In this document: piece after piece, positions 1 through 64,000 of the stretch
Numbering within the stretch: position 1 is the first letter of the stretch
How the letters are laid out: each line of letters opens with the position of its first letter
Assembly (NCBI RefSeq): GCF_000244975.1
Contig: NZ_CM001440.1
Span: forward strand, 919,538-983,537
Length of the DNA stretch: 64,000 nt
DNA from: Saccharomonospora cyanea NA-134
Lineage (GTDB): Bacteria > Actinomycetota > Actinomycetes > Mycobacteriales > Pseudonocardiaceae
Direction of reading: 5' to 3'
The notes under the pieces: generated by a model
What the model was told of the DNA's origin: nothing
The model's database searches: none
Seen by the model: the letters and a program-made list of their open reading frames with translations, nothing else
Made by a program: the position numbers and the translations under genes

Positions 1-512
1 GTCTTGCCCTGCAGCCACTCGCGTGTGCGGAACTGCCAGTCGCGGCACGTGATGTCGTTGAGCACGGTGAAGCCCGCGATGGCGGACTCGGCGTCGGCAC
101 CGCGAGCGCGCCGGACTCCGCGGCCGACGACGACGGCCAGCTCGACCTCCCAGTCGAATGCCTCCGTCTCGCCGGGGCGCACGATGTCGTCGGTGGCGCC
201 GACGAGGCTGTCGGCGAACTTGGCGAACAGGGTCGGGTGCTCCGGCAGGTCGCGGCCCATCTCCTGGATGTGGTTCTTGTAGTTCAACCCGACGCAGACG
301 ACCTTCGACGGGCGCGGAACGACGGGTGCGAAGTCCGCGCCGTCCCGGGCGTAGGCCCTCGCGGTGGACGCGTCGACGGCCGCGGCCGCTTCCGCCCAAC
401 CGTCCCGGGCGAGCAGTTCGCCGACGTCGGAGACGCCGAGATCGATCAACTTCTCGTCGTCGACCCGGACCGCGCGGGTCGTGCCGTCGATGCGGAGAGT
501 GGCCAGCTTCAT
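1..512 (-). CDS. Fumarylpyruvate hydrolase, FAH family (3' end cut off by window)
   Basis: Only the first 170 or so residues are inside the window. They contain the N-terminal part of a fumarylacetoacetate-hydrolase-fold protein, with the core entry stretch VVCVGLNYKNH followed by the acidic region that begins the metal site. The ATG overlaps the stop of the gentisate dioxygenase gene in an ATGA junction, so the two are translationally coupled. In the gentisate pathway an FAH-family enzyme splits fumarylpyruvate (or maleylpyruvate directly) into fumarate (or maleate) and pyruvate, so the context supports this substrate over fumarylacetoacetate. The metal-binding glutamates and the C-terminus lie outside the window, so integrity cannot be judged. 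The family is certain; the exact substrate is inferred from the neighbour. Confidence 0.88.
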   Translation of the reverse strand, partial: MKLATLRIDGTTRAVRVDDEKLIDLGVSDVGELLARDGWAEAAAAVDASTARAYARDGADFAPVVPRPSKVVCVGLNYKNHIQEMGRDLPEHPTLFAKFADSLVGATDDIVRPGETEAFDWEVELAVVVGRGVRRARGADAESAIAGFTVLNDITCRDWQFRTREWLQGK

Positions 513-1678
513 CGGGAGGTCCCTTCCGTGTCCTTCACAGAGGTGCGGTCGAGGTTCAGCGCTTCGAGGACCGGGGAGTCGCTGAACCGGAACAGATCGA
601 GGGCGCCGGTGTCGGAGTCGCCGCCGCCCGCCTCGGAACGCACGGACAGCGGCTGCCACGACGGGACGACGAACAGGTCGCCACGGGTCACCGACCAGGT
701 CTCCTCCCCGACGGTCACGGTGCCGGAGCCGTCGAAGACCTGGTAGACCGACGAGCCCGTTTCGCGGACCGGCGCGGTCTCGGCGCCCCGGGCGATGCGG
801 TGGAACTCGGTGCGCAGGGTCGGCAGGACGTCCCCGCCGGTGGCGGGGTTGACGTAGCGCACCGCGGCGTGGCCGGGCTCGACCGTGCCGCCGTAGCCCT
901 CCCGCTCCATCGCCAGCTGGTCACTCAGCGCACGGTCGGTGAACTCCCACTTGTAGGCCAGCAGCGGTGTTCCGGGGCCGACCTCGCCGACGGACAGCGG
1001 GCGCAGGCCCGGATGACCCCACAGTCGCTCGGACCGCGAGCGCTCCGGCGTGGTGCGTTCGGCGTCGGAGATCTCCTCGCGTCCGAACTGGAAGAACTGC
1101 GACTCGGTGACGTACTGGAACGGAATGTCCAGGCCGTCGACCCACGCCATCGGTTCGGTGGTGGCGTTGTGGTGGGCGTGCCAGTTCCAGCCCGCCTGGG
1201 GCAGGAAGTCACCGCGCCGCATCGGCACGGGGTCTCCGCCGACGACCGTCCAGACGCCGGAGCCCTCGACCACGAACCGGAAGGCGTGCTGGGTGTGCCG
1301 GTGTTCGGGAGCGTCCTCACCTGGCATGAGGTACTGGATCGCGGCCCACAGGGTGGGTGTCGCGAACGGCCTGCCGCCCAGGGCCGGATTGGCCAGCGCG
1401 ATGGCGCGGCGCTCGCCGCCGCGCCCGACGGGCACGAGATCACCCGCCTGCTCGGCCAGTTTCCGCAGGTGTTCCCACCGCCACAGGTGCGGGACGGCGG
1501 AGGAACGGGGGTGTGCCGGCATCAGATCGCCGATCTCGGTCCACAAGGGGACGAGAAGCTCGCGTTCGAACCCGCGGTAGAGCGCTTCGAGTTCCGGTGT
1601 CACGTCTGGTTGTCCCGGCGCGTCGACGGCGCGGAGCCGGACGGGCGACGTCGTTGTGCTCGCCTCAGGTGTGCTCAT
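509..1678 (-). CDS. Gentisate 1,2-dioxygenase (bicupin)
   Basis: This 389-residue protein is the usual length for gentisate 1,2-dioxygenase, which opens the ring of 2,5-dihydroxybenzoate to maleylpyruvate with Fe(II) and O2 in the cytosol. The N-terminal cupin carries the iron ligands in PEHRHTQH (His126 and His128) and in the WNWHAHHN stretch near residue 167. A second, degenerate cupin occupies roughly residues 280-360. The start is an ATG 47 bp from the divergent IclR gene region. It is the first gene of a two-gene operon with the FAH hydrolase. Salicylate 1-hydroxylase-type or 1-hydroxy-2-naphthoate dioxygenases are related bicupins, but length and context favour gentisate. No maleylpyruvate isomerase is seen in the window. 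Confidence 0.92.
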   Translation of the reverse strand: MSTPEASTTTSPVRLRAVDAPGQPDVTPELEALYRGFERELLVPLWTEIGDLMPAHPRSSAVPHLWRWEHLRKLAEQAGDLVPVGRGGERRAIALANPALGGRPFATPTLWAAIQYLMPGEDAPEHRHTQHAFRFVVEGSGVWTVVGGDPVPMRRGDFLPQAGWNWHAHHNATTEPMAWVDGLDIPFQYVTESQFFQFGREEISDAERTTPERSRSERLWGHPGLRPLSVGEVGPGTPLLAYKWEFTDRALSDQLAMEREGYGGTVEPGHAAVRYVNPATGGDVLPTLRTEFHRIARGAETAPVRETGSSVYQVFDGSGTVTVGEETWSVTRGDLFVVPSWQPLSVRSEAGGGDSDTGALDLFRFSDSPVLEALNLDRTSVKDTEGTSR

Positions 1679-1718
1679 GCCGTTAGCGTGGTCACCGCGG
1701 TCACCGCAGAACGCGAGA

Positions 1719-1733
1719 TTCTGCTGTGCAGAA
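1719..1733. promoter_or_regulatory. Candidate IclR operator between the gentisate operon and its regulator
   Basis: The gap between the divergent genes holds a perfect inverted repeat, TTCTGC-TGT-GCAGAA. It lies 41-55 bp upstream of the dioxygenase ATG and just ahead of the preferred IclR start. A direct repeat GGTCACCGC occurs twice close by (about 1690-1707). IclR proteins bind short palindromes in such divergent promoters, so this is the best operator candidate. It is an inference from position and symmetry only. Confidence 0.45.
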
Positions 1734-1752
1734 CAACGGGAGTTCGATCAGT

Positions 1753-2517
1753 GTGGACGAGATCCAGAAGAACCCTCCGCCGTACGCGATCCGGAGTGTG
1801 GACCACGCGTTGCGGCTCGCCGCCATGTTGCAGCTGGAAGGCGAGCTGACGGTCTCGGAGGCCGCCCAGCGCCTGGGCGTCGCACGGTCCACCGCGCACC
1901 GGCTGCTCGCGATGCTCGTGTACCGCGACTTCGCGGTGAAGGACGACCAGCACGGCTACCGGGCAGGCCTCGTGCTGGAGCTCGCGGCCCACTCGCCGTC
2001 TGAGACCTCGCGACTGCGCTCCGCCGCGCTGCCGCACCTGCAACACCTCGTCGAACGCATCGGGGAGTCGGCGAACCTCGCCGTGCGCACCGGCGACACG
2101 ACGCGGTTCATCGCCAGCGTCGAGAGTCACCGAGCCCTCCGGGTCAGCAGCCGCGAGGGCATGGTCTTCCCCGCCCACCGCACCACGGCCGGACTGCTGT
2201 TGCTCGCCGAGCTCCCCACCGACGAACTCGGCGAGCTCTACGCGCAAGCGCGCTACGAGGGAAGACCGGACGAACGGCCGGACCTGCGGCGGCTCCGCGC
2301 GGACCTGGCCCGGGTCCGGCGCAACGGGTTCGCGCTCAACCACGGACGCTCCGAACGCGGCGTCGTGGCGATCGGCGTGCCGGTACACGAGCACGACGGC
2401 ACCGTGGTCGCCGGGCTGTCCGTCTCGATGCCGAGCGTGCGCTACGAGCGCGGGCGCCTGCCGGAGCTGGTCACCACGTTGCGAGCTGCCGCACGGACCG
2501 TGGAGGGAAGCCTCTGA
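1753..2517 (+). CDS. IclR-family transcriptional regulator of the gentisate operon
   Basis: This protein of about 254 residues has an N-terminal winged helix-turn-helix (LTVSEAAQRLGVARSTAHRL) and a C-terminal IclR effector domain, in which SREGMVFPAHRTTAGLLLL is the family's typical ligand-pocket segment. It is divergent from the gentisate dioxygenase operon, the normal arrangement for a local aromatic-catabolism regulator responding to gentisate or a related acid. I prefer the GTG at 1753 because GGGAG lies eight bases upstream. An in-frame GTG at 1726 would add nine residues but sits inside the palindrome and lacks a ribosome-binding site. The family is certain; the effector is unknown. Confidence 0.88.
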   Translation: MDEIQKNPPPYAIRSVDHALRLAAMLQLEGELTVSEAAQRLGVARSTAHRLLAMLVYRDFAVKDDQHGYRAGLVLELAAHSPSETSRLRSAALPHLQHLVERIGESANLAVRTGDTTRFIASVESHRALRVSSREGMVFPAHRTTAGLLLLAELPTDELGELYAQARYEGRPDERPDLRRLRADLARVRRNGFALNHGRSERGVVAIGVPVHEHDGTVVAGLSVSMPSVRYERGRLPELVTTLRAAARTVEGSL

Positions 2518-2580
2518 CAGTGCGAGCCACGAGCGAAAAGATGTTGCCGGTGTGCCAGGCCGCTAAGGCATGATCACGGC

Positions 2581-3207
2581 ATGTACGCGTCCCACCCTCC
2601 CGCGCCTGCTCTGCGTGCCCAGCAGTCGCCGCCGATCCTGCGCACCGAACGGCTGACCCTGCGCCCCGCGGTCGTCTCCGACCTCGACGCCATCCACGCC
2701 TACCTCTCGCAGGAGGGGGTGTGCCGGTACCTGCTGCACGGGCCGTTGTCGCGTGAGGAGGTGGAGGCCAAGCTCGTCGCCTGCGAGAAGCGGGCGACGC
2801 TGGGCGAGAAGGGTGACTTCGTTCGGCTGGCGGTGGTCCGGAACGAGGACGGCGCCGTGGTGGGTGACGTCATCCTCGACATCACCTCGGTCGAGGCCGC
2901 CACCGTCGAGATCGGCTGGGTCTTCTCACCGGACGTGGCGGGCCGGGGCTACGCCACCGAGGCCGCCAGGGCGCTGCGTGACTACGCGTTCGAGACGCTC
3001 AACGCCCACCGCGTCGTCGCCCACCTGCATCCGGACAACACGGCCTCGTCGCGGCTGTGCGAGCGGCTCGGTATGCGGCACGAGGCGCTGCACCGCGCCG
3101 ATCTGTGGATCAAGGGTCACTGGGAGGACACCAGCATCTACGCGCTCCTGCGTCACGAGTGGGTGGGCGCGGTCACGCCAACAGCGTCCGTTCCCGGTCA
3201 GGGCTGA
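2581..3207 (+). CDS. GNAT-family N-acetyltransferase (RimJ/RimL type)
   Basis: This 208-residue protein begins with ILRTERLTLRP, the usual opening of RimJ/RimL-like acetyltransferases. The acetyl-CoA loop follows around residue 120 (VAGRGYATEAARAL), and the C-terminus has the RLGMRHEALHRADLW signature. It would transfer an acetyl group from acetyl-CoA to an amine or a protein N-terminus in the cytosol. The substrate cannot be read from the sequence. No Shine-Dalgarno is obvious before the ATG. It stands alone between the IclR gene and hypF, with about 60 and 180 bp on either side, and shows no link to hydrogenase maturation. Confidence 0.85.
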   Translation: MYASHPPAPALRAQQSPPILRTERLTLRPAVVSDLDAIHAYLSQEGVCRYLLHGPLSREEVEAKLVACEKRATLGEKGDFVRLAVVRNEDGAVVGDVILDITSVEAATVEIGWVFSPDVAGRGYATEAARALRDYAFETLNAHRVVAHLHPDNTASSRLCERLGMRHEALHRADLWIKGHWEDTSIYALLRHEWVGAVTPTASVPGQG

Positions 3208-3384
3208 TCACGGCCCCGGGTACGGGCTGGAAACGCACCCCCACCCTCCACGGCGGACGGACGCGGTGGAGGTGGAACCAGCACCGCGGAACGCGCCCGT
3301 CGTGTGGTTTCGACCGCCGGTGGACGGGGTACCGGTGAGGGGTGTCACCGAGAGCGTCGACCGGGGCGGACCACCGCCGTTGCC

Positions 3385-5697
3385 GTGGGCCCGCGTGAGG
3401 GTGCCGCGGACCCGGTCAGGCGTGTCGGGGTTCGCATCGAGGGTGTGGTGCAGGGTGTCGGGTTCCGGCCCTTCGTCCACGGGCTGGCGGAGCGGTTCGG
3501 CCTGACCGGACACGTCTCCAACGACGCCGCGGGTGTCGTCGTCGAGGCCGAGGGACCGTGTGAGGCGGTGGCCGGGTTTCTCAAGGCTCTGTGTGCGGAC
3601 GCTCCGCCGTTGGCGGACGTGGAACAGGTATCCGTGGCCGACCTGCCGCCGGGGGGCGACAGCGGTTTCCGCATCGTCGGCAGTGACGGCTCGGGTCCAC
3701 GCCGGACACTGGTCTCCGCCGACTCCGCCACGTGCGAAGCGTGTCTCGCGGAGCTGTTCGACCCGCGCGATCGGCGCTACCGCTACCCGTTCGTCAACTG
3801 CACCGACTGCGGGCCCCGGTTCACCATCGTGCGCGACATCCCGTACGACCGGCCGAACACGACGATGGCCGGCTTTTCACTGTGTGCGGAGTGCGCGCGC
3901 GAGTACCACGATCCAGCGGACCGCCGGTTCCACGCGCAGCCCGTGTGCTGTCCCGACTGCGGGCCCCGGCTGAGGATCGTCGACGCCCACGGAAGGCCGT
4001 TGGGGGAGGACCCGGTGACGCGGGCCGCCGAGTTGTTGCGGTCCGGGATGATCGTGGCGGTCAAGGGACTCGGCGGCTACCACCTCGCCGCCGACGCTTC
4101 GAGCGAGGCCGCCACCGCGACACTGCGCTCCCGCAAACACCGGGAGAGCAAGCCCTTCGCGCTCATGGTGCCGACGCTGGAGGCGGCCCGCCGACTGTGC
4201 CATGTGGACGACTGCGCGGCACAGGTGCTGGCGGGCAGGCGTCGCCCTGTCGTGCTGCTCGACCGCCGTGACACCGGGGACGCTGCCGATACCGTGGCCT
4301 GCATCGTGGCCGACGCCGTGGCACCCGGCGAACGCAGGCTCGGTGTCATGCTGCCCTACACCCCGCTGCACCACCTCCTGCTGCGCGAACTCGGTTCGCC
4401 GATCGTGCTCACCAGCGGCAACGTCTCCGACGAACCCATCGCGTTCACCGACGACGACGCGCTGACCCGCCTGTCGGGCATCGCGGACGCCTTCCTCGTG
4501 CACGACCGCCCCATCCACGTGCGGGCCGACGACTCCGTGGTGAGCACCTGGCGCGGCAGGGTCGTGCCCGTGCGGCGTTCCCGTGGGTACGCACCCGAGC
4601 CCGTCACGTGCTCCCACGAGTTCCCGCGCCCGGTCCTGGCCTGCGGGGCGGAGCTGAAGAACACCGTGTGCCTCACCTCGGGGCGCAGGGCGGTGCTGTC
4701 GCACCACATCGGTGACCTGAAGAACGCCGAGACGCTGCGCGCGTTCACGGAGGCGATCGAGCACCTGTCCCGGTTGTTCGACATCGAGCCCGCCGTGGTG
4801 GCCCACGACCTGCATCCCGACTACGCCTCCACGCGGTACGCGGAGGGGACCGGACTCGACCTGGTGGCGGTGCAGCACCATCACGCCCACGTGGCGGCGT
4901 GTCTGGCCGACGGCGGTGTGGACGGTCCGGCGATCGGGGTGGCGTTCGATGGCACCGGTCACGGGCTCGACGGAACCGTGTGGGGCGGTGAGTTCCTGCT
5001 CGCCACCTGTGCGACGTTCGACCGCGTCGGTCACCTCGCGGCCGTGCCGATGCCGGGCGGTGAGGCCGCGGTGCGGCAGCCGTGGCGGATGGCCGCGGCG
5101 TATCTGCGGTCCGTCACCGATGCGGACGGCCTCGCCGTGGCGCGACGCCAGGGGCCTCGGTGGGAGCTGGTGCGGCGACTGATCGACTCACGGGTGAACA
5201 CGCCTCTCACGTCGAGTGCGGGCCGGTTGTTCGACGCCGTCGCCGCGATCCTCGGCGTGCGCGACACCGTCACCTACGAGGGGCAGGCGGCGATCGAACT
5301 GGAACAGCGCGCCGACCCGCGTCACACGGACGGCTACCCCGTGGGCGTCACCGACGACGGCAGCGCACTCGTCGTCGACGGCCCCGCACTGGTGGGCGCC
5401 GTCGTGGACGATCACCGGCGCGGTACGGACCTCGGGCTCGTGGCCGCGCGGTTCCACAACGGGCTCGCGCTGGCGATCCGACGGGTCTGCCGGGAGATCG
5501 CCGACCGCACCGGGGTGCGCCTCGTCGCGCTGTCCGGTGGGGTCTTCGCGAACCGGCTGCTGCTCGACCGCACGGTCGACGCGCTGGAGGAGTCGGGATT
5601 CACCGTGCTCACCCACTCCCGGGTTCCCTGCAACGACGGCGGTATCAGCTTCGGGCAGGCCGTGGTGGCGGGCGCCCGCGATCGGGCCGCCCGCTGA
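3385..5697 (+). CDS. hypF: Carbamoyltransferase HypF (hydrogenase cyanide-ligand synthesis)
   Basis: HypF turns carbamoyl phosphate and ATP into a carbamoyl group passed to HypE, the source of the CN ligands of the NiFe site. Domains in order are an N-terminal acylphosphatase (IEGVVQGVGFRPFVHGLAERF), two paired-cysteine zinc-finger units (CEACLAELF, NCTDCGPRF, CAECAREYH, CCPDCGPRL), a YrdC/Sua5 domain beginning near IVAVKGLGGYHLAAD, and a Kae1-like domain with the metal histidines in HHHAHVAACLAD. At about 770 residues it is full length. The reading frame is open upstream to a GTG at 3304, but conservation begins only at the acylphosphatase, so a GTG near 3385 is chosen without a clear ribosome-binding site. 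It is separated from the other hyp genes by a convergent membrane-protein gene. Confidence 0.95.
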   Translation: MGPREGAADPVRRVGVRIEGVVQGVGFRPFVHGLAERFGLTGHVSNDAAGVVVEAEGPCEAVAGFLKALCADAPPLADVEQVSVADLPPGGDSGFRIVGSDGSGPRRTLVSADSATCEACLAELFDPRDRRYRYPFVNCTDCGPRFTIVRDIPYDRPNTTMAGFSLCAECAREYHDPADRRFHAQPVCCPDCGPRLRIVDAHGRPLGEDPVTRAAELLRSGMIVAVKGLGGYHLAADASSEAATATLRSRKHRESKPFALMVPTLEAARRLCHVDDCAAQVLAGRRRPVVLLDRRDTGDAADTVACIVADAVAPGERRLGVMLPYTPLHHLLLRELGSPIVLTSGNVSDEPIAFTDDDALTRLSGIADAFLVHDRPIHVRADDSVVSTWRGRVVPVRRSRGYAPEPVTCSHEFPRPVLACGAELKNTVCLTSGRRAVLSHHIGDLKNAETLRAFTEAIEHLSRLFDIEPAVVAHDLHPDYASTRYAEGTGLDLVAVQHHHAHVAACLADGGVDGPAIGVAFDGTGHGLDGTVWGGEFLLATCATFDRVGHLAAVPMPGGEAAVRQPWRMAAAYLRSVTDADGLAVARRQGPRWELVRRLIDSRVNTPLTSSAGRLFDAVAAILGVRDTVTYEGQAAIELEQRADPRHTDGYPVGVTDDGSALVVDGPALVGAVVDDHRRGTDLGLVAARFHNGLALAIRRVCREIADRTGVRLVALSGGVFANRLLLDRTVDALEESGFTVLTHSRVPCNDGGISFGQAVVAGARDRAAR

Positions 5698-5709
5698 GGA
5701 GGGGCACAC

Positions 5710-6702
5710 GTGCTGGTGACCGTGGTCTTCGCCGTGTCCGCCGCGCTGTGCAACGCGTTCGGCTCGGTGCTCCAGCGCAAGGGCGCGCGGACGCAGCCGG
5801 TCGACGAGCCGATGTCGATTCGCCTGCTGTGGAAACTGGTTCGCACGCGGGCCTGGACGGGCGGTATCGCGTTCATGCTCGCCGGGTTCGGCTTCCAGGT
5901 GGCGGCGTTGTCCACGGGGCCGATCTCGTTCGTGCAGCCGGTCCTGGTCGCCGAACTCGGCTTCACGCTGGTGTTGTCGGCGCTGTTGCTCGGTGCCCGC
6001 CCGCACGCCCGGGAGTGGACGGCCGTGCTCGGCATGAACGGCGGTATCGCGCTGCTGCTCGTCGCCCTCCGACCCACCGGCGGCGACCCCCGGCAGGTGT
6101 CCGGGCCGCAGTGGGCGCTCGGGTGCGCGGTGACGCTCACGCTCATCGGCGGGTTCGTTCTCGTGGCACACCGGTACCGCTACGCTCACCGCGCCGCCTA
6201 CCTGGGCATCGCCTCCGGGTTGTTCTTCGGTTTCCTCGCCGTGCTCGTGGCCGGGGTGACCGCGGTGCTGCCGGCTGGCGCGGGTGCGGTGTTCTCGGCG
6301 TGGCAGACCTACGCCGTCGTGGTGGTGGGCCCGGCGAGTTTCCTCTCACTGCAGGCGACGTTGCGGGCGGGCAGCCTGGTCGCCTCACAACCGGGTCTGA
6401 CGTTGGCCAACCCGGTGGTCGGCATCGGCTGGGGCGTCGCGGTCTTCGGTGAGCACGTGCGCGGTGGCGGATGGATCGCCGCCGAGGTGGCCGGGTTCGC
6501 CCTCATCGCAGGATGCACCCTGCTGCTCGCCCGGTCACCGTCGTTGCACGGGGCGGCCGGTGCCTACGAGGACACCGAGGGCAGGGCGGCTTCGGTGTCC
6601 TCAGCCGACTCAGCCGACTCAGCCGACTCTGTCGGCTCGGGCGACTCGGCAGGTCCCACCGGCGAGACGCCCAGCTCGGAACGCAACCACGAGAACCACT
6701 GA
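5710..6702 (+). CDS. DMT/EamA-like multi-pass membrane protein
   Basis: This protein of about 330 residues is hydrophobic throughout, with roughly nine or ten membrane helices starting at residue 1 (LVTVVFAVSAALCNAFGSVLQRKGA). It resembles actinobacterial drug/metabolite-transporter-fold proteins. The GTG start has a strong GAGGAGG just after the hypF stop, so the two are probably co-transcribed. A role in nickel or metabolite transport for the hydrogenase is possible from context but not shown by any motif. The last 40 or so residues form a Ser/Asp-rich cytosolic tail (ADSADSADS) that is antisense to the C-terminal tail of hypB. The two genes overlap tail to tail by about 139 bp. Confidence 0.75.
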   Translation: MLVTVVFAVSAALCNAFGSVLQRKGARTQPVDEPMSIRLLWKLVRTRAWTGGIAFMLAGFGFQVAALSTGPISFVQPVLVAELGFTLVLSALLLGARPHAREWTAVLGMNGGIALLLVALRPTGGDPRQVSGPQWALGCAVTLTLIGGFVLVAHRYRYAHRAAYLGIASGLFFGFLAVLVAGVTAVLPAGAGAVFSAWQTYAVVVVGPASFLSLQATLRAGSLVASQPGLTLANPVVGIGWGVAVFGEHVRGGGWIAAEVAGFALIAGCTLLLARSPSLHGAAGAYEDTEGRAASVSSADSADSADSVGSGDSAGPTGETPSSERNHENH

Positions 6703-7358
6703 TCCAGTCCCTCACCCGACACCGACGATGTCACGATCAGCTCGGCGGCGGGGTTCACCCTCCGCAGGTGCCGGGTGAAGTGGTCGACCTCGAACGTCAG
6801 GTACGGCACGAGATCGGCCTTGGTCAGCACCACGAGGTCGGCGGCGCGGAACATGTGTGGATACTTGAGCGGCTTGTCCTCGCCCTCGGTGGTGGACGCG
6901 AGCACGACCCGACGCCGCTCCCCGAGGTCGAACAGCGCGGGGCACACCAGGTTGCCCACGTTCTCCACCACCACGAGCGAGCCCCGCGGCGGGTCCAGCT
7001 CCCGCAGCGCGCGGGCCAGCATGTCGGCGTCGAGATGGCAACCCGACCCGGTGTTGATCTGCACGACGCGGCAACCGACCGCGCGTAGCCGGTCGGCGTC
7101 GAGCGAGGCGGCCTGGTCGCCCTCCACTGCGCTGACGAAGACGTCGCGGGAGAGCTCACGCACCGTCGTCTCCAGCAGGGTCGTCTTCCCCGATCCCGGT
7201 GCGCTCATCAGGTTGACGGCGAACACCGACCGCGTGGCGAGCCAGGCGCGGTTGTCCTCGGCGATGCCGTCGTTCTTGGCGAGCAGGTCCCGCTCGACCG
7301 CCACGGTGTCGCTCGCCCCGGTCGTCGGTGCCTCGTCACACCCGCATGTCCCGCACAT
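6564..7358 (-). CDS. hypB: Hydrogenase nickel-insertion GTPase HypB
   Basis: HypB is the GTPase that delivers nickel to the hydrogenase large subunit together with HypA. The 264-residue protein starts MCGTCGC, the CxxCGC high-affinity nickel site also found in E. coli HypB. The P-loop is SAPGSGKT (residues 52-59), the G-domain metal site is GSGCHLDA and the guanine motif is TKAD. There is no histidine-rich nickel-storage stretch. The C-terminal 25 residues are a low-complexity Ser/Glu/Ala tail that overlaps the convergent membrane-protein gene. The start overlaps the 3' end of hypA by 23 bp. The frame is open further upstream, but that region encodes hypA on the same strand in another frame, so the MCGTCGC start is clear. 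Confidence 0.96.
   Translation of the reverse strand: MCGTCGCDEAPTTGASDTVAVERDLLAKNDGIAEDNRAWLATRSVFAVNLMSAPGSGKTTLLETTVRELSRDVFVSAVEGDQAASLDADRLRAVGCRVVQINTGSGCHLDADMLARALRELDPPRGSLVVVENVGNLVCPALFDLGERRRVVLASTTEGEDKPLKYPHMFRAADLVVLTKADLVPYLTFEVDHFTRHLRRVNPAAELIVTSSVSGEGLDQWFSWLRSELGVSPVGPAESPEPTESAESAESAEDTEAALPSVSS
6602..6628. repeat. Three tandem 9-bp repeats inside the overlap of two convergent genes
   Basis: The nonamer CAGCCGACT is repeated three times without change. Because 9 is a multiple of 3 it stays in frame on both strands, encoding Ala-Asp-Ser repeats at the end of the membrane protein and Ser-Ala-Glu-type repeats at the end of HypB. Copy-number change would lengthen or shorten both tails without a frameshift. 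Confidence 0.85.
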
Positions 7359-7689
7359 CGCGTGCCACCTCCACGTCGCGAATCCGTAGTTGTTGTCCCG
7401 ACTCCACGTCCACGTCCACCGACCCGCACGGGCAGGTGTCGAGGAACGACGACAGCGGCACGTCCGCGCCGCAGCGTGTGCACCGGCCCAGACCCGGTAC
7501 GTGTTCGACGACCAACGTGGCACCCTCCAGGGGTGTCGCCCGCGTGACCGCGTCGAAGCAGAACCGCATCGCGTCCGCCTCGACTCCCGACAGGGCCCCG
7601 ACCTCCACCCTCACCGACAGCACCCGCGCCCCACCGGTGTGTTCGACGACGGCGTCCACGACGCTCTGCGTGATCGACAGCTCGTGCAT
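7336..7689 (-). CDS. hypA: Hydrogenase nickel chaperone HypA
   Basis: This 117-residue protein begins MHELSITQSVV, where the N-terminal Met-His binds nickel in the HypA family. The zinc site has a normal first knuckle, CTRCG, but the second is CPCGS, a C-x-C in place of the usual C-x-x-C. I re-read the bases and the frame is sound, so this is real in this sequence. I believe other actinobacterial group 1h operons show the same form, but cannot check it here. The start lies two bases after the hypE stop and the end overlaps hypB. With HypB it loads nickel into the apo large subunit. Confidence 0.95.
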   Translation of the reverse strand: MHELSITQSVVDAVVEHTGGARVLSVRVEVGALSGVEADAMRFCFDAVTRATPLEGATLVVEHVPGLGRCTRCGADVPLSSFLDTCPCGSVDVDVESGQQLRIRDVEVARDVRDMRV

Positions 7690-7691
7690 GG

Positions 7692-8771
7692 TCAGCAGAT
7701 GCGGGGGAGCGGGTCACCGACGAGGAGATCGGCGATCCGGGTGCCCCCGAACGCCGTGTTGAGCAGCACCGTGCCCGCGGGGTCGGGGCCGACCCTGCCG
7801 ATCACGGCGGCGTCGGCGCCCTGCGGGTGCGCGCGCAGCGCGGCGACGGCCTCGTCGGCGTGCGCGCCGTCGACCACCGCGACGAACCGGCCCTCGCAGG
7901 CCACGTACAGCGGGTCGATGCCCAGCAGTTCGCACGCGCCCCTGACCTCGTCGCGCACGGGAACGGCGTCCTCGTCCACCACCACGGACACCTCCGCCGC
8001 GCGGGCGATCTCGTTCAGCACCGTCGCGACACCACCCCGGGTGGCGTCCCGCATGGCCCGCACACCGGGCACGGCCAGCAGCCGCGCGCACAGATCCGCC
8101 AGCGGCGCGGTGTCCGAGACGAGATCCGCCTCGATGTCGAGTTCACCGCGGGCGAGCATCACGGTGACGCCGTGTTCGCCGACGGGGCCCGACACGAGAA
8201 CGACGTCGCCGGGTCGCGCGGTGTGGATGCCCAGCGCGCGGTCCGGTGGTAGCAGTCCCACGCCCGTGGTGTTGACGTAGCAGCCGTCGCCGCTGCCCTT
8301 GCCGACGACCTTCGTGTCACCGGTCACGAGCGTGACGCCCACGGCCTCGGCGCACTCCCGCATCGAGGCCACGATGCGACGCAGGTCGGCGACCGCGAAC
8401 CCCTCCTCCAGGATGAAGCCGCAGGACAGGTAGGCCGGGGTCGCACCGGCCACCGCGAGGTCGTTGACGGTGCCGTTGACGGCGAGGTCACCGATGTTGC
8501 CGCCGGGGAAGAACAGCGGCGACACGACGTAGGAGTCGGTGGTCATGGCCAGCCGGGTACCGCCGAGCACGAGGTCGGCGGAGTCGCCGAGCGGTTCGAG
8601 CAGCGCGTTGCGGAACGCGTCGACGAACACCGCCTCGACGAGCGTCTGCGTCGCCTTGCCGCCCGCGCCGTGCGCGGCCGTGATCCGGGTTTCCCGGACC
8701 TTCGGCTTGCGACGGCGGGCGCGTTCGATGCGCTCCAGCACGTCGTCCTCGGTCCTCATGCCGGCCTTCAT
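7692..8771 (-). CDS. hypE: Hydrogenase maturation protein HypE
   Basis: HypE accepts the carbamoyl group from HypF on its C-terminal cysteine and dehydrates it with ATP to a thiocyanate, the cyanide donor for iron. The 359-residue protein has the PurM/AIR-synthase fold. Glycine-rich ATP-binding segments include AHGAGGKATQTLV near the start and FFPGGNIGDLAVNGTVND about residue 90. It ends with the diagnostic PRIC, so the carbamoylated cysteine is the last residue. The ATG overlaps the hypD stop as ATGA. The frame is open far upstream through hypD, but that stretch is a shadow of hypD and not a fusion. Confidence 0.96.
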   Translation of the reverse strand: MKAGMRTEDDVLERIERARRRKPKVRETRITAAHGAGGKATQTLVEAVFVDAFRNALLEPLGDSADLVLGGTRLAMTTDSYVVSPLFFPGGNIGDLAVNGTVNDLAVAGATPAYLSCGFILEEGFAVADLRRIVASMRECAEAVGVTLVTGDTKVVGKGSGDGCYVNTTGVGLLPPDRALGIHTARPGDVVLVSGPVGEHGVTVMLARGELDIEADLVSDTAPLADLCARLLAVPGVRAMRDATRGGVATVLNEIARAAEVSVVVDEDAVPVRDEVRGACELLGIDPLYVACEGRFVAVVDGAHADEAVAALRAHPQGADAAVIGRVGPDPAGTVLLNTAFGGTRIADLLVGDPLPRIC

Positions 8772-9910
8772 GCGGTGGTCGCCTCCTTGATCCGCTGCCG
8801 GGTGAACCGGCCGAAGTTGTAGTAGGCGGCGCACGCGCCCTCCGGGGAGACCATGCAGGTGCCGATGGGCGTCTCCGGAGTGCACGCGGTGCCGAACACC
8901 TTGCACTCCCACGGCTTCAGCACGCCCTTGAGCACCTCGCCGCACTGGCACGACTTCGGGTCGGCCACGCGCACCCCGGGAAGCGAGAACCGCTGCTCCG
9001 CGTCGAAGGCCGCGTACTCGTCCCGCAGCCGCAGCGCGGAGTGGGAGATGAAGCCGAGACCGCGCCACTCGAAGTACGGACGCAGCCGCATCGTGCGTGC
9101 GATGGCGTCGAGCGCGACCGGGTTGCCCTGCCACGGCACCACCCGGGCGTACTGGTTCTCCACCTCGCAGCGGCCCTGGTGGAGTTGCCGGAGCAGGAAG
9201 TAGACCGACTGGAGGATGTCGAGCGGCTCGAACCCCGCCACCACGAGCGGTTTGGCGTAGTCGCGCGGGATGAACTCGTACGGACGGCACCCGATCACGG
9301 TGGACACGTGGCCGGGCCCGAGGAAGCCGTCGAGCCGCAGGTCGGGGGAGTCGAGGATCGCCTTGATGCCGGGAATGATCGTGACGTGGTTGCAGAACAC
9401 CGAGAAGTTCTCGATGCCCTCGCGCTGTGCCCGCAGCAGCGTCATGGCGGTGGACGGCGCGGTGGTCTCGAACCCGATCGCCATGAACACCACCTGCTTG
9501 TCGGGGTTCTGCCTGGCGATGCGCAGCGAGTCGAGCGGCGAGTACACCATGCGGATGTCGGTGCCCTCGGAGTTGGAGTCGAAGAACGTGCCGTTCGATC
9601 CGGGAACGCGCATCATGTCGCCGAACGACGTCATGATGACGTCGGGAAGGCTCGCGATGTGGATGGCGTCGTCGATCCGGCCCATCGGGATCACGCACAC
9701 CGGGCAGCCGGGGCCGTGCACCAGCGAGACCTGCTCCGGCAGGTAGTCGGCGATCCCGTGCTTGTAGATCGTGTGGGTGTGCCCGCCGCACACCTCCATG
9801 AACTTGTACTCCCGGCCCGGCTCGCACAGCTCGGCGATCCGGGCCGCCAGCGCTCGGGCCGTGTCCGAGTCGCGGTACTCGTCGACAAAGCGCATCGTCG
9901 CCGCCTTCAC
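8768..9910 (-). CDS. hypD: Hydrogenase maturation iron-sulfur protein HypD
   Basis: HypD with HypC is the scaffold on which Fe(CN)2CO is built. The 380-residue protein keeps all family signatures: CGGHTHTI with Cys41, GPGCPVCV with Cys69 and Cys72 (the redox/iron-binding cysteines), GFETTAPSTA near residue 147, and the C-terminal [4Fe-4S] cysteines in PKSCQCGEVLKG, PWECKVFG and the two following cysteine motifs. It is linked to its neighbours by ATGA overlaps with hypC upstream and hypE downstream. There is nothing unusual in length or motifs. Confidence 0.97.
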   Translation of the reverse strand: MKAATMRFVDEYRDSDTARALAARIAELCEPGREYKFMEVCGGHTHTIYKHGIADYLPEQVSLVHGPGCPVCVIPMGRIDDAIHIASLPDVIMTSFGDMMRVPGSNGTFFDSNSEGTDIRMVYSPLDSLRIARQNPDKQVVFMAIGFETTAPSTAMTLLRAQREGIENFSVFCNHVTIIPGIKAILDSPDLRLDGFLGPGHVSTVIGCRPYEFIPRDYAKPLVVAGFEPLDILQSVYFLLRQLHQGRCEVENQYARVVPWQGNPVALDAIARTMRLRPYFEWRGLGFISHSALRLRDEYAAFDAEQRFSLPGVRVADPKSCQCGEVLKGVLKPWECKVFGTACTPETPIGTCMVSPEGACAAYYNFGRFTRQRIKEATTA

Positions 9911-10179
9911 TCGATCATCGATTGACTCAGTGCGTCCATCTCGTCGGTGTAGGCACTGCCGAGCTCCTCCAGGTAGCGCAGCACGGCCGCGGCCTCCCGC
10001 TCGTCTATCTTGGACAGTGCGAACCCGACGTGGATGAGAACCCAGTCGCCAGGGACGGGCGGATCGTCCGACAGCAGGCCGATGTTGATCACCCTGCGCA
10101 CGCCGCTGACGTGCACCCTGGCCAGATCCGGCCGGTCCGGCAGGATCTCGACGACCTCACCGGGGATGCCGAGACACAT
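9907..10179 (-). CDS. hypC: Hydrogenase assembly chaperone HypC
   Basis: This 90-residue protein starts MCLGIPGEVVE, so the essential cysteine is residue 2, exposed after removal of Met. HypC brings iron to HypD and later escorts the finished Fe(CN)2CO unit to the large subunit. An upstream in-frame ATG at 10188 would bury the cysteine behind three residues, so the second ATG is chosen. The start lies inside the last codons of the endopeptidase gene (23-bp overlap), and the stop overlaps hypD. A second, divergent HypC-like protein is encoded upstream in the same operon. Confidence 0.95.
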   Translation of the reverse strand: MCLGIPGEVVEILPDRPDLARVHVSGVRRVINIGLLSDDPPVPGDWVLIHVGFALSKIDEREAAAVLRYLEELGSAYTDEMDALSQSMIE

Positions 10180-10681
10180 CGGCGCCACTCCTTTCCAGCG
10201 CGTCGGCGACGAGCTGGAGCACTCGCCGCGCCGCCTCGTCCACGGCGGCGGCCACCGGTTCGCTCAGGCCCATGCCCTCCGCCAGTGAGAGGGGCTCACA
10301 CCCCACGACGAACACCCGGCTGGGTGTCCCACCCAGCCTGCGCAGCAACGCGAGAACGGCCGCGGGGTGCATGCCGTGTGCGTCGAGCACGGGACCGGCG
10401 TCCCCGTGATCGGTCTGGGACGGCGAGGCGGCCGGGTCGGCGTCGAGCACGTAGACGGTGCCGGGTTCACCGCCCCGTCGCATGGCGTCGACGAAGATCG
10501 TGGTCTCGTACTCCCCGCCGAGGAGTTCGTACGCCAGGTGCACGCCCCTGATGCCGTAGTCGGCCACGACGGCCTCCGGCGGCAGGTCGCGCGTGGACAG
10601 CCGCGACACCACCTCGACCCCGAAGCCGTCGTCGCCGTGGAAGACGTTGCCGATGCCCGCGACCAACACCCTGCTCTTCAC
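10157..10681 (-). CDS. Hydrogenase maturation endopeptidase (HyaD/HupD family)
   Basis: The 174-residue protein opens VKSRVLVAGIGNVFHGDDGFG, the N-terminal signature of nickel-dependent hydrogenase proteases. Conserved acidic metal ligands follow in HGDDGFG and FVDAM, and the later His is in DAHGMHP. It should clip the C-terminal peptide of the large subunit after the DPCLPCGVH motif once nickel is in place, locking the active site. Its GTG start overlaps the stop of the 417-residue gene as GTGA, which fixes the start. The 3' end runs into hypC. Confidence 0.94.
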   Translation of the reverse strand: MKSRVLVAGIGNVFHGDDGFGVEVVSRLSTRDLPPEAVVADYGIRGVHLAYELLGGEYETTIFVDAMRRGGEPGTVYVLDADPAASPSQTDHGDAGPVLDAHGMHPAAVLALLRRLGGTPSRVFVVGCEPLSLAEGMGLSEPVAAAVDEAARRVLQLVADALERSGADVSRHPR

Positions 10682-11931
10682 GGCCGCACTTCCCGGGCAC
10701 AGGGCTCCACCTCGGCGAGGGTGAAGTGCCGGAACCGGCCCTGGGCGAGCTGCCACTCCTCGGCCGGGTCGTCGTCGATCGTCACAGCGAGGAAGCAGGT
10801 GCCGTCCACGTCCTCCAGCACGTCGCGCACGGTGGCCACGCGGCCGTCGACGAACATGTCCTGCGCGTCCCCTGTCCGGTGGGGGCGTAGCACCACCTTG
10901 CTGCCGGCGCTGATCTCGGTCTGCCCGACCCGGACCACGCGGACCCGTCCGTGCATCGACTCCCGAGGCTGGTGGGGCAGGTTCTCGACGCGGTCGACGA
11001 TGCGGCGAGCGCGCTCGTCGGTGGCGCGGGCCTCCCGTTTCTCGGCGTCGGTGAGGGTGAGCGTGCGCAGGGTCAGCATCTCGTCGATCTCGCACGCGTC
11101 GAAGAAGTCGCCGTGGCTCTCCGGGTCCACCTTCGGATGGTCGTAGAGGATGATCGGCGAGGACAACATCACGTCGTCGCTTCCCGCCGGGCCGACCAGC
11201 ACCGGCCACGTGTGCTCGTTGACGCAGTCCTTCGCGTGCTCCTTCGCCTCCTCGGGCGGGGCGAGCAGCGACAGGAACCGGCCGCCCCGCAGGGCCAGCA
11301 CCGTGTGCGCCGCGATGAGGGAGTACCGCAGGGCCTCGTCCCTGGTGTGCCGCGAGCAGTCGACGGTCGCCGTGTTCGCCACGGTGACGTGCAGCCGCAC
11401 CAGCCCCGGCAGCCGTTCGGCCCGACAACGTAGTTCCGCGGTCAACGGTCGCTTTCGGCGCACCACGCGGCCGGCGTCCACCTCCGTGACCATTTCGCCG
11501 CCGCGGACGACCACGGGCAGACGTTGCTCGGAGTCGAGCAGCCTGTGGACGGGCACCGTCACGTCGTGCTCGCACTCCACCGCCTCGTCCCACGGCAGCA
11601 GCTCGTCCTCGCCCACGAGCAACGCGTCGACCTCCCGGTAGCCTCCGGGCGCGGTGTCGTGCTCGACCTCCACCGTGCGGCGCTGTGCCTGGAGGAACCG
11701 CAACCGGACGTGCAGCTCGGCGTCCGGGCCCGCCTCGGCGAGGCACTCCGTGCGGCAGGTCGAGTGTTCCCCCCTGCCCGTGGCCGCGTACGAGGGCGGC
11801 ACCAGGACACCGAACTGCCAGCGGACGTGGTTCTTCTGCGCCGAAGCCCGGTACGGGTAGAGGACGTAGCCCTCGTAGAGCACGGCGTCCGCCACGGCCC
11901 GGACCCGGTCGAGTGCGGTTTGGCCGGTCAT
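10678..11931 (-). CDS. Uncharacterised 417-residue protein of the hydrogenase maturation operon
   Basis: I recognise no domain of known function. The protein is soluble, acidic and has no signal peptide or membrane helix. Visible landmarks are a Cys-x3-Cys pair in STCRTECLAEAG (about residues 58-62), an isolated DCSRHTRDEALRYSLIAAH stretch, and what looks like the most constrained segment, PIILYDHPKVDPESHGD, followed by ACEIDEMLTLRTLTLTD and a basic helix (EARATDERARRIVDRVENLP). The C-terminal third has short beta-like stretches with DDDPAEEWQ. It is locked in the operon by ATGA/GTGA overlaps on both sides, between a SIS protein and the endopeptidase, so a maturation or quality-control role is likely. 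The function is unknown. Confidence 0.85.
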   Translation of the reverse strand: MTGQTALDRVRAVADAVLYEGYVLYPYRASAQKNHVRWQFGVLVPPSYAATGRGEHSTCRTECLAEAGPDAELHVRLRFLQAQRRTVEVEHDTAPGGYREVDALLVGEDELLPWDEAVECEHDVTVPVHRLLDSEQRLPVVVRGGEMVTEVDAGRVVRRKRPLTAELRCRAERLPGLVRLHVTVANTATVDCSRHTRDEALRYSLIAAHTVLALRGGRFLSLLAPPEEAKEHAKDCVNEHTWPVLVGPAGSDDVMLSSPIILYDHPKVDPESHGDFFDACEIDEMLTLRTLTLTDAEKREARATDERARRIVDRVENLPHQPRESMHGRVRVVRVGQTEISAGSKVVLRPHRTGDAQDMFVDGRVATVRDVLEDVDGTCFLAVTIDDDPAEEWQLAQGRFRHFTLAEVEPCAREVRP

Positions 11932-12584
11932 CGCACCCCCTCCGCCGCGAGTTCGGCGAGTACGTGGTAGATCGTCGTCTGCGCCTCCTGCACCCGGTGT
12001 ACCGACGACGACGGCACCACGAAGAGGAAGTCGATCGAGTCGAGCTCGGCCATCCGGCCACCGCCCTCACCGGTGATGCCGACCGTGAGCATCCCGACCC
12101 GATGGGCCTCGTCGAACGCGGCGAGGAGGTTGGTCGAGTTGCCACTGGTGGACAGGCCCACCGCGAGGTCCCCCGGCCTGCCGAACGCGGCGAGTTGCCG
12201 CGAGAACACCACGTCGAAGCCCACGTCGTTGCTCAGCGCCGTCACCACGGCCGCCTCGGCTGTGAGGGCGAACGCGGGCAGTGGCGGTGTTCCCGGCGGC
12301 GGATCGAGGAACTGGGTGGCGAGGTCGGCCGCGTCGGTGGAGCTGCCGCCGTTGCCGAAGCAGAACAGGCGGCCGCCTTGGGCGAACCGTTCGGCCATCG
12401 CCGCCCCGCACGCGGCGAGCAGCGCGCCCTGCTCACGGTGTACGCGCCGCCGCAACTCCATGATCTCCCGCGCCTTGTCCATCGTGGACCGGCGCACCTC
12501 GGCGAGCACCGCGTCGACGGAGTCACCACCGTTCGTGGTGTCCTCGTAGAGGAACGGGTACAGCGAACTCATCGCGTCGGTCAT
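11928..12584 (-). CDS. SIS-domain protein 1 (GmhA-like) in hydrogenase operon
   Basis: The 218-residue protein is a single SIS (sugar isomerase) domain. FCFGNGGSSTDAADLATQFLD is the phosphosugar-binding loop typical of the sedoheptulose-7-phosphate isomerase (GmhA) family, and GLSTSGNSTNLLAAFDEA is the second phosphate-binding loop. The C-terminal helix (VQEAQTTIYHVLAELA) is the family's dimerisation or active-site region. No heptose pathway genes are nearby. The ATG overlaps the stop of the HypC-like gene and its stop overlaps the 417-residue gene. A sugar-phosphate role in hydrogenase maturation is not established, and the partner SIS protein in the same operon suggests the two form a hetero-oligomer. 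The fold is certain; the substrate is unknown. Confidence 0.88.
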   Translation of the reverse strand: MTDAMSSLYPFLYEDTTNGGDSVDAVLAEVRRSTMDKAREIMELRRRVHREQGALLAACGAAMAERFAQGGRLFCFGNGGSSTDAADLATQFLDPPPGTPPLPAFALTAEAAVVTALSNDVGFDVVFSRQLAAFGRPGDLAVGLSTSGNSTNLLAAFDEAHRVGMLTVGITGEGGGRMAELDSIDFLFVVPSSSVHRVQEAQTTIYHVLAELAAEGVR

Positions 12585-12811
12585 CGGGGCACCCCGATCG
12601 CCTCCCTGGCGTGCACGAGCAGTTCCGCGCCGGGTTCCAGGCACGCGGGATCGACCAGCGCCACGCTGACCTCCTCCTGCCCCGACCCGGTGTCCACGAG
12701 AGCGAGGTCGTCGCCGAGAAGGCGCACCACGCGGACGACGACGGCGGTGTCGGAGCACGTCACGCACACGTCCCCGACGCACTCGGGACGCTCGTCCCCG
12801 GGCGCCGTCAT
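12581..12811 (-). CDS. Divergent HypC/HupF-like chaperone
   Basis: This 76-residue protein has the small beta-barrel pattern of the HypC/HupF family (VRVVRLLGDDLALVDTGSG, then ALVDPACLEPGAELLVHAREAIG) but lacks the canonical MCLGIP start. Instead a cysteine cluster, CVGDVCVTCSD, sits at residues 11-21. The second cysteine of HypC is essential for iron transfer, so this protein must work differently or bind metal with the C-x4-C-x2-C group. It is coupled by ATGA overlaps to SIS genes on both sides. It may be specific to group 1h enzymes. The family assignment is moderate; the role is inferred. Confidence 0.78.
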   Translation of the reverse strand: MTAPGDERPECVGDVCVTCSDTAVVVRVVRLLGDDLALVDTGSGQEEVSVALVDPACLEPGAELLVHAREAIGVPR

Positions 12812-13428
12812 GACGCGGCCTTCCGGGCCAGCGCGCCGGGGTGTTCGAGGAACACGTGCACCAGCTCCCACAGGACGTGGTACATGGTCACGTGGACCTC
12901 CTTGACCACCCGCGGATCGTCGGAGTCGGCCCGCAGCACGTGGTCGACGGCCGGGCTCGCCGCCACGGCACCACCATCGCCACCGACGAGCGCGACGGTG
13001 AGCATGCCGAGTTCGTGTGCCTGCTCGAAGCCGCGGACCACGTTGGCGCAGTCGCCGTCCACCGACAGGCCGAGCGCGATGTCGTCGCGTGCGGCCAGGT
13101 GCCGCAACTGGTGGGCGAACACCTCCTCGAACCCCACCCTGGCGGCGACCCCGGTCATGGTCGCCACGTCGGCGGTGAGCGACAGCGCGGGCAGCGCGCG
13201 CTTGCCGACGATCACCGGGTGGACGAACTCGACGGAGATGTGCTGGGCGTCGGTCGAGCCGCCGCCGTTGCCGAACACGACGAGCGTGCCGCCACGGTGG
13301 AACCGCTCCGCCATCGCGTGGCAGGCCCGCGCGACGGCCTCGGCCTCGTCGAGCAACGCCTCCAGGGGCTGCAGGCGACGTTCCATGGCGGCGTCGACAC
13401 GGGTGTCGAAAACAGGGCTTTCAGGCAC
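12808..13428 (-). CDS. SIS-domain protein 2 (GmhA-like), first gene of the maturation operon
   Basis: This is a second single SIS domain of about 206 residues, with VVFGNGGGSTDAQHISVEFVHP as phosphate loop and GLSVDGDCANVVRGFEQAHELG in the place where SIS protein 1 has STSGNS. The serine-rich second loop is therefore altered (VDGDC), which may mean loss of sugar-phosphate chemistry in this copy. The likely start is a GTG at 13428; an internal ATG at 13386 is an alternative, and neither has a strong ribosome-binding site. It is the first gene of the minus-strand operon and faces the hydrogenase structural operon across about 240 bp. Confidence 0.85.
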   Translation of the reverse strand: MPESPVFDTRVDAAMERRLQPLEALLDEAEAVARACHAMAERFHRGGTLVVFGNGGGSTDAQHISVEFVHPVIVGKRALPALSLTADVATMTGVAARVGFEEVFAHQLRHLAARDDIALGLSVDGDCANVVRGFEQAHELGMLTVALVGGDGGAVAASPAVDHVLRADSDDPRVVKEVHVTMYHVLWELVHVFLEHPGALARKAAS

Positions 13429-13668
13429 TGGGCTCTCGTCTCGGAAAACACCTAGATCACTGTGGACGGTCCGGGCTGGGCGAACCGGCGATGACCCGAC
13501 GTTACGGTTCGCGTACAAGCGGCACAACTCGATGTTTTCGAGGACGATTTCGCCTGGTGCGCAAGGCAAAACCCGGGAGCCTACCCGCGTCGGCGGTGCC
13601 CCAAACTCGTCCAATCCGGACGTGCGCGGTGCCGTGCGGGATCCACGTCGCGGCCGCACTGTGGACCC
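13429..13668. promoter_or_regulatory. Divergent control region between hydrogenase maturation and structural operons
   Basis: This 240-bp gap contains no gene and must hold promoters for both long operons. It is less GC-rich in its middle (about 13495-13575) than the flanks. I see no perfect palindrome and no clear -35/-10 pair that I would defend, so the position of the promoters is inferred from the gene arrangement only. Confidence 0.6.
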
Positions 13669-14721
13669 ATGAGCACACAGGCCAGCGCCACCGGCGTCGA
13701 CGAGGTCCACATCCTGTGGACCTCCGAGGGAATGAGCTGCGACGGCGACACCGTGTCCGTCACCGCCGCGTCACTGCCGAGCATCGAGGACGTGGTGCTC
13801 CGAGCCGTGCCCGGGATCCCCAAGGTGCACCTGCACAACAAGGTGCTCGCCTACGAGACGGGTGAGGACTTCCTCCGGCCGTTCTTCCAGGCGGCGAACG
13901 GTGAGCTCGACGCGCCGTTCATCTTCGTCGTGGAGGGCTCGATCCCCAACGAGAACATCCACGCCGAGGACGGGTACTGGACTGCGATGGGCAACGACCC
14001 GAAGACGGGTAAGCCCAAGACCCTCAACCGCTGGATCGACGAACTCGCCCCGAAAGCGTGGGCCGTCGTCGCCATCGGCACCTGCGCCACCTACGGCGGG
14101 ATTCACGCGATGGCGGGAAACCCGACGGGGTGCATGGGCCTCGTCGACTACCTCGGCGAGGACTTCCGGTCGGCGGGTGGCCTGCCCGTCATCAACGTGC
14201 CTGGCTGCCCGGTGCAACCGGACAACTTCATGGAGACCCTGCTGTGGGTGCTCCACCAGGCCGCAGGCCTCGCGCCCACCATCCCCCTGGACGAGCAGCT
14301 CCGGCCACAGTGGTTGTTCGGCAAGACCGTGCACGAGGGTTGCGACCGCGCGGCCTACTACGAGCAGGCCGACTTCGCCCACGACTACAACTCCCCGAAG
14401 TGCCAGGTCAAGATCGGCTGTTGGGGTCCGGTCGTGAACTGCAACGTCACCAAGCGCGGCTGGATGGACGGGATCGGCGGCTGCCCGAACGTCGGTGGCG
14501 TGTGTATCGGCTGCACCATGCCCGGGTTCCCCGACAAGTTCATGCCGTTCATGGACGAGCCGCCGGGGGGTTCGTTCTCGTCCGCTCTGCTGCGCGTGTA
14601 CGGCCCGTTCGTCCGCACCATGCGCGGCATCACGAACAAAAGCGCCAACACCGAGCCGAAGTGGCGGCACCCCGGCGACAAGCTCACCACCGGCTACCAA
14701 CCCCGTTACCCCCGAGCCTGA
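13669..14721 (+). CDS. hhyS: [NiFe]-hydrogenase small subunit, group 1h type
   Basis: The 350-residue protein is the electron-transfer subunit carrying three iron-sulfur clusters. The proximal-cluster loop is WTSEGMSCDGDTV. Group 1h enzymes replace one proximal-cluster cysteine by aspartate, and this loop fits. Further ligands are in IGTCATYGG (about 137-144) and NVPGCPVQPDNF (about 180-190), and the medial and distal cluster cysteines are in the region between HEGCDRAAYY and GVCIGCTMPGFPD. There is no twin-arginine signal peptide, unlike respiratory group 1 enzymes, which also matches group 1h (Huc/Hhy). These enzymes oxidise atmospheric H2 and feed the respiratory chain. It is followed 27 bp later by the large subunit. 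Confidence 0.95.
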   Translation: MSTQASATGVDEVHILWTSEGMSCDGDTVSVTAASLPSIEDVVLRAVPGIPKVHLHNKVLAYETGEDFLRPFFQAANGELDAPFIFVVEGSIPNENIHAEDGYWTAMGNDPKTGKPKTLNRWIDELAPKAWAVVAIGTCATYGGIHAMAGNPTGCMGLVDYLGEDFRSAGGLPVINVPGCPVQPDNFMETLLWVLHQAAGLAPTIPLDEQLRPQWLFGKTVHEGCDRAAYYEQADFAHDYNSPKCQVKIGCWGPVVNCNVTKRGWMDGIGGCPNVGGVCIGCTMPGFPDKFMPFMDEPPGGSFSSALLRVYGPFVRTMRGITNKSANTEPKWRHPGDKLTTGYQPRYPRA

Positions 14722-14748
14722 CCCGACGCGAGCAGGAGCGACTCACCC

Positions 14749-16551
14749 ATGTCCCAGACACAGCGCGAGGTGCGCACGCAGACCCAGCGGGAGCTGGTCG
14801 AGGTCAACTTCGACCCGATCACGCGGATCATCGGCAACCTCGGCATCTACACGAAGGTGGACTTCGCCAACAACGAGGTCGTCGAGTGCAGGAGCACCTC
14901 GTCGCTGTTCCGTGGCTACAGCGTGTTCATGAAGGGCAAGGACCCGCGTGACTCGCACTTCATCACCAGCCGGATCTGCGGCATCTGCGGCGACAACCAC
15001 GCCGTGTGCTCGATCTACGCCCAGAACATGGCCTACGGGGTGAAGCCGCCACCGCTCGCGGACATGATCATCAACCTCGGCGAGGCGGCCGAGTTCATGT
15101 TCGACCACACGATCTTCCAGGACAACATGGTCTTCGTCGACTTCTGCGAGCGCATGATCGCCGAGACCAACCCGAGCCTGCTGAAGCGCGCGGAGACCAC
15201 CGACGCGCCCCGCGGCGAGCTGCACGGCTACCGCACCATCGCCGACATCATGCGCGCGTTCAACCCCTTCGAGGGTGAGGTCTACAAGCGCGCCCTGGAG
15301 ATCAGCCGCATCACCCGGGAGATGTGCTGCCTCATGGAGGGCAGGCACGTGCACCCGTCCACGCTCTACCCCGGTGGGGTGGGGACCGTGGCGACACCAC
15401 AGGCGTTCACCGACTACCTGTCGCGCCTGCTGCGCTGCCTCGACTTCATCAAGCAGGCCGTGGCCATGAACGACGACGTGTTCGACTTCTTCTACGACGC
15501 GCTGCCGGGCTACGAGGAGGTGGGTCGCCGGCGCGTCCTGCTCGGCTGCTGGGGCTGCTTCCAGGACCCGTACTCGGTGGACTACCGCTACGAGAACATG
15601 GCGAGCTGGGGCCGCGACATGTACGTCACGCCCGGCATCGTGGTCGACGGCGAGCTGCTCACCAACAACCTCGTCGACATCAACCTCGGTATGCGGATCC
15701 TGCTCGGCAGCTCCTACTACGACGACTGGGTGGGCGAGCAGACGTTCGTGAAGCGGGACCCGCTCGGCAACCCCGTCGACCAGCGGCACCCGTGGAACCA
15801 GACCACGTTGCCCGTGCCGCAGGGCCGCGACCTCGAGAACGGCAACTACAGCTGGGTGATGAGCCCGCGCTGGTTCGACCCGGGAAGCCAGGAACACCTC
15901 GCGCTCGACACCGGCGGCGGCCCGCTGGCGAGACTGTGGTCGACGGCGCTCAACGGTCTCGTGGACACGCCGTACGTGAAGGCCACCGGCGGTGCCGTGC
16001 GCATCGACCTGCCCGCCACACCGCAGACCCCGGACATGCGGCTGGAGTGGCGGCCACCGCGTTACGCCAACACCCTCGAACGCGACCGGGCCCGCATGTA
16101 CTTCGTGGCCTACGCGGCGGGGATGGCCCTGCACTTCGTGGAGCGCGCGCTGGAGGAGGTCCGGTCCGGCAACACGAAGGTGTTCGAGAACTTCGACGTG
16201 CCGGACGAGGCCATCGGCGTCGGCTTCCACGAGGCCGTACGCGGCGTGCTGTCGCACCACCTGGTGATCCGCGACGGCAAGATCGCCAACTACCACCCGT
16301 ACCCGCCGACCCCCTGGAACGCGAGCCCCCGCGACGTCTACGGAACGCCGGGTCCCTACGAGGACGCCGTGCAGGGCACGCCGATCTTCGAGGAGAACGG
16401 CAGGGAGAACTTCAAGGGCATCGACATCATGCGCACGGTGCGCAGCTTCGACCCCTGCCTGCCGTGTGGCGTGCACATGTACCTCGGGGAGGGGAAGGTG
16501 CTCAAGAAGATCGCCTCTCCCACGTTCGGCGCGGCGCACCCGGCGCAGTGA
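14749..16551 (+). CDS. hhyL: [NiFe]-hydrogenase large (catalytic) subunit, group 1h type
   Basis: The 600-residue protein holds the NiFe active site. The N-terminal L1 motif RICGICGDNHA supplies Cys77 and Cys80. The C-terminal L2 motif DPCLPCGVH supplies Cys570 and Cys573. A 24-residue tail starting MYLGEGK follows the histidine and is the peptide expected to be removed by the endopeptidase encoded across the divergent promoter. The insertions and the sequence around LGCWGCFQDPYSVDYRY fit the actinobacterial high-affinity group 1h rather than membrane-bound uptake enzymes. AGGAG lies upstream of the ATG. The role, scavenging trace H2 under starvation, is established for this group and inferred here. 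Confidence 0.96.
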   Translation: MSQTQREVRTQTQRELVEVNFDPITRIIGNLGIYTKVDFANNEVVECRSTSSLFRGYSVFMKGKDPRDSHFITSRICGICGDNHAVCSIYAQNMAYGVKPPPLADMIINLGEAAEFMFDHTIFQDNMVFVDFCERMIAETNPSLLKRAETTDAPRGELHGYRTIADIMRAFNPFEGEVYKRALEISRITREMCCLMEGRHVHPSTLYPGGVGTVATPQAFTDYLSRLLRCLDFIKQAVAMNDDVFDFFYDALPGYEEVGRRRVLLGCWGCFQDPYSVDYRYENMASWGRDMYVTPGIVVDGELLTNNLVDINLGMRILLGSSYYDDWVGEQTFVKRDPLGNPVDQRHPWNQTTLPVPQGRDLENGNYSWVMSPRWFDPGSQEHLALDTGGGPLARLWSTALNGLVDTPYVKATGGAVRIDLPATPQTPDMRLEWRPPRYANTLERDRARMYFVAYAAGMALHFVERALEEVRSGNTKVFENFDVPDEAIGVGFHEAVRGVLSHHLVIRDGKIANYHPYPPTPWNASPRDVYGTPGPYEDAVQGTPIFEENGRENFKGIDIMRTVRSFDPCLPCGVHMYLGEGKVLKKIASPTFGAAHPAQ

Positions 16552-16557
16552 TCACCG

Positions 16558-17088
16558 ATGGCCGAAGCAGGGAAGTGGGACATCGAGCGGGTACGCCGCA
16601 GGCTCGCGGAGCTCGACGGCGGCCTCGCCGAGCTGTCGGAGCGGGCGGAGGAGAGGACGCTCGACACGGTTCGGGCCCTCGTGGACGTCTACGGCGAGGC
16701 ACTGGCCCGTGTCGTCGCCCTCGCCGGACAGACCGCCCCCGAGCTACTCGACGCGCTGAGCGGTGACGAACTGCTCGCGCAGCTGTTGCTGGTGCACGAC
16801 CTGCATCCGCAGGATCCGGTCACGCGCATCCGGCGGGCGCTCGCGGAGCTGCGGCCTCGGATCGTCGCCGAACTGACCGACTACGACGGCGGGGTGGCCA
16901 CCGTGTCGGTCGAGGGTGGGCACCGGGGCGGTGGGAACGTCACGGGGCGGGGCGGTGAGAACGTCACAGAGACGACGGAGACCGTGGCGGCCACCGTGCG
17001 GGCCGTCGCACCCGAGGTGACCGACGTGAGCGTGCGGCTCCGGACGGAACCCGCGTTCGTCCCGCTCGCGGCGGTGCGGGCACGATGA
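16558..17088 (+). CDS. NifU-like C-terminal-domain protein lacking the cluster cysteines
   Basis: The 176-residue protein has an N-terminal helical part (about residues 1-100, acidic, with LDTVRALVDVYGEALARVV) and a C-terminal part that aligns by eye to the NifU scaffold domain (RPRIVAELTDYDGGVATVSVEGG, then VRAVAPEVTDVSVRL). Where functional NifU domains have a Cys-x-x-Cys pair, this protein has a Gly/Asn/Thr-rich insertion (HRGGGNVTGRGGENVTE). I find no cysteine anywhere in it, so it cannot hold an iron-sulfur cluster in the usual way. It begins seven bases after the large-subunit stop and overlaps the next gene as ATGA. A structural or assembly role for the hydrogenase is likely. Confidence 0.75.
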   Translation: MAEAGKWDIERVRRRLAELDGGLAELSERAEERTLDTVRALVDVYGEALARVVALAGQTAPELLDALSGDELLAQLLLVHDLHPQDPVTRIRRALAELRPRIVAELTDYDGGVATVSVEGGHRGGGNVTGRGGENVTETTETVAATVRAVAPEVTDVSVRLRTEPAFVPLAAVRAR

Positions 17089-17756
17089 CCGGCCCGCTGC
17101 CCACCGGCCGGCTCCGGAACCTGGCCCGCGACCCGGGCCGGGCCGACGGCGAGCCCCGGCAGGAGGACCACCGGTGCGAGCTGTGCAGCGAGGCACTGTC
17201 CGACGCGCACCGCCACCTGCTTCAACTGCCCGCCCGGCAGTTGGCGTGCGCGTGCCGGGCATGCGCGTTGCTGTTCGACCACCGGAGTGTGGGCACCGGC
17301 CGCTACCGTGCCGTGCCCGAACTACGGCAACGGCTCGCTCACGCCCCGGTCGACGACGTCGTGTGGGCCGCGCTCGGGGTGCCCGTCAGGCTGGCGTTCT
17401 TCGTACGGCACGACGGCGGTGATCCGGCTGACCCAACCGACCCCGCCGACACCACAGCCGACACCGTGACGGCGTACTACCCGAGCCCGCTCGGCGTGGT
17501 GGGCACGGCAGTGGAGCGGCAGGCGTGGGAACGCCTCACGCGAGGACTGCCGTCGGCGGCGCGCCTCGAACCCGAGGTGACCGCGCTGCTCGTGCACCGT
17601 GACGCGGGCGAGCAGTGGCTCGTCGGTGTCGACGAGTGCTACCGGCTCACCGCGCGGGTACGCGGGACATGGACCGGAATGACAGGAGGTGACGAGGTAT
17701 GGCGCGAGATCGATCGTTTCTTCACCGAGTTACGAGGCGACACCGTTCCGGCCTGA
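17085..17756 (+). CDS. DUF5947-type protein of the hydrogenase operon
   Basis: The 223-residue protein has an N-terminal knuckle region with CELCSEALSDAHRHLL and CACRACALLF, four to six cysteines and histidines that look like a metal- or cluster-binding site (about residues 31-63). The C-terminal half is a mixed domain ending HRDAGEQWLVGVDECYRL and a terminal helix. I recognise it as DUF5947, a family that accompanies group 1h hydrogenases. An electron-transfer (rubredoxin-like) or assembly role is plausible but untested. The start overlaps the previous stop as ATGA. Its 3' end overlaps the next small gene by 58 bp. Confidence 0.78.
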   Translation: MTGPLPTGRLRNLARDPGRADGEPRQEDHRCELCSEALSDAHRHLLQLPARQLACACRACALLFDHRSVGTGRYRAVPELRQRLAHAPVDDVVWAALGVPVRLAFFVRHDGGDPADPTDPADTTADTVTAYYPSPLGVVGTAVERQAWERLTRGLPSAARLEPEVTALLVHRDAGEQWLVGVDECYRLTARVRGTWTGMTGGDEVWREIDRFFTELRGDTVPA

Positions 17757-17953
17757 AACTCGGCAAACCCGACGTGCGCGTCGACCTGCCCTCGCACACT
17801 CGCGGGGTGAAGCAGGGCAACAGCACGGGCAACTACGCGAAACAGCCGGGTCACCTGCCGAACGGGCGGTCCACGGCCGCGCGGTCCACCGGCATCCGCC
17901 CGCGCACGAAGAACCCCATCCTGCCCGGAATGCCGAACCTGTCACCGCCGTGA
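17699..17953 (+). CDS. Small basic hydrogenase-operon protein of unknown function
   Basis: This 84-residue, lysine/arginine-rich protein has no membrane helix. Its notable segment is VKQGNSTGNYAKQPGH, followed by GRSTAARSTGI and a proline-rich end (NPILPGMPNLSPP). I believe this stretch recurs in hydrogenase operons of related actinobacteria, so it is probably a real gene although it starts inside the DUF5947 frame. The ribosome-binding site GGAGG lies ahead of the ATG within that gene. Low sequence complexity suggests a disordered linker or a binding peptide for a hydrogenase subunit. The function is unknown. Confidence 0.72.
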   Translation: MARDRSFLHRVTRRHRSGLKLGKPDVRVDLPSHTRGVKQGNSTGNYAKQPGHLPNGRSTAARSTGIRPRTKNPILPGMPNLSPP

Positions 17954-18603
17954 CCGAGAAGACCGTGACGACCCCCGTACTGTCGTGGGCGATCACCGGC
18001 GTGGACACCGCGCCGGTGGACGTCGTGCCCACCCTCCGTTTCCGCCTGCGCATCGCGTGTCAGGACGTCCGGGTGCAGTCGCTGACGCTCGCGGTGTCCG
18101 TGCGCGTCGCCGCGGCCCTGCGCGACTACACCGCCGGGGAGCGCAGGCGGCTGCGCGGCGTGTTCGGCACGCCCGAACAGTGGTCCTCCGGCATCGGTGA
18201 CCTCGTGTGGGCGCGGCCGGTGCTGCACGTGGCCGGCTTCACGGGACACACCGAGGTGGACGTGCCCGTGCCGTGCGGGCAGGACGTCGAGTTGGCGTCG
18301 GTGAGCTATCTCTCGGCGCTGTCGGACGGCGACGTGCCGCTGAGGTTCCAGTTCAGCGGCACGCTGTTCCACGGACAGCCAGGTCAGCTCGCGGCCACCC
18401 GGCTTCCGTGGGACAGCGAGGCCGACTACCAGCTGCCCGTCGCGTGCTGGCACCGGCTGCGGGAGGCGTACTTCGGGCGCCACCGGTGGCTGCGGGTGGA
18501 GGAACCGGTGTACGAGCGGTTGCACGACTACCGCGTGCGCCACGCGTACCGCTCACCGCAGGAAGCGATCGAGTCCCTGCTGAAACTCTCCGGGAGCGAG
18601 TGA
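17950..18603 (+). CDS. DUF6084-type protein of the hydrogenase operon
   Basis: The 217-residue soluble protein starts at a GTG that overlaps the preceding stop (GTGA). It is rich in predicted beta strands (LRFRLRIACQDVRVQSLTLAVSVRV, then FTGHTEVDVPVPC) and ends with a helical CWHRLREAYFGRHRWLRV segment and a C-terminal YRSPQEAIESLLKLSG tail. I recognise it as the DUF6084 family associated with group 1h hydrogenases. There are no signal peptide, membrane helix or catalytic motif. The stop shares a base with the next ATG, so all downstream genes are coupled. The function is unknown. Confidence 0.78.
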   Translation: MTEKTVTTPVLSWAITGVDTAPVDVVPTLRFRLRIACQDVRVQSLTLAVSVRVAAALRDYTAGERRRLRGVFGTPEQWSSGIGDLVWARPVLHVAGFTGHTEVDVPVPCGQDVELASVSYLSALSDGDVPLRFQFSGTLFHGQPGQLAATRLPWDSEADYQLPVACWHRLREAYFGRHRWLRVEEPVYERLHDYRVRHAYRSPQEAIESLLKLSGSE

Positions 18604-18743
18604 TGACGAAGAACGGATCGGGTCACGACGTCGGTCGGCTGTCGGCCCGCGTGCTGGCGGCCGCGTTCGGTGCCCTGGTGCTCGGCCTGCTGGCGCGGGA
18701 GCTGCCCGCCGTGGTCCGCTACGCCAAGATCAGGTCGATGTAG
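18603..18743 (+). CDS. DUF6893-type single-helix membrane micropeptide
   Basis: This is a 46-residue protein with one hydrophobic helix (VLAAAFGALVLGLLARELPAVV, about residues 17-38) between a short polar N-terminus and a basic C-terminus (RYAKIRSM). It is the last gene of the hydrogenase operon, starting TGATG on the stop of the DUF6084 gene. A single-span protein at the end of an operon for a cytosolic hydrogenase could anchor or tether the complex at the membrane, where it must pass electrons to quinone. That is inference. The length and composition match the DUF6893 family as I know it. Confidence 0.72.
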   Translation: MTKNGSGHDVGRLSARVLAAAFGALVLGLLARELPAVVRYAKIRSM

Positions 18744-18785
18744 CGTCCCCGGGTGTCCCGTAACCGCGAACACGTGGGCACAAGA

Positions 18786-18879
18786 TGCGGACACGGGACG
18801 CCTCGGTCCGTGTCCGCAGCCTGTGTACGGGTGTTCGTGTCGCACGCTGCGGACACGCGTGCACGAACTGCGGACACGG
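18786..18879. repeat. Intergenic 21-bp-phased repeat, locus A (71-bp composite plus one core)
   Basis: The convergent gap between the hydrogenase operon and a methyltransferase gene holds a forward core CGTGTCCGCA at 18809 and inverted cores TGCGGACACG at 18848 and 18869, which are 21 bp apart. A further inverted core lies at 18786. The 71-bp unit 18809-18879 matches locus D (60668-60738) at about 60 of 71 positions, with cores at identical offsets. Function unknown. Confidence 0.8.
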
Positions 18880-18885
18880 CGGGCG

Positions 18886-19647
18886 TCAGGGTTTGCGGGC
18901 GACGCAGAGCACCGACTGGCCGAAGGGTACGGGCAGGGTCTTCTCGATCAGGCGGGTCACGGGGACCACGAAGCGGTCGTAGATCGACACCAGACGCGGG
19001 TTCGGGGACGTGGTTCCGCCCTTGCGGACGGCGGCCCACCAGGCGAAGGCTCCCAGGAAGTTCACCGGCCGGGCGAGTTCCACCACGAGCCCGGCCTCAC
19101 GCGCGGTGGCGGCCACGGTGGTGGGGGTGTAGCGGCGGAAGTGGCCGACCTTGCGGTCGAACTCCCCGTAGAGCTGCTGGTAGCCGGGCACGAACAGCAC
19201 GACGTTGCCCCTCGGTGTCAGCGACTGCGAGAGCTGACGCAGCGCACCGATGTCGTCCTCGATGTGTTCCAGGACGTTGATCGCCACCAGGGTGTCCACC
19301 GGTTCGGCGAGCGTGGTCGCACCGTCGATGTCGTACTGCTGGACCTCCACCTCGGGCCGGTCGTGGAAGCGCTGCTTCAGCTTCTGCACGGCACCGGCGT
19401 CCACGTCCGTCACCACGTAGCGGTCGAATCCCGTGAACCCGGACGCGAACTCACCGAGTCCGGCGCCGACCTCCAGCACGGTACGCCCACAGTGGGGGCG
19501 GATGAGCTCTCGCTGGTATTCGAGGTAACGCGGTTTGCCGTGGTCACTTTCCAGGTCGCGTCCCGTCGCCGCCCGGAACGCGGAGGTGGTCGCGTCGTAG
19601 GACTGGGTGTCGGCCTCGGCTCCGTTGCGGGGGTGATCTTTCGGCAC
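18886..19647 (-). CDS. Class I SAM-dependent methyltransferase
   Basis: The 253-residue protein has motif I VLEVGAGLGEFASG (about residues 57-70), the acidic end of strand beta2 in VVTDVDAGAV, and NVLEHIEDD for motif IV, a pattern of methyltransferase-11/23 type enzymes. FRRYTPTTVAATAREAG and PVNFLGAFAWW in the C-terminal part resemble enzymes acting on lipids or cell-envelope sugars, but no substrate can be named. It starts with GTG after GGGAGG. It stands alone, convergent with the hydrogenase operon. The upstream side is a gap of about 380 bp. Confidence 0.85.
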   Translation of the reverse strand: MPKDHPRNGAEADTQSYDATTSAFRAATGRDLESDHGKPRYLEYQRELIRPHCGRTVLEVGAGLGEFASGFTGFDRYVVTDVDAGAVQKLKQRFHDRPEVEVQQYDIDGATTLAEPVDTLVAINVLEHIEDDIGALRQLSQSLTPRGNVVLFVPGYQQLYGEFDRKVGHFRRYTPTTVAATAREAGLVVELARPVNFLGAFAWWAAVRKGGTTSPNPRLVSIYDRFVVPVTRLIEKTLPVPFGQSVLCVARKP

Positions 19648-20027
19648 GTGCCCTCCCGTGCTCCAGTGGAGTGGACTCGTTATTCAGTTGTGTCCCGACC
19701 GTAACGTACAAGGGTCGAGGTGACGGCGCCAAGCGACCTGCGGCGGGCGAAGGGGAGGGCACGACCGCAGGGATTCCGACTCCGTGCGAGCGCACGGGCC
19801 AAAAAAGCAGGCACGCCCCCGGCCGGAACCGGGGGCGTGCCTGGAGGAGAAAGTACCGGTACGCATTCGTCGCCTCGCGGCGAAAGGCGCGACGCGGCTC
19901 CAGCCGAACGGTATTCCGCGAAGGCAGTTGGGTTGAGGCCCGGGGACATTCAATGCGCACCGGCACCAGTTTCAACACCGATCAGGCCGTCGGTGTTTCC
20001 GCTTGCCGGATGACGTGGCTCACGGCG
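19648..20027. other. 380-bp gene-free gap between methyltransferase and whiB
   Basis: Apart from the terminator hairpin at 19801-19843 I see no supportable gene. Short overlapping frames on the minus strand run straight through the hairpin and have shadow-like composition. The part next to whiB (19844-20027) would be an unusually long 3' untranslated region of whiB. The part at 19648-19720 should hold the methyltransferase promoter. Confidence 0.6.
19801..19843 (-). terminator. Rho-independent terminator of whiB
   Basis: A perfect 15-bp stem (CAGGCACGCCCCCGG and its complement) closes a six-base loop. Read on the minus strand it is followed by CTTTTTT. It lies about 185 bp downstream of the whiB stop, so it should end that transcript. 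It is the only textbook hairpin-plus-T-run I found in the window. Confidence 0.9.
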
Positions 20028-20297
20028 TCAGGCGGCTTCGCCCCTGACCCGGTCGGCCCGGCGAGCGCGGCGGACGAAATCGCGCCGTTCGCGTTCGGTC
20101 AGACCACCGAAGACGCCGTAGTCCAAGCCGTTCTCCACCGCGTAGCGGAGGCACTCGTCCCGAACGGGACACCGTGCGCACACCGCCTTCGCGCGTGCGG
20201 TCTGCTGCGCGCCCGGACCCATGTCCGAGATGGGGAAGAACAGCTCGGGATCTTCGTCACGGCAGGCGGCACTGTGCCACCACTCACTATTCGTCAT
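20028..20297 (-). CDS. WhiB-family iron-sulfur transcriptional regulator
   Basis: The 89-residue protein has the four conserved cysteines of the WhiB [4Fe-4S] cluster (Cys12, then Cys40, Cys43 and Cys49 in VCARCPVRDECL), followed by the turn GVFGG (residues 61-65; usually G-[VI]-W-G-G) and a basic DNA-binding tail RRDFVRRARRADRVRG. WhiB proteins are actinobacterial regulators that interact with the principal sigma factor and sense redox or NO. The ATG is chosen because AAAGGAGG lies ten bases upstream; the frame continues further but has no start with a ribosome-binding site. It is monocistronic with its own terminator. Which paralogue this is (WhiB1-WhiB7) I cannot say. Confidence 0.93.
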   Translation of the reverse strand: MTNSEWWHSAACRDEDPELFFPISDMGPGAQQTARAKAVCARCPVRDECLRYAVENGLDYGVFGGLTERERRDFVRRARRADRVRGEAA

Positions 20298-20372
20298 CGG
20301 CGTGCCGCCTCCTTTCTTAGTTCGCTGTTCGGGTCGGCGAACCCGTAGAGGCAACGCGCCGGTGCGCGCCGC

Positions 20373-21293
20373 TTATTCCGGGCGTGGCCTCCGCGGTATC
20401 GGAATCCGCGAAAGATCATGCGCGACCACGAGTTCGCCGCCGAATACCTCTGCTGCTTGGTCGTGGAACTCGGCCATATTCGAATAGCGTTGTGAAAAAT
20501 GTGTCAGTACCAGCGTGCGGACGCCGCTTTCCTGCGCCACGCGCGCGGCCTGCCGGGCCGTCAGGTGCCCGTACCGGCGGGCCAGGTCCGCTTCCGCTTC
20601 GAGGAACGTGGCCTCGATCACCAGCAGGTCGGCGTCCTCGGCGAGGGCGAACGCGTTGTCGCACAACCGCGTGTCCATCACGAACGCGAACTTCTGTCCC
20701 CTGCGCGGCACGCTCACGTCCTCGACGGTCACGGTGCGCCCGCCGACGGCCAGGGAGCCCGCCCGGAGCAGAGCACCGACGTCGCGTCCCTGAACGCCGT
20801 GGCGGCGCAGCAGCCGGGGAACCATGGCCCTACCGTCGGGTTCGGCGAGCCGGTACCCGTAAGCCTCGACGGGATGGTCGAGGCGCAGGGCCGACAGCTC
20901 ACCGAACTCGCCGCCTGCCACGACGCCGTCGCCGGTGACGGGCTGCTCCACCAGTTCGGTCGTCTCGTGGAACACGCTCGCGTGCCGCAACCGCTCGAAG
21001 TACTCCTGCCCGGACGCCGGGTAGTGCGCGTGCACCCGTGCCACACCGTCCAGCGACAGCCGTTGCACGACACCGGGCACACCGAGGCAGTGATCACCGT
21101 GGAAGTGCGTGAGACAGATCCGGGTGACCGCGCTCGCGGGCACCCCGGCGAAGGTCAGTTGCCGTTGCGTTCCCTCGCCGGGGTCGAACAGAAAGCCCGC
21201 CGAGTCCCAACGCAGGAGGTAACCGTTGTGGTTACGCGCGCGGGACGGCACCTGGCTCCCGGTGCCCAGGGCGATCAGTTCACGGTTCGACAC
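20373..21293 (-). CDS. rnz: Ribonuclease Z (tRNA 3' endonuclease)
   Basis: The 306-residue metallo-beta-lactamase-fold enzyme has the zinc motif THFHGDHC (His63, His65, Asp67, His68) and later ligands in FVMDTR and VLTHFSQRY. It starts [24 protein letters not shown], typical of the short bacterial RNase Z, which removes tRNA 3' trailers. A GTG at 21293 is preferred; the longer in-frame start adds only a proline-rich stretch. It is transcribed with or after the CBS gene. The alternative is a phosphodiesterase of the same ElaC family. Confidence 0.88.
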
Positions 21294-21365
21294 GCGACGA
21301 CGGTACGGCGCGGCCGGTGGCGGCCGCATCCGATTTCAGCGCGGCGCACCCGCGCCGGTACCGCC

Positions 21366-21785
21366 TCAGCGGTTGCCCCTCGCCGCGGAGATGTCACCGA
21401 GCGCGGAGTCCGGGTCGCGTTCCATCGCGGCGTCGCCGATCGAGAACATCCCGACGGGCTTGCCCTGGTCCACGACGGGGACCCGGCGCACGGCATGCTC
21501 ACGCATCCTGGCGACGACGTTCCCGGCCTCGTCGTCGGGCCGAGCCGTGATCAGTTGCTCACTGCACACGTCGCGCAGCCGCGTGTTGGAGAGGTCGTCG
21601 TGGTCGGCGAGCGCGCGAACCACCAGGTCCCGATCGGTGACGATGCCGCGTACGTCCTCGCCGTCGGACACCAGGACGTTGCCGATGTCGTCGTCGCGCA
21701 TTCTGCGGGCGGCGTCGCGCACGGGGGTGTCGCCGGGTAGGGCGACGGGCTGCGGGGTCATCAGCTCCCGGACCAGCTGTGCCAT
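21366..21785 (-). CDS. Tandem CBS-domain protein
   Basis: The 139-residue protein consists of two CBS motifs, LMTPQPVALPGDTPVRDAAR with VRGIVTDRDLVVRAL, and QLITARPDDEAGNVVAR with PVGMFSIGDAA. CBS pairs bind adenine nucleotides and act as energy or redox sensors; free-standing pairs such as this are common in actinobacteria, some belonging to dormancy (DosR-type) regulons. The ATG at 21785 has AAGGAG at an ideal distance. There is no catalytic domain attached, so its target protein is unknown. Confidence 0.88.
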   Translation of the reverse strand: MAQLVRELMTPQPVALPGDTPVRDAARRMRDDDIGNVLVSDGEDVRGIVTDRDLVVRALADHDDLSNTRLRDVCSEQLITARPDDEAGNVVARMREHAVRRVPVVDQGKPVGMFSIGDAAMERDPDSALGDISAARGNR

Positions 21786-21907
21786 GGGATCTCCTTCCTT
21801 CGTCCGTCGTACTGCCACCCGGCCGGGTACCCCAGGGTCCAGCCGTTCTACTCCTCCCGCTTCCGCGAGTCTGGCCGGAACGCCGTGCGGGGCACATACT
21901 GCATGAC

Positions 21908-22939
21908 GTGTCCACAGCGGACTGGGTGCTGCACGTGGATCTCGACCAGTTCATCGCGGCGGTGGAGATCGCGCGCCACCCTGAGCTGCGCGGTAGGCCC
22001 GTCGTCGTCGGAGGAACGGGCGATCCGACACAGCGCGGGGTGGTGGCCACCGCCTCCTACGAGGCCAGGGAGTGCGGCGTGCACTCGGGCATGCCGTTGC
22101 GCACGGCCGCCCGTCGCTGTCCCGACGCGGTGTTCGTGGCGTCGGACGCGTCCGCCTACGAGGAGGTCTCCGAACGCGTGATGGCGGTGTTGCGGGAGTT
22201 TCCCGTCGTGGTCGAGGTCGCGGGCTGGGACGAGGCGTTCCTCGGGGTGGGAACCGACGATCCCGAGGCCCTCGCGCGGGAGGTCCGGCGGGCTGTGGCC
22301 GACCGCACGGGGCTGTCGTGCGCGGTCGGGATCGGAGACAACAAGCACACCGCCAAGCTCGCCACCGGCTTCGCCAAACCGGGCGGCGTGTACCGCCTGA
22401 CCAGGCACAACTGGGTCGACGTCATGGGGGAGCGGCCTCCCGACGCGCTGTGGGGGGTGGGCGCGAGAACCCGGGACAGACTCGCCGAGCACGGCATCAC
22501 CACCGTCGGCGAACTCGCCGCCGCCGACCCCGGCGAGCTGGCGGCGGAGTTCGGCCCCACGCTCGGCCCGTACTTCCGTGTTCTGGCCCACGGCATGGGC
22601 GACCGGGAGGTCACGGCCACGCCGTACGTGCCGAAGTCCCGTAGCCGCGAGACGACGTTCCAGCACAACGTCCACGACCCCGGGGAGCTCCGCGCCCACC
22701 TCGCGCGTCTGGTCGAGAGGGTGGCGGACGACGTCGCCGCCGAGGGGCGGCCCGCCGCGCGCGTCGCCGTGAAGGTCCGTTTCGCACCGTTCGTCACGCG
22801 GACACGCAGTGTGACCCTGCCGTCGCCGACCATGGACGTCGAGGTCCTGTCACGCGCCGCCGAGGAGGTGTTCGGACGCTTCACGGTGGACCGTCCCGTG
22901 AGGCTGCTCGGTGTCCGGGCGGAGTTCGGGCGGGAATGA
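21908..22939 (+). CDS. Y-family DNA polymerase, DinB2 type, with Ile at the steric-gate position
   Basis: The 343-residue protein is a translesion polymerase of the DinB family. Catalytic acids are Asp11 and Asp13 in VDLDQFIAAVE and Asp108/Glu109 in GWDEAFLG. SYEARECGVHSGMPL is the finger segment, and the little-finger domain follows residue 235. The residue after Phe in the first motif, which in most DinB enzymes is a bulky aromatic that excludes ribonucleotides, is Ile16. In mycobacterial DinB2 this position is Leu, and that enzyme incorporates ribonucleotides. The close match WVLHVDLDQF also points to DinB2. The start is a GTG at 21908. The stop codon falls inside a 28-bp tandem repeat. 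It is divergent from the CBS gene. Confidence 0.88.
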   Translation: MSTADWVLHVDLDQFIAAVEIARHPELRGRPVVVGGTGDPTQRGVVATASYEARECGVHSGMPLRTAARRCPDAVFVASDASAYEEVSERVMAVLREFPVVVEVAGWDEAFLGVGTDDPEALAREVRRAVADRTGLSCAVGIGDNKHTAKLATGFAKPGGVYRLTRHNWVDVMGERPPDALWGVGARTRDRLAEHGITTVGELAAADPGELAAEFGPTLGPYFRVLAHGMGDREVTATPYVPKSRSRETTFQHNVHDPGELRAHLARLVERVADDVAAEGRPAARVAVKVRFAPFVTRTRSVTLPSPTMDVEVLSRAAEEVFGRFTVDRPVRLLGVRAEFGRE

Positions 22940-22996
22940 CGTCCGGGTGGGGTTCGGGCGGGAATGACGTCCGGGTGGGGTTCGGGCGGGAATGAC
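22924..22996 (+). repeat. 28-bp tandem repeat, about 2.6 copies, spanning the end of the polymerase gene
   Basis: The unit GTTCGGGCGGGAATGACGTC plus CGGGTGGG repeats at 22924, 22952 and 22980 (the third copy is partial). The first copy contains the last codons and the TGA of the polymerase gene, so the repeat probably grew out from the gene end. The copies are identical over the first 45 bases. It sits about 145 bp before parE. Confidence 0.9.
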
Positions 22997-23139
22997 ACCG
23001 GACACACCGGCGTTGCACCACACGCGCGTCGCCACTGTCGTTACCCTGCACTACGCTGATGCGGCACTCGAACAGTTGACCGAAACTGCTCGGCGCGCCC
23101 GTCACGATTCCGCGTATCACGACCTGGGAGAGCGACCAC

Positions 23140-25197
23140 GTGACTGCCTCTGCTGAGAACCTCTACGGGGCCGACGACCTCACGCACCTCGAAGGTCTCG
23201 AAGCGGTGCGCAAGCGACCCGGCATGTACATCGGGTCCACCGACAGTCGCGGGGTCAACCACCTGTTCACGGAGATCGTGGACAACTCCACCGACGAGGG
23301 TGTCGCGGGCCACGCGACGAAGGTCGTGGTCACGCTGCACGCCGACGGCAGTGTGGAGGTCGCCGACGACGGGCGCGGCATCCCCACCGGCACCCACGGC
23401 AAGTCCGGGCTGAGCGGTGTGGAACTCGTGCTGACGCGGCTGCACGCGGGCGGAAAGTTCGGCGGCTCCGGATACAAGACCTCCGGTGGGCTGCACGGCG
23501 TGGGCGCCTCCGCCGTCAACGCGCTGTCGCTGCGGTTCGACGTCACGGTGCGGCAGGGCGGCAAGGTCCACGAGATGTCGTTCGCCCGCGGTGTGCCCGG
23601 TGTCTTCGACGGGCCCGGCCCGAAGGCGAAGTTCACGCGGCAGTCGGGCTTGCGCTTCGTGCGGAAGATGAAGCGCGGGGAGGCCACCGGCACCACCATC
23701 CGGTACTGGCACGACGCCCGCTACTTCGAGAAGGGCGCAGTACTCGACCTGGAGCTGGTGCGCACGAAGCTGCGGCACACCGCGTTCCTCGTGCCCGGCG
23801 TCACGTACGTGCTGCGCACCGCCACCGACTCGGCCATCAACGAGGAGACCTTCCACTACCCGAACGGGCTGGCGGACATGGTGGAGTTCCTCGCGCCCGC
23901 GGGCGACCGCGCCGTGTGCGAGACCCAGTTCATCGCCGGTGAGGGCACCTACAAGGAGAACGCCGCCGACGCCAACGGTGTCATGCAGTCCAACGTGGAA
24001 CGCCGGGCCGAGGTCGAGGTCGCGCTGCGCTGGGGTACCGGCTACGAACGCACCGTCGAGTGCTTCACCAACACCATCCGCAACGTCCACGGTGGAACGC
24101 ACCGGAAGGGCTTCGAACGCGGCCTGGTGCGCGCCGTGCACGACGCGATCTCCCGCACTCGCGGGCTGCTCAAGGCCAAGGAGGACCTGCCCATCCTCGA
24201 CGACGTGTGCGAGGGCCTCACCGCGGTCGTGCACGTACGCATCCCGGAACCGCAGTTCACCTCGCAGACGAAGGACGAGCTGTCCACCACGGGCATCACC
24301 AAGGTGATCCAGGGGCTCGTCGAGAAGCACCTCAAGGCGTGGGCCGACAACCGCAAGACGAAGGCCGAGGTCAAGACGGTACTGCAGAAGATCGTCGACG
24401 CCTCGCGGGTGCGGCTGACCCAGAAACAGCAGAAGGACGCCGCCCGCCGCAAGACCGCGCTGGAGGGCGCGGCCATGCCACCGAAGCTCGTGGACTGCCG
24501 CAGCACCGGCGTGGCCCGAAGCGAGCTGTTCCTCGTGGAGGGCGACAGCGCGCTCGGTTCGGCACGGATGGCGCGCGTGTCGGAGTACCAGGCGCTGCTG
24601 CCGCTGCGCGGCAAGATCCTCAACGTACAGAAGGCGAACCTCGGCGAAGCACTCAAGAACGCCGAGATCGCGTCGATCGTGCAGGTGCTCGGCGCGGGCA
24701 CGGGACGGACGTTCGACGTCTCCGCCATGCGCTACGGCCGCGTGATCCTCATGGCCGACGCCGACGTCGACGGGTCGCACATCCGGACGCTGTTGATCAC
24801 GCTGTTCGCGCGGTACATGCGTCCGGTGATCTCCGAGGGCAGGCTGTACGCGGCCATGCCACCGCTGCACAAGATCACCACGAAGGGCCGCAACCCGGAG
24901 ACCTTCTACACCTACACCGAGCGCGAGATGGAGGCGAAGGTCGCCGAACTGGAGCGGGCGGGCAGGCAGGTCGTCAAACCGGTTCCCCGGTTCAAGGGCC
25001 TCGGTGAGATGGACGCCGAAGAGCTGTGGGAGACCACGATGAACCCGGCCACGCGCTCGGTGCGCCGCATCACCCTGGACGACGCCGACGCCGCCGAGGC
25101 CGCACTGGAACTGCTCATGGGCGAGAAGGTCGAACCCCGCCGCAGGTGGCTCATCACCTCGGCCGAGCGGGTCGACCAGGCCGCGATCGACATCTGA
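23140..25197 (+). CDS. parE: DNA topoisomerase IV subunit B (type IIA ATPase subunit)
   Basis: The 685-residue protein has the GHKL ATPase domain (VRKRPGMYIGSTD, DDGRGIPTGTH, GGLHGVGASAVNAL), a transducer domain, and the TOPRIM domain with EGDSALGSARMAR, the metal acids in DADVDGSHI, and PRFKGLGEM at the C-terminus. It lacks the long insert seen in some GyrB. It pairs with the next gene to make a heterotetrameric type II topoisomerase that decatenates chromosomes. The main gyrase of actinobacteria is near dnaA, so this is taken as the ParE of a second enzyme; GyrB cannot be fully excluded from sequence alone. GTG start with GGGAG upstream. Confidence 0.88.
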   Translation: MTASAENLYGADDLTHLEGLEAVRKRPGMYIGSTDSRGVNHLFTEIVDNSTDEGVAGHATKVVVTLHADGSVEVADDGRGIPTGTHGKSGLSGVELVLTRLHAGGKFGGSGYKTSGGLHGVGASAVNALSLRFDVTVRQGGKVHEMSFARGVPGVFDGPGPKAKFTRQSGLRFVRKMKRGEATGTTIRYWHDARYFEKGAVLDLELVRTKLRHTAFLVPGVTYVLRTATDSAINEETFHYPNGLADMVEFLAPAGDRAVCETQFIAGEGTYKENAADANGVMQSNVERRAEVEVALRWGTGYERTVECFTNTIRNVHGGTHRKGFERGLVRAVHDAISRTRGLLKAKEDLPILDDVCEGLTAVVHVRIPEPQFTSQTKDELSTTGITKVIQGLVEKHLKAWADNRKTKAEVKTVLQKIVDASRVRLTQKQQKDAARRKTALEGAAMPPKLVDCRSTGVARSELFLVEGDSALGSARMARVSEYQALLPLRGKILNVQKANLGEALKNAEIASIVQVLGAGTGRTFDVSAMRYGRVILMADADVDGSHIRTLLITLFARYMRPVISEGRLYAAMPPLHKITTKGRNPETFYTYTEREMEAKVAELERAGRQVVKPVPRFKGLGEMDAEELWETTMNPATRSVRRITLDDADAAEAALELLMGEKVEPRRRWLITSAERVDQAAIDI

Positions 25198-25223
25198 CGA
25201 AGACAGGAAGCGACGACTAAGTC

Positions 25224-27707
25224 ATGGCACGGCGCAAGAACCCGACCACCCGCGTCGACCCATCGGCCTTCGACCAGGCGGGCGCGCGGGTCTTCGACAA
25301 CCCGGTGAAGACCGAGATCGAGGACTCGTACCTGGAGTACGCGTACTCGGTCATCCACTCCCGCGCGCTGCCCGACGCGCGCGACGGCCTCAAGCCGGTA
25401 CACCGCCGCATCCTCTACTCGATGCACGAGAACGGTTACCGGCCCAACCACGCGTACGTGAAGTCGTCGCGCGTGGTCGGCGACGTGATGGGCCGCTACC
25501 ACCCGCACGGCGACACGGCCATCTACGACGCCATGGTGCGGCTCGCGCAGGACTTCTCGATGAACGTGCCGCTCGTGGACGGGCACGGCAACTTCGGAAG
25601 CCCGGACGACGGCCCGGCCGCCTCGCGTTACACCGAAGCCCGCATGTCGCCCGAGGCCATGCTGCTCGTCGGTGAGCTGGGCGAGGACACCGTCGACTTC
25701 CGGGCGAACTACGACGGATCGCTGACCGAGCCGTCGGTGCTGCCCGCCGCCTTCCCGAACCTGCTGGTCAACGGCACGTCCGGCATCGCGGTCGGCATGG
25801 CCACCAACATGATCCCGCACAACCTCGGCGAGGTCGTGGCCGCCGCGCGGTGGCTCATCAACCATCCGAACGCCTCGCTGGACAAGCTCATGGAGTTCGT
25901 CCCCGGTCCCGACCTGCCCACGGGTGGGCAACTGCTGGGGCTCGACCAGGTACGCAAGGCGTACGAGACCGGGCGGGGCGTCGTGCGGATGCGTGCGAAG
26001 GTCACCACCGGCCCCCTCGAGGGCAGCCGCAGGCAGGGCATCACCGTCACCGAACTGCCCTACGGGGTCGGTCCGGAGAAGGTGATCGAACGCATCACCG
26101 ACGAGGTCAACAAGACCAAGCGACTCACCGGCATCGCCGACGTCAAGGACCTCACCGACCGCGAGAACGGCACGAAGCTCGTGATCGAGTGCAAGGTCGG
26201 CGTCAACCCGCAGGCCCTGCTCGCCGACCTCTACCGGCTCACGCCGCTGGAGCAGTCCTTCGGCATCAACAACCTCGTGCTGGTCGACGGCCAGCCGCGC
26301 ACGCTCGGGCTCAAGGAACTCCTCGAGGTCTTCCTCTCCCACCGGTACGAGGTCGTCACGCGGCGCACGCGCTACCGCCGCCGCAAGCGCGAGGAGCGCC
26401 TGCACCTGGTGGAGGGCCTGCTCGTCGCGCTGCTCGACATCGACAAGGTCATCAAGCTGATCCGGGGCAGTGAGAACGCGCAGGCCGCCAAGGACGGCCT
26501 CATGAAGCGGTTCAAGCTCTCCGAGATCCAGGCCACCTACATCCTCGACACGCCGCTGCGCAGGCTCACCAAGTACGACAAGCTCGAACTGGAGTCCGAA
26601 CAGGACAGGTTGCGCGAGGAGATCGCGGAGCTGACGGCGATCCTCGACGACGAGAAGGTGCTCAAGCGGGTCGTTTCGAAGGAACTCGCCGCGGTGGCCA
26701 AGGAGTTCTCCAGCCCGCGTCGCACGTCGCTGGTCGACGGCGACCTCAAGGAGGTGCTGGAGGCGTCCAAGCCCGCGGGCCCGCTCGAAGTGGCCGACGA
26801 CCCGTGCCAGGTGATCCTGTCGGCCACCGGGCTCGTCGCCAGAACGGCGGCCGAGTCGGAGGAGGCCGTCGAGGGCCGCAGGCGCAGCGGCCGGGCGAGG
26901 CACGACGTGATCTCCGCGATGGTGCACACCACGGCCCGGGGACAGGTGCTGCTGGTGACCAACCGCGGCCGGGCGTTCAAGACCGACGTGTTGCCGCTTC
27001 CCGTGCTGCCGCAGTCGTCCGGCACCGTGTCTCTGCGCGGGGGGATGACCGTGCGCGAACTCGTGCCCCTGGAAGGTGACGAGAAGGTGGTGGGACTCGC
27101 GCCGCTCGGCGAGCAGGCGGAGGGTTCGCCGGGCCTCGCCCTCGGCACCCGGCAGGGTGTGGTGAAGGTCTGCGCGCCCGACTGGCCGGTGCGCGCCGAC
27201 GAGTTCGACGTCATCAGCCTCAAGGACGGTGACGAGATCGTCGGCGCCACGTGGCTCACCGACGGAAACGAGACGCTCGCGTTCGTGTCGTCCCAGGCGG
27301 CGCTGCTGAGGTACGAAGCTTCGCTCGTGCGGCCCCAGGGGTTGCGTGGCGGTGGCGTCGCCGGCATCAACCTGGGCAAGGACGCCGAAGTGGTGTTCTT
27401 CGGCGCCGTGCGCACTGATGACACCGAGCACGGCGAACCCATGGTGGTGACGGCCACCGGTGAGACGGTGAAGGTCACGCCGTTCGCGGAGTACCCCACC
27501 AAGGGACGGGCGACCGGCGGGGTGCGCGCACACCGCTTCCTCAAGGGAGAGAGGCAACTCGTGCTCGCGTGGATCGGACCCCGGCCCGTGGGGTCGTCGA
27601 AGAGGGGCGAGGCCGTCGAGCTGCCCGAAGTGGACCTGAGGCGGGACGGCTCCGGAGCCGCACACCCCGGACCGGACGTGGTGGGCCGTCAGATCGAACG
27701 GCCCTGA
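25224..27707 (+). CDS. parC: DNA topoisomerase IV subunit A (type IIA cleavage subunit)
   Basis: The 827-residue protein carries the catalytic tyrosine in AASRYTEARM (Tyr136), the quinolone-interaction region HPHGDTAIYDAMVRLAQDFS around residues 94-112, the coiled-coil tower, and a C-terminal beta-pinwheel. In the pinwheel the GyrA-box that supports negative supercoiling (QRRGGRG type) is not obvious; the nearest is FLKGERQLVLAWIG-like, supporting ParC rather than GyrA. It begins 26 bp after parE, with AGGAAG upstream, and is probably co-transcribed. A hairpin downstream lies between it and a convergent gene. Confidence 0.87.
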   Translation: MARRKNPTTRVDPSAFDQAGARVFDNPVKTEIEDSYLEYAYSVIHSRALPDARDGLKPVHRRILYSMHENGYRPNHAYVKSSRVVGDVMGRYHPHGDTAIYDAMVRLAQDFSMNVPLVDGHGNFGSPDDGPAASRYTEARMSPEAMLLVGELGEDTVDFRANYDGSLTEPSVLPAAFPNLLVNGTSGIAVGMATNMIPHNLGEVVAAARWLINHPNASLDKLMEFVPGPDLPTGGQLLGLDQVRKAYETGRGVVRMRAKVTTGPLEGSRRQGITVTELPYGVGPEKVIERITDEVNKTKRLTGIADVKDLTDRENGTKLVIECKVGVNPQALLADLYRLTPLEQSFGINNLVLVDGQPRTLGLKELLEVFLSHRYEVVTRRTRYRRRKREERLHLVEGLLVALLDIDKVIKLIRGSENAQAAKDGLMKRFKLSEIQATYILDTPLRRLTKYDKLELESEQDRLREEIAELTAILDDEKVLKRVVSKELAAVAKEFSSPRRTSLVDGDLKEVLEASKPAGPLEVADDPCQVILSATGLVARTAAESEEAVEGRRRSGRARHDVISAMVHTTARGQVLLVTNRGRAFKTDVLPLPVLPQSSGTVSLRGGMTVRELVPLEGDEKVVGLAPLGEQAEGSPGLALGTRQGVVKVCAPDWPVRADEFDVISLKDGDEIVGATWLTDGNETLAFVSSQAALLRYEASLVRPQGLRGGGVAGINLGKDAEVVFFGAVRTDDTEHGEPMVVTATGETVKVTPFAEYPTKGRATGGVRAHRFLKGERQLVLAWIGPRPVGSSKRGEAVELPEVDLRRDGSGAAHPGPDVVGRQIERP

Positions 27708-27716
27708 CGGTGTCCG

Positions 27717-27755
27717 GGCTGTCCGGACGGGCCGATCACGCCCGCCCGGACAGCC
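27717..27755. terminator. Bidirectional hairpin between convergent parC and pseudouridine synthase genes
   Basis: GGCTGTCCGGACGGG and CCCGCCCGGACAGCC form an interrupted stem of about 14 pairs around a nine-base loop. It sits where two genes converge and its right arm encodes the last codons of the pseudouridine synthase. There is no T-run, which is common for actinobacterial terminators. Confidence 0.65.
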
Positions 27756-28680
27756 ACGCCGGGTGGTCCGACCACGCCGCCAGCTCCCGCCGACTCTCGA
27801 AGCGGCGACGTTCTCCCGTGACCGGGTCGTCGAACTCCAGCGCTCTGGCGAGGAGCTGGAGCGGCCGGGTGAAGTCGTCGGGGGCGGTTTCACGGACCTC
27901 GGGATAGAAGGTGTCGCCGAGGATCGGCACACCCAGGCTCGTCATGTGCACTCGGAGCTGGTGGGTGCGGCCGGTGGTGGGCAGCAGCCGGTACCGGCCG
28001 AGACCGTCGGCGTGGTCGAGCAGTTCCACGTGCGTCTCGGCGTTGGGTGGTCCCGGCACCTCCTTGGCGGTGAGCACGCCACGCTTCTTGACGATGTGGC
28101 TGCGCACCGTGCGCGGCAGCTCCAGACTCGGGTCGTACGGCGCGACCGCCTCGTACTCCTTGCGCACCAGCCGTCGCTGGAAGAGCTGCTGGTACGGCGC
28201 GCGCAGCTCTCGCCGGGTCACGAACAGCAGCAGGCCTGCGGTGACGCGGTCGAGCCGGTGCACCGGAGCGAGATCCCGGAATCCGAGGGCGTGGCGCAGG
28301 CGCACCAGCGCCGTCTGCCGCACGTGACCGCCGCGCGGGGTGGTGGCGAGGAAGTGCGGTTTGTCGGCCACGACGATGTCGTCGTCGGAGTACACGACCT
28401 CGATCTCGAACGGAACCGGCACCTCGTCGGGCAGCTCACGGTGGAACCAGACGAGCGTGTTCGGCAGGAACTTCGCGTCCGGTGCGATCGGCCCGTCGAG
28501 TGTGACGAAACGCTCCTGCCGGAGCATCTCGTCGATGCGTTCGGGCGGCAGTCGGTTCAGTTTGCGCACCAGGTAGTCGCGCACCGTCTCCCACGGCCCC
28601 TGCGCGGGAAGCCGGATGCGGGCGGCGTCGAGCCCGTCGCGCTGCGGCAGGGGAGAAGGCGGTCTGCGCGCACGTCTCAT
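27736..28680 (-). CDS. RluA-family pseudouridine synthase
   Basis: The 314-residue protein has the catalytic aspartate in PVHRLDRVTAGLLLF, the RluA signature HRLD, plus TGRTHQLRVHMTSLGVPILGD near the C-terminus. The N-terminus (YLVRKLNRLPPERIDEMLR) looks like an S4-related or helical RNA-binding segment. It would isomerise uridine in rRNA or tRNA; which site is not visible. The start at 28680 is chosen over an in-frame upstream Met because the extension is not family-like. It ends within a bidirectional terminator hairpin. Confidence 0.88.
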   Translation of the reverse strand: MRRARRPPSPLPQRDGLDAARIRLPAQGPWETVRDYLVRKLNRLPPERIDEMLRQERFVTLDGPIAPDAKFLPNTLVWFHRELPDEVPVPFEIEVVYSDDDIVVADKPHFLATTPRGGHVRQTALVRLRHALGFRDLAPVHRLDRVTAGLLLFVTRRELRAPYQQLFQRRLVRKEYEAVAPYDPSLELPRTVRSHIVKKRGVLTAKEVPGPPNAETHVELLDHADGLGRYRLLPTTGRTHQLRVHMTSLGVPILGDTFYPEVRETAPDDFTRPLQLLARALEFDDPVTGERRRFESRRELAAWSDHPAWLSGRA

Positions 28681-28776
28681 GGCCCGCACTGTAGCCGGGT
28701 GCCGCCCCGACACCCTCGTGCCCACAGGTCACGGGCACGGACCGCGGCGTCTCGTCGGGACGGCAGCTGGCTGCTC

Positions 28777-29739
28777 TCAGCGTCGGTTCATCCAGTGGTA
28801 CTGCATGCGCACCTCGGCGGGCGACAGCGCCCGGTCGAAGAACATGAGACCGTCGAACCGGCAGTCACACGGATTGCGCTCCGCGTTGTTCTGGGGGAAG
28901 CTCCCTCCGATCTTGATACCGCGCGGTGCGGCGTCCGACGTCCGGTCGGGCTCCGGGGCACCCTCGGTGTCCCACGGGTCGTCGTCGCGGGTGTAGAACC
29001 CCGGCAGCGGACGTCCGTTGCGGTAGAGTGCCATCGTCCCGTCGTCGAAGTCGAACGTCGCGGTCAGGAACACCCACTCGTTCCGGGGCAGCAGACTCCG
29101 CCAGTCCTGCGACGCGGCGAACGTCTGCGACTCCCCGCCGTCGACCCGGCGGCCCAGAGCGACGAGCCGCAGCTCGCCGTCCACCTGGATGAGCTCCAGG
29201 AGGGCCCGGACCCCGTGGCCGTCCGAGTCCCCCGAGAGCACACCGGCCAGGCCCACGGCGTTGTAGCGGTCGCCCTCCTCGGGCGTCGTCGAGTTCGGGG
29301 CAGGGAGGTCTCCGGTCACCTTCACCCAGCCCGAGACCGTGGCTTCGGTGGCCCCGCTGAAGGCGCGGAGGCTCTCGACACCGTCCGCGTCGAACACCCC
29401 GGCCTTCCAGTCGTCGTTGCCCGCCTCGGTGGGGGAGACCTGCCGGGTCTGGAGAGAGCGGCGGCTACCCGGGTGCGCGCCGTCGCGGACCCGCATGTCG
29501 GCACCACCGTTGACCAGTTCCAACGTCGTGCCCGAGCGACCGAGGTCGACCTCCGTCGCGGCGTCGCCGGGCGTCGGGTGCTCGAAGTCGTAGTGAGCCA
29601 CGAGCGCCGTTCGCAGTGGAGGGAACACGGCTTCCGAGCCGGGACCGCCACCGGGAACCGCCTGAGCGATTCCCGGCAGGACGGAGGCGGCGCCCAACGC
29701 GACGGTCAGCGCGAGCGCGCCGCGCTTGGGGGTTCTCAC
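28777..29739 (-). CDS. Secreted LamG-type (concanavalin-fold) protein
   Basis: The 320-residue protein has a Sec signal peptide (RGALALTVALGAASVLPGIAQA, cleavage near residue 30) and one LamG/Laminin-G-like jelly-roll domain. Indicators are LVAHYDFEHP at the start, ATVSGWVKV, WVFLTATFDFDDGTMALYRNGRPL in the middle, and FDGLMFFDRALSPAEV at the end, the classic LamG-3 ending. A cysteine pair CDCRF may be a disulfide. Such domains bind carbohydrates or other ligands outside the cell. The GTG start overlaps the stop of the sugar dehydrogenase gene (GTGA), with GGAGGAGG upstream, so the two form an operon. Confidence 0.85.
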   Translation of the reverse strand: MRTPKRGALALTVALGAASVLPGIAQAVPGGGPGSEAVFPPLRTALVAHYDFEHPTPGDAATEVDLGRSGTTLELVNGGADMRVRDGAHPGSRRSLQTRQVSPTEAGNDDWKAGVFDADGVESLRAFSGATEATVSGWVKVTGDLPAPNSTTPEEGDRYNAVGLAGVLSGDSDGHGVRALLELIQVDGELRLVALGRRVDGGESQTFAASQDWRSLLPRNEWVFLTATFDFDDGTMALYRNGRPLPGFYTRDDDPWDTEGAPEPDRTSDAAPRGIKIGGSFPQNNAERNPCDCRFDGLMFFDRALSPAEVRMQYHWMNRR

Positions 29740-31202
29740 GGCCTCCTCCACTGTGCCCCGGTCACCTTCCAGACCGTGCCGTTGGCCTTCGAGAGGATGT
29801 AGAGCTCCCCCTCGGCATCCGTGCCGAACCGCAGGTCCACCCGCTCGTCACCGGCCAGGTCCTGCATCGTCAGCACGTCACCGTCGGTGTCGTAGATGCG
29901 CATCGAGTAGAGCGTGGCGAGGTCCGTGTGGTCCTTCACGCCCCGGCGCATCTGGTGCGCGTCCGTGTAGAACAGCCGGCCGTCGACGCCGTCACCGAAC
30001 AGGTACTTGCCCCGCAGCAGCCGCACGTCGTCACCGCGGTAGACGAAGCCGCCGATCACCGCACGGCCCACGTCGCTGCAGTAGCCCGCCGGCGCGTCGT
30101 GGTCGTACGCCGCGACGGGGTAGGTGTAGCCGTGGCGACGGTCGTCCGGCGGCAACGGGTAGACCGCGCACCCCTCGGAGTCCCACTTGTAGACGAACGG
30201 CCCCTCGCGGTCGCTCCAGCCGAAGTTGTCGCCCCTGCGCACCTCGTAGATCGACTCGACCTGGTGCTGCCCGATGCTGCCCAGGTACATCTTGCCGGTG
30301 CGGGTGTCCCAGCTGAACCGGTGTGGGTCGCGCAGGCCGTAGGCGTAGATCTCGCCCAACGCGTCGTCGCGGCCGACGAACGGGTTCGATCTCGGGATGC
30401 CGTACTCGCCGTTCGCGCTGCCCTCGCCCAGCGGGTCGATGCGCAGGATCTTGCCCGCCGGCACGGAGAGGTCCTGTGGGACGTCGCTGTAGACGCCCGC
30501 GCCGCCGTCGCCCGCGGCGATGTAGAGCAGCCCGTAGTCCGGGTCGCCGGGCTCGGCGGTGGGGTTGAAGTCGATCTGCTGGATCGCGTGGATGAACGTG
30601 GGGAAGGACAGGCGCAGGATCTCGCGTTGGGTGCCGCTGAACGTGTTGGCGGACGGGTCGTCGGCCGTCCACTCGGTGACGACGCTCTGCACCACGGATT
30701 CGTGCCGGTTCGGCAGGTCCGGCTCCTCGTCGGTCAGTGCGTCACGGGCTTCGGTGTGGACGGTGTAGACCTTGCCGTTTTCCTCGAAGTCCGGGTGGAA
30801 CGTGATGAAGCCAGCCCCGCTGCCCATGCCCCGGCTCGCCCAGAACTCCGGGGCGAACTCGGCCTTGAGGTCGAGGTACTCGTGGATCTCTCCGTCGTCG
30901 ATCACGTACATCGGACCGTTGAGGTCGGGCACGTAGAACCGGCCGGAGCCGTCGGGGATCTCGCCGAGGTAGTTGATCCGGGCCCAGCGCTGGATGCGCG
31001 GATCGGTCGGGGGAACCTCCGGCTCCGACTCCGGGAGGGTGAACAGCTTCTCGACCGTGATGCCCAGGCCGGAGACCTTCGCGTCGGGCAGGGGGTCGGC
31101 GATCGGTTCGTCGGTCTGCGCGCTCGCCTGTGGCAGGAGGACTGCCGTGAGAAGGGCGGCCGCAGAGGTGGCGGTCAGGGTTCGTCGTCCGAGCTTCGGC
31201 AT
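29736..31202 (-). CDS. Secreted PQQ-dependent sugar dehydrogenase-like beta-propeller
   Basis: The 488-residue protein has a signal peptide (RRTLTATSAAALLTAVLLPQASAQ) and a six-bladed beta-propeller typical of soluble glucose/sorbosone dehydrogenases, with segments such as GAGFITFHPDF, LLYIAAGDGGAG, NPFVGRDDALGEIYAYGLRDPHRFSWD and GEIYA-like calcium/PQQ-site residues. It likely oxidises an extracellular aldose or sugar polymer end using PQQ; whether PQQ is made or imported cannot be seen. A perfect LacI-type operator lies just upstream, and the LamG gene is co-transcribed, so both are probably induced by a carbohydrate. Confidence 0.85.
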   Translation of the reverse strand: MPKLGRRTLTATSAAALLTAVLLPQASAQTDEPIADPLPDAKVSGLGITVEKLFTLPESEPEVPPTDPRIQRWARINYLGEIPDGSGRFYVPDLNGPMYVIDDGEIHEYLDLKAEFAPEFWASRGMGSGAGFITFHPDFEENGKVYTVHTEARDALTDEEPDLPNRHESVVQSVVTEWTADDPSANTFSGTQREILRLSFPTFIHAIQQIDFNPTAEPGDPDYGLLYIAAGDGGAGVYSDVPQDLSVPAGKILRIDPLGEGSANGEYGIPRSNPFVGRDDALGEIYAYGLRDPHRFSWDTRTGKMYLGSIGQHQVESIYEVRRGDNFGWSDREGPFVYKWDSEGCAVYPLPPDDRRHGYTYPVAAYDHDAPAGYCSDVGRAVIGGFVYRGDDVRLLRGKYLFGDGVDGRLFYTDAHQMRRGVKDHTDLATLYSMRIYDTDGDVLTMQDLAGDERVDLRFGTDAEGELYILSKANGTVWKVTGAQWRRP

Positions 31203-31227
31203 TCGCTCACCTCGCTGTGATGGCGGT

Positions 31228-31243
31228 GTGAAAGCGCTTTCAC
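31228..31243. promoter_or_regulatory. LacI-family operator upstream of the sugar dehydrogenase operon
   Basis: GTGAAAGCGCTTTCAC is a perfect 16-bp palindrome with the central CG typical of LacI/CcpA-type operators. It lies 26-41 bp upstream of the start codon, overlapping the expected promoter. No LacI-family gene is in the window; the neighbouring regulator is of the SorC family and is expected to use a different site. Confidence 0.8.
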
Positions 31244-31313
31244 GCGTGCACGACTGCACAGAGTACCGGTGTGATCGCGGACAGGGCAAGATCCGGAGAA
31301 GTCCGGAACAGGC

Positions 31314-31486
31314 CGTGTCCGCGGTTCTTGTACGCGTGTTTGCAGTCCGTGTCGGTGTGTCCGTCGTTCATGAACCGGCACGGCGGGCCGCGTCGGGCCC
31401 TGTGCCCGGGTTCGGCGGCGGAAGCGGCTGTTCGCTGCGGTGACGTGCGAGAAGTGCGGACACGCGTGCGCAGCCCGCGGACACGG
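31314..31486. repeat. Intergenic 21-bp-phased repeat, locus B
   Basis: This gap between the sugar dehydrogenase and the SorC gene contains degenerate forward cores at 31314 (CGTGTCCGCG) and 31335 (CGTGTTTGCA), exactly 21 bp apart. Inverted cores TGCGGACACG at 31455 and CGCGGACACG at 31476 are again 21 bp apart. The last stretch before the SorC stop resembles the right end of locus A, including the GGCGTCAGG junction. No gene is visible in this gap. Confidence 0.72.
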
Positions 31487-31488
31487 CG

Positions 31489-32472
31489 TCAGGGGGACGG
31501 CGGGCGTTGTTCCGCCAGGTCGAGGACCCGGCGGGCCGTGTCGTGGTCGGTGACGAGCGTGGTCACGGTACCCGAGCGCAGGACGGCGTCGACGGCCTCG
31601 GCCTTGGGGATGGTGTAGCCGAGGGCGATCACCTCCGGAACTCGCCGGAGTTCTTCGTGGCTGATGGCCAGGACGTGGTGCGAGAGTCCGGTGTCGAGCG
31701 CGTTGCCGTCGGCGTCGAACAGGCGCGCCGCCACCTCCGCCGTCGCGCCCCGGCGGGTGATGGAGTCGCGCTCGGCCTGTGACAGTGCGTCGTACACAGT
31801 GGACTCACCTTCGCGCCACGCGCCGATGCTCACCACTGCCTTGGTGAGGTCGCGATAGCGGCGGAACGTCTCGACGATGCCCGGTTGCCTGCGCAGGATG
31901 TCGGTGGTGCGCCGGTCGGGCAGTACGAGCGGCGCGTAGATGGGGTACGCCTCGCCGCCTGACACACCCGCGAGCCGGGACACCGTCTCCACCGACCGGT
32001 CGCGCCGGTCCATTCCCGCCTGCACCCCGCACAGTTGGACGATCGGGCAGCGTGGCAGCGTGCGGATGTGCTCGGTCATGACGTTCACCGAACGCGCCCA
32101 GGACAGGCCGATGACGTCGTCGACGGTGGCGATGTCCGACAGCAACCGCGCGGCGAGCGCGCCGATGCGCTGGCGGAGTTCTGGGCGCGACTCGGCTTTC
32201 TCCGCTCGTTCGAGTACGAAGGCGTTGCGGAGCCCGTACGCGGCACGCAGTTCTTCGGACAGCCCGACCTCGACGGGTTCCGGCAGTGAGAACTCGATCC
32301 TTACGAGGCCTGTTTCCAGGGCTTTGTCGAGGAGTCGGGCGACCTTGAACCGGCTCATGCCCATGTCCTTCGCGATGTCCAGTTTCGATTCGCCCCGGAC
32401 GTAGAAGCGGTGGGCGATGGTTGCGGTCTCGACGGTGTCGAGTAACGACCAGGAACGGTTCCGTGCGCTCAC
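31489..32472 (-). CDS. SorC/DeoR-type sugar-binding transcriptional regulator
   Basis: The 327-residue protein has an N-terminal helix-turn-helix (SKLDIAKDMGMSRFKVARLLDKA, about residues 29-51) and the SorC sugar-phosphate-binding domain (IGLSWARSVNVMTEHIRTL, QLCGVQAGM, VIALGYTIPKAEAVDAVLRSG). SorC proteins respond to phosphorylated sugars or polyols and usually control a divergent catabolic operon, as here. The GTG start sits in one of two matching inverted repeats in the intergenic region, which suggests autoregulation. The effector is presumably a polyol or its phosphate. Confidence 0.88.
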   Translation of the reverse strand: MSARNRSWSLLDTVETATIAHRFYVRGESKLDIAKDMGMSRFKVARLLDKALETGLVRIEFSLPEPVEVGLSEELRAAYGLRNAFVLERAEKAESRPELRQRIGALAARLLSDIATVDDVIGLSWARSVNVMTEHIRTLPRCPIVQLCGVQAGMDRRDRSVETVSRLAGVSGGEAYPIYAPLVLPDRRTTDILRRQPGIVETFRRYRDLTKAVVSIGAWREGESTVYDALSQAERDSITRRGATAEVAARLFDADGNALDTGLSHHVLAISHEELRRVPEVIALGYTIPKAEAVDAVLRSGTVTTLVTDHDTARRVLDLAEQRPPSP

Positions 32473-32581
32473 ATGAGCACTATAGCGGCGGTTTTCGTCC
32501 CGATGTTGACGAGAATGGCTGCGGGATCGTTCAATGCCTGCACATCTGAGACAAGACGTGGCTTCACATGCTCGTATGAGC
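32467..32581. promoter_or_regulatory. Two matching operator-like repeats in the SorC/polyol operon divergon
   Basis: GCTCA-CA-TGAGC at 32467-32478 is a perfect inverted repeat overlapping the SorC start codon. GCTCG-TA-TGAGC at 32570-32581, with one arm mismatch, lies just ahead of the dehydrogenase gene. The sites are 103 bp apart, flanking the divergent promoters, as expected for DNA looping by a tetrameric SorC protein. This is an inference from sequence symmetry. Confidence 0.6.
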
Positions 32582-32600
32582 GCGAGAAAGGTGGGCTTGT

Positions 32601-33599
32601 ATGCGTGCCGCTGTCGTGGACCAACCCGGAACCATCAGGGTCGGGGACGTGCCGGACCCGAAGCCCGGGCCACGGGACGTGGTGGTGAAGGTGGGTGCGT
32701 GCGGCATCTGCGGCACCGACGTGCACATCGCCGACGGCCACTTCCCGCCGACGCCCTATCCCATCGTGCCGGGGCACGAGTTCGCGGGCGAGATCGTGGA
32801 GCTGGGCCCGGACGTGCCCGGCGGTTGGGCGGTCGGCGACCGGGTGGCCGTCGACCCCTCGCTGTTCTGCGGCCACTGCGGCCCCTGCCGGGCCGGACAC
32901 GGCAACCTCTGCGCCAACTGGGGAGCCACGGGCGACACCGTCGACGGGGCGTTCGCCGAGTACGTCGCCGTGCCCGCGGCCACCTGCTACCGCATGCCCG
33001 ACGACATGACCTACGCGCAGGGCGCCCTCGTGGAGCCGGTCTCCTGCGCCGTCCACGGCGTCCGGCGGATCGGTGTGGAGGCGGGGGAGCGGTTCCTCGT
33101 CATGGGCGCGGGCACGATGGGCCTGATCATGCAGCAACTGCTGCAGCGTGCGGGCGCCCACGTCACCGTGGTCGACCGCAACACGGACCGGCTGCTGAGG
33201 GCGAAGTCCCTGGGCGCCGCCGCCGTCGCGGGCGACGCGGCGGAGCTGGACGGCGAGACGTTCGACGCGGCGGTGGACTGCACCGGCGTGGTCCCCGCGA
33301 TCGAGGCGGCGTTCGACAGGCTGCGCAGGGGTGGGCGGCTGCTGGTGTTCGGGGTCGCGCCGGAGGCGGACCGCGTGTCGCTGTCACCGTTCCGCATCTA
33401 CAACGACGAGATCACCGTCGTGGGATCGATGGCGGTGCTGCACAGCTACGGTGCGGCGCTCGATCTCGTCGCGAGCGGCGCCGTCGACACCGACGCTCTG
33501 GTGACGCACTCGTTGCCGCTGGAGCGGTTCGCCGACGCGCTCGATCTCATGCGCGGCGGTACGGGACTGAAGATCCAGGTCGTTCCGGGAGGAGAGTGA
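32601..33599 (+). CDS. Zinc-dependent polyol/alcohol dehydrogenase (MDR family)
   Basis: The 332-residue protein has catalytic zinc ligands Cys34 (GACGICGTDVH), His59 and Glu60 (GHEFAGE), a structural zinc site Cys90/93/96/104 (CGHCGPCRAGHGNLC), and a Rossmann motif GAGTMGLIM near residue 170. The pattern resembles sorbitol, xylitol or galactitol dehydrogenases, which oxidise polyols to ketoses with NAD+. It is the first gene of a transport operon regulated by the divergent SorC protein, so a polyol substrate is likely. Start ATG with AAAGGTGGG. Confidence 0.88.
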   Translation: MRAAVVDQPGTIRVGDVPDPKPGPRDVVVKVGACGICGTDVHIADGHFPPTPYPIVPGHEFAGEIVELGPDVPGGWAVGDRVAVDPSLFCGHCGPCRAGHGNLCANWGATGDTVDGAFAEYVAVPAATCYRMPDDMTYAQGALVEPVSCAVHGVRRIGVEAGERFLVMGAGTMGLIMQQLLQRAGAHVTVVDRNTDRLLRAKSLGAAAVAGDAAELDGETFDAAVDCTGVVPAIEAAFDRLRRGGRLLVFGVAPEADRVSLSPFRIYNDEITVVGSMAVLHSYGAALDLVASGAVDTDALVTHSLPLERFADALDLMRGGTGLKIQVVPGGE

Positions 33600-33602
33600 G
33601 CG

Positions 33603-34964
33603 ATGCTGCGAGCACCGGGCGGACGTCGACGGCGCCGCGTGCCCCTGCTCCTGCTGGCCGTGCTGCTCACCGTCACCGGGTGCGCGGGGGCGGGCGCGCT
33701 CGGGGCCGGCGGGCGGTCTCTCGTCATCGCCATCGTGGCCAACCCGCAGATGAACGACGCCATCGCGTTGTCCGACCGCTTCGAGCGCGAACACGGTGTC
33801 GAGCTGAAGTTCGTGTCGCTGCCGGAGAACCAGGCGAGGGCGAAGATCACGGCGTCGACCGCCACACAGGGCGGCGAGTTCGACATCGTGATGATCAGTA
33901 ACTACGAGACGCCGCAGTGGGCGGCCAACGGCTGGCTCACCGACCTGGGCCCGTACCTGGAGGCGAACCCGGACTACGACGCCGACGACTTCATTCCCAG
34001 CATCCGCGACTCGCTGTCGTACGAGGGATCGATGTACGCGGTGCCGTTCTACGGCGAGTCGTCGTTCCTCGCCTACCGCAAGGACCTCTTCGCCGCCGCC
34101 GGGCTCACGATGCCGGAGCGCCCGACGTGGGAGCAGATCGCCGAGTTCGCCGCGGTGCTGGACGACGACGAGGCGGGCATCGCCGGGATCTGCCTGCGTG
34201 GCAAGCCCGGGTGGGGCGAGAGCCTCGCACCGCTCACCACGGTGGTGAACACCTTCGGCGGGCGGTGGTTCGACGAGAACTGGAACGCGCAACTGACGTC
34301 GCCGGAGTTCCGTGCGGCTACGCAGTTCTACGTCGACCTGGTGCGGGAGCACGGTGAGGTGGGCGCGTCCAGCGCGGGGTTCTCCGAGTGCGGGACGCGG
34401 TACACGCAGGGGCAGGCGGCGATGTGGTACGACGCGACGGTCATGGCGGGCACCAACGAGGACCCGGCCAGCAGCAAGGTCGTCGGCAAGTCCGGCTACG
34501 CTCCCGCTCCGGTCGCCGACACGGAGGCGAGCGGCTGGCTCTACACGTGGGCGCTGGCGATTCCGGCGAGCACGGAGAACGCCGACCTCGCCTGGGAGTT
34601 CCTGAGCTGGATGACCGACAAGGACTACGTGCGCCTGGTCGGTGAGGAGCTCGGGTGGAACCGTGTGCCACCGGGATGCCGTCAGTCGACGTACGACATT
34701 CCCGAGTACCGGCAGGCCGCGAGCGCCTACGCCGACGCGACGCTCGACGGTATCCGCCACGCCAACCAGGACGACACCATGACGCGTCCCGTGCCCTACG
34801 ACGGCATCCAGTTCGTCGGCATCCCGGAGTTCCAGGACCTGGGCACCAGGGTGAGTCAGCAGATCTCCGCCGCCATCGCCGGGCAGCAGACCGTCGACGA
34901 GGCGTTGCGGCAGTCCCAGTCCTATGCCGAGACCGTCGGCGAGTCGTACCGGGAGACCCGATGA
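33603..34964 (+). CDS. ABC transporter sugar/polyol-binding lipoprotein
   Basis: The 453-residue protein has a lipoprotein signal peptide with lipobox VTGC (Cys27), and an extracellular solute-binding family 1 fold (VIAIVANPQMNDAIALSDRFEREHG, MYAVPFYGESSFLAYRKDLF, MWYDATVMAG, GWLYTWALAIP). This pattern resembles SmoE-type sorbitol/mannitol-binding proteins. It starts three bases after the dehydrogenase stop, and its own stop overlaps the next start as ATGA. It would capture the polyol outside the membrane for the two permeases that follow. Confidence 0.9.
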   Translation: MLRAPGGRRRRRVPLLLLAVLLTVTGCAGAGALGAGGRSLVIAIVANPQMNDAIALSDRFEREHGVELKFVSLPENQARAKITASTATQGGEFDIVMISNYETPQWAANGWLTDLGPYLEANPDYDADDFIPSIRDSLSYEGSMYAVPFYGESSFLAYRKDLFAAAGLTMPERPTWEQIAEFAAVLDDDEAGIAGICLRGKPGWGESLAPLTTVVNTFGGRWFDENWNAQLTSPEFRAATQFYVDLVREHGEVGASSAGFSECGTRYTQGQAAMWYDATVMAGTNEDPASSKVVGKSGYAPAPVADTEASGWLYTWALAIPASTENADLAWEFLSWMTDKDYVRLVGEELGWNRVPPGCRQSTYDIPEYRQAASAYADATLDGIRHANQDDTMTRPVPYDGIQFVGIPEFQDLGTRVSQQISAAIAGQQTVDEALRQSQSYAETVGESYRETR

Positions 34965-35890
34965 CGACGACACTGGCAGAGAAGACCACCACCCCGCCGC
35001 CGACACCGGGACGGCCACGGCGCAGGGAGAACCCGTGGAAGCGCCGGGCGCCGCTGCTGCCCGCGCTCGTGTTCACCATCGCGGTGACGCAGGTGCCGTT
35101 CCTGCTGACCGTGATCTACTCGTTCCAGTCGTGGAACCTGGTGCGGCCGGGCTCGCAGCACTTCGTGGGGTTCGACAACTACGTCGACGTGCTGACCGAC
35201 AGCCAGTTCCGGGGCGCGATGCTCAACACGCTGCTGCTGACGGTGGTGTGCGTGTTCGTGTCGATGTTGCTGGGCCTCGGTCTGGCCCTGCTGCTCGACA
35301 GGGCGTTCCCGGGCAGGGCGATAGTACGGACGCTGATCATCACGCCGTTCCTCATCCTTCCCGCGGCGGGCGCGCTGCTGTGGAAGACCACGATGTTCGA
35401 CCCGACGTACGGGCTGGTGAACTTCGTGTTCGGCGCGGAGGTCGACTGGCTGTCGGAGTTCCCGTTGGCGTCGGTGATGGCGCAGATCGTGTGGCAGTGG
35501 ACGCCGTTCATGACGCTGCTGATCCTCGCCGGTCTCCAGGCACAGTCGAAGGAGGTGCTGGAGGCGGCGCAGATGGACGGCGCGGGACGGTGGCGCACCT
35601 TCGCTTCGGTGACGCTGCCGCAGCTCGCCAGATACCTGCAACTGGCGGCGTTGCTCGGTGCGATCTACATCGTCAACTCGTTCGACGCGATCTACCTCAT
35701 GACCCAGGGTGGCCCCGGCACGGCGAGCACCAACCTGCCGTTCTACATCTACCAACGGGCCTTCGAGGGCTTCGACATCGGCCAGTCGTCGGCGATGGGT
35801 GTCATCGTGGTGGTGCTGACCCTGGTGGTCGCCACGTTCGCCCTGCGCCTGATGTTCCGGTCGTTCGACGTGAGCGGAGGCGTGAAGTGA
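34961..35890 (+). CDS. ABC transporter permease 1 (polyol, MalF/SmoF type)
   Basis: The 309-residue integral membrane protein has about six helices after a basic N-terminal tail. Its cytosolic coupling motif is EAAQMDGAGRWRTFASVTLP, the EAA loop of family binding-protein-dependent permeases. It starts in an ATGA overlap with the binding protein and ends in a GTGA overlap with the second permease. It forms the translocation channel with that subunit. A longer open frame running upstream in another gene is not used. Confidence 0.92.
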   Translation: MTTTLAEKTTTPPPTPGRPRRRENPWKRRAPLLPALVFTIAVTQVPFLLTVIYSFQSWNLVRPGSQHFVGFDNYVDVLTDSQFRGAMLNTLLLTVVCVFVSMLLGLGLALLLDRAFPGRAIVRTLIITPFLILPAAGALLWKTTMFDPTYGLVNFVFGAEVDWLSEFPLASVMAQIVWQWTPFMTLLILAGLQAQSKEVLEAAQMDGAGRWRTFASVTLPQLARYLQLAALLGAIYIVNSFDAIYLMTQGGPGTASTNLPFYIYQRAFEGFDIGQSSAMGVIVVVLTLVVATFALRLMFRSFDVSGGVK

Positions 35891-36696
35891 AGCTTTCTCG
35901 CGCGTCGCTGACCGCGTTCACGTGGCTGGTGGCGATCCTGTTCGTGTTCCCCGTGGTGTGGATGGTGGTGACGGCGTTCAAGCGGGAGGCCGACGCCTAC
36001 ACCGACCCGCCGTCGGTGGTGTTCACGCCGACCTGGGAACAGTTCGCCGGGGTCGTCGAGCGCGGCTTCCTGCCGTATCTCGCCAACTCGGCGTTCGTGA
36101 CGGTGCTCTCGACGGTGTTCGTGCTCCTGCTCGGCATTCCCGCCGCGTACGCGCTGTCGCTCGCGCCGATCAAGCGAACCGAGAACGTGCTCGGGTTCTT
36201 CCTGTCGACGAAGATGCTGCCGATCGTGGCCGCGATCATTCCGCTCTACGTCATCTCGCAGAACGTGCGGTTGCTCGACCACGTGTGGGCGCTCGTCATC
36301 CTCTACACCGCGATGAACCTGCCGCTGGCGGTGTGGATGATGCGGTCGTTCCTGCTGGAGGTGCCCAAGGAGATGATCGAGGCGGCGAGGATCGACGGGG
36401 CCTCGTTGCCGACGTTGCTGCGCCGCGTGGTGCTCCCCGTGGTGGCGCCCGGCATCGCGGCGACGGCACTGATCTGCGTGATCTTCGCGTGGACGGAGTT
36501 CTTCTACGCGATCAACCTCACGGCCGCCCGCGCGGGCACGGTGCCGGTGTTCCTGTCGGGCTTCATCACGAGTGAGGGCCTGTACTGGGCGCAGCTGTCC
36601 GCCGCCGCGCTGCTCGCCTCCCTGCCGGTGATGATCATCGGTTGGATCGCGCAGAAGCACCTGGTCCGGGGCCTGTCGATGGGCGCGGTGAAGTAG
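35887..36696 (+). CDS. ABC transporter permease 2 (polyol, MalG/SmoG type)
   Basis: The 269-residue protein has six membrane helices and the EAA loop EAARIDGASLPTLLRRVVLP. Its start is a GTG overlapping the previous stop (GTGA). It ends QKHLVRGLSMGAVK, which is typical of carbohydrate uptake MalG-like subunits. No ATPase gene follows; the next gene starts 113 bp later and is unrelated. A shared multi-sugar ATPase of the MsiK type elsewhere in the genome would have to energise the transporter, as in Streptomyces. Confidence 0.92.
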   Translation: MKLSRASLTAFTWLVAILFVFPVVWMVVTAFKREADAYTDPPSVVFTPTWEQFAGVVERGFLPYLANSAFVTVLSTVFVLLLGIPAAYALSLAPIKRTENVLGFFLSTKMLPIVAAIIPLYVISQNVRLLDHVWALVILYTAMNLPLAVWMMRSFLLEVPKEMIEAARIDGASLPTLLRRVVLPVVAPGIAATALICVIFAWTEFFYAINLTAARAGTVPVFLSGFITSEGLYWAQLSAAALLASLPVMIIGWIAQKHLVRGLSMGAVK

Positions 36697-36809
36697 GAGC
36701 GAAGGTGCGGAACCTCGGCCGACCTCGGTGTGGAGGGTTGATCGCGCCGAGGTCCGGGAATCCGGTGGGCGTCGCCGTGGTCGCGTCGAGCAACGGGAGG
36801 TGAGCGGCC

Positions 36810-37181
36810 GTGCGCGGAATCGTCGTGGTGGTACTCGCGCTCACGGCCGTGGGCCTCGCCGGATGCTCCGAGGATGGCGGGCCGGAAGGGCCGTCCCCGG
36901 ATCGCCCGCCCGCGACCACACCCGAGCAGCCGGCTCCCGAAGCCCCGGAGGGTGCCGAGGTGACACTGCGCGGCACCGTCACGCGCGGGGTGGAGCCGAA
37001 CTGCCTGGTGCTGGCGACCGGCGGGCGGGAGTACCTGCTGCTGGAGGCCGGGCCCGACGTGCGGCCGGGTGTGGAGATCGCCGTGCGTGGCACGTTGCGG
37101 CCCGAAATGGCCACCACCTGTATGCAGGGGACGCCGCTCGTCGTCGATGACGCCGACCTCGTCGAAGGAGGCTCAACGTGA
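36810..37181 (+). CDS. Small secreted lipoprotein of unknown function
   Basis: The 123-residue protein has a signal peptide with lipobox LAGC (Cys19), a proline-rich linker (PSPDRPPATTPEQPAPEAPEG) and a small beta-rich domain (VTLRGTVTRGVEPNCLVLATGG, then EIAVRGTLRPEMATTCMQG) with two cysteines that may form a disulfide. The domain looks like a small OB-like barrel. GTG start after GGGAGGTGAG. It is coupled to the SPW gene by a GTGA overlap. It may be an envelope protein made with stress proteins; the exact role is unknown. Confidence 0.75.
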   Translation: MRGIVVVVLALTAVGLAGCSEDGGPEGPSPDRPPATTPEQPAPEAPEGAEVTLRGTVTRGVEPNCLVLATGGREYLLLEAGPDVRPGVEIAVRGTLRPEMATTCMQGTPLVVDDADLVEGGST

Positions 37182-37741
37182 CTCGGCACCAGCTCCGCAG
37201 GAGGGCCGCACCGCCGGAGGAGCCCGTCCACCCGCTCGCACCGGAGGACAACACCGGCCCGTGGCAGGGCATGCGTCCGCCGTACGCCAACCCGTCCGCG
37301 GTGCCCCAGGGACAGCGTGAGGTTTCGTCGACGTCCCCGGTTCCCTACCGGGACGTCCTGGCAGGGCTTCCGGCGGCGATCGTGTTCCTCGCCGGCGTGT
37401 GGCTCGTCGTGTGTTCCTGGCTGATCGACCAGCCCTCCACGGTCCTCGGCGTCGGCTCCGCCGTGCCGGACATCGTGGCCGGTGTGTTGCTCGCCGTGTT
37501 CGGTGGCGCGAAGGCGGTGTCGCCGTTTCGGGCGGCGTGGGCGGGCTGGGCCGCGCTGGTCGTGGGTGCCTTGCTGATCATCGCGCCGTTCGCGCTCGAC
37601 TACCGTGGCGGTGAGGCCGGTGCGGCCATGACCAACGACGTCGTCGTGGGCGCCGTGGTGATGGCGCTGTCGGTCGCCGCGCTCGTGCTCGGCGCGCGAT
37701 GGGGCAGCCGGGCCAGGGCCACCGAGCAGGAGTCCGCATGA
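37178..37741 (+). CDS. SPW-family membrane protein
   Basis: The 187-residue protein has a polar N-terminal region of about 60 residues and four membrane helices in two SPW-like repeats (GVWLVVCSWL, VPDIVAGVLLAVFGG, then PFALDYRGG and TNDVVVGAVVMAL). The family is common in actinobacteria and its function is not known. It overlaps the lipoprotein gene upstream and the universal stress protein gene downstream (ATGA), so the three are one operon. Confidence 0.8.
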   Translation: MTRHQLRRRAAPPEEPVHPLAPEDNTGPWQGMRPPYANPSAVPQGQREVSSTSPVPYRDVLAGLPAAIVFLAGVWLVVCSWLIDQPSTVLGVGSAVPDIVAGVLLAVFGGAKAVSPFRAAWAGWAALVVGALLIIAPFALDYRGGEAGAAMTNDVVVGAVVMALSVAALVLGARWGSRARATEQESA

Positions 37742-38670
37742 CGGAGGCGTGGCCGGCCGGGGACGCGCGGGACGCGGTACTGGCGTGCTTCGACGGCTCC
37801 GAAGGCGGCCGCCGGGCCGTGTGGTGGGCCGCGGGGGAGGCCGCCGCCCGGCAACGTCCACTGGTGATCGTGTGGTCGCTGGAATGGGACCCGCCGCGTA
37901 CCCGGGGGGAGGTGGCGGCGGAGAACCTCGAAGCCCGGGACGTCATCGAGAGCACCCGGCAGGAGCTGGCCCGGGTCGCCGAGGACTGCCGGTCGCTGTA
38001 CCCGCGACTGACGGTGCTGACGGCCATGCCCGACGGCGCACCGGAGGTCACGGTGACGCAGCTGGCGGACGAGGTCGGGCCTGCCATGGTGGTCGCGGGC
38101 GCGTCCGGCCGCGGCGCGCTGTCGCGGATGCTGCTCGGGTCCACGGTGGCCTACTTCGCCAGGTTCCTGCCGCAACCGCTCGTGGTGGTGCGGGGCGAAC
38201 CCGCGCCGCCGGAGGCACCCGTGGTGGTCGGCGTGGACGGTTCGGGTACGAGTGCCAGGGCCATCGAGTTCGCGCTGGCCTTCGCCGAACGGCACGGCGT
38301 CGCGGTGCGGGCCGTGCACTCGTGGACGGACTGGCCGCTGGACGTCTACGCCACCGCGCCACCCGCGCAGGCCGGGCTCTACCACGTCGACGACTCCGTC
38401 CAGCAAGCGGCGAGGGAGGAGGTCGAGCAGGCCGCGGGCAGGCACCCGGACGTGGCGGTGGCGTGGGAGTCCGTCACCGACCGGCCCACGCACGCGTTGC
38501 TCGAACGTGGAGAGGGCGCACGACTTCTGGTGGTCGGCAGCCACGGCCGGGGACCGGTGACGAGGGCGTTGCTGGGTTCGGTGAGCCACGCCGTGCTGTA
38601 CCACGCGCCCTGCCCCGTCGCGGTGCTGCGCAGCAGGGTGGAGGACGACGAGTCCGTCGACGCGCACTGA
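37738..38670 (+). CDS. Tandem universal stress protein
   Basis: The 310-residue protein has two UspA domains. The ATP-binding signature G-2x-G-9x-G-[S/T] appears as GASGRGALSRMLLGS in the first domain and as GSHGRGPVTRALLGS in the second, with VVVGVDGSGTSARAIEFAL opening the second. ATP-binding two-domain Usp proteins are part of dormancy, hypoxia or stress responses in actinobacteria. It is the third gene of the lipoprotein-SPW-Usp operon. An upstream in-frame Met lies inside the SPW gene and is not used. Confidence 0.92.
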   Translation: MTEAWPAGDARDAVLACFDGSEGGRRAVWWAAGEAAARQRPLVIVWSLEWDPPRTRGEVAAENLEARDVIESTRQELARVAEDCRSLYPRLTVLTAMPDGAPEVTVTQLADEVGPAMVVAGASGRGALSRMLLGSTVAYFARFLPQPLVVVRGEPAPPEAPVVVGVDGSGTSARAIEFALAFAERHGVAVRAVHSWTDWPLDVYATAPPAQAGLYHVDDSVQQAAREEVEQAAGRHPDVAVAWESVTDRPTHALLERGEGARLLVVGSHGRGPVTRALLGSVSHAVLYHAPCPVAVLRSRVEDDESVDAH

Positions 38671-38700
38671 GCAACGGGGATTCGAGGAGGGGTCGGGATC

Positions 38701-39141
38701 ATGGCTGCCACACCGGATCTGTACGTGAAGGAAGTCCGGACGTCGCTGCGCAACAACTCGGGGGCCTTCGGCTACTCGGTGATGATCACCTGTTCGCTGG
38801 CCATGCTGTCGGCACAGCACTCGTCACCGAACCCGCTGCAGATCATGCTGTTCGCCCTCGGCGCGGTCCTCAGTTTCCTCGTCGTGGAGGCGGTCGCCAC
38901 GAACGTGTTCCGCCGCTCGCTCGGTGGCGAGGAGAAGACGAAGGTGGTCGCGCTGGGAAGCTCCATCGGGGTGCTGTCGGTGGGTGTGGCCCTGGGCGCG
39001 ACGGCCGCGGCGGGTGCCTGGTTGCCCGTCACGGCGGCGTGGCTTGTCGGTTCGTTCGCGGCTTCCACCACCTACCTGCTGCTCAACGCCGTGGAGATGG
39101 CCATCGCTCGCCGCGTGGAGGAGACGCGACGCCTGGCGTGA
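38701..39141 (+). CDS. Conserved small membrane protein, unknown function
   Basis: The 146-residue protein has four probable membrane helices (YSVMITCSLAMLS, LFALGAVLSFLVVEAVAT, VVALGSSIGVLSVGVALG, TAAWLVGSFAASTTYLL) and short charged loops. I see no family motif. It lies 30 bp after the universal stress protein gene, with GGAGGGG ahead of the ATG, and may be the last gene of that operon. It converges with the AI-2E transporter gene eight bases later. Confidence 0.75.
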   Translation: MAATPDLYVKEVRTSLRNNSGAFGYSVMITCSLAMLSAQHSSPNPLQIMLFALGAVLSFLVVEAVATNVFRRSLGGEEKTKVVALGSSIGVLSVGVALGATAAAGAWLPVTAAWLVGSFAASTTYLLLNAVEMAIARRVEETRRLA

Positions 39142-39148
39142 ACCGCCA

Positions 39149-40300
39149 TCAGCGCTGGCCGCGCTCGGAGCCACCGGCGTCGCCGGCTCTCGACCCGGTG
39201 TCGGGCCCGGTTCCGGTTCCGGTTTCCGGCTCGGTCTGTTCCTCCGTTCTCTCCCGTGCCGCGTGGTGTTCGGCCACGGCGAGCACCACGCCCCGGACCG
39301 CCGCCACGACGGGCACCGCGAACAGCGCACCGGCGATGCCCCCTTCCGCGCCCCCGATCACCAGCGCCACGAGCACCACGGCGGGGTGCAGGTTGCTGAA
39401 GCTGCCCTGCAGGAGAGGGTGCAGCACCTGACCTTCGAGCTGCTGCACCGCCAGTACCACGCCGAGGATGATGAGCGCCGCCACCAGACCGTTGCTGACG
39501 AGCGTCACGGCCACGGCGAGGAAGCCCGACACCACGGCACCGACGTACGGGATGAAGCCGCCGATGAACGTCAGTGCCGCGAGCGGTACGGCGAGTGGCA
39601 CCCCCACCACCGCGAGACCGATGCCGATGCCGAGCGCGTCGATGAGGGCGACGAGTGCCGTCACACGCACGTACAGCACGACGCCGCGGTAGGCGCGGCG
39701 CCCGGCGTCGTCCACGACGACGCGGGTGCTGGGCCGCCACGGCAGCAGCGTCGCCGCCCACAGCCGTGGCCCCGCGTAGAGGAACATGATGAACAACACC
39801 ACGGCGATCACGAGGCCCACCAGGAACGTCCCCACGGTGCTGAACGCCGTGAGCGCCTGGGTGAGCACCTGGCCCTGGTTGCCGCCGAGCCACTCCTGCA
39901 CCCGGCCCAGCAGTTCACCGCTGCGGGGGAAGGGACCCTGCGCCAACCAGGACTCGACTCGTTCGATGCTCTCCAGTACCCGCAGGCGCAGCTCGTCGTA
40001 GGAGTCGATGATCGAGAACACCACGAAGGTGACGAGACCTCCCACGACGACGAGCCCCAGCACGAGCGCGGCGAGCACGGCGAGGGAGCGTGGCCAGCGG
40101 CGCTTGGTGAGCCATCCGACGACGGGCTCCAGCATCGCCGTCAGCAGCAACGCCGTGAACAGTGGGATGAGGACGTAACTCAGGTGCTTGGTGACGTTTC
40201 GCAACGCCCAGAGCGCCGCGAACAGCACGAGAAGCTGGGCGGCGACGACGGCCGCGCGGCGGAGCGTGCCGGAGGTGAACCTCACGGCGGGCTCGGACAT
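39149..40300 (-). CDS. AI-2E family transporter (PerM/TqsA fold)
   Basis: The 383-residue membrane protein has about eight helices, with the AI-2E features FIGGFIPYVGAVVSGFLAV and VVLAVQQLEGQVLHPLL in its second half, and a charged C-terminal tail. The family includes autoinducer-2 exporters and Na+/H+ antiporters, so the substrate is open. It is monocistronic and divergent from the DUF1360 gene. Confidence 0.88.
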   Translation of the reverse strand: MSEPAVRFTSGTLRRAAVVAAQLLVLFAALWALRNVTKHLSYVLIPLFTALLLTAMLEPVVGWLTKRRWPRSLAVLAALVLGLVVVGGLVTFVVFSIIDSYDELRLRVLESIERVESWLAQGPFPRSGELLGRVQEWLGGNQGQVLTQALTAFSTVGTFLVGLVIAVVLFIMFLYAGPRLWAATLLPWRPSTRVVVDDAGRRAYRGVVLYVRVTALVALIDALGIGIGLAVVGVPLAVPLAALTFIGGFIPYVGAVVSGFLAVAVTLVSNGLVAALIILGVVLAVQQLEGQVLHPLLQGSFSNLHPAVVLVALVIGGAEGGIAGALFAVPVVAAVRGVVLAVAEHHAARERTEEQTEPETGTGTGPDTGSRAGDAGGSERGQR

Positions 40301-40446
40301 GGCACCTCCAGCGACGCCACCGGTGAGCTCGTTGACCTTCGGGCCGGGTAACCGCTGCCGGGGAGATCAAAACCAGTGCCCAACCGAGTGCGCGACGCCG
40401 GTTGCGGTGACCGTTTGTCATCGCCGGAACGGGGTAGCCCAGCGGC

Positions 40447-40992
40447 ATGGGCCCGGTGACGAAGGCACTTCGGCGAGCGCGGAGGACGCGCAGCCGATAC
40501 GAGGGTTCGGCGTCACGACCGCTGGGTGGCTACGCGGGCGCGATGGCGGCGTACGCGGTCGGCACGGCGGCGTTGACGGTGCTGGGGCGTGCCAGGCGCG
40601 TGCGGTTGCCCGAGAGGGTGAGCGTCGCTGACACGGTGTTGCTGTCCGTGGCGACGCACAAGGCGAGCCGCCTGTTCGCGAAGGACGCCGTCACCAGCCC
40701 GCTGAGGGCGCCGTTCACCACCTACTCCGAGCCGGCGGGCGAGGCCGAGCTCAACGAGTCGGTGCGGGGACACGGGGTGCGGCACGCCGTGGGCGAGCTC
40801 GTGACGTGCCCCTTCTGCCTTTCGGTGTGGGTGGCGACCGCTCTGACGGCCGGTCTCGTCTTCGCACCGAGGATGACCCGGCTGGTGAACACCATGCTCA
40901 CCGCTGTCGCGGTATCGGACCTGCTTCAGCTCGGCTACGACGGGAGCAAGCAGCTCCTGCACGCCGCCGGGGCGAAGGCCAACGACGACTGA
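40447..40992 (+). CDS. DUF1360 membrane protein
   Basis: The 181-residue protein has an N-terminal helix, a basic region that includes THKASRLFAKDAVTSPLRAPF, and the DUF1360 signature ELVTCPFCLSVWVATALTAG (about residues 117-137) followed by two membrane helices. The CPFC pair may bind metal or be redox-active. Its function is unknown in the family. It is followed 23 bp later by the DUF3040 gene. Confidence 0.85.
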   Translation: MGPVTKALRRARRTRSRYEGSASRPLGGYAGAMAAYAVGTAALTVLGRARRVRLPERVSVADTVLLSVATHKASRLFAKDAVTSPLRAPFTTYSEPAGEAELNESVRGHGVRHAVGELVTCPFCLSVWVATALTAGLVFAPRMTRLVNTMLTAVAVSDLLQLGYDGSKQLLHAAGAKANDD

Positions 40993-41015
40993 GCGTCTTT
41001 TTTCGGGAGTACGCC

Positions 41016-41306
41016 ATGCTGAGCCACTACGAACGGCGGAGGCTGGAACAGATACAGGAGTGGTTCGAGCGCGACGATCCGCACCTTGCCAGGGCGCTCG
41101 GTCAGGTCGGCGGTCCCGGCGGTTGGGCACGTTCCCGTACCCTGCGGTACACGATCGACGCCCTGGCGGTCTTCCTCGTCGTGCTGGGCGCGGCGACGCT
41201 CAACTTCGGGCTGATCTTCTTCGGGGCGGTGTGCCTCGCGGCGGCGGCGTGCCTGCATGTCACGCGGTGGAACGACACGCCGCCCCGGCACCGGCGTCTG
41301 GAGTAG
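41016..41306 (+). CDS. DUF3040 membrane protein
   Basis: The 96-residue protein begins MLSHYERRRLEQIQEWFERDDP, the characteristic actinobacterial DUF3040 start, and has two membrane helices (ALAVFLVVLGAATLNFG and FFGAVCLAAAACLHV). A GGGAG ribosome-binding site precedes the ATG. Function unknown. It may be co-transcribed with the DUF1360 gene and converges with purC. Confidence 0.88.
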   Translation: MLSHYERRRLEQIQEWFERDDPHLARALGQVGGPGGWARSRTLRYTIDALAVFLVVLGAATLNFGLIFFGAVCLAAAACLHVTRWNDTPPRHRRLE

Positions 41307-41312
41307 GACGCG

Positions 41313-42155
41313 TCAGGAACTCCAGGTTCGGCCTGTGAGCCGCTCGTACACGTCGATGTAGCGCTGCCGCGTGGCCTCCACCACCTCGTCCGGGACGGCC
41401 GGTCCCGGCGGGGTCTTGTCCCAACCGGTCGAGGTGGCCCAGTCGCGCACGTACTGCTTGTCGAACGAGTACTGCGGCCGGCCGGGTTCCCACTCGTCGG
41501 CGGGCCAGAAGCGGGAGGAGTCGGAGGTCAGTACCTCGTCGGCGAGCGTGAGTTCGCCGTCGGCGTCCCAGCCGAACTCCAGTTTGGTGTCGGCCACGAT
41601 GATGCCGCGCTCGGCCGCGTACTCGGCGCCTTCGCGATAGATGCGCAGTGTCAGTTCGCGCAGTCGTTCGGCGGTGTCGCGGCCCTCCTGCGCGACGACA
41701 TCGTCGAACGTGATCGGCAGGTCGTGGCCGGAGTCGGCCTTGGTGGTGGGCGTGAAGATCGGTTCGGGCAGCTTGCTGCCCTCCACGAGGCCCGGGGGCA
41801 GCGGAACACCGCACACGGTGGACGAACGCTGGTACTCGGTCAGCCCCGAGCCGGTGAGGTAGCCCCGCGCCACGCACTCGACCTTGATCATGCTGAGTGG
41901 GCGGCAGCGCACGGCCCGGCCCGCGAACTCCGCGGGGACGTCGGTGGCCGAGACGAGGTGGTTGGGCACGAGGTCACCGAACCGCTCGAACCACCACACC
42001 GACAGTTGCGTGAGCAGGGCGCCCTTGTCGGGGATGGGAGTGGGCAGCGGAACGTCGTACACCGACACGCGGTCGGAGGCGACGAGCAACAACTCACCTC
42101 GGTCCTCGTACAGGTCGCGGACCTTGCCCGCATGCAGGTGTTTCACGGCCGCCAT
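41313..42155 (-). CDS. purC: Phosphoribosylaminoimidazole-succinocarboxamide synthase (SAICAR synthase)
   Basis: The 280-residue enzyme joins aspartate to CAIR with ATP in purine synthesis. Family signatures are GKVRDLYE at residue 10, DRVSVYDV (the family SxFD-like site has V here), MIKVECVARGYLTGSG and DTKLEFGWD for the ATP/metal site, then VLTSDSSRFWP. No other pur genes are in the window. The ATG is at 42155, with no strong ribosome-binding site. Confidence 0.95.
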   Translation of the reverse strand: MAAVKHLHAGKVRDLYEDRGELLLVASDRVSVYDVPLPTPIPDKGALLTQLSVWWFERFGDLVPNHLVSATDVPAEFAGRAVRCRPLSMIKVECVARGYLTGSGLTEYQRSSTVCGVPLPPGLVEGSKLPEPIFTPTTKADSGHDLPITFDDVVAQEGRDTAERLRELTLRIYREGAEYAAERGIIVADTKLEFGWDADGELTLADEVLTSDSSRFWPADEWEPGRPQYSFDKQYVRDWATSTGWDKTPPGPAVPDEVVEATRQRYIDVYERLTGRTWSS

Positions 42156-42241
42156 CGTAGTTGGCCCCCGGAACGGGGCCGCCAGGGCCGCACTCTGGGA
42201 CTGTGCCGCAGATCACTTTACGCCATTGTGGACTGACGCGG

Positions 42242-42265
42242 AGTGGCGCGGCACGACGCGCCACT
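42242..42265. other. Perfect 9-bp inverted repeat in the purC / methyltransferase gap
   Basis: AGTGGCGCG and its exact complement surround a six-base loop in the 294-bp gap between purC and the divergent methyltransferase gene. The gap otherwise contains no gene. The hairpin could be an operator or an attenuator; it has no T-run. Just upstream, GTGGACTGA repeats the same half-site loosely. Confidence 0.5.
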
Positions 42266-42449
42266 GTGGAATCACAGCCGCGTTTTTCCGCCTGTTTCAG
42301 GGAAAGTGCGCGTTTTCCGTGATCGTGACACAGCGCGTTCGTCCGGATACGTGAAGAGTTTCCGGCCAGTAGGATTTCCGATGTCGGGTCGGAGGACCGA
42401 AACCTCGGCGTGCGTGGCGCCGATGGATCTTGAGGAGGCGTGCTCGGAA

Positions 42450-43268
42450 GTGGCAATGCCCCAGGGAGCACTGAACCCGGACGGGGCGACCTTCGCGGTC
42501 GTGCCCAACATCGCCCGCATCAGGAACTTCTGGCTGAACGGTGACCGCCACGAGGCCGGCGACCGCGAGATGGCGCGGCGTATCGAACTGTGCTGTCCGC
42601 ACATCCCCTACCTCGTCCGTGCGCAGCGTTCGCTCGTCCAGCGCCAGGTGCGTTACCTCGCGGAGCAGGGCGTGACCCAGTTCCTCGACCTCGGTTCGGG
42701 TCTGCCCGATCAGGGCTACGTGCACCACGTGGCGCAGGAAGTGGACCCCGCGTGCCGGGTGGTGTACGTGGACGCCGACGACTCGATCGCGGCCGACAGC
42801 GCGGAACTTCTCGAGGGCTCGGCGAACACGCGGTTCGTGGTGGCGGACTGCCGCGACGTCGCCGGTGTGCTGGACCACCGCGACGTGCGCGCGGTGCTCG
42901 ACCCGGCCACGCCGTTCGCGGTGCTGATGACCGAACTGCTGCTGCACGTGCCCGACTCCGAGGACCCGGAGGGACTCGTGTCCTCGTGGGTGGCGGCCAT
43001 GCCGCCGGGCAGTTACCTGGCCGTTTCCCACTTCGGGGAGGACGACCAGGTGCTCAAGGGTTTCCGGATCTTCGAAAGCCTGAGGTTCGGACGGTTCCCC
43101 GAGGTGAGCCTGCGTTCCCAGGAGCGGGTCGCGGAGTTCTTCACCGGCCTCGACATCGTCGAGCCGGGTGTGGTGCCCGCACCGTTGTGGCGTCCCGGCC
43201 CGGACGAGGAGACGGTGCGTAACCCGAACGAGGTGCGCATGTACGCGGGTGTCGGAAGGAAGAACTGA
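42450..43268 (+). CDS. DUF574-type S-adenosylmethionine-dependent methyltransferase
   Basis: The protein of about 272 residues matches the actinobacterial DUF574 methyltransferases: NIARIRNFWLNGDRHEAGDREMA at the start, FLDLGSGLPDQGYVHHVAQ for the SAM site, VVYVDADDSIAADSAELL and a C-terminal PVPLWRPG-like ending. GAGGAGG lies eleven bases before a GTG at 42450, which I chose as start; in-frame ATGs at 42381, 42423 and 42456 are alternatives. Members of this large family mostly have no known substrate. It converges with the UbiA gene of the diterpenoid locus. Confidence 0.84.
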   Translation: MAMPQGALNPDGATFAVVPNIARIRNFWLNGDRHEAGDREMARRIELCCPHIPYLVRAQRSLVQRQVRYLAEQGVTQFLDLGSGLPDQGYVHHVAQEVDPACRVVYVDADDSIAADSAELLEGSANTRFVVADCRDVAGVLDHRDVRAVLDPATPFAVLMTELLLHVPDSEDPEGLVSSWVAAMPPGSYLAVSHFGEDDQVLKGFRIFESLRFGRFPEVSLRSQERVAEFFTGLDIVEPGVVPAPLWRPGPDEETVRNPNEVRMYAGVGRKN

Positions 43269-43280
43269 CCTTCGGCGAGG

Positions 43281-44186
43281 TCACGCCGACAGCGCCACGC
43301 CGACGATCGCCAGGTCGGCCGCCAGCACCACCGGCATGACGGTCCTGCGCAGCCTCGTGGAACTCACCGGGGCCCCCGCCGAGACGCGGCGGCTCAGCAC
43401 GACGGCCGATCCGGTGAACACCGCGTGTCCCGCCGCGCCCACGGCCACCGCGACCACTCCACCGGACCACCACAGTCCCCACCCGAGCACCGCGAGACCG
43501 GCCGACAGCAGCAGGCAGGCCACGTGGAGCGCACCGGCGGCACCGCGCCGCACACTCGTCGTTCGCTGGCCCGCCGCGGCATCGGCGTCGCGGTCGGGGA
43601 CCGACCACCACACCACCCGTCCCGCGGCCAGCGCGGTCAGCCCGGTGAACACGAGAGCGGTCGACGCGGGCACGTCGGGACGCAGTGCGGCGTGCGTGAG
43701 CAGGCACGGCAGTGCGACGGCCCCGCAGGCGAACACCACGGCGCCCGCGAGCCCGCGTGACTTCAGGCGCGCAGGCTCGACGTTGTAGAGGACGTGGGCC
43801 GCGAGCGTGCCCACCGCGCCCAGCAGCACGATGAAGTGTCCGATATGGAGGGACACCGCGAGGGCGAGCAGCAGTCCCGCCACGGCTTCACCCGCGGCGA
43901 GCCGTAGCGCGCCCCGTCTGCCGAGCCGGTGTGCGGCAGAGGAGAGCCGGGAACGCTCGGCATGGCGGGAGTCGCTGTCGAGATCGGCGGCGGTGTTGAG
44001 CACCAGCCCCGCCTCCATGAGCAGTACGGCGGCGGTGACGGCGGCCAGCGCGGGCCAGGTCAGCACGTCCGCGGGCGCCGCCGCGGCGAAGCACACGCCC
44101 CACAGCGCCTGGCACAACGTGTTGAGCCAGAACGGGAACTCCAGCCGGTGCACGGCCGCGAGCTCCCGCACCGTCAGTCGCGGCAT
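43281..44186 (-). CDS. UbiA-superfamily prenyltransferase or terpene cyclase
   Basis: The 301-residue membrane protein has about eight helices and both aspartate-rich motifs of the UbiA family: NTAADLDSD (Asn64, Asp68, Asp72) and VPDRDADAA (Asp198-Asp202). The YNVEPARLKSRG segment lies between them. The magnesium-binding motifs would hold a prenyl diphosphate. The gene overlaps the P450 gene by 13 bp and is the third gene of an operon with a class II diterpene cyclase. Two roles are possible: transfer of a prenyl group to an acceptor, or ionisation of the diphosphate product to a hydrocarbon, as known for UbiA-type terpene synthases of the platensimycin (PtmT1) kind. The start is the Met at 44186. 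Confidence 0.85.
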   Translation of the reverse strand: MPRLTVRELAAVHRLEFPFWLNTLCQALWGVCFAAAAPADVLTWPALAAVTAAVLLMEAGLVLNTAADLDSDSRHAERSRLSSAAHRLGRRGALRLAAGEAVAGLLLALAVSLHIGHFIVLLGAVGTLAAHVLYNVEPARLKSRGLAGAVVFACGAVALPCLLTHAALRPDVPASTALVFTGLTALAAGRVVWWSVPDRDADAAAGQRTTSVRRGAAGALHVACLLLSAGLAVLGWGLWWSGGVVAVAVGAAGHAVFTGSAVVLSRRVSAGAPVSSTRLRRTVMPVVLAADLAIVGVALSA

Positions 44187-45433
44187 GCCGTGACCCGCAT
44201 GCGAAGCCGGGACGACGGTGCCATCGCGTGGCCCCGCAGTTGCAACCTCCCCGCCGACGGGTTCACGAGACGCCACTCCCGTCGCCGCAACACCGTCGCG
44301 GTGATCAGACGCAGCTCCAGCATGGCGAGCTGGCTGCCGAGGCACCGCCTGCTGCCGCCGCCGAACGGCAGGTAGTGCGCCGGCGAGAACTTGTGGTCGA
44401 GGAACCTGGTGGGGTCGAACCTGAGCGGCCGGGCGAACGTGTCGTCCTGCCGGTGGGCGAGGTAGATGCTCGTCGTCAGGGTCGTTCCGGCGGGCAGCGT
44501 CCGGCCGAGAAGCCGGGCGGGACCGCGGAGGCGCCGGTTCTCGGCGACCGTCACCGGGGGCGCCAGTCGGAGTGCCTCGGAGATCACGGCGGTGAGCAGG
44601 GGCACCGCCGAGGCCGCGGGCGCGTCGTCGGTGGTCGCGTCGAGCTCGGCGAGGACGTCACGGCGCAACGACTCGTCGCGAGCCAGCCAGTACAGGGTCC
44701 ACGCCGCGGCCGACGCCGTGGTCTCGTGCCCGGCGAACAACAACGACACGAGCTGATCTCGGAGGTCGTCCGAATCGCCGCCGCCGAGTCCGGCCAGCGG
44801 GCCCTCGGCGTCCAGCAACAGCGAGCCCAGCGTCGGGGGTTCGTGCCCTCGCCCCGAACGCGCCCACTCCACGAGCCGGGCATCCAGTTCCGGTCCGGAC
44901 CGGGGCAGTCCGCCTCGCAGGAAGCGATGCGCCAGGGTGCGGGGCCGTGAGCCGAGTGCGTCGTCGATCCAGGTGGTGAAGTCGTCGAGGACCTCGCCGG
45001 TGCGGTCGTCCACGTCGCCGAGTACGAGCCGGGCGATGACCCGCAGGGCGACGTGCCTGGTCCAGTCGGCCAGCGCCACGGTCTGTCCCACGCGCAGCGC
45101 GTCCACCGCCTCGTGCACGGTGTCGGCTACCAGGGGCGTGTAGGCCGCCAGGCGACGGCCGCGCAACGGTGGGCCGAGCAACTTCCGGTAGGCGGCGTGC
45201 CGGGGTCCGTCGACCCACAGCAGTGAGTGGTCGCCGAACAGCGGTTTGAGGCTGCGGCTGCCCGGGTGATCGAGTTCGGGGTCCGAGCCGAACAGCCAGC
45301 CGATCGTCTCGGGCTCCCAGACGAGCAGCTTCGGCGGGTCGTCCGCCAGCCGGACGTGCCGCGCCGGGTCGGTGCGGTGGGCGTCCAGGAACGGCAGTGT
45401 CCGTAGCGCCATCCGCAACTCGGTGCGGTTCAT
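44174..45433 (-). CDS. Cytochrome P450 of the diterpenoid locus
   Basis: The 419-residue protein has the I-helix oxygen motif AGHETT (residues 234-239), the ExxR pair EALR (286-289), and the heme loop FGGGSRRCLGSQLA with the heme cysteine at Cys364. Its length fits bacterial class I P450s. The ATG overlaps the stop of the terpene cyclase gene (ATGA), so it probably hydroxylates or otherwise oxidises the diterpene scaffold. No ferredoxin or reductase gene is nearby. The substrate is inferred from context. Confidence 0.92.
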   Translation of the reverse strand: MNRTELRMALRTLPFLDAHRTDPARHVRLADDPPKLLVWEPETIGWLFGSDPELDHPGSRSLKPLFGDHSLLWVDGPRHAAYRKLLGPPLRGRRLAAYTPLVADTVHEAVDALRVGQTVALADWTRHVALRVIARLVLGDVDDRTGEVLDDFTTWIDDALGSRPRTLAHRFLRGGLPRSGPELDARLVEWARSGRGHEPPTLGSLLLDAEGPLAGLGGGDSDDLRDQLVSLLFAGHETTASAAAWTLYWLARDESLRRDVLAELDATTDDAPAASAVPLLTAVISEALRLAPPVTVAENRRLRGPARLLGRTLPAGTTLTTSIYLAHRQDDTFARPLRFDPTRFLDHKFSPAHYLPFGGGSRRCLGSQLAMLELRLITATVLRRREWRLVNPSAGRLQLRGHAMAPSSRLRMRVTACRD

Positions 45434-47040
45434 GCCGATCCCGTCGGTACCGGCAGGTCGGAGTCGGCCAGCAGCGGTGCGGTGCGCGGATCGGTGTGCG
45501 CCGAGTGGAGGCTCGCCAGCATCTCCGTGCGGATGATGCGGGTGGGCGTGTAGACGTCCTTGTCGTGCCACAGTGGCGGGTGCTCCCGCTCGTCCGACCA
45601 GTGATCGCGCAGGTAGCGCGCCCCGCGTGCGGCGGCTCGTGCGACGGGTTCGCTGTCCGGCTCACCGGCCGTGAGAAGCGCCCGCACCGCGTACGCGGTC
45701 TCCTCGCGGGTGCCGAACCACCGGCCCCAGGTGCCGCCCTCGCGTTCGGAGGTGAGAACCCAGTCGACGGCGCGATCCAGGGCTTCCCGCGCTGCCGCAC
45801 CGCCGTGGCGGGCGAGCGCGGCCACGCAGCAGACGGTGGCGTAGTAGGGGGAGGCGTGCCACTTGTCCGTCCAGTACCCGTCGGGATGCTGGTTCTCGAC
45901 GAGCCACCGCACCACGGTGGCGAGGTCGTCGGTGCACCACCGCCTTTGTGCGTCGCTGAGGGGAGAGGTGTCCGGCGGCAGGGCGAGCAGCGTGCCCAGC
46001 GCCTGCACGACGTGGGCGTTGGCGCTGGTGGAGGGGGTGCGTTCCTCCGGGAAGCAGAAGAAGTGGTCGCCTCGGTGGAACTGTCGCAGGCAGTCCGGTG
46101 AGCGGGGGCTGCCGAGCAGGGCCAGGGCGTGCAACCCGACCGCCGTGTCGTCGACGTCGACGGGCAGACCGGGGCCTCCGGCCGCGCCGTCGTCGCCGAA
46201 CGCGTCGTGCAGGCTCTGGACGAGCTCCCGCATCACCGGCTGCGGAGCCGTGAGCGGCACCCCGGCTTCGAGCAGCGTGCACAGCACCCACGATCGCTCG
46301 AACAGCGTCAGCGGCGCGGCGACGGGCACCCCGCCGTTCTCGTGCTGCACCGACAGCAGGTACGCCACACCGGGGTCTCGTCCTTCCCGCAGCACGTCGT
46401 CACCCAGCCACGCCGCCGTGGCCGCGGGGGAACATCCCACGAGGCGGCCGTCGACGGGTCGCACGGAGGCGGCGCCGCGAGCGGCCGGTCCGAACAGCTC
46501 CAGCGAGTGCCACAGCTTCTCGGGCAGCTCGTGCCCCTGTGCCAGCGCACCGCGTACGGCGTCGAGCAGGTCGGGCCGCGTGCCCGCGGGTTCGGGCAAC
46601 GGCGCACGCCCGAGGCGGGCGAGGTGCGCGTTGATCTCGGAGAGCAACGCGGGCACGACGAGTTCCACGGCGACGGTGTCCGGCAACGAGTCGGCCTGCG
46701 CCAGCCGCTGGGACAGGGCCTCCACACCGCGGTCGGCCGCCTGCGCGACCGCAGGGCCGGCGCCCGGCCGTCGTCGTTCGACGAGCAGTGCCTCGGTGGC
46801 GCTCAGGGTGGTGACGACGTCGTACTCACCCGGACCGCCCCAGCGGCCGTCGCCCCGCTGCGTGCGCAACAGGAACTCCACCCGTTGCCGGTGGTGCGGC
46901 AGCGACGGCGCCAGGGTGACGAGTCGCCCGGTCTCGTAGACGCACGGTTCGTACTGCCCGTTCACGTCGGCGGCCATGTCGGTGAGCAGGGTTCGTACTG
47001 TCTCGGCCGTACGGTCCGACCAGGACACACGGGGTGTCAT
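45430..47040 (-). CDS. Class II diterpene cyclase (DxDD type, copalyl-diphosphate-synthase-like)
   Basis: The 536-residue protein has the prenyltransferase/squalene-cyclase alpha-alpha barrel fold (QRGDGRWGG near residue 61 and NQHPDGYWTDKW in the C-terminal half are QW-like repeats) and the acid catalytic motif DVDD at residues 295-298, inside PVDVDDTAVGL. DxDD marks class II diterpene cyclases, which protonate geranylgeranyl diphosphate to labdane-type diphosphates such as copalyl diphosphate; M. tuberculosis Rv3377c is of the same type and size. There is no DDxxD class I motif that I can see. The ATG has AGGAG at seven bases. It starts an operon with the P450 and UbiA genes. Confidence 0.9.
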   Translation of the reverse strand: MTPRVSWSDRTAETVRTLLTDMAADVNGQYEPCVYETGRLVTLAPSLPHHRQRVEFLLRTQRGDGRWGGPGEYDVVTTLSATEALLVERRRPGAGPAVAQAADRGVEALSQRLAQADSLPDTVAVELVVPALLSEINAHLARLGRAPLPEPAGTRPDLLDAVRGALAQGHELPEKLWHSLELFGPAARGAASVRPVDGRLVGCSPAATAAWLGDDVLREGRDPGVAYLLSVQHENGGVPVAAPLTLFERSWVLCTLLEAGVPLTAPQPVMRELVQSLHDAFGDDGAAGGPGLPVDVDDTAVGLHALALLGSPRSPDCLRQFHRGDHFFCFPEERTPSTSANAHVVQALGTLLALPPDTSPLSDAQRRWCTDDLATVVRWLVENQHPDGYWTDKWHASPYYATVCCVAALARHGGAAAREALDRAVDWVLTSEREGGTWGRWFGTREETAYAVRALLTAGEPDSEPVARAAARGARYLRDHWSDEREHPPLWHDKDVYTPTRIIRTEMLASLHSAHTDPRTAPLLADSDLPVPTGSA

Positions 47041-47166
47041 GCGGCACTCCTCGGCAGCCATTTCGGTTCGGTTGTTTCAAGATCGGGTAATCGACCGGGC
47101 ACCGAACGTAGCACCGTTCCCCGGAGCGCGGAACGATCTTGGTCCGAACGGAGCAGCCGACCGCAC

Positions 47167-49257
47167 TCACCGGCCGGAGGTCACGACCCGGAACTCCCCG
47201 CTCGTGCCGGTGAACTCCCGTACCACTCCGGACAGACTCCTGGCGTCCCCGTGGTATCGGACGCGGTAGGTGCCTTCCGGGGCGTCGGCGGGGACCTCCC
47301 AGGACACGGTCACCTCCGAAGCGGACACTCCTCGGCGCTTCCAGCGCAACATGGTCGACCAGTCCCCGTCGTCGGCGACCCGCTGCCATCCGCCTTCGAC
47401 GAGTCGCTGCACCTCCAGGTACGTGCCACCCCGGTGCAGGTCGTTGCCGGGATGCGCGCCCGCGAAGACGGTCGTGACCCGCTCGCCGGGGAGGTACGCC
47501 GACCTCGGTTGAGCGAGCACGTCACCGAACTTCCCGCCCAGCGGAGGTGTGTCGAGCACGACGCCGGGTTGCAGGGTGAGCTGCCGGTCCGACAGATCCG
47601 GCGGCGCGGTGCCCGCAGGCGGTGTCTCACCGTCCCGCATCGCGGTGGCCAGGTCGTGGGCCGTCTGCCGGAAGGCGTCGAGCTCCCAGCGGCCGAACAG
47701 CGTCGAGCCGCCCTCGTAGTGCTGAGCGTCGTACTCCTCGGGTGTGGTGACGTAGTGGACGTAGCCGTTGCTGTATCCCGCGACGAGCACGTCGCGCACG
47801 TCCGCGCCCACCGCCTCGGCCACGGTCTGCCGTAACCGCAACCCCGCCGCGATCGTCACCTCGCCGGGGATGGCCACCAGGTACAGCGAGCCGATGCGAA
47901 CGAGCTGCACCGGCACCGTCTCCGCCACCCACGGGTACAGCTCGTTCATCGCGCCGATCGGCACCGCCACGCCCTTGGGGGCCTGGCACTGCCTCAGCTC
48001 GGGCGAGACCTCGTAGAGGATCGTGTCCGACACCGCGTCGAGCAGCGGGTTGTCGCCCTCGGCGAACAACGGGAACGCCGGGCCGTCCTCGGCACTGCCC
48101 GCCGCCATGGCGGCGCCGACGGCCGGGTCGCAGGTGCGGTGCTCACGGCTGTCGGAGGTGAACTCCGGTCGCACGGTGACGTCGGAGAGGTCGATGTAGA
48201 CCGTGGCGGCGTCGAGCCCACCGCGCAGGCGGGTGCCCGGATCGTCGAGCTGGCCCGCGGCGGCCTCGTACTGCCGCAGTCCGATCTCTCTCGTGCGGTG
48301 CCGGTCCTCCGGGGTGGACGGCGGTGTGAGGTCGAGGTTCGGGGACATGTCACCCGCGTTGGTCTGTGCGAACGCGGCCACGAACCCGGGCGTGGTGTCG
48401 TCGAGGTAGTCCACGCCCTCCACGCGGCGTTCCCAGTGGTAGGCGGCGTAGCCCTTGTTGTCCGAGCTGATGAGCCGGTTGTCGCCCGACATGCTCGTGT
48501 TGTGTGTCGGGAACCAGTTGATCGCCCCCACCGCTTCCCCCCGGCGTTCGATGCGCAGCAGAGTCGTCTGGGGATCGACGGCGTCGGGGAAGAACGCGCG
48601 CTCGGCCTCGGGGTTGCGGGCGAACGCCTCCTCCGACCGGTTGGCGCTCGCGCCGGTGAGGTGGGCGTGGGTGAGCCGTAGCGTCGACGGGGCGAGGTCG
48701 TCGTGTGCCCGGTGCACCGACTCGACGATGCCGTCGGCGATCGCGTCGAAGGTCTTCTCGTGGTAGCCGAGCGTGGTGAGGTTGTAGAGCAGGTGGTGCG
48801 AGTACCCGCCGGGCCCGGAGTGGGTGTGGGTGGCGGTGAGCAGCACGTTCTGCTCGGTGTAGAGGTCGCCGTAGTCGTCGGCGAGTCTGGCGAGCACCTC
48901 CTGGTGCACGCTGGAGAAGATCATCGGTGAGTCGACGACGACCAGCAGCACCCGCTCGTCGGTGGCCGCGTCGACGATGACGAAGGACCGTGCGCGCAGC
49001 CGGTTGTGGAGCCCTTCGGCCTGCTGGTCGAGGCGGCCGTAGCCCATCATGCCGACCTCGGCGATCTCGCCGGTCGCGTCGGCGATTCCCCGCCCGACGA
49101 GGTACTCCCGGCCGGGCGCGGTGACCTCGGCGGTCGCGGTGTCGGTGGGTTCCGGCTGTGCGTGCCCCGGTGCCGTCCCGGCGAGCGTGACCACGGCGAG
49201 CGCCATCGCGGTGCCGAGCGCGGTGAGTCTCGTGTGGCGCTTCCCGGAGGCGGTCAT
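47167..49257 (-). CDS. Secreted neutral/alkaline ceramidase
   Basis: The 696-residue protein has a signal peptide (LTALGTAMALAVVTLAGTAPGHA) and the neutral ceramidase fold: LVGRGIADATGE at the start, MMGYGRLDQQAEG, THTHSGPGGYSHH (zinc histidines and the catalytic-serine region), INWFPTHNTSMSGDN, and NAGDMSPNL. It ends with the C-terminal immunoglobulin-like domain. These enzymes split ceramide into fatty acid and sphingosine outside the cell. Sphingolipids are not made by most actinobacteria, so the substrate is probably external. It overlaps the upstream beta-propeller gene (ATGA) and may need it for activity. Confidence 0.9.
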   Translation of the reverse strand: MTASGKRHTRLTALGTAMALAVVTLAGTAPGHAQPEPTDTATAEVTAPGREYLVGRGIADATGEIAEVGMMGYGRLDQQAEGLHNRLRARSFVIVDAATDERVLLVVVDSPMIFSSVHQEVLARLADDYGDLYTEQNVLLTATHTHSGPGGYSHHLLYNLTTLGYHEKTFDAIADGIVESVHRAHDDLAPSTLRLTHAHLTGASANRSEEAFARNPEAERAFFPDAVDPQTTLLRIERRGEAVGAINWFPTHNTSMSGDNRLISSDNKGYAAYHWERRVEGVDYLDDTTPGFVAAFAQTNAGDMSPNLDLTPPSTPEDRHRTREIGLRQYEAAAGQLDDPGTRLRGGLDAATVYIDLSDVTVRPEFTSDSREHRTCDPAVGAAMAAGSAEDGPAFPLFAEGDNPLLDAVSDTILYEVSPELRQCQAPKGVAVPIGAMNELYPWVAETVPVQLVRIGSLYLVAIPGEVTIAAGLRLRQTVAEAVGADVRDVLVAGYSNGYVHYVTTPEEYDAQHYEGGSTLFGRWELDAFRQTAHDLATAMRDGETPPAGTAPPDLSDRQLTLQPGVVLDTPPLGGKFGDVLAQPRSAYLPGERVTTVFAGAHPGNDLHRGGTYLEVQRLVEGGWQRVADDGDWSTMLRWKRRGVSASEVTVSWEVPADAPEGTYRVRYHGDARSLSGVVREFTGTSGEFRVVTSGR

Positions 49258-50444
49258 CGGTGCAGTACTTCCGTCGGCACGGTGTAGCCGCGGACCCGTT
49301 GCGGGTGGTCGCCGACGGGAATGCGGGCGACCTCGCGGGGGTTGTCGTACGACACCACCGAGATGTCGTCACTGTCGCTGTTGGACAGGAAGCAGTACCG
49401 CCCGTCCGGGGTGGTGGCGGCCCAGTAGGGCTTGTCACCGGTCGGCACGATCGCGTCCACGGTCAGCGCGGGCACCGACAGGATCGCGGCGTAGTCGGAG
49501 ATGGTTCCCGCGTCGCAGATCTTGGTGTGGTCGTCGTTCATGGCGAGCCCGTGGTGCGCCGAGTCGAGCGGGTAGTCGCGTCGCTTCAGCTCCTTCGCCT
49601 CGTCCGAAAGCGGGAGGTGCACGGTGCGCGTGCGGCGTTCCTCTTCGAGGTCGTACTCGACGAAGCCGTTGTGGAACGACAGCTGCGCGTACATCGTGCG
49701 GTTGTCCGGCAGCACCACGAACGGCCGGATGCCCACGCCGAAGTCGATGACCTTCTCGACCTCCAGCGTCTCGGCGTCGATGATCGTGAGTTCCCGGTTG
49801 CCCTTGAGGCCGTCGAGGATCTCGGCGTCGGGTGCGATCACGTTGCCGATCGAGGCGTTGTAGATGGTGCCGCCGTCGGCGGAGAAGCGGTTCTCGTGGG
49901 GGAAGTCGCCGGTGGGGACATCGGCGACGATCTCGCCGGTGGCGGTGTCCACGACGTCGACCACGTCCGCGGTGGTGGCCGACACGAGCAGCCTGCTGCC
50001 GTCGGGGGACAACGCCATGTGATCGGAGCGGTAGCCGTGGACCCGGCGGTGCCAGAGCTGGTCCCCGCTGGCGATGTCGTACGCGGCGACGTCACCGAGG
50101 CTCGGCCGCGACACGTACATGGTGCGGCCGTCGGGCGACACCATGATGTCGTCGACGAGTTGGTCGTGGCCCTCGCCTGCCGTGTTGCGGACCACCGCCA
50201 TGGCGATGCGCTGGTCGATCCGCATCTGCCAGACGCGTTCGTCGAAGTCCCCGACCACGTCGATGCGCTGGTACTTCTCGAACGTGCGCGCGTCGACGAG
50301 GTCGACCGTGCCGTCCCAGTTGTTGCCGACGAACATCACGTCGCTCATCGGCGTGGCGTGTGCCGTCGGGGGGAGTGTGAACACCAGAGCCGCCAGGGTT
50401 ACCGAGGTGGCGGCAGCGCCCAGCCGCCGGAGTCGCTTCCGCAT
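49254..50444 (-). CDS. Secreted YncE-like beta-propeller protein
   Basis: The 396-residue protein has a signal peptide (AAATSVTLAALVFTLPPTAHA) and repeats of the YVTN/YncE seven-bladed propeller (VMFVGNNWDGTVDLVDART, MVSPDGRTMYVSRPS, MALSPDGSRLLVSATT, FSADGGTIYNASIG, TPDGRYCFLSNSDSDDISVVS). Its role is not known; related propellers bind ligands or partner proteins in the envelope. It is transcribed first, with the ceramidase gene overlapping its stop as ATGA. An imperfectly understood inverted repeat lies just upstream. Confidence 0.85.
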   Translation of the reverse strand: MRKRLRRLGAAATSVTLAALVFTLPPTAHATPMSDVMFVGNNWDGTVDLVDARTFEKYQRIDVVGDFDERVWQMRIDQRIAMAVVRNTAGEGHDQLVDDIMVSPDGRTMYVSRPSLGDVAAYDIASGDQLWHRRVHGYRSDHMALSPDGSRLLVSATTADVVDVVDTATGEIVADVPTGDFPHENRFSADGGTIYNASIGNVIAPDAEILDGLKGNRELTIIDAETLEVEKVIDFGVGIRPFVVLPDNRTMYAQLSFHNGFVEYDLEEERRTRTVHLPLSDEAKELKRRDYPLDSAHHGLAMNDDHTKICDAGTISDYAAILSVPALTVDAIVPTGDKPYWAATTPDGRYCFLSNSDSDDISVVSYDNPREVARIPVGDHPQRVRGYTVPTEVLHR

Positions 50445-50470
50445 CGCGCCTACCTACTTCGTCGTAGATA

Positions 50471-50483
50471 TGAATGAGATTCA
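50471..50483. promoter_or_regulatory. Inverted repeat TGAAT-GAG-ATTCA upstream of the propeller/ceramidase operon
   Basis: This perfect 5-3-5 inverted repeat sits 27-39 bp upstream of the propeller start, in an A/T-richer promoter region. It resembles metal-regulator boxes of the Zur/Fur class in spacing but does not match any consensus I can state with confidence. It is listed as an operator candidate. Confidence 0.45.
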
Positions 50484-50533
50484 CGATTGTGGCGATCGGC
50501 GACGGGTGGCGCAAGAGGCGGAACGGGGGAGGC

Positions 50534-51889
50534 TCACACCCCCCAGTCGGGACGCAGCGGCATCGACGCCGCACCCGACGCCGACGGCTTCACACCCAGC
50601 ACCTGGTGCAACTCGATGCGGCGGCGCTCGAAGGCGAGCCGGGACGCCGCCATGTAGAGCGCCCACACGCGCGCCCGCCGAACCCCGGCCTCGCTCACGG
50701 CCTCGGCCCAGTTCGCGTCGAGGTTCTCGCACCACGCCGCGAGCGTCCTCGCGTAGTGCTCGCGCAGGTTCTCCTCGTGCCGCACCTCGAAGCCGTTGTC
50801 CTGCATGGCCGACACGATGGTGCCCACACCCACCAGCTCACCGTCGGGGAAGACGTAGCGGTCGATGAACGGGCCGGTGCGATGCCGCTCCCGCGTGCTC
50901 GGGCGGGTGATGCAGTGGTTGAGCAGCCGTCCGCCCTCCCGCAGCCGGGCGGCCAGGAACCGGAAGTATCCCGGTAGGTTTCGCGCGCCCACGTGTTCAG
51001 TGAGGCCGATGGAGGACACGGCGTCGAACCCGGTCTCGGGGACGTCGCGGTAGTCGCCGTGCCGCACCTCGGCGCGGTCGGTCAGCCCGCGCCGCCGCAG
51101 CTCCTCCCGCGCCCACTCCGCCTGCTCGCGGGACAGCGTCACGCCCACGGCCCGCACCCCGTAGTGCTCGGCCGCGTGCGCCACCATGCCGCCCCAGCCG
51201 CAGCCGACGTCGAGCAGGCGCATGCCCGGCCGCAGCCCGAGCTTGCGGCACACGAGGTCGAACTTGTGGAACTGCGCCTGTTCGAGACCGGCCTCGGGGG
51301 TGGGGTAGCACGCGCAGGTGTAGGCCATCGACGGCCCCAGGACCAGTTCGTAGAACCGGTTCGACACGTCGTAGTGCCGCGTGATCGCCACGCTGTCGCG
51401 GCGCTTCGAGTGCCGCAGGCCCCCCAGTGCCCTCCTCACCCGGCCCGGTGCCTCCTCCGGCGGCAGCGGCACCCAGCGCAGATAGCGTGGGCCGAGGTCG
51501 CGCAGGAGCGCCCAGGCCTGGGCCGGGCCGAGACCGTCCATCACGCTCGTCAGCGCGCGCAGCACCTCGTACAGGTCTCCCGTGACGCCGAGCTCGCCGG
51601 TCACGTACGCGCGCGCGAGCCCGAGTTCGCCCGGTGCCGAGAGCAGGTAGGCCAGTGCCGTGGGCGAGCGCAATTCGAGGCGCAGAGGCGCGGACGCGTC
51701 ACCCACGGCGCTCCCGTCGTACGCGGTGATGGCCACGGACGAATCGGCGGACAGCAGGTGTGCGAGCGCTGAGCACACCGTCGGGTGCGGTCGCCTCGGC
51801 GTCCGCACGGTCCGCTGTCCGTTACCCGTCGGCGGCGGTGCCGACGGCTCCCACGTGGTGTCGGGCGCCGCGTTACCCATCCGACTCAC
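50534..51889 (-). CDS. tmsB: SAM-dependent fatty-acyl methyltransferase (CFA-synthase family, TmsB-type)
   Basis: The 451-residue protein is a cyclopropane-fatty-acid-synthase-like enzyme, with the SAM motif LDVGCGWGGMVAHAAEHYG near residue 230 and GVTLSREQAEWAREE after it. In Corynebacteriales and Thermobifida, tmsB with tmsA makes 10-methyl branched acids: TmsB adds a methylene at C10 of oleoyl phospholipids. Here it follows tmsA with a 15-bp gap. The GTG start at 51889 and an ATG at 51880 are both served by AGGAGAGGAG. A true cyclopropane synthase is the alternative but the tmsA partner argues against it. Confidence 0.85.
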   Translation of the reverse strand: MSRMGNAAPDTTWEPSAPPPTGNGQRTVRTPRRPHPTVCSALAHLLSADSSVAITAYDGSAVGDASAPLRLELRSPTALAYLLSAPGELGLARAYVTGELGVTGDLYEVLRALTSVMDGLGPAQAWALLRDLGPRYLRWVPLPPEEAPGRVRRALGGLRHSKRRDSVAITRHYDVSNRFYELVLGPSMAYTCACYPTPEAGLEQAQFHKFDLVCRKLGLRPGMRLLDVGCGWGGMVAHAAEHYGVRAVGVTLSREQAEWAREELRRRGLTDRAEVRHGDYRDVPETGFDAVSSIGLTEHVGARNLPGYFRFLAARLREGGRLLNHCITRPSTRERHRTGPFIDRYVFPDGELVGVGTIVSAMQDNGFEVRHEENLREHYARTLAAWCENLDANWAEAVSEAGVRRARVWALYMAASRLAFERRRIELHQVLGVKPSASGAASMPLRPDWGV

Positions 51890-51904
51890 ACTCCTCTCCT
51901 CGCG

Positions 51905-53314
51905 CTACTCGGCTCTGACGCACTTGGCGTAGAGGTCCAGCAGGCGGCCACGGGGGTCGTAGCGGCGCTTGAGCCGCTCGTAGGCCACGCCGCCGTAGAG
52001 GCTCCAGAACGTCCGCTCGTCGTAGAACGCCTCCGAGTACAGCGACTTGCGACCGCCGAGCTCGGTGACCTTCTCCTCGACCGACCGGTTGTGCACGCCA
52101 CGGGGCGCGCCCTTCCGTGTCGGCACCGTGCCCCAGAACCCGAAGTTGACGTACAGCGTGTTCGGGTCGAGTTCGTAGAGCGGCCACTGCCGGTCGGGAT
52201 GCCGCTGGCGCACCGGACAGATCCACACCGGACTGAGCGGGACGTCGCGGTGCAGGAAGTCGAGGAACTCCGCCGCGGCGTCGACCGGCACCTCGACGTC
52301 CTGCACCACGGCCTCGCGCCGCGGCCTGCCCAGCAGCCGGTTCACGCGGTTGGAGAGGTCGTACCGGCGATCGAACGCCACGACCTTCCAGTACACGTCC
52401 GAACGCAGTCGCTGCGGGCCGAGCAGCAGGCGCACCGGACGGTTCTGCACGCCCAACGCGCGTGAGCACCAGAACCAGTCGGTGTCCCACCGCCAGAGGT
52501 AGTCCCGCGTGTGCAGGTAGTCGATGTCGTGCTCGCGGACGGACCGGTAGTAGATGTCCAGCCACGTGTAGTCGCTGAGCCGGGGCGCCTCGTCGGTGAA
52601 CGTGCCCAGGGTCAGGTACAGCTCGTCCGAGCCGAACACCGTGCCGTCGACGAAGTCCGCCGCACCCTCCGCGCAGACCCTGGCCAGCTCGGCGAAGTAG
52701 GTGCTGGGATCGGTGTGTCGCACGTGCCGCAGCCGCACGTAGGGTCGCACCGGCTCCAGCTCGATGCGCAGCCGCAGCGCGTACCCGAGCGTGCCGTACG
52801 AGTTGGGGAAGCCGAAGAACAGTTCGGAGTGCTCGCCATCCGGCCGGGCGATCACCACCTCGCCGTCACCGGTGAGGATCTCCGCCTCCAGCACCGACTC
52901 GTGCGGCATGCCGTTGCGGAACGACGAGGACTCGATGCCGAGCCCCGTCACGGCCCCGCCGACGGTGATGGTCTTGAGTTGCGGCACCACCAGCGGCATC
53001 AGCCCGTGCGGCAGGGTCGCGTCCACCAGTCGCTCGTAGGTGACCATGCCCTCCACGTCGGCCGTGCGGGCCACCGGGTCGACGTCGAGGACGTGTGTCA
53101 GCTCCGAGACGTCCAGCCCGGCCGAGGTCCGGCTCCGGGAGCGGAAGAGGTTCGAGGTCCGCTTGGCCAGCCGCACGGGGAGATCCGGGGGTTGGGCGGC
53201 GAGTCGGGCCCGCAACGCCGCCACGCGTTCGGCGTGGCCGGGTGCGGCAGTGGGCGAGGTGGCCGGGGACGCGCCCGGCTCCGGGTACGACGCCGACCGG
53301 TTGTCCTGCACCAT
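51905..53314 (-). CDS. tmsA: FAD-dependent oxidoreductase (TmsA-type, 10-methylene reductase)
   Basis: The 469-residue protein has a FAD-binding type 4 (VAO-like) domain (TADVEGMVTYERLVD, ITVGGAVTGLGIESSSFRNGMPHESV), then a C-terminal domain with many aromatic residues. It resembles DWF1/Dim-like flavoproteins that reduce double bonds. In the tms pathway it reduces the methylene formed by TmsB to a methyl group with NADPH, giving 10-methyl stearate (tuberculostearate). The start Met (VQDNRSAS) at 53314 is the first in-frame ATG within a plausible distance; longer frames run upstream into the MerR region and are shadows. Confidence 0.85.
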   Translation of the reverse strand: MVQDNRSASYPEPGASPATSPTAAPGHAERVAALRARLAAQPPDLPVRLAKRTSNLFRSRSRTSAGLDVSELTHVLDVDPVARTADVEGMVTYERLVDATLPHGLMPLVVPQLKTITVGGAVTGLGIESSSFRNGMPHESVLEAEILTGDGEVVIARPDGEHSELFFGFPNSYGTLGYALRLRIELEPVRPYVRLRHVRHTDPSTYFAELARVCAEGAADFVDGTVFGSDELYLTLGTFTDEAPRLSDYTWLDIYYRSVREHDIDYLHTRDYLWRWDTDWFWCSRALGVQNRPVRLLLGPQRLRSDVYWKVVAFDRRYDLSNRVNRLLGRPRREAVVQDVEVPVDAAAEFLDFLHRDVPLSPVWICPVRQRHPDRQWPLYELDPNTLYVNFGFWGTVPTRKGAPRGVHNRSVEEKVTELGGRKSLYSEAFYDERTFWSLYGGVAYERLKRRYDPRGRLLDLYAKCVRAE

Positions 53315-53366
53315 GGACTCAAGAATCGCCCCTGGTCGCGGGCACTGCCAGGTGAGCGGACGGCAT

Positions 53367-53717
53367 TCACCCCGTGCTGTCGCCGGTTGGCCCTTCCGGG
53401 TGCTGCTCACCGAGTTCGGCGAGGTGTTGCCGGAGCCGTGCGATCTCTTTCCGCGCCTCCTCCAGCTCGCGTTCCAGTCGCAGGATGCGCTGTGCCGACG
53501 CGAGGTTGTGGCCCTCGTCGAACAACTCCCGCAGCCGGTTCGCGAGGCCGAGCTGGTGGCGGGAGTATCGGCGGTGGCCACCGCTCGACCGCTGCGGCGT
53601 GACGACGCCCGCGTTGTCGAGGCTGCGCAGGAACGGCTGTTCCACTCCCAGCAGCTCGGCGGCCTGGCCTGTGCTGAAGGCGGGGTAGTGCTCGTCGTCG
53701 AGCTTCCGCAGGTTCAT
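53367..53717 (-). CDS. MerR-family transcriptional regulator
   Basis: The 116-residue protein has a MerR winged helix (YPAFSTGQAAELLGVEQPFLRSLDNAG, then RSSGGHRRYSRHQLGLANRLREL) and a C-terminal coiled coil (RILRLERELEEARKEIARLRQHL) for dimerisation, but no effector domain. It lies 53 bp upstream of tmsA on the same strand, so it may control tmsAB or itself; a 15-bp palindrome just upstream is a candidate site. HspR-like small MerR proteins are similar in size. Confidence 0.87.
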   Translation of the reverse strand: MNLRKLDDEHYPAFSTGQAAELLGVEQPFLRSLDNAGVVTPQRSSGGHRRYSRHQLGLANRLRELFDEGHNLASAQRILRLERELEEARKEIARLRQHLAELGEQHPEGPTGDSTG

Positions 53718-53756
53718 CGCGGCACGCTCCCAGCAACGTACTTCGGGACCATCCCA

Positions 53757-53771
53757 CCTAGTTTAACTAGG
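53757..53771. promoter_or_regulatory. Palindrome CCTAGTT-T-AACTAGG upstream of the MerR gene
   Basis: This perfect 15-bp palindrome is 40-54 bp upstream of the MerR start and close to the divergent promoter at 53780. Its A/T-rich centre is unusual for this DNA. It may be the binding site of the MerR protein or of another regulator of the divergent gene. Confidence 0.55.
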
Positions 53772-53779
53772 GCCGTCGG

Positions 53780-53808
53780 TTGACCCAATCTTCATTGATC
53801 GATATAAG
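53780..53808 (+). promoter_or_regulatory. Canonical sigma-70-type promoter
   Basis: TTGACC and TATAAG are separated by 17 bp, close to the ideal for the principal vegetative sigma factor. This is the clearest promoter in the window. It points to the small unknown gene that starts about 60 bp downstream. Confidence 0.8.
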
Positions 53809-53869
53809 TTTTATGGGTTCAGTTGGCAGGTAACCAGAAGCACTCGATAGAAAAGTGGGTGACACTGTC

Positions 53870-54274
53870 GTGACTGTTCTGAACTCTCCGGCGGTTTCCG
53901 AGCTCGACGACGCGGCTCGGGCCGTGGAACGGGCGGGTGAGGGATTGCAACGAGCCTGCACGACGCTTGCCCGGCGTGGCGACGACGTCCGCGCCCTTCG
54001 CGCGGCCGTCCGCAGTGCCGCGCGGCTCACGCGGGCCCTCGCCACGGCCGTGGACGGCATCGTCGACCACGTCCCCCGGTCGGTGGTGCGGGCGGAGACG
54101 GCCGACGATCTGGTCGCCGACCTCAAGGCTCTGCGCAACTGTCTCGCCACGGGCGCGGCCGTGGCGGACCCGGCGCTCGACGACCTGCGCGACCTCACCC
54201 TGTCCGACCCCGAAGGTGAGTTCGCGCGGAGCTACCAGGAGTGGGCCGCCGCCAGCACGTCCGCCGGGTCGTAA
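53870..54274 (+). CDS. Uncharacterised small helical protein
   Basis: The protein of about 134 residues is almost entirely alpha-helical by eye (AVSELDDAARAVERAGEGLQRAC, DVRALRAAVRSAARLTRALATAVDGIV, ADDLVADLKALRNCLATGA), with no signal peptide, membrane segment or catalytic motif. I do not recognise a family. It has a strong, canonical promoter. The start may be the GTG at 53870 or an earlier GTG at 53855. Its 3' end overlaps the convergent oxidase gene by 43 bp. The helix pattern could form a four-helix bundle. Confidence 0.7.
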   Translation: MTVLNSPAVSELDDAARAVERAGEGLQRACTTLARRGDDVRALRAAVRSAARLTRALATAVDGIVDHVPRSVVRAETADDLVADLKALRNCLATGAAVADPALDDLRDLTLSDPEGEFARSYQEWAAASTSAGS

Positions 54275-55602
54275 CGCCGCCGTGCCGCCGTCAGCGCCGA
54301 CCACGCGTCACCGAAGTGGCACTGCCGGTCGACCGAGCCCCTCGGCAGCGCGCTTCCGGGATAGACCGTGCCGCCCGCGGCGACGACGCGCTCGTACAGT
54401 GCCGCGTTGCGTTCCAGCTCGCGGGCCAGCCCGATCGGGTCGCGTGGATCGGCGACGGTCAGCAGGCCGAGCAACCACACGGGAGTGTCCGTGGGCTCGG
54501 CCCGAGGTAACCGCAACAGCGGCGTGGCGATCCGGTCGGCCCGCAGCGGGTAGAGCAGCACGGTGTCCGACGCACCGGGTTCCAGCCCGGCCAGTGCGTG
54601 GGCGACGACGTCGGTGACCGCGTCGTCGGGCAGGAACACCGTGAGCCACGGATGCGGGCGGAACCACTCGCCGCTGTCGCGCAGCGAGACCTCGCCGTCG
54701 GCCATCCGGTCGCAGAACCCGCCGTAGGAGTACTCGGCCGTCTCGGTGAGCGAGGCGTCGAACGACAACCCGTCCAGCAGCGTGGTTTCATCCACTTCGG
54801 ACGGTAGGAGGAAGTACGACGTGGTGTCCACGCGGTAGAGCCACTCGCCCGCGACGTCCAGCAGCGCGCGGCCTTCGACGTGGTCGAACCGCTCCTCGGC
54901 CACCACGGTGCGCTGGTCGGCCACGAACGTCGCGAGGTCGCGGTAGTACAGCTTACGCCGACGGGCGCGCTGTGCCGCGCCACCGAGGGCGACCGTCGCG
55001 CGCGTGATCACGCCGCACCACCCCGACCCCGCCCTCACCGCGTCGAAGAGTTCGGGTTCCCGCTCAGGCGAGCAGCGCACGACCTCCCCGCTGCCGGTCA
55101 CCACCTCCAGTTCGGTGACCGTGTCCGTCTGGGCCCCGTGCCGGTGGCTCGCTCCGCCGACGCCACCGACCGACAGGGTGCCGCCCACGGAGAGGCCGAG
55201 GTAGTCGGGAAGGACCTTCGGCGTGAGACCTCGGGCGAGTGCCGACTCGGTGACCCGGCGCCACGACGCCCCCGCGTCGGCCACCACTTCCGCGCCCACG
55301 CCGGGGTGTACGCGGGCCATGCCCGTGAGGTCCAGCACGAGACCGCCTTCCGTGAGGCTCTGCCCGAAGCACGAGTGACCGGAGCCGCGGGGCACCACGG
55401 GTGTTCCGGTGTCGGACGCGAAGGAGAGCACCGCGGCGACGTCGGCCGTGGAGGACGGCCGCACCACCGCACCGGGGCGTAGACGCACCAGCCCGCCCCA
55501 GTCGCGGGCGAACCGGGAAAGCGTCGCCTCGTCGTCGGTGACGGTGCAGGTGGAGTCGGCCGAGGCCGGCAGGAACGCGGACAGGTGGGCGGCGAGCGAC
55601 AC
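54232..55602 (-). CDS. FAD-linked oxidase, VAO family (covalent-flavin type)
   Basis: The 456-residue protein has a type 4 FAD-binding domain with VVPRGSGHSCFGQSLTEGGLV (the His in GHS is the usual site of 8-alpha-histidyl FAD linkage) and VGGTLSVGGVGGASHRHGAQTD for the second flavin segment. The C-terminus RRRYDPADVLAAAHSW is typical of berberine-bridge and cytokinin-dehydrogenase-like enzymes. The pattern GRGHS-GQ near residue 75 is closest to cytokinin-type oxidases by my reading. The substrate is not known. It is not in an operon. Confidence 0.82.
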   Translation of the reverse strand: MSLAAHLSAFLPASADSTCTVTDDEATLSRFARDWGGLVRLRPGAVVRPSSTADVAAVLSFASDTGTPVVPRGSGHSCFGQSLTEGGLVLDLTGMARVHPGVGAEVVADAGASWRRVTESALARGLTPKVLPDYLGLSVGGTLSVGGVGGASHRHGAQTDTVTELEVVTGSGEVVRCSPEREPELFDAVRAGSGWCGVITRATVALGGAAQRARRRKLYYRDLATFVADQRTVVAEERFDHVEGRALLDVAGEWLYRVDTTSYFLLPSEVDETTLLDGLSFDASLTETAEYSYGGFCDRMADGEVSLRDSGEWFRPHPWLTVFLPDDAVTDVVAHALAGLEPGASDTVLLYPLRADRIATPLLRLPRAEPTDTPVWLLGLLTVADPRDPIGLARELERNAALYERVVAAGGTVYPGSALPRGSVDRQCHFGDAWSALTAARRRYDPADVLAAAHSW

Positions 55603-55819
55603 GGCGTGACTGTAGCGGCCCGGCCGGGCCGGAACGCTCGTCCCGCTCCCCGACGCCTGCGACGCGTCCGGGGCACGGGCTCAATCACACGGAAGCAGGC
55701 TGAGGACTCGGTGCGTCCTGACCGATTTTCACCGGACGGGAAGGCAGTGCGGTGTGTTTTCCGTCTCTTTTCCGGGTATATCCCGCAAGATCATCCAGCG
55801 TTCGCGAGAGGAGCGAGTG

Positions 55820-55969
55820 ATGCGCGACATCGACCCCACCCAGACCGAGGCTGTCGAGCCGGGCGACACCGTGGCCGCCGGAGTGTCCGCAGCGAGTGGA
55901 GTCGTCGTCACCACCTCGTTCGACGATGACGACGACCTGGAGCCCACCATCGTACGGGGTCGTGAGTAG
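55820..55969 (+). CDS. Small acidic peptide, possible RiPP-type precursor
   Basis: This short gene of 49 codons has a strong GAGAGGAG ribosome-binding site before its ATG. The peptide has an N-terminal acidic region (MRDIDPTQTEAVEPGD), an Ala/Ser/Val stretch (AAGVSAASGVVV), then TTSFDDDDDLEPTIVRGRE. The Thr/Ser-plus-Asp-rich C-terminus resembles core peptides of ester-linked RiPPs, but no modifying enzyme is adjacent; the nearest ATP-grasp gene is 5 kb away. It could also be a conserved small protein of another type. The coding nature is likely; the function is not known. Confidence 0.55.
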   Translation: MRDIDPTQTEAVEPGDTVAAGVSAASGVVVTTSFDDDDDLEPTIVRGRE

Positions 55970-56123
55970 GGGATCCCGCCTGCGCTCACCGGCGCGAAGC
56001 CCGCGTACCGGTCCGTGACCGTCGATGCCATGCCGACCGCGGCCGAGATGACGGACCAGGTCAGACCCGACGATCGACCGGGGCGCCTCCCCGCACCGGG
56101 CGGGGACGACCATGCCGGTGTGG

Positions 56124-57314
56124 TCAGCGGAGGCTGCCGACGGCGCGGACCCTCCACACCAACAGTCCGGTCACAAGGAAGGAAGCTCCGGCGAGCCACA
56201 ACACGACTTCGAGCGTGAGGGCGTCGACGATCACGCCGCCGGCCAGTGCGCCGAGGCCGATCGCCAGGTTGAACACGGACACCCACAGGCTGGACGCTGC
56301 CTCGACGGCCTGTGGTGCCGCCCTGATCATCCAGGTTTGCAGGCTCACGGACACGCCGCCGTACGCCAGTCCCCATGCGATCAACAGAGCGATCCCGCCC
56401 GCTGCGGAGGAGCCCACCGCGGGAAAGAGCAGCAGCACCGCTGCCAGGGCGCCGACGATCACCAGCACCGTCCGGCGGAGTTGTCGTGCCAGGGTCGCGC
56501 CCGCGAGGAAGTTGCCCGCCATGCCCGCCAGGCCGAATCCGAACAACAGCGGTCCCACAAGGTCGTCACTGACACCGGACAGCTGTTGGAGTATCGGGCG
56601 CACGAAGGTGTAAGCGACGAAGTGGCCCGTCACGATCAGGAGGGTCGCGAGGATACCGATGCGCACGGCCCGGTTGCGGAACTGGTCGACCAGGTCCCGA
56701 GGTCCGACCGGACGAGACGCGGCCAACGGTGGCAGCATTCCGAGCAGGGCGATCAGTACGACCAGGGCGAGACCGCTGAGCGTGGCGAAGGCGACGCGCC
56801 ATCCGGTGAGATCACCGAGAACCGTGCCGATCGGCACGCCGAAGACGTTCGCGGCCCCGACACCGCCGAAGATGATGGCGGTGGCGCGTGGTACCCGGTC
56901 GGCGCTCACCAGGCGGACAGCCAGCCCACCGGCGACGGCCCAGAAGCCACCGATCGCCACCCCGACGAGGGCCCGCGAGGCGATGAGTACGCCGAAGTTC
57001 GGCGCGAGGCCGGAGACCACGTTGGCCAGGGTCATCAGACCCATCAGCCCGACGAGTAACCACCGCCGGTCCATCCGGCCGACAAGAACCGGTACCACCG
57101 GAGCGGCCAGCCCGGCGACGACGCTGGTCACGGTCACCATCAAGCCGGCCGTGCCCGCGGACACCGACAGTGCCGACTCCACGCGGGTCAGCAGTCCGAC
57201 AGGTAGTTGCTCGGCGGTCACCAGCAGGAACGTTCCGAACGACACGACGACGACCGCGAGCCAGCGGTCGGTTCGACGTGTCCGGGGCTGGATCGCAGGG
57301 TCTGCGGTCGTCAC
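56124..57314 (-). CDS. Major facilitator superfamily efflux transporter
   Basis: The 396-residue protein has twelve membrane helices, with motif A-like GRMDRRWLLVGLMGLMTLAN after helix 2 and GGVGAANVFGVPIGTVLGD in helix 5 (the motif C of drug exporters). It resembles AraJ/PbuE-like antiporters for sugars, purines or drugs. The GTG at 57314 with GGGAG is chosen. It is divergent from the TetR gene and shares its operators, so it is probably an inducible exporter. Confidence 0.88.
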   Translation of the reverse strand: MTTADPAIQPRTRRTDRWLAVVVVSFGTFLLVTAEQLPVGLLTRVESALSVSAGTAGLMVTVTSVVAGLAAPVVPVLVGRMDRRWLLVGLMGLMTLANVVSGLAPNFGVLIASRALVGVAIGGFWAVAGGLAVRLVSADRVPRATAIIFGGVGAANVFGVPIGTVLGDLTGWRVAFATLSGLALVVLIALLGMLPPLAASRPVGPRDLVDQFRNRAVRIGILATLLIVTGHFVAYTFVRPILQQLSGVSDDLVGPLLFGFGLAGMAGNFLAGATLARQLRRTVLVIVGALAAVLLLFPAVGSSAAGGIALLIAWGLAYGGVSVSLQTWMIRAAPQAVEAASSLWVSVFNLAIGLGALAGGVIVDALTLEVVLWLAGASFLVTGLLVWRVRAVGSLR

Positions 57315-57333
57315 CGTTCGATCTCCCTCACAG

Positions 57334-57389
57334 ATATGGGAGCGATCGCTCCCGTATGCTGTGAAACTAGTATGGGAGCGATCGTTCCG
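57334..57389. promoter_or_regulatory. Paired TetR operators between MFS and TetR genes
   Basis: Site 1 (57334-57357) is centred on the perfect palindrome GGGAGCGATCGCTCCC with one mismatch in the outer four bases. Site 2 (57371-57389) repeats TATGGGAGCGATCG with a weaker right half. The two are about 36 bp apart, facing the two promoters, as expected for a TetR repressor of the divergent exporter. Confidence 0.78.
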
Positions 57390-57411
57390 CAATCTTGGTA
57401 CGCTGTGGGGC

Positions 57412-58029
57412 ATGCCACGACCCCGTGAGTTCGACGAGCACGAGGTGGTGGCCCGGGCGGCACGCCTTTTCCGCCGCTACGGCTACCACGCCACCTCGAC
57501 CCGTGATCTCGGCGGCGAGCTCGGGCTCACGCCCAGCAGTCTCTACCGCACGTTCGGCGACAAGCACACGTTGTTCCTCCGCGCGCTCGACCACTACCGC
57601 GCGACGGATTCGGCGGAGGCGGGAGTGCGCCTGAACAGCGACGGCCCGTGTCGCGACGTACTGCGGGCGTGGTTGCTGTGGTTGGTTTCGGGCGACGAGG
57701 AGTACCCCGACCTGGGCTGCTTCGTGGTCAACACGACGACCGAGCTCGGTACGGCGGACCCTGAGGTGCGGCGGCGGACCGAGGCCGCGTTCGAGGCCAC
57801 CCGCGAGGCCATCGCAGCCGTGCTGCGTCGCGGTTGCCGAGACGGTGAACTCTCCGCCGATCTCGATGTCGACGCGGCCGTGGAACTGTTGTTCACCACC
57901 GTCCTCGGACTACGTGTTCGCGAACGCGCCGGTCACGACCCCGCGCGACTGGCCCGCACCATTGACTCCGCGATCCGGGCACTCGGTCCGGAACCGCACC
58001 GGGACGGCGCACCGAACCCCGAAGGCTGA
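57412..58029 (+). CDS. TetR-family transcriptional repressor
   Basis: The 205-residue protein starts with the TetR helix-turn-helix (VVARAARLFRRYGYHATSTRDLGGELGLTPSSLYRTFGDKHTLF) and has a C-terminal ligand domain with GCFVVNTTTELGTADPEVR, typical of the TetR-C16-like group. It is divergent from the MFS exporter gene and flanked by operators, so it is likely its repressor. The inducer is unknown. Confidence 0.9.
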   Translation: MPRPREFDEHEVVARAARLFRRYGYHATSTRDLGGELGLTPSSLYRTFGDKHTLFLRALDHYRATDSAEAGVRLNSDGPCRDVLRAWLLWLVSGDEEYPDLGCFVVNTTTELGTADPEVRRRTEAAFEATREAIAAVLRRGCRDGELSADLDVDAAVELLFTTVLGLRVRERAGHDPARLARTIDSAIRALGPEPHRDGAPNPEG

Positions 58030-58155
58030 CGAGCACGGGAGACAGCCGCCCGTGGGAGGCGGGCGAACACGACGACGGCCCACCCGGTACCGGCCTTGCC
58101 AGGGCCGGCCCGTGGTGAGCCGTCGAGGTGGGTTCCGCGGGGACGCCGCGGGCCG

Positions 58156-58329
58156 TCAGGACTCGGGCGCCTCGTCGAAGGGCGGAGCCGTGTGGTCGTC
58201 GTCGGCGGGCGGTTCCGGGTCGCGCCACTCCTCGGCACGGCTCGGACGATTGGCTTTCAGCATGCCCTGCATCTCGGCCTTCAGCTCCTCGTCCTCGCGG
58301 GGACTGTGCGTGTCGCTCTCCCGATGCAT
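58156..58329 (-). CDS. Conserved small acidic actinobacterial protein
   Basis: The 57-residue protein has GGGAGG at an ideal distance from its ATG. It contains EELKAEMQGMLKANRPSRAEEWRDPEPPADDD, a stretch I recognise from small proteins widespread in actinobacteria whose function is unknown. It is acidic and probably disordered outside the central helix. A GC-rich hairpin (CCGCGG-GGACG-CCGCGG, about 58135-58151) follows its stop and may terminate it. Confidence 0.78.
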   Translation of the reverse strand: MHRESDTHSPREDEELKAEMQGMLKANRPSRAEEWRDPEPPADDDHTAPPFDEAPES

Positions 58330-58458
58330 GTGCGCCTCCCTTCGTCGTCCCCGCCTACCCGTGGCCCGCCCGCGTGAAACGCCGGGTTGACGATCGCCCG
58401 CCCGGGTATCCGGGGACGGTCCGCAGACGATCCGCGAGGAGGGACCGGGAGACAGATC

Positions 58459-58695
58459 ATGACCGCGCAGAACCCCGACCCCGACCCGCGGAACACGCCC
58501 GGGCTGGAACCCGGGGGTGGAGTGAGCCCCGGCGACACGCCGCCGGACTCGGGGCAGACGTCCGGGCTTTCCCACCGGGAACCGCGGCCGAGCCGCAAGA
58601 TGTCCGTGGCGTGGCTCGTCACCATCATCGTGGTCGTGGCGCTCATCGCGGGGTTCTTCCTCACCTACCTGATCGTCTACCTGACCGGTGACTGA
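58459..58695 (+). CDS. DUF6480-type single-helix membrane protein
   Basis: The 78-residue protein begins MTAQNPDPDPRNTPGLEPGG, has a Pro/Gly-rich region (GDTPPDSGQTSGLSHREPRPSRK), and ends in one membrane helix (VAWLVTIIVVVALIAGFFLTYLIVYL). I recognise it as DUF6480. GGGAG precedes the ATG. It is 24 bp upstream of the type II NADH dehydrogenase gene and could be its membrane partner, but that is inference. Confidence 0.78.
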   Translation: MTAQNPDPDPRNTPGLEPGGGVSPGDTPPDSGQTSGLSHREPRPSRKMSVAWLVTIIVVVALIAGFFLTYLIVYLTGD

Positions 58696-58719
58696 TTCGC
58701 GGCCGAACGGGAGGTCCGT

Positions 58720-60018
58720 GTGCCGAAACGCATTCTGATCGTCGGAGGCGGCTATGTCGGCCTCTACACCGCACTGCGGCTCCAGCGGGGACTGCGGCCG
58801 GGCGAGGCCGAGGTGACGGTCGTCAACCCCGAGAACTACATGGTGTACCGGCCGTTGTTGCCCGAGGTGGCCTCCGGAACCCTCGAACCGAGGCACGCGG
58901 TGGTGCCGCTGCGTGCGGTGCTACGGAAGACCCGGTTCATCTCCGGCGCGTTGACCGGCCTGGACACCGCCAGGGCGACCGCCACGGTGCAGCCCATGGC
59001 GGGACCCTCGCTGGAGCTGGAGTACGACGAACTCGTGCTCGCGCTGGGCGCGACGTCGCGGCTGCTGCCCGTGCCGGGGCTGGCCGAGCGCGGCATCGGC
59101 TTCAACTCGCTGGCGGAGGCCGCCCACCTGCGCGACCACGTCCTGAGGCAGCTCGAGATCGCCGCCGCGACCACCGACCCCGAGGTGCGGCGCAGTGCGT
59201 TGACCTTCGTGTTCGTCGGTGGCGGGTACACCGGTGTGGAGGCCGTCGCGGAGTTGCAGGACATGGCCGTCGACGTGCTGGAGGGCTACCCCGAGGTCGA
59301 CCGGTCGGAGATGCGCTGGATCCTGGTCGAGGCGATGGACCGCATCCTCGGCACCGTCAGCGCCGACCTCGCCGAACTCGCCACCACCGAGCTCACCGCC
59401 CGCGGCATCGACATCCGCACCGGAACGTTGCTCGAATCGGCCGAGAACGGGGTGCTGCAACTGTCCGACGGCACGAAACTGTCGTCCGACACGCTGGTGT
59501 GGGTCGCCGGGACGCGGCCGCAGACGATCATCGGTGAGCTCGGCCTTCCCGTCGACGACCGCGGCAGGCTCGTCGTCGACGACACCATGCGGGTCCACGG
59601 CCAGCCCAACATCTGGTCCGCGGGCGACTGCGCGGCCGTGCCCGACCCGGAGAAGGGCGGAACCTGCCCGCCCACCGCGCAGCACGCGGTGCGGCAGGCG
59701 CAACAGCTCGGGGAGAACCTGCTGCTGACGTTGCGGGGCCACGCCGTGAAGCCGTTCCGGTACAACAGCCGGGGCGAGTTCGTCACTCTCGGCAAGAACA
59801 AGGCCGTGGGCGAGGTGCTCGGCCACAAGGTGGACGGCACCCTGGCGTGGACACTGCGGAGGGCGTACTACGCCACGCAGATCCCGACGTGGAACCGCAC
59901 GGTGCGCGTGCTCGGCGACTGGGTCGTCGGCATGCCGTTCGGCCACGACGTCGTGAACTTCGGCTCCCGCGAGGAACCGCGCGGCGCCTTCAAGGAAGCC
60001 GCGGCCGAGAAGAAGTAA
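58720..60018 (+). CDS. ndh: Type II NADH dehydrogenase (NDH-2 family)
   Basis: The 432-residue protein has the FAD-binding start RILIVGGGYVGLYTALRLQ, the NADH-binding GGGYTGVEAVAEL near residue 165, and the second FAD segment IWSAGDCAAVPDP. It lacks a C-terminal membrane helix; NDH-2 enzymes associate with the membrane surface and pass electrons from NADH to menaquinone without pumping protons. The GTG start follows GAGG. A related sulfide:quinone-type role is less likely. The DUF6480 gene is just upstream and an array of 21-bp repeats follows the stop. Confidence 0.88.
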   Translation: MPKRILIVGGGYVGLYTALRLQRGLRPGEAEVTVVNPENYMVYRPLLPEVASGTLEPRHAVVPLRAVLRKTRFISGALTGLDTARATATVQPMAGPSLELEYDELVLALGATSRLLPVPGLAERGIGFNSLAEAAHLRDHVLRQLEIAAATTDPEVRRSALTFVFVGGGYTGVEAVAELQDMAVDVLEGYPEVDRSEMRWILVEAMDRILGTVSADLAELATTELTARGIDIRTGTLLESAENGVLQLSDGTKLSSDTLVWVAGTRPQTIIGELGLPVDDRGRLVVDDTMRVHGQPNIWSAGDCAAVPDPEKGGTCPPTAQHAVRQAQQLGENLLLTLRGHAVKPFRYNSRGEFVTLGKNKAVGEVLGHKVDGTLAWTLRRAYYATQIPTWNRTVRVLGDWVVGMPFGHDVVNFGSREEPRGAFKEAAAEKK

Positions 60019-60019
60019 C

Positions 60020-60103
60020 CGTGTCCGCAGCCTGCGCACGCGTGTCCGCACCTTACGCACGCGTGTCCGCAGGCTGCGTACGCGTGTCCGTACTTCCTGT
60101 ACG
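60020..60103. repeat. Array of four tandem 21-bp repeats, locus C
   Basis: Four units of exactly 21 bp follow the ndh stop at 60020, 60041, 60062 and 60083. Each starts CGTGTCCG and ends in ACG or a near form, with a variable middle. The first three have the full core CGTGTCCGCA. Arms such as TGCGTACG are self-complementary. There is no gene in the gap of 133 bp. The core is the same as in loci A, B and D. Confidence 0.85.
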
Positions 60104-60151
60104 CGGTGCCCTCCCCGGACAACGGCGGGGAGCCATGCTTGACTGACCGCC

Positions 60152-60658
60152 ATGCGGATCCAGCGCCCCGCGCCGCCCCGCCGGGGCGGTGAGCGGGAGA
60201 CCCTGCGCACGTTCCTGGACCACCACCGCGCCACGCTGGCGTGGAAGTGCGAGGGCCTGACCGACGAGCAACTGCGCCGTCGTTCGATGCCGCCGTCGAG
60301 GCTGTCGCTGCTCGGGCTCGTGCGGCACCTGGCCGAGGTGGAACGGGCGTGGTTCCGCCGGGTGATCAACGCCGAGGACGTGCCGCTGGTGTGGTCGGCC
60401 GAAGGGGACTACCAGGTGGCGTACGACGCGAGCACGGCGACGCGGGCGGAGGCGTTCGCGGCGTGGGAGACGGAGGTCGAGCACTCCCGCCGCATCGAGC
60501 GCGAGGCGGCGTCCCTCGACGTCACCGGGTACGACCCCCGGTCGGGCGAGCAGGTGTCGCTACGGCTCGTGATGTTGCACCTGATCCACGAGTACGCGCG
60601 GCACAACGGGCACGCCGACTTCCTGCGTGAGGGAGTCGACGGCACCGTCGGGGTGTGA
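60152..60658 (+). CDS. DUF664/DinB-fold protein (mycothiol-dependent type)
   Basis: The 168-residue protein is a four-helix DinB-fold: RETLRTFLDHHRATLAWKCEGL, LLGLVRHLAEVERAWFRRV with the first metal His, and MLHLIHEYARHNGHADFLRE with the other histidines. This DUF664 family includes putative mycothiol-dependent S-transferases of actinobacteria. The N-terminal start at the ATG near 60152 may be a little long. It is flanked by repeat loci C and D. Confidence 0.86.
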   Translation: MRIQRPAPPRRGGERETLRTFLDHHRATLAWKCEGLTDEQLRRRSMPPSRLSLLGLVRHLAEVERAWFRRVINAEDVPLVWSAEGDYQVAYDASTATRAEAFAAWETEVEHSRRIEREAASLDVTGYDPRSGEQVSLRLVMLHLIHEYARHNGHADFLREGVDGTVGV

Positions 60659-60667
60659 CGACGACAT

Positions 60668-60738
60668 CGTGTCCGCACCCTGCGTACGGGTGTTCGCGAC
60701 GTGCGATGCGGACACGCGTACACCGAGTGCGGACACGG
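60668..60738. repeat. 71-bp composite repeat, locus D
   Basis: A forward core CGTGTCCGCA at 60668 is followed by inverted cores at 60707 and 60728, with the same offsets (39 and 60) as in locus A at 18809. The two copies agree at about 60 of 71 positions. The element lies between the DUF664 and ATP-grasp genes. The inverted arrangement could fold as a hairpin in single-stranded form. Confidence 0.82.
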
Positions 60739-60781
60739 TGCGAGCGTTTACTCCACCGGGTGTCAGGAAACCCACGGCAGC

Positions 60782-62053
60782 GTGAAGAACATCTTTGTGC
60801 TCGCGCTGGACGACGAGAACACGCGCACGCTGTACTCCGTTCCAGGCGCCGACGACTACCGGTTCCACCAGTTGCTCACCGTGGAGGAGACCCAGGTCGG
60901 TGAGATCGACGTCGACGCGCTGCTCGACAAGGCGGTGTCCGAACTGGACTCCTTCGACGGGTCGATCGACGCCATCGTGTCGTACTGGGACTTTCCTTCC
61001 TCCACGCTCCGTGCTCTGCTGTGCGAACGCTACGGGCTTCCAGGGCCATCCCTGGAGTCGGTGGTGAAGTGCGAGCACAAGTACTGGTCTCGCCTCGAAC
61101 AGCAGAAGTCGATCGACGAGTATCCGCACTTCGGCATCGTGGACCTGGACGAACGCCGGCCCCGCCCGCCCGAGGGCGTGCGCTACCCGATGTGGTTGAA
61201 ACCGGTCAAGTCGTACTCGTCCGAGCTCGCGTTCCTGGCCCGCGACGACGCCGAGTTCGACCAGGCCGTCGCGCAGATCCGCGAGGGCATCGGCCGTATC
61301 GGCAAGGCCTTCGACAGCGTCCTCGGCCGTCTGGACCTGCCGCAGGAGATCCGTGAGGTGGGCGGGCAGGCATGCCTGGCGGAGGAAGCCCTCTCCGGGG
61401 TGCAGTGCGCCACCGAGGGCTACGTCTACAACGGCGAGGTGGTCGTGTACGGCGTGCTCGACTCGATCGACTACCCCGGCCGGTCGTCGTTCCTGCGGCA
61501 CCAGTACCCGTCGCAGCTGCCCGAAGCGTCACAACGCAAACTGCGCGACGTCTCGAAGCGGGTGATCAGCCAGGTCGGTATGGACAACTCGACGTTCAGC
61601 ATCGAGTTCTTCTGCGACCCGTCGTGCGACGACGTGGCGTTGCTGGAGATCAACCCGCGGCACTCGCAGTCGCACGCCGAGATGTTCGAGTGCGTCGACG
61701 GGATCGCGAACCACCACGCCATGGTGCAGCTCGGTCTCGGCCGCGACCCCGAGCTGCCGTCCGGCGAAGGTCCGTACAACATCGCCGCGAAGTGGTACTA
61801 CCGGCGGTTCTCCGACGCGTTGGTGTCCTCGGTGCCGAGTACCGAGGACATCGATCGCCTCCGCGAGGAGCTCGGCGGTATCGAGGTGGACGTCGTGCCG
61901 AAGGCCGGCGAGCGCCTGTCCGACCTGCCGGGCCAGGACAGCTACAGCTACGAACTCGCCCACATCTTCGTCGGTGCCCGCGACGAGACCGACCTGGTGC
62001 GGAAGTACGAGCGCTGCGTCGAGGCGTTGCCGTTCGAGTTCGACGAGGACTAG
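60782..62053 (+). CDS. ATP-grasp ligase (carboxylate-amine type)
   Basis: The 423-residue protein has an N-terminal Rossmann-like domain (IDAIVSYWDFPSSTLRALL), the ATP-grasp central region with lysines KCEHKYWSR and WLKPVKSYSS, and the acidic metal site VALLEINPRHSQSHAEMFE (Glu and Asn bind Mg-ATP). It should activate a carboxylate as acylphosphate and join it to an amine or thiol. The substrates are not known. It is followed 25 bp later by an S15 peptidase gene, a pairing that suggests a small peptide or amide product made and trimmed. The GTG start at 60782 has a weak AGGAA. Confidence 0.86.
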   Translation: MKNIFVLALDDENTRTLYSVPGADDYRFHQLLTVEETQVGEIDVDALLDKAVSELDSFDGSIDAIVSYWDFPSSTLRALLCERYGLPGPSLESVVKCEHKYWSRLEQQKSIDEYPHFGIVDLDERRPRPPEGVRYPMWLKPVKSYSSELAFLARDDAEFDQAVAQIREGIGRIGKAFDSVLGRLDLPQEIREVGGQACLAEEALSGVQCATEGYVYNGEVVVYGVLDSIDYPGRSSFLRHQYPSQLPEASQRKLRDVSKRVISQVGMDNSTFSIEFFCDPSCDDVALLEINPRHSQSHAEMFECVDGIANHHAMVQLGLGRDPELPSGEGPYNIAAKWYYRRFSDALVSSVPSTEDIDRLREELGGIEVDVVPKAGERLSDLPGQDSYSYELAHIFVGARDETDLVRKYERCVEALPFEFDED

Positions 62054-62077
62054 AAGCCGGACAAGGAGGCTGCCAAC

Positions 62078-64000
62078 GTGCTGCGCGAGGTCGACTCGCT
62101 GCCCTACGACGTCACCGTCGACGAACACGTCTGGATCACCGTCTCGGACGGGACGAGGCTGGCCGCGAAGATCTGGCGGCCCGTGCCGTCCGACCGCGAG
62201 CCCGTGCCGGGACTGCTGGAGTACATCCCGTACCGCAAGCGTGATCTCACGGCCATCCGTGACTCGATCCACCACCCGTACCTGGCCGGGCACGGCTACG
62301 CCTGCGTGCGTGTCGACATGCGGGGCACCGGGGAGTCGGAGGGCGTGCTCACCGACGAGTACCTGGAGGAGGAGCAGCGTGACGCGGAGGACGTGCTCGC
62401 GTGGCTGGCGGAGCAGCCGTGGTGCACCGGTGAACTCGGGATGTTCGGCATCTCGTGGGGTGGGTTCGCGGCGTTGCAGGTGGCGGCCCGCAAGCCGCCG
62501 AACCTGAAGGCCATCGCCATCTCGTCGTTCACCGACGACCGCTACGCCGACGACTTCCACTACATGGGCGGCTGCATGCTGTCGGACAACCTCGCGGAGT
62601 CCGGCACGATGTTCGCCTACAGCACACTGCCTCCGGACCCGGCGTTGGTGGGCGAGCGGTGGCGCGACATGTGGCGCGAGCGGGTCGAGGCAGCCGGCCC
62701 GTGGGTGGACACGTGGTTGCACCACCAGCGCCGCGACACGTACTGGATCCACGCGTCGGTCAACGAGAGCTACGCCGACGTGCAGTGCCCGGTGCTGGCC
62801 ACCAGCGGGTGGGCCGACGGCTACTCGAACGCCGTGGCCCGGCTGCTGGCCCACGTGGACGTCCCGCGCAAGGGCCTGATCGGCCCGTGGTCGCACAAGT
62901 ACCCGCACCTCGGCGAGCCGGGGCCCGCGATCGGCTACCTCCAGGAGCTCGTGCGGTGGTGGGACCACTGGCTGAAGGGTGTGGACAACGGTGTGCTCGA
63001 CGGCCCGATGCTGGTGACGTGGATGCAGGACAGTGTGCCGCCGTCGACGTCCTACCACCAACGACCCGGGCGTTGGGTGGGCGAGGTGGAATGGCCGTCG
63101 CCGAACGTGCGGCCGGTCGTCTTCCCGCTCGCCCGGCACCGGTTGGGCGCGCCCGGCGAGTCCGTGGCCGGTGTGGAGCTGACGGTGCAGTCGCCGTTGT
63201 CGGTGGGGCAGTTCGCGGGGAAGTGGGCGTCCTACAACGCGCCGCCCGACCTGCCGTACGACCAGCGGGAGGAGGACGGTGGCTCGCTGGTGTTCGAGAC
63301 GGAGCCGCTGGCCGAGGATCTGGAGATCCTGGGAACGCCTCGCGTGACGCTGGACGTCGCCGCCGACCGTCCGGTGGCCATGGTGGCCGTGCGGCTGTCC
63401 GACGTGCTGCCGGACGGCAGGGCGACGCGGGTGACCTACGGCCTGCTCAACCTGACCCACCGCGACGGGCACGAACAGCCCGAGCCTCTCGTGCCCGGTG
63501 AGCGCTACCGGGTCGCGGTGGACTTCAACACCGTCGCGCAGCGGTTCCCGGCGGGACACCGGATCCGCCTTTCCGTGTCGTCGTCGTACTGGCCGCTGGC
63601 CTGGCCGCCCCCCGAACCCGTGAGGTTGTCGGTGCGGACCGGCTCGAGCGAGCTGATGCTGCCGGTACGCGAGGCGGGGCACGAGGAACCGGTGATCGAG
63701 TTCGGCGAGCCGGAAGGGGCGCGGCCGATCGAGACCACGCAGGTGCGTCCTGGCAGGCACGCGTGGACCGTGTCGCGTGACCTCGTGCGGTACGAGTCGG
63801 CGCTCGACATCGTGAAGGACGCCGGAACCATCGCGTTCACGGACCACGGTCTCGAGGTCACCCGGTGTGCGAACGAAAGGTACAGCTGGGTGGCCGACGA
63901 CTTCGAGACGGTGGGCGGGGTGACGGAATGGACCATGGGCTTCTCCAGGGGGGACTGGGAGGCCACCACGGTCACGCGGCAGGAACTCACGTGCACGCGC
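62078..64000 (+). CDS. S15-family X-Pro dipeptidyl-peptidase / CocE-type hydrolase (cut off by window)
   Basis: The gene runs past the right edge; 641 codons are visible. The alpha/beta-hydrolase part holds DMRGTGESEG and the nucleophile motif MFGISWGGFAALQ (catalytic Ser in GxSWGG), with a later histidine in GPWSHKYPH. A C-terminal jelly-roll (DLEILGTPRVTLDVAADRPVAMV) is typical of the CocE/NonD group. Members are cocaine esterase, glutaryl-amidase or aminopeptidase-like. The start GTG has AAGGAGG at nine bases and follows the ATP-grasp stop by 24 bp, so the two are an operon. An amidase or peptidase acting on the ATP-grasp product is an inference. Confidence 0.88.
   Translation, partial: MLREVDSLPYDVTVDEHVWITVSDGTRLAAKIWRPVPSDREPVPGLLEYIPYRKRDLTAIRDSIHHPYLAGHGYACVRVDMRGTGESEGVLTDEYLEEEQRDAEDVLAWLAEQPWCTGELGMFGISWGGFAALQVAARKPPNLKAIAISSFTDDRYADDFHYMGGCMLSDNLAESGTMFAYSTLPPDPALVGERWRDMWRERVEAAGPWVDTWLHHQRRDTYWIHASVNESYADVQCPVLATSGWADGYSNAVARLLAHVDVPRKGLIGPWSHKYPHLGEPGPAIGYLQELVRWWDHWLKGVDNGVLDGPMLVTWMQDSVPPSTSYHQRPGRWVGEVEWPSPNVRPVVFPLARHRLGAPGESVAGVELTVQSPLSVGQFAGKWASYNAPPDLPYDQREEDGGSLVFETEPLAEDLEILGTPRVTLDVAADRPVAMVAVRLSDVLPDGRATRVTYGLLNLTHRDGHEQPEPLVPGERYRVAVDFNTVAQRFPAGHRIRLSVSSSYWPLAWPPPEPVRLSVRTGSSELMLPVREAGHEEPVIEFGEPEGARPIETTQVRPGRHAWTVSRDLVRYESALDIVKDAGTIAFTDHGLEVTRCANERYSWVADDFETVGGVTEWTMGFSRGDWEATTVTRQELTCTR

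Follow-up and report, generated by a model that had tools for sequence, protein, structure and literature searches.

The 64-kb window, by which we mean the whole stretch of DNA that was analysed, holds a compact set of three genes on the reverse strand. The first (45430..47040) encodes a class II (DxDD) diterpene cyclase of 536 aa, a predicted copalyl diphosphate synthase, with GAGGAG immediately 5′ of its ATG at 47040. It is followed by the gene for a cytochrome P450 (44174..45433; 419 aa), with intact heme-ligand, I-helix and ExxR motifs, and by that for a UbiA-superfamily membrane enzyme (43281..44186; 301 aa), a proposed class I terpene cyclase. The cyclase and P450 genes overlap by 4 bp, the stop of one and the start of the other forming ATGA at 45430-45433, and the P450 and UbiA genes overlap by 13 bp (44174-44186). 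Both junctions agree with a first-pass annotation made from the sequence alone, and its reading of the three genes as one coupled operon is supported by the overlaps and by a conserved gene order. That annotation saw no other tailoring genes; it missed a PF04672 S-adenosyl methyltransferase gene on the forward strand (42381..43268; 295 aa if translation begins with the ATG at 42381, which is uncertain), which is convergent with the UbiA gene, is conserved with the cassette and has its stop (43268) 12 bp past the UbiA stop.

A terminator-like hairpin at the junction of the UbiA and methyltransferase genes (43266..43283, reverse strand) is likely to be the end of the operon, to judge from a consensus scan, which is weak evidence; four terminator-type sites were found in 42100-49300, and shuffled versions of this interval averaged 1.5. 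A promoter scan of the same interval returned no sites, and no Rfam family matched the window at its gathering score.

The cyclase, P450 and UbiA genes occur in the same order and on the same strand in 54 of the 80 loci fetched, spread over 15 genus codes. With start codons picked by script, the cyclase and P450 genes overlap in 41 of these 54 cassettes and are separated by 0-20 bp in 13, while the overlap of the P450 and UbiA genes is exactly 13 nt in 39. Since order, strand and overlaps have been kept in this way, the arrangement is not a matter of chance. The cyclase is also found in 11 of 12 genomes that share the genus code of the source, and under a second genus code at least 18 genomes carry it. 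This distribution suggests a role beyond strain-specific chemistry; the recurrence of the cyclase across loci and genomes rules out a single-strain oddity. The locus is thus not isolated but one instance of a recurrent cassette with a methyltransferase neighbour, and its kind, a class II cyclase with a UbiA cyclase, had already been described. Culturable named carriers include 11 Lentzea records and Streptomyces jumonjinensis. Lentzea is a member of the Pseudonocardiaceae.

Translation of the cyclase gene places DVDD at residues 295-298 of the 536-residue protein (46147..46158, reverse strand), as first annotated. The protein matches PF13243 in Pfam, and its best solved relative is the ent-copalyl diphosphate synthase PtmT2 (5bp8, 375 bits), followed by Tpn2 (7xkx, 269 bits) and Rv3377c (6vpt, 98 bits). 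It does not cluster with squalene-hopene cyclases, an outcome that the first-pass annotation had named as a refuting test: those enzymes score about 36 bits, and the hopene cyclase model TIGR01507 gives 36 bits, far below its cut-off of 431, so that this identity can be ruled out. D295, D297 and D298 are each present in all 54 UbiA-linked cyclases, as are the D.DDT pattern and D121/E126 of the DxxxxE metal motif. In a quick tree, the UbiA-linked cyclases group together yet do not form a single clade (six label changes).

The available passages of PMC9814783 place the switch between labdane and clerodane formation at the position of PtmT2 D502 and Tpn2 G485. In pairwise alignments, this position corresponds to Asp493 of the cyclase (codon 45562..45564, reverse strand). 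Asp occupies it in all 54 UbiA-linked cyclases, and the 25 other rows, including PtmT2, hold 11 D, 10 G, 3 V and 1 S. As Asp is the residue of labdane formers, copalyl diphosphate is a likelier product than a clerodane; of the two product types first envisaged, the labdane is therefore favored and the clerodane disfavored. Together, the sequence comparisons support a PtmT2-like, labdane-type class II diterpene cyclase.

The P450 matches PF00067 (E 3.5e-50), with FGGGSRRC at 357, AGHET at 234 and EALR at 286. The FxxGxxxC heme loop, the I-helix AGxET and ExxR were each found in 54 of 54 cassette P450s, the last two patterns being loose. The methyltransferase matches PF04672 at 42396-43268 (E 1.2e-66, 225 bits, cut-off 26), and its solved relatives, 2qe6 and 3giw, are both of unknown function. 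It lies tail-to-tail with the UbiA gene in 43 of the 54 cassettes and is not beside it in 11; in S. jumonjinensis, no methyltransferase was found beside UbiA within the 21.5 kb examined. Copies of PF04672 are present in all 18 relatives searched (4 to 21 in each), and the cassette methyltransferases form one clade against 29 paralogs. Of 23 representative loci, 19 have the gene downstream while the flanks differ between genera, which disfavors inherited synteny alone as the reason for its presence.

The first-pass annotation reported no GGPP synthase, and this holds for the window; a search of the genome found three PF00348 prenyl synthases elsewhere, which by sequence are candidates to supply GGPP. 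For the prenyl synthase at the locus labelled L003, the best NCBIfam model is farnesyl/geranyl diphosphate synthase, below cut-off, which softens its reading as a plain GGPP synthase. A CrtI-like frame, judged by reading the sequence, adjoins L003.

The UbiA protein matches PF01040 (E 2.2e-22, 80 bits, cut-off 34.2), in agreement with the family first assigned to it; the class I step is the most likely function for this protein, which the first-pass annotation had left unspecified. N64, D68 and D72 and also D198 and D202 are invariant in 29 of 29 aligned sequences, and the motifs NxxxDxxxD and DxxxD are intact in all 52 cassette UbiAs, which are all distinct and represent the 54 cassettes minus two in which UbiA is interrupted by an assembly gap or a broken frame. 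Across the class, the UbiA profile matches 7 of 394 genomes at E<=1e-12, the six besides the source genome at 3.4e-19 to 2.0e-13; in a quick tree, these six matches and four paralogs from the source genome lie outside the cassette UbiA group. The UbiA search on plasmids gave a single weak match. A scan with PtmT2 as the query gave 13 loci, none from S. platensis.

The source genome has no match at E<=1e-8 to PF19086, the model for bacterial class I synthases; the same search gives matches in 27 of 35 genomes. A search of the source genome with PF03936 says little, as that model matched in no control genome. In 32 of the 35 genomes a cyclase adjoins UbiA, and in none of the 32 is this cyclase flanked within 5 kb by a PF19086 synthase. 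Such a synthase lies within 5 kb of a cyclase without a UbiA neighbor in 5 of 26 genomes (six loci), but the other 21 have none within that distance either, so the absence of a class I neighbor is not special to UbiA clusters. What makes the UbiA protein probably the class I enzyme is the lack of a PF19086 match in the genome, together with a class I synthase that occupies the same slot in a Streptomyces relative. We therefore propose that it is a class I terpene cyclase with copalyl diphosphate as its substrate. To our knowledge, few bacterial UbiA-type terpene cyclases have been proven so far, and no settled criterion tells them apart from UbiA prenyltransferases.

From the gene order, intact motifs, cyclase kinship and conservation of the cassette, all seen at the sequence level, we conclude that the locus probably encodes a compact labdane-related diterpenoid pathway with UbiA as its class I cyclase. 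One of the prenyl synthases encoded outside the window would supply GGPP, which the DxDD cyclase would protonate and bicyclise to copalyl diphosphate, for which we infer the ent configuration from kinship with PtmT2. The UbiA membrane protein would ionise the allylic diphosphate by its two Asp motifs and close more rings, giving a hydrocarbon or alcohol with three or four rings; this step is modelled on PtmT1, which forms ent-atiserene. The P450 would oxidise the cyclised skeleton. The probable role of the PF04672 methyltransferase is either to methylate the oxidised compound or to act in its use.

It is conceivable, though we think it unlikely, that UbiA is instead a true prenyltransferase that couples the bicyclic diphosphate with an acceptor, such as a lipid phosphate, a quinone precursor or an aromatic acid, to give a meroterpenoid or labdane-headed lipid that is then modified by the P450 and methyltransferase. 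The protein retains every prenyltransferase Asp motif. The UbiA sequence alone has no match in the PDB; its profile does match solved structures, but these are confined to digeranylgeranylglyceryl phosphate synthase (E 7.5e-6) and chlorophyll synthase (2e-5), acceptor-using prenyltransferases that combine a geranylgeranyl or phytyl donor with an acceptor. Sets of P450, UbiA and methyltransferase genes without an adjoining cyclase point the same way (L205 and L206, although a cyclase is encoded elsewhere in both genomes). However, the 40 largest flank clusters from 23 representative loci contain no recurring acceptor-making gene, albeit in flanks of only a few kb and with an acceptor from core metabolism possible; clusters with at least three locus sides were either the methyltransferase or confined to two synteny groups. 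The class I synthase in the UbiA slot of the Streptomyces relative also speaks for a cyclase, as does the known precedent for ent-CPP in the available part of PMC10301674.

We regard it as very unlikely that the cyclase, like Tpn2 or Rv3377c, makes a clerodane- or halimane-type diphosphate rather than a labdane: bacterial class II cyclases of this type exist, according to the passages available from PMC9814783, but the invariant Asp493 in place of Tpn2 Gly485 and the higher score to PtmT2 argue against it. That the cluster is a decayed or non-functional leftover is hardly credible, for although a relative (L066) has a frame break in UbiA, three loci (L079, L108 and L113) have no UbiA beside the cyclase, two of them no P450 there either, and one of the 54 cyclases is missing His343, no motif pattern is broken in the 54 cyclases, 54 P450s and 52 UbiAs inspected, and the cyclase persists in nearly every genome of the genus code. 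An apparent UbiA frameshift in L067 was ruled out, as it reflects a run of N inside the gene.

With UbiA as the class I cyclase, the product of the cassette is probably a ring-shaped C20 terpenoid, made by a set of genes that recurs across many related genera, usually with the methyltransferase gene adjoining. The cassette offers a minimal three-gene system for separating UbiA cyclases from UbiA prenyltransferases, with 52 sequences and culturable carriers at hand, and the methyltransferase link provides a first handle on PF04672. A broader proposal, which we put forward tentatively, is that the four proteins form a dedicated pathway to a diterpenoid, or a lipid with a labdane head, that is conserved and near-core in the Pseudonocardiaceae and serves as a house signal or as part of the membrane, not as a strain-specific antibiotic; UbiA would then found a bacterial clade of UbiA cyclases or CPP transferases. 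If this were true, the PF04672 family would be assigned its first substrate, as far as we know.

A similar gene order is seen on a plasmid of Streptomyces sp. NBC_01732, where polyprenyl synthetase, cyclase, P450 and PF19086 synthase genes follow one another with 4-bp overlaps among the last three. Its cyclase is 40% identical to ours, but a PF19086 class I synthase stands where the cassette has UbiA, a polyprenyl synthetase adjoins, and the P450s are just 30% identical, so the slots are analogous and not demonstrably homologous. With the tuberculosinyl system (Rv3377c/Rv3378c), the common feature is a class II diterpene cyclase, although ours scores only 98 bits to 6vpt.

The platencin/platensimycin pathway of Streptomyces platensis shares a DxDD cyclase, PtmT2 being the closest to ours, and a UbiA-family partner, PtmT1, likened here by its published description. 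The role of PtmT1 in that pathway is given in the passages available from PMC10847714, and the conversion of ent-CPP to ent-atiserene by a UbiA-type synthase in those from PMC10301674. The cassette differs in its three overlapping genes with one P450, has no adjoining class I PtmT3-like synthase or GGPP synthase, and shows no trace of the shared tailoring enzymes, put at a minimum of 14 in the PMC10847714 passages. We recognised no report of the cassette itself in the open-licence literature searched. A 2022 survey (PMC9814783) found, in the passages available, a likely UbiA cyclase in 14% of 342 actinobacterial ent-CPPS clusters, the same pairing as in the cassette; those passages do not give the gene order and spread of the cassette, and the words ‘methyltransferase’, ‘Amycolatopsis’ and ‘Saccharopolyspora’ are absent from the main text as available. 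The cassette may well be present in the neighbourhood network of the survey's supplement, and the pairing of a class II cyclase with a UbiA cyclase is already published, both for platencin and in that survey.

The three-gene layout proposed in the first-pass annotation was borne out by translation on the minus strand: the cyclase lies at 45430-47040, the P450 at 44174-45433 and the UbiA-family protein at 43281-44186, a single ATGA forms both the cyclase stop and the P450 start, the P450 and UbiA genes overlap by 13 bp, and the DVDD motif occupies cyclase residues 295-298. The locus is intact in sequence, and the window falls at C1:919538-983537 of a genome that forms a single contig of 5,408,301 bases. 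The cyclase is preceded, on its own strand, by genes for a neutral ceramidase at 47167-49257 (PF04734) and for a beta-propeller protein at 49254-50444. Of the 80 loci fetched below, those with these neighbours belong to the window's own genus or to a few genus codes related to it. At 50534-53581 there is a tandem cyclopropane-synthase-like methyltransferase and FAD-binding oxidase, a pair that we take to resemble TmsB/TmsA of 10-methylstearate synthesis.

Across 390 Pseudonocardiaceae genomes, the cyclase was matched in 96 (E<=1e-20) and UbiA in 76 (E<=1e-8). Of the 96 cyclase-matching genomes, 77 supplied the 80 loci that were retrieved; 54 of these loci, spanning 15 genus codes, carry cyclase, P450 and UbiA in that order on one strand. 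The cyclase and P450 genes overlap in 41 of these 54 and are spaced by 0-20 bp in 13; the P450 and UbiA genes share exactly 13 nt in 39, overlap by another length in nine and are separated in six. Start codons were picked by script close to where they were expected, and individual overlaps or spacings could therefore be inaccurate. Of the 12 genomes under the window's genus code, 11 contain the cyclase, and the one that gave no match is 83% complete; the cyclase is also present in at least 18 genomes of genus code g12 (an unbroken run of genome handles, G166 to G183). In genome G341 the UbiA frame is broken in two (L066 8483-9375), naturally or through assembly, and the adjoining cyclase and P450 are otherwise open. 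When named genomes were scanned with PtmT2, an ent-copalyl diphosphate synthase, 13 loci were returned, including one weak Bacteroidetes match. Using profiles of the cassette proteins, we found cyclase, P450, UbiA and the methyltransferase described below in all 11 Lentzea loci, and the three-gene core, with UbiA at 351 bits, in Streptomyces jumonjinensis NRRL 5741. Since Lentzea belongs to the window's own family, Pseudonocardiaceae, it is the Streptomyces locus that takes the core beyond the family. The methyltransferase was not found in the 21.5 kb examined there; a second P450 lies upstream of that cassette (L144 6813-13796).

The assignment as a class II diterpene cyclase held against squalene-hopene cyclases. 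Pfam matches a squalene-hopene C-terminal domain, and among solved structures the whole protein scores highest with PtmT2 (5bp8, 375 bits) and Tpn2 (7xkx, 269 bits), versus about 36 bits for squalene-hopene cyclases. A hopene cyclase was rejected, as the TIGR01507 score of 36 bits is below that model's cut-off of 431. According to the consulted sections of PMC9814783, Gly485 of Tpn2 corresponds to Asp502 of PtmT2 at a position that sets clerodane versus labdane products; alignments with the solved structures place Asp493 of the window's cyclase there. Our comparison comprised 79 rows: PtmT2 and the cyclases of 78 fetched loci, two of the 80 being left out for broken or fused frames, with over-long frames trimmed to 560 residues. 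The switch residue is Asp in all 54 rows adjoining UbiA; the 25 others have 11 Asp (including PtmT2), 10 Gly, three Val and one Ser. His178, Asp121, Glu126, Lys393 and Tyr497 are likewise invariant in the 54 UbiA-linked cyclases, and His343 is kept in 53. Asp493 and its conservation make a labdane-type (copalyl) diphosphate our best guess for the product, and kinship would place it in the ent series. UbiA-linked cyclases group on a quick tree (six label changes versus 21.5 in shuffles), yet do not form a single clade.

The first-pass annotation had seen no GGPP synthase nearby and proposed searching the rest of the genome. Outside the window there are three PF00348 proteins, which are candidate GGPP sources. 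L001 is similar to a nonaprenyl-type synthase of mycobacteria, L002 to IdsB and to a cargo synthase of family 2 encapsulins, and L003, which adjoins a CrtI-like frame, to a farnesyl/geranyl synthase; all three score below the cut-offs of the models concerned. With the model for polyprenyl transferases carried as family 2 encapsulin cargo, L002 scored 408.6 bits (cut-off 450).

Beyond the UbiA stop, a PF04672 methyltransferase on the opposite strand ends 12 bp away. This tail-to-tail arrangement recurs in 43 of the 54 cassettes (14 genus codes), with spacings of 0-20 bp in 22, overlaps in 15 and wider gaps of up to 206 bp in six. In a tree of 43 cassette methyltransferases (two loci without adjoining UbiA included, two short-frame neighbours omitted) and 29 paralogs from 18 genomes, a single branch with 100/100 support split the two sets; the paralogs were a non-exhaustive set of best scorers to the family model, from 30 loci, one lacking a usable frame. 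The methyltransferase lies downstream in 19 of 23 representative loci, whereas the other flank clusters with at least three locus sides (among the 40 largest) are confined to two synteny groups. From this recurrence, the single branch and the contrast in flanks, we conclude that the gene travels, or is kept, with the cassette. The glycine-rich motif pattern occurs in 37 of 41 full-length proteins; two of the remaining four have a near variant, and none was seen in the other two. Its solved relatives are 2qe6 and 3giw; PMC2954221 reports an unidentified ligand resembling phenylalanine in 3giw and suggests small-molecule methyltransferases. Methylation of an oxidised diterpenoid is our guess at its putative role.

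Residues N64/D68/D72 and D198/D202 of UbiA are shared by all 29 relatives in the alignment, and their motif pattern was matched in 52 of 52 cassette UbiAs examined. On a quick tree without bootstrap, these proteins and the family's orphans separate from four of the five other UbiA paralogs in the genome and from six weak class-wide matches; the fifth paralog, L162, sits beside them, a placement not trustworthy for a very long, oddly composed row. One orphan (genome G175, L204 169-5079) has an ATP-grasp protein and a siderophore-type synthetase of the IucA/IucC kind in its vicinity.

UbiA probably acts as the class I enzyme of the pathway. The bacterial class I model PF19086 matched nothing in the window's genome at E<=1e-8, the identical search being positive in 27 of 35 genomes; PF03936 was also unmatched, as it was in every control genome. 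By coordinates, PF19086 never lies within 5 kb of a UbiA-adjoining cyclase (0 of 32 genomes, of 35 searched). Among 26 genomes whose cyclase has no adjoining UbiA, it lies within 5 kb of the cyclase in five (G382, at two loci, G365, G188, G238 and G148); three of the 26 (G074, G214 and G245) have a UbiA relative elsewhere. The other 21 also have no PF19086 within 5 kb, some having a P450 or polyprenyl synthetase beside the cyclase, and so the distribution is supporting, not decisive. In the main rival, which seems unlikely to us, core metabolism would supply an acceptor to which UbiA transfers the bicyclic diphosphate. Some observations speak against the class I reading. The solved relatives of UbiA are acceptor-using enzymes: a single-sequence query had no PDB match at E<=1, and the profile's only matches were a digeranylgeranylglyceryl phosphate synthase, at E 7.5e-6, and chlorophyll synthases, at 2e-5. 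Genomes G378 and G074 also carry P450-UbiA-methyltransferase sets without an adjoining cyclase. These sets lie at L205 2765-5775 and L206 3212-6229, and both genomes have a cyclase elsewhere.

For UbiA as the class I enzyme, known gene orders offer a comparison. Streptomyces sp. NBC_01732 has polyprenyl synthetase, cyclase, P450 and PF19086 synthase in that order, the last three overlapping by 4 bp, with a cyclase 40% and a P450 30% identical to those of the window; the order in Micromonospora zamorensis is P450, class I synthase, cyclase. From these layouts, UbiA thus occupies the place held elsewhere by a class I synthase. Among 342 ent-CPPS clusters of actinobacteria, PMC9814783 counts 14% with a UbiA protein that is likely a cyclase. 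In the portions of the literature searched we did not find the tightly packed three-gene arrangement, its nearly constant presence across several genera, its extension to Streptomyces jumonjinensis or its association with the methyltransferase. The pathway is of a kind already described, and the locus here is a compact, widely conserved variant of it.
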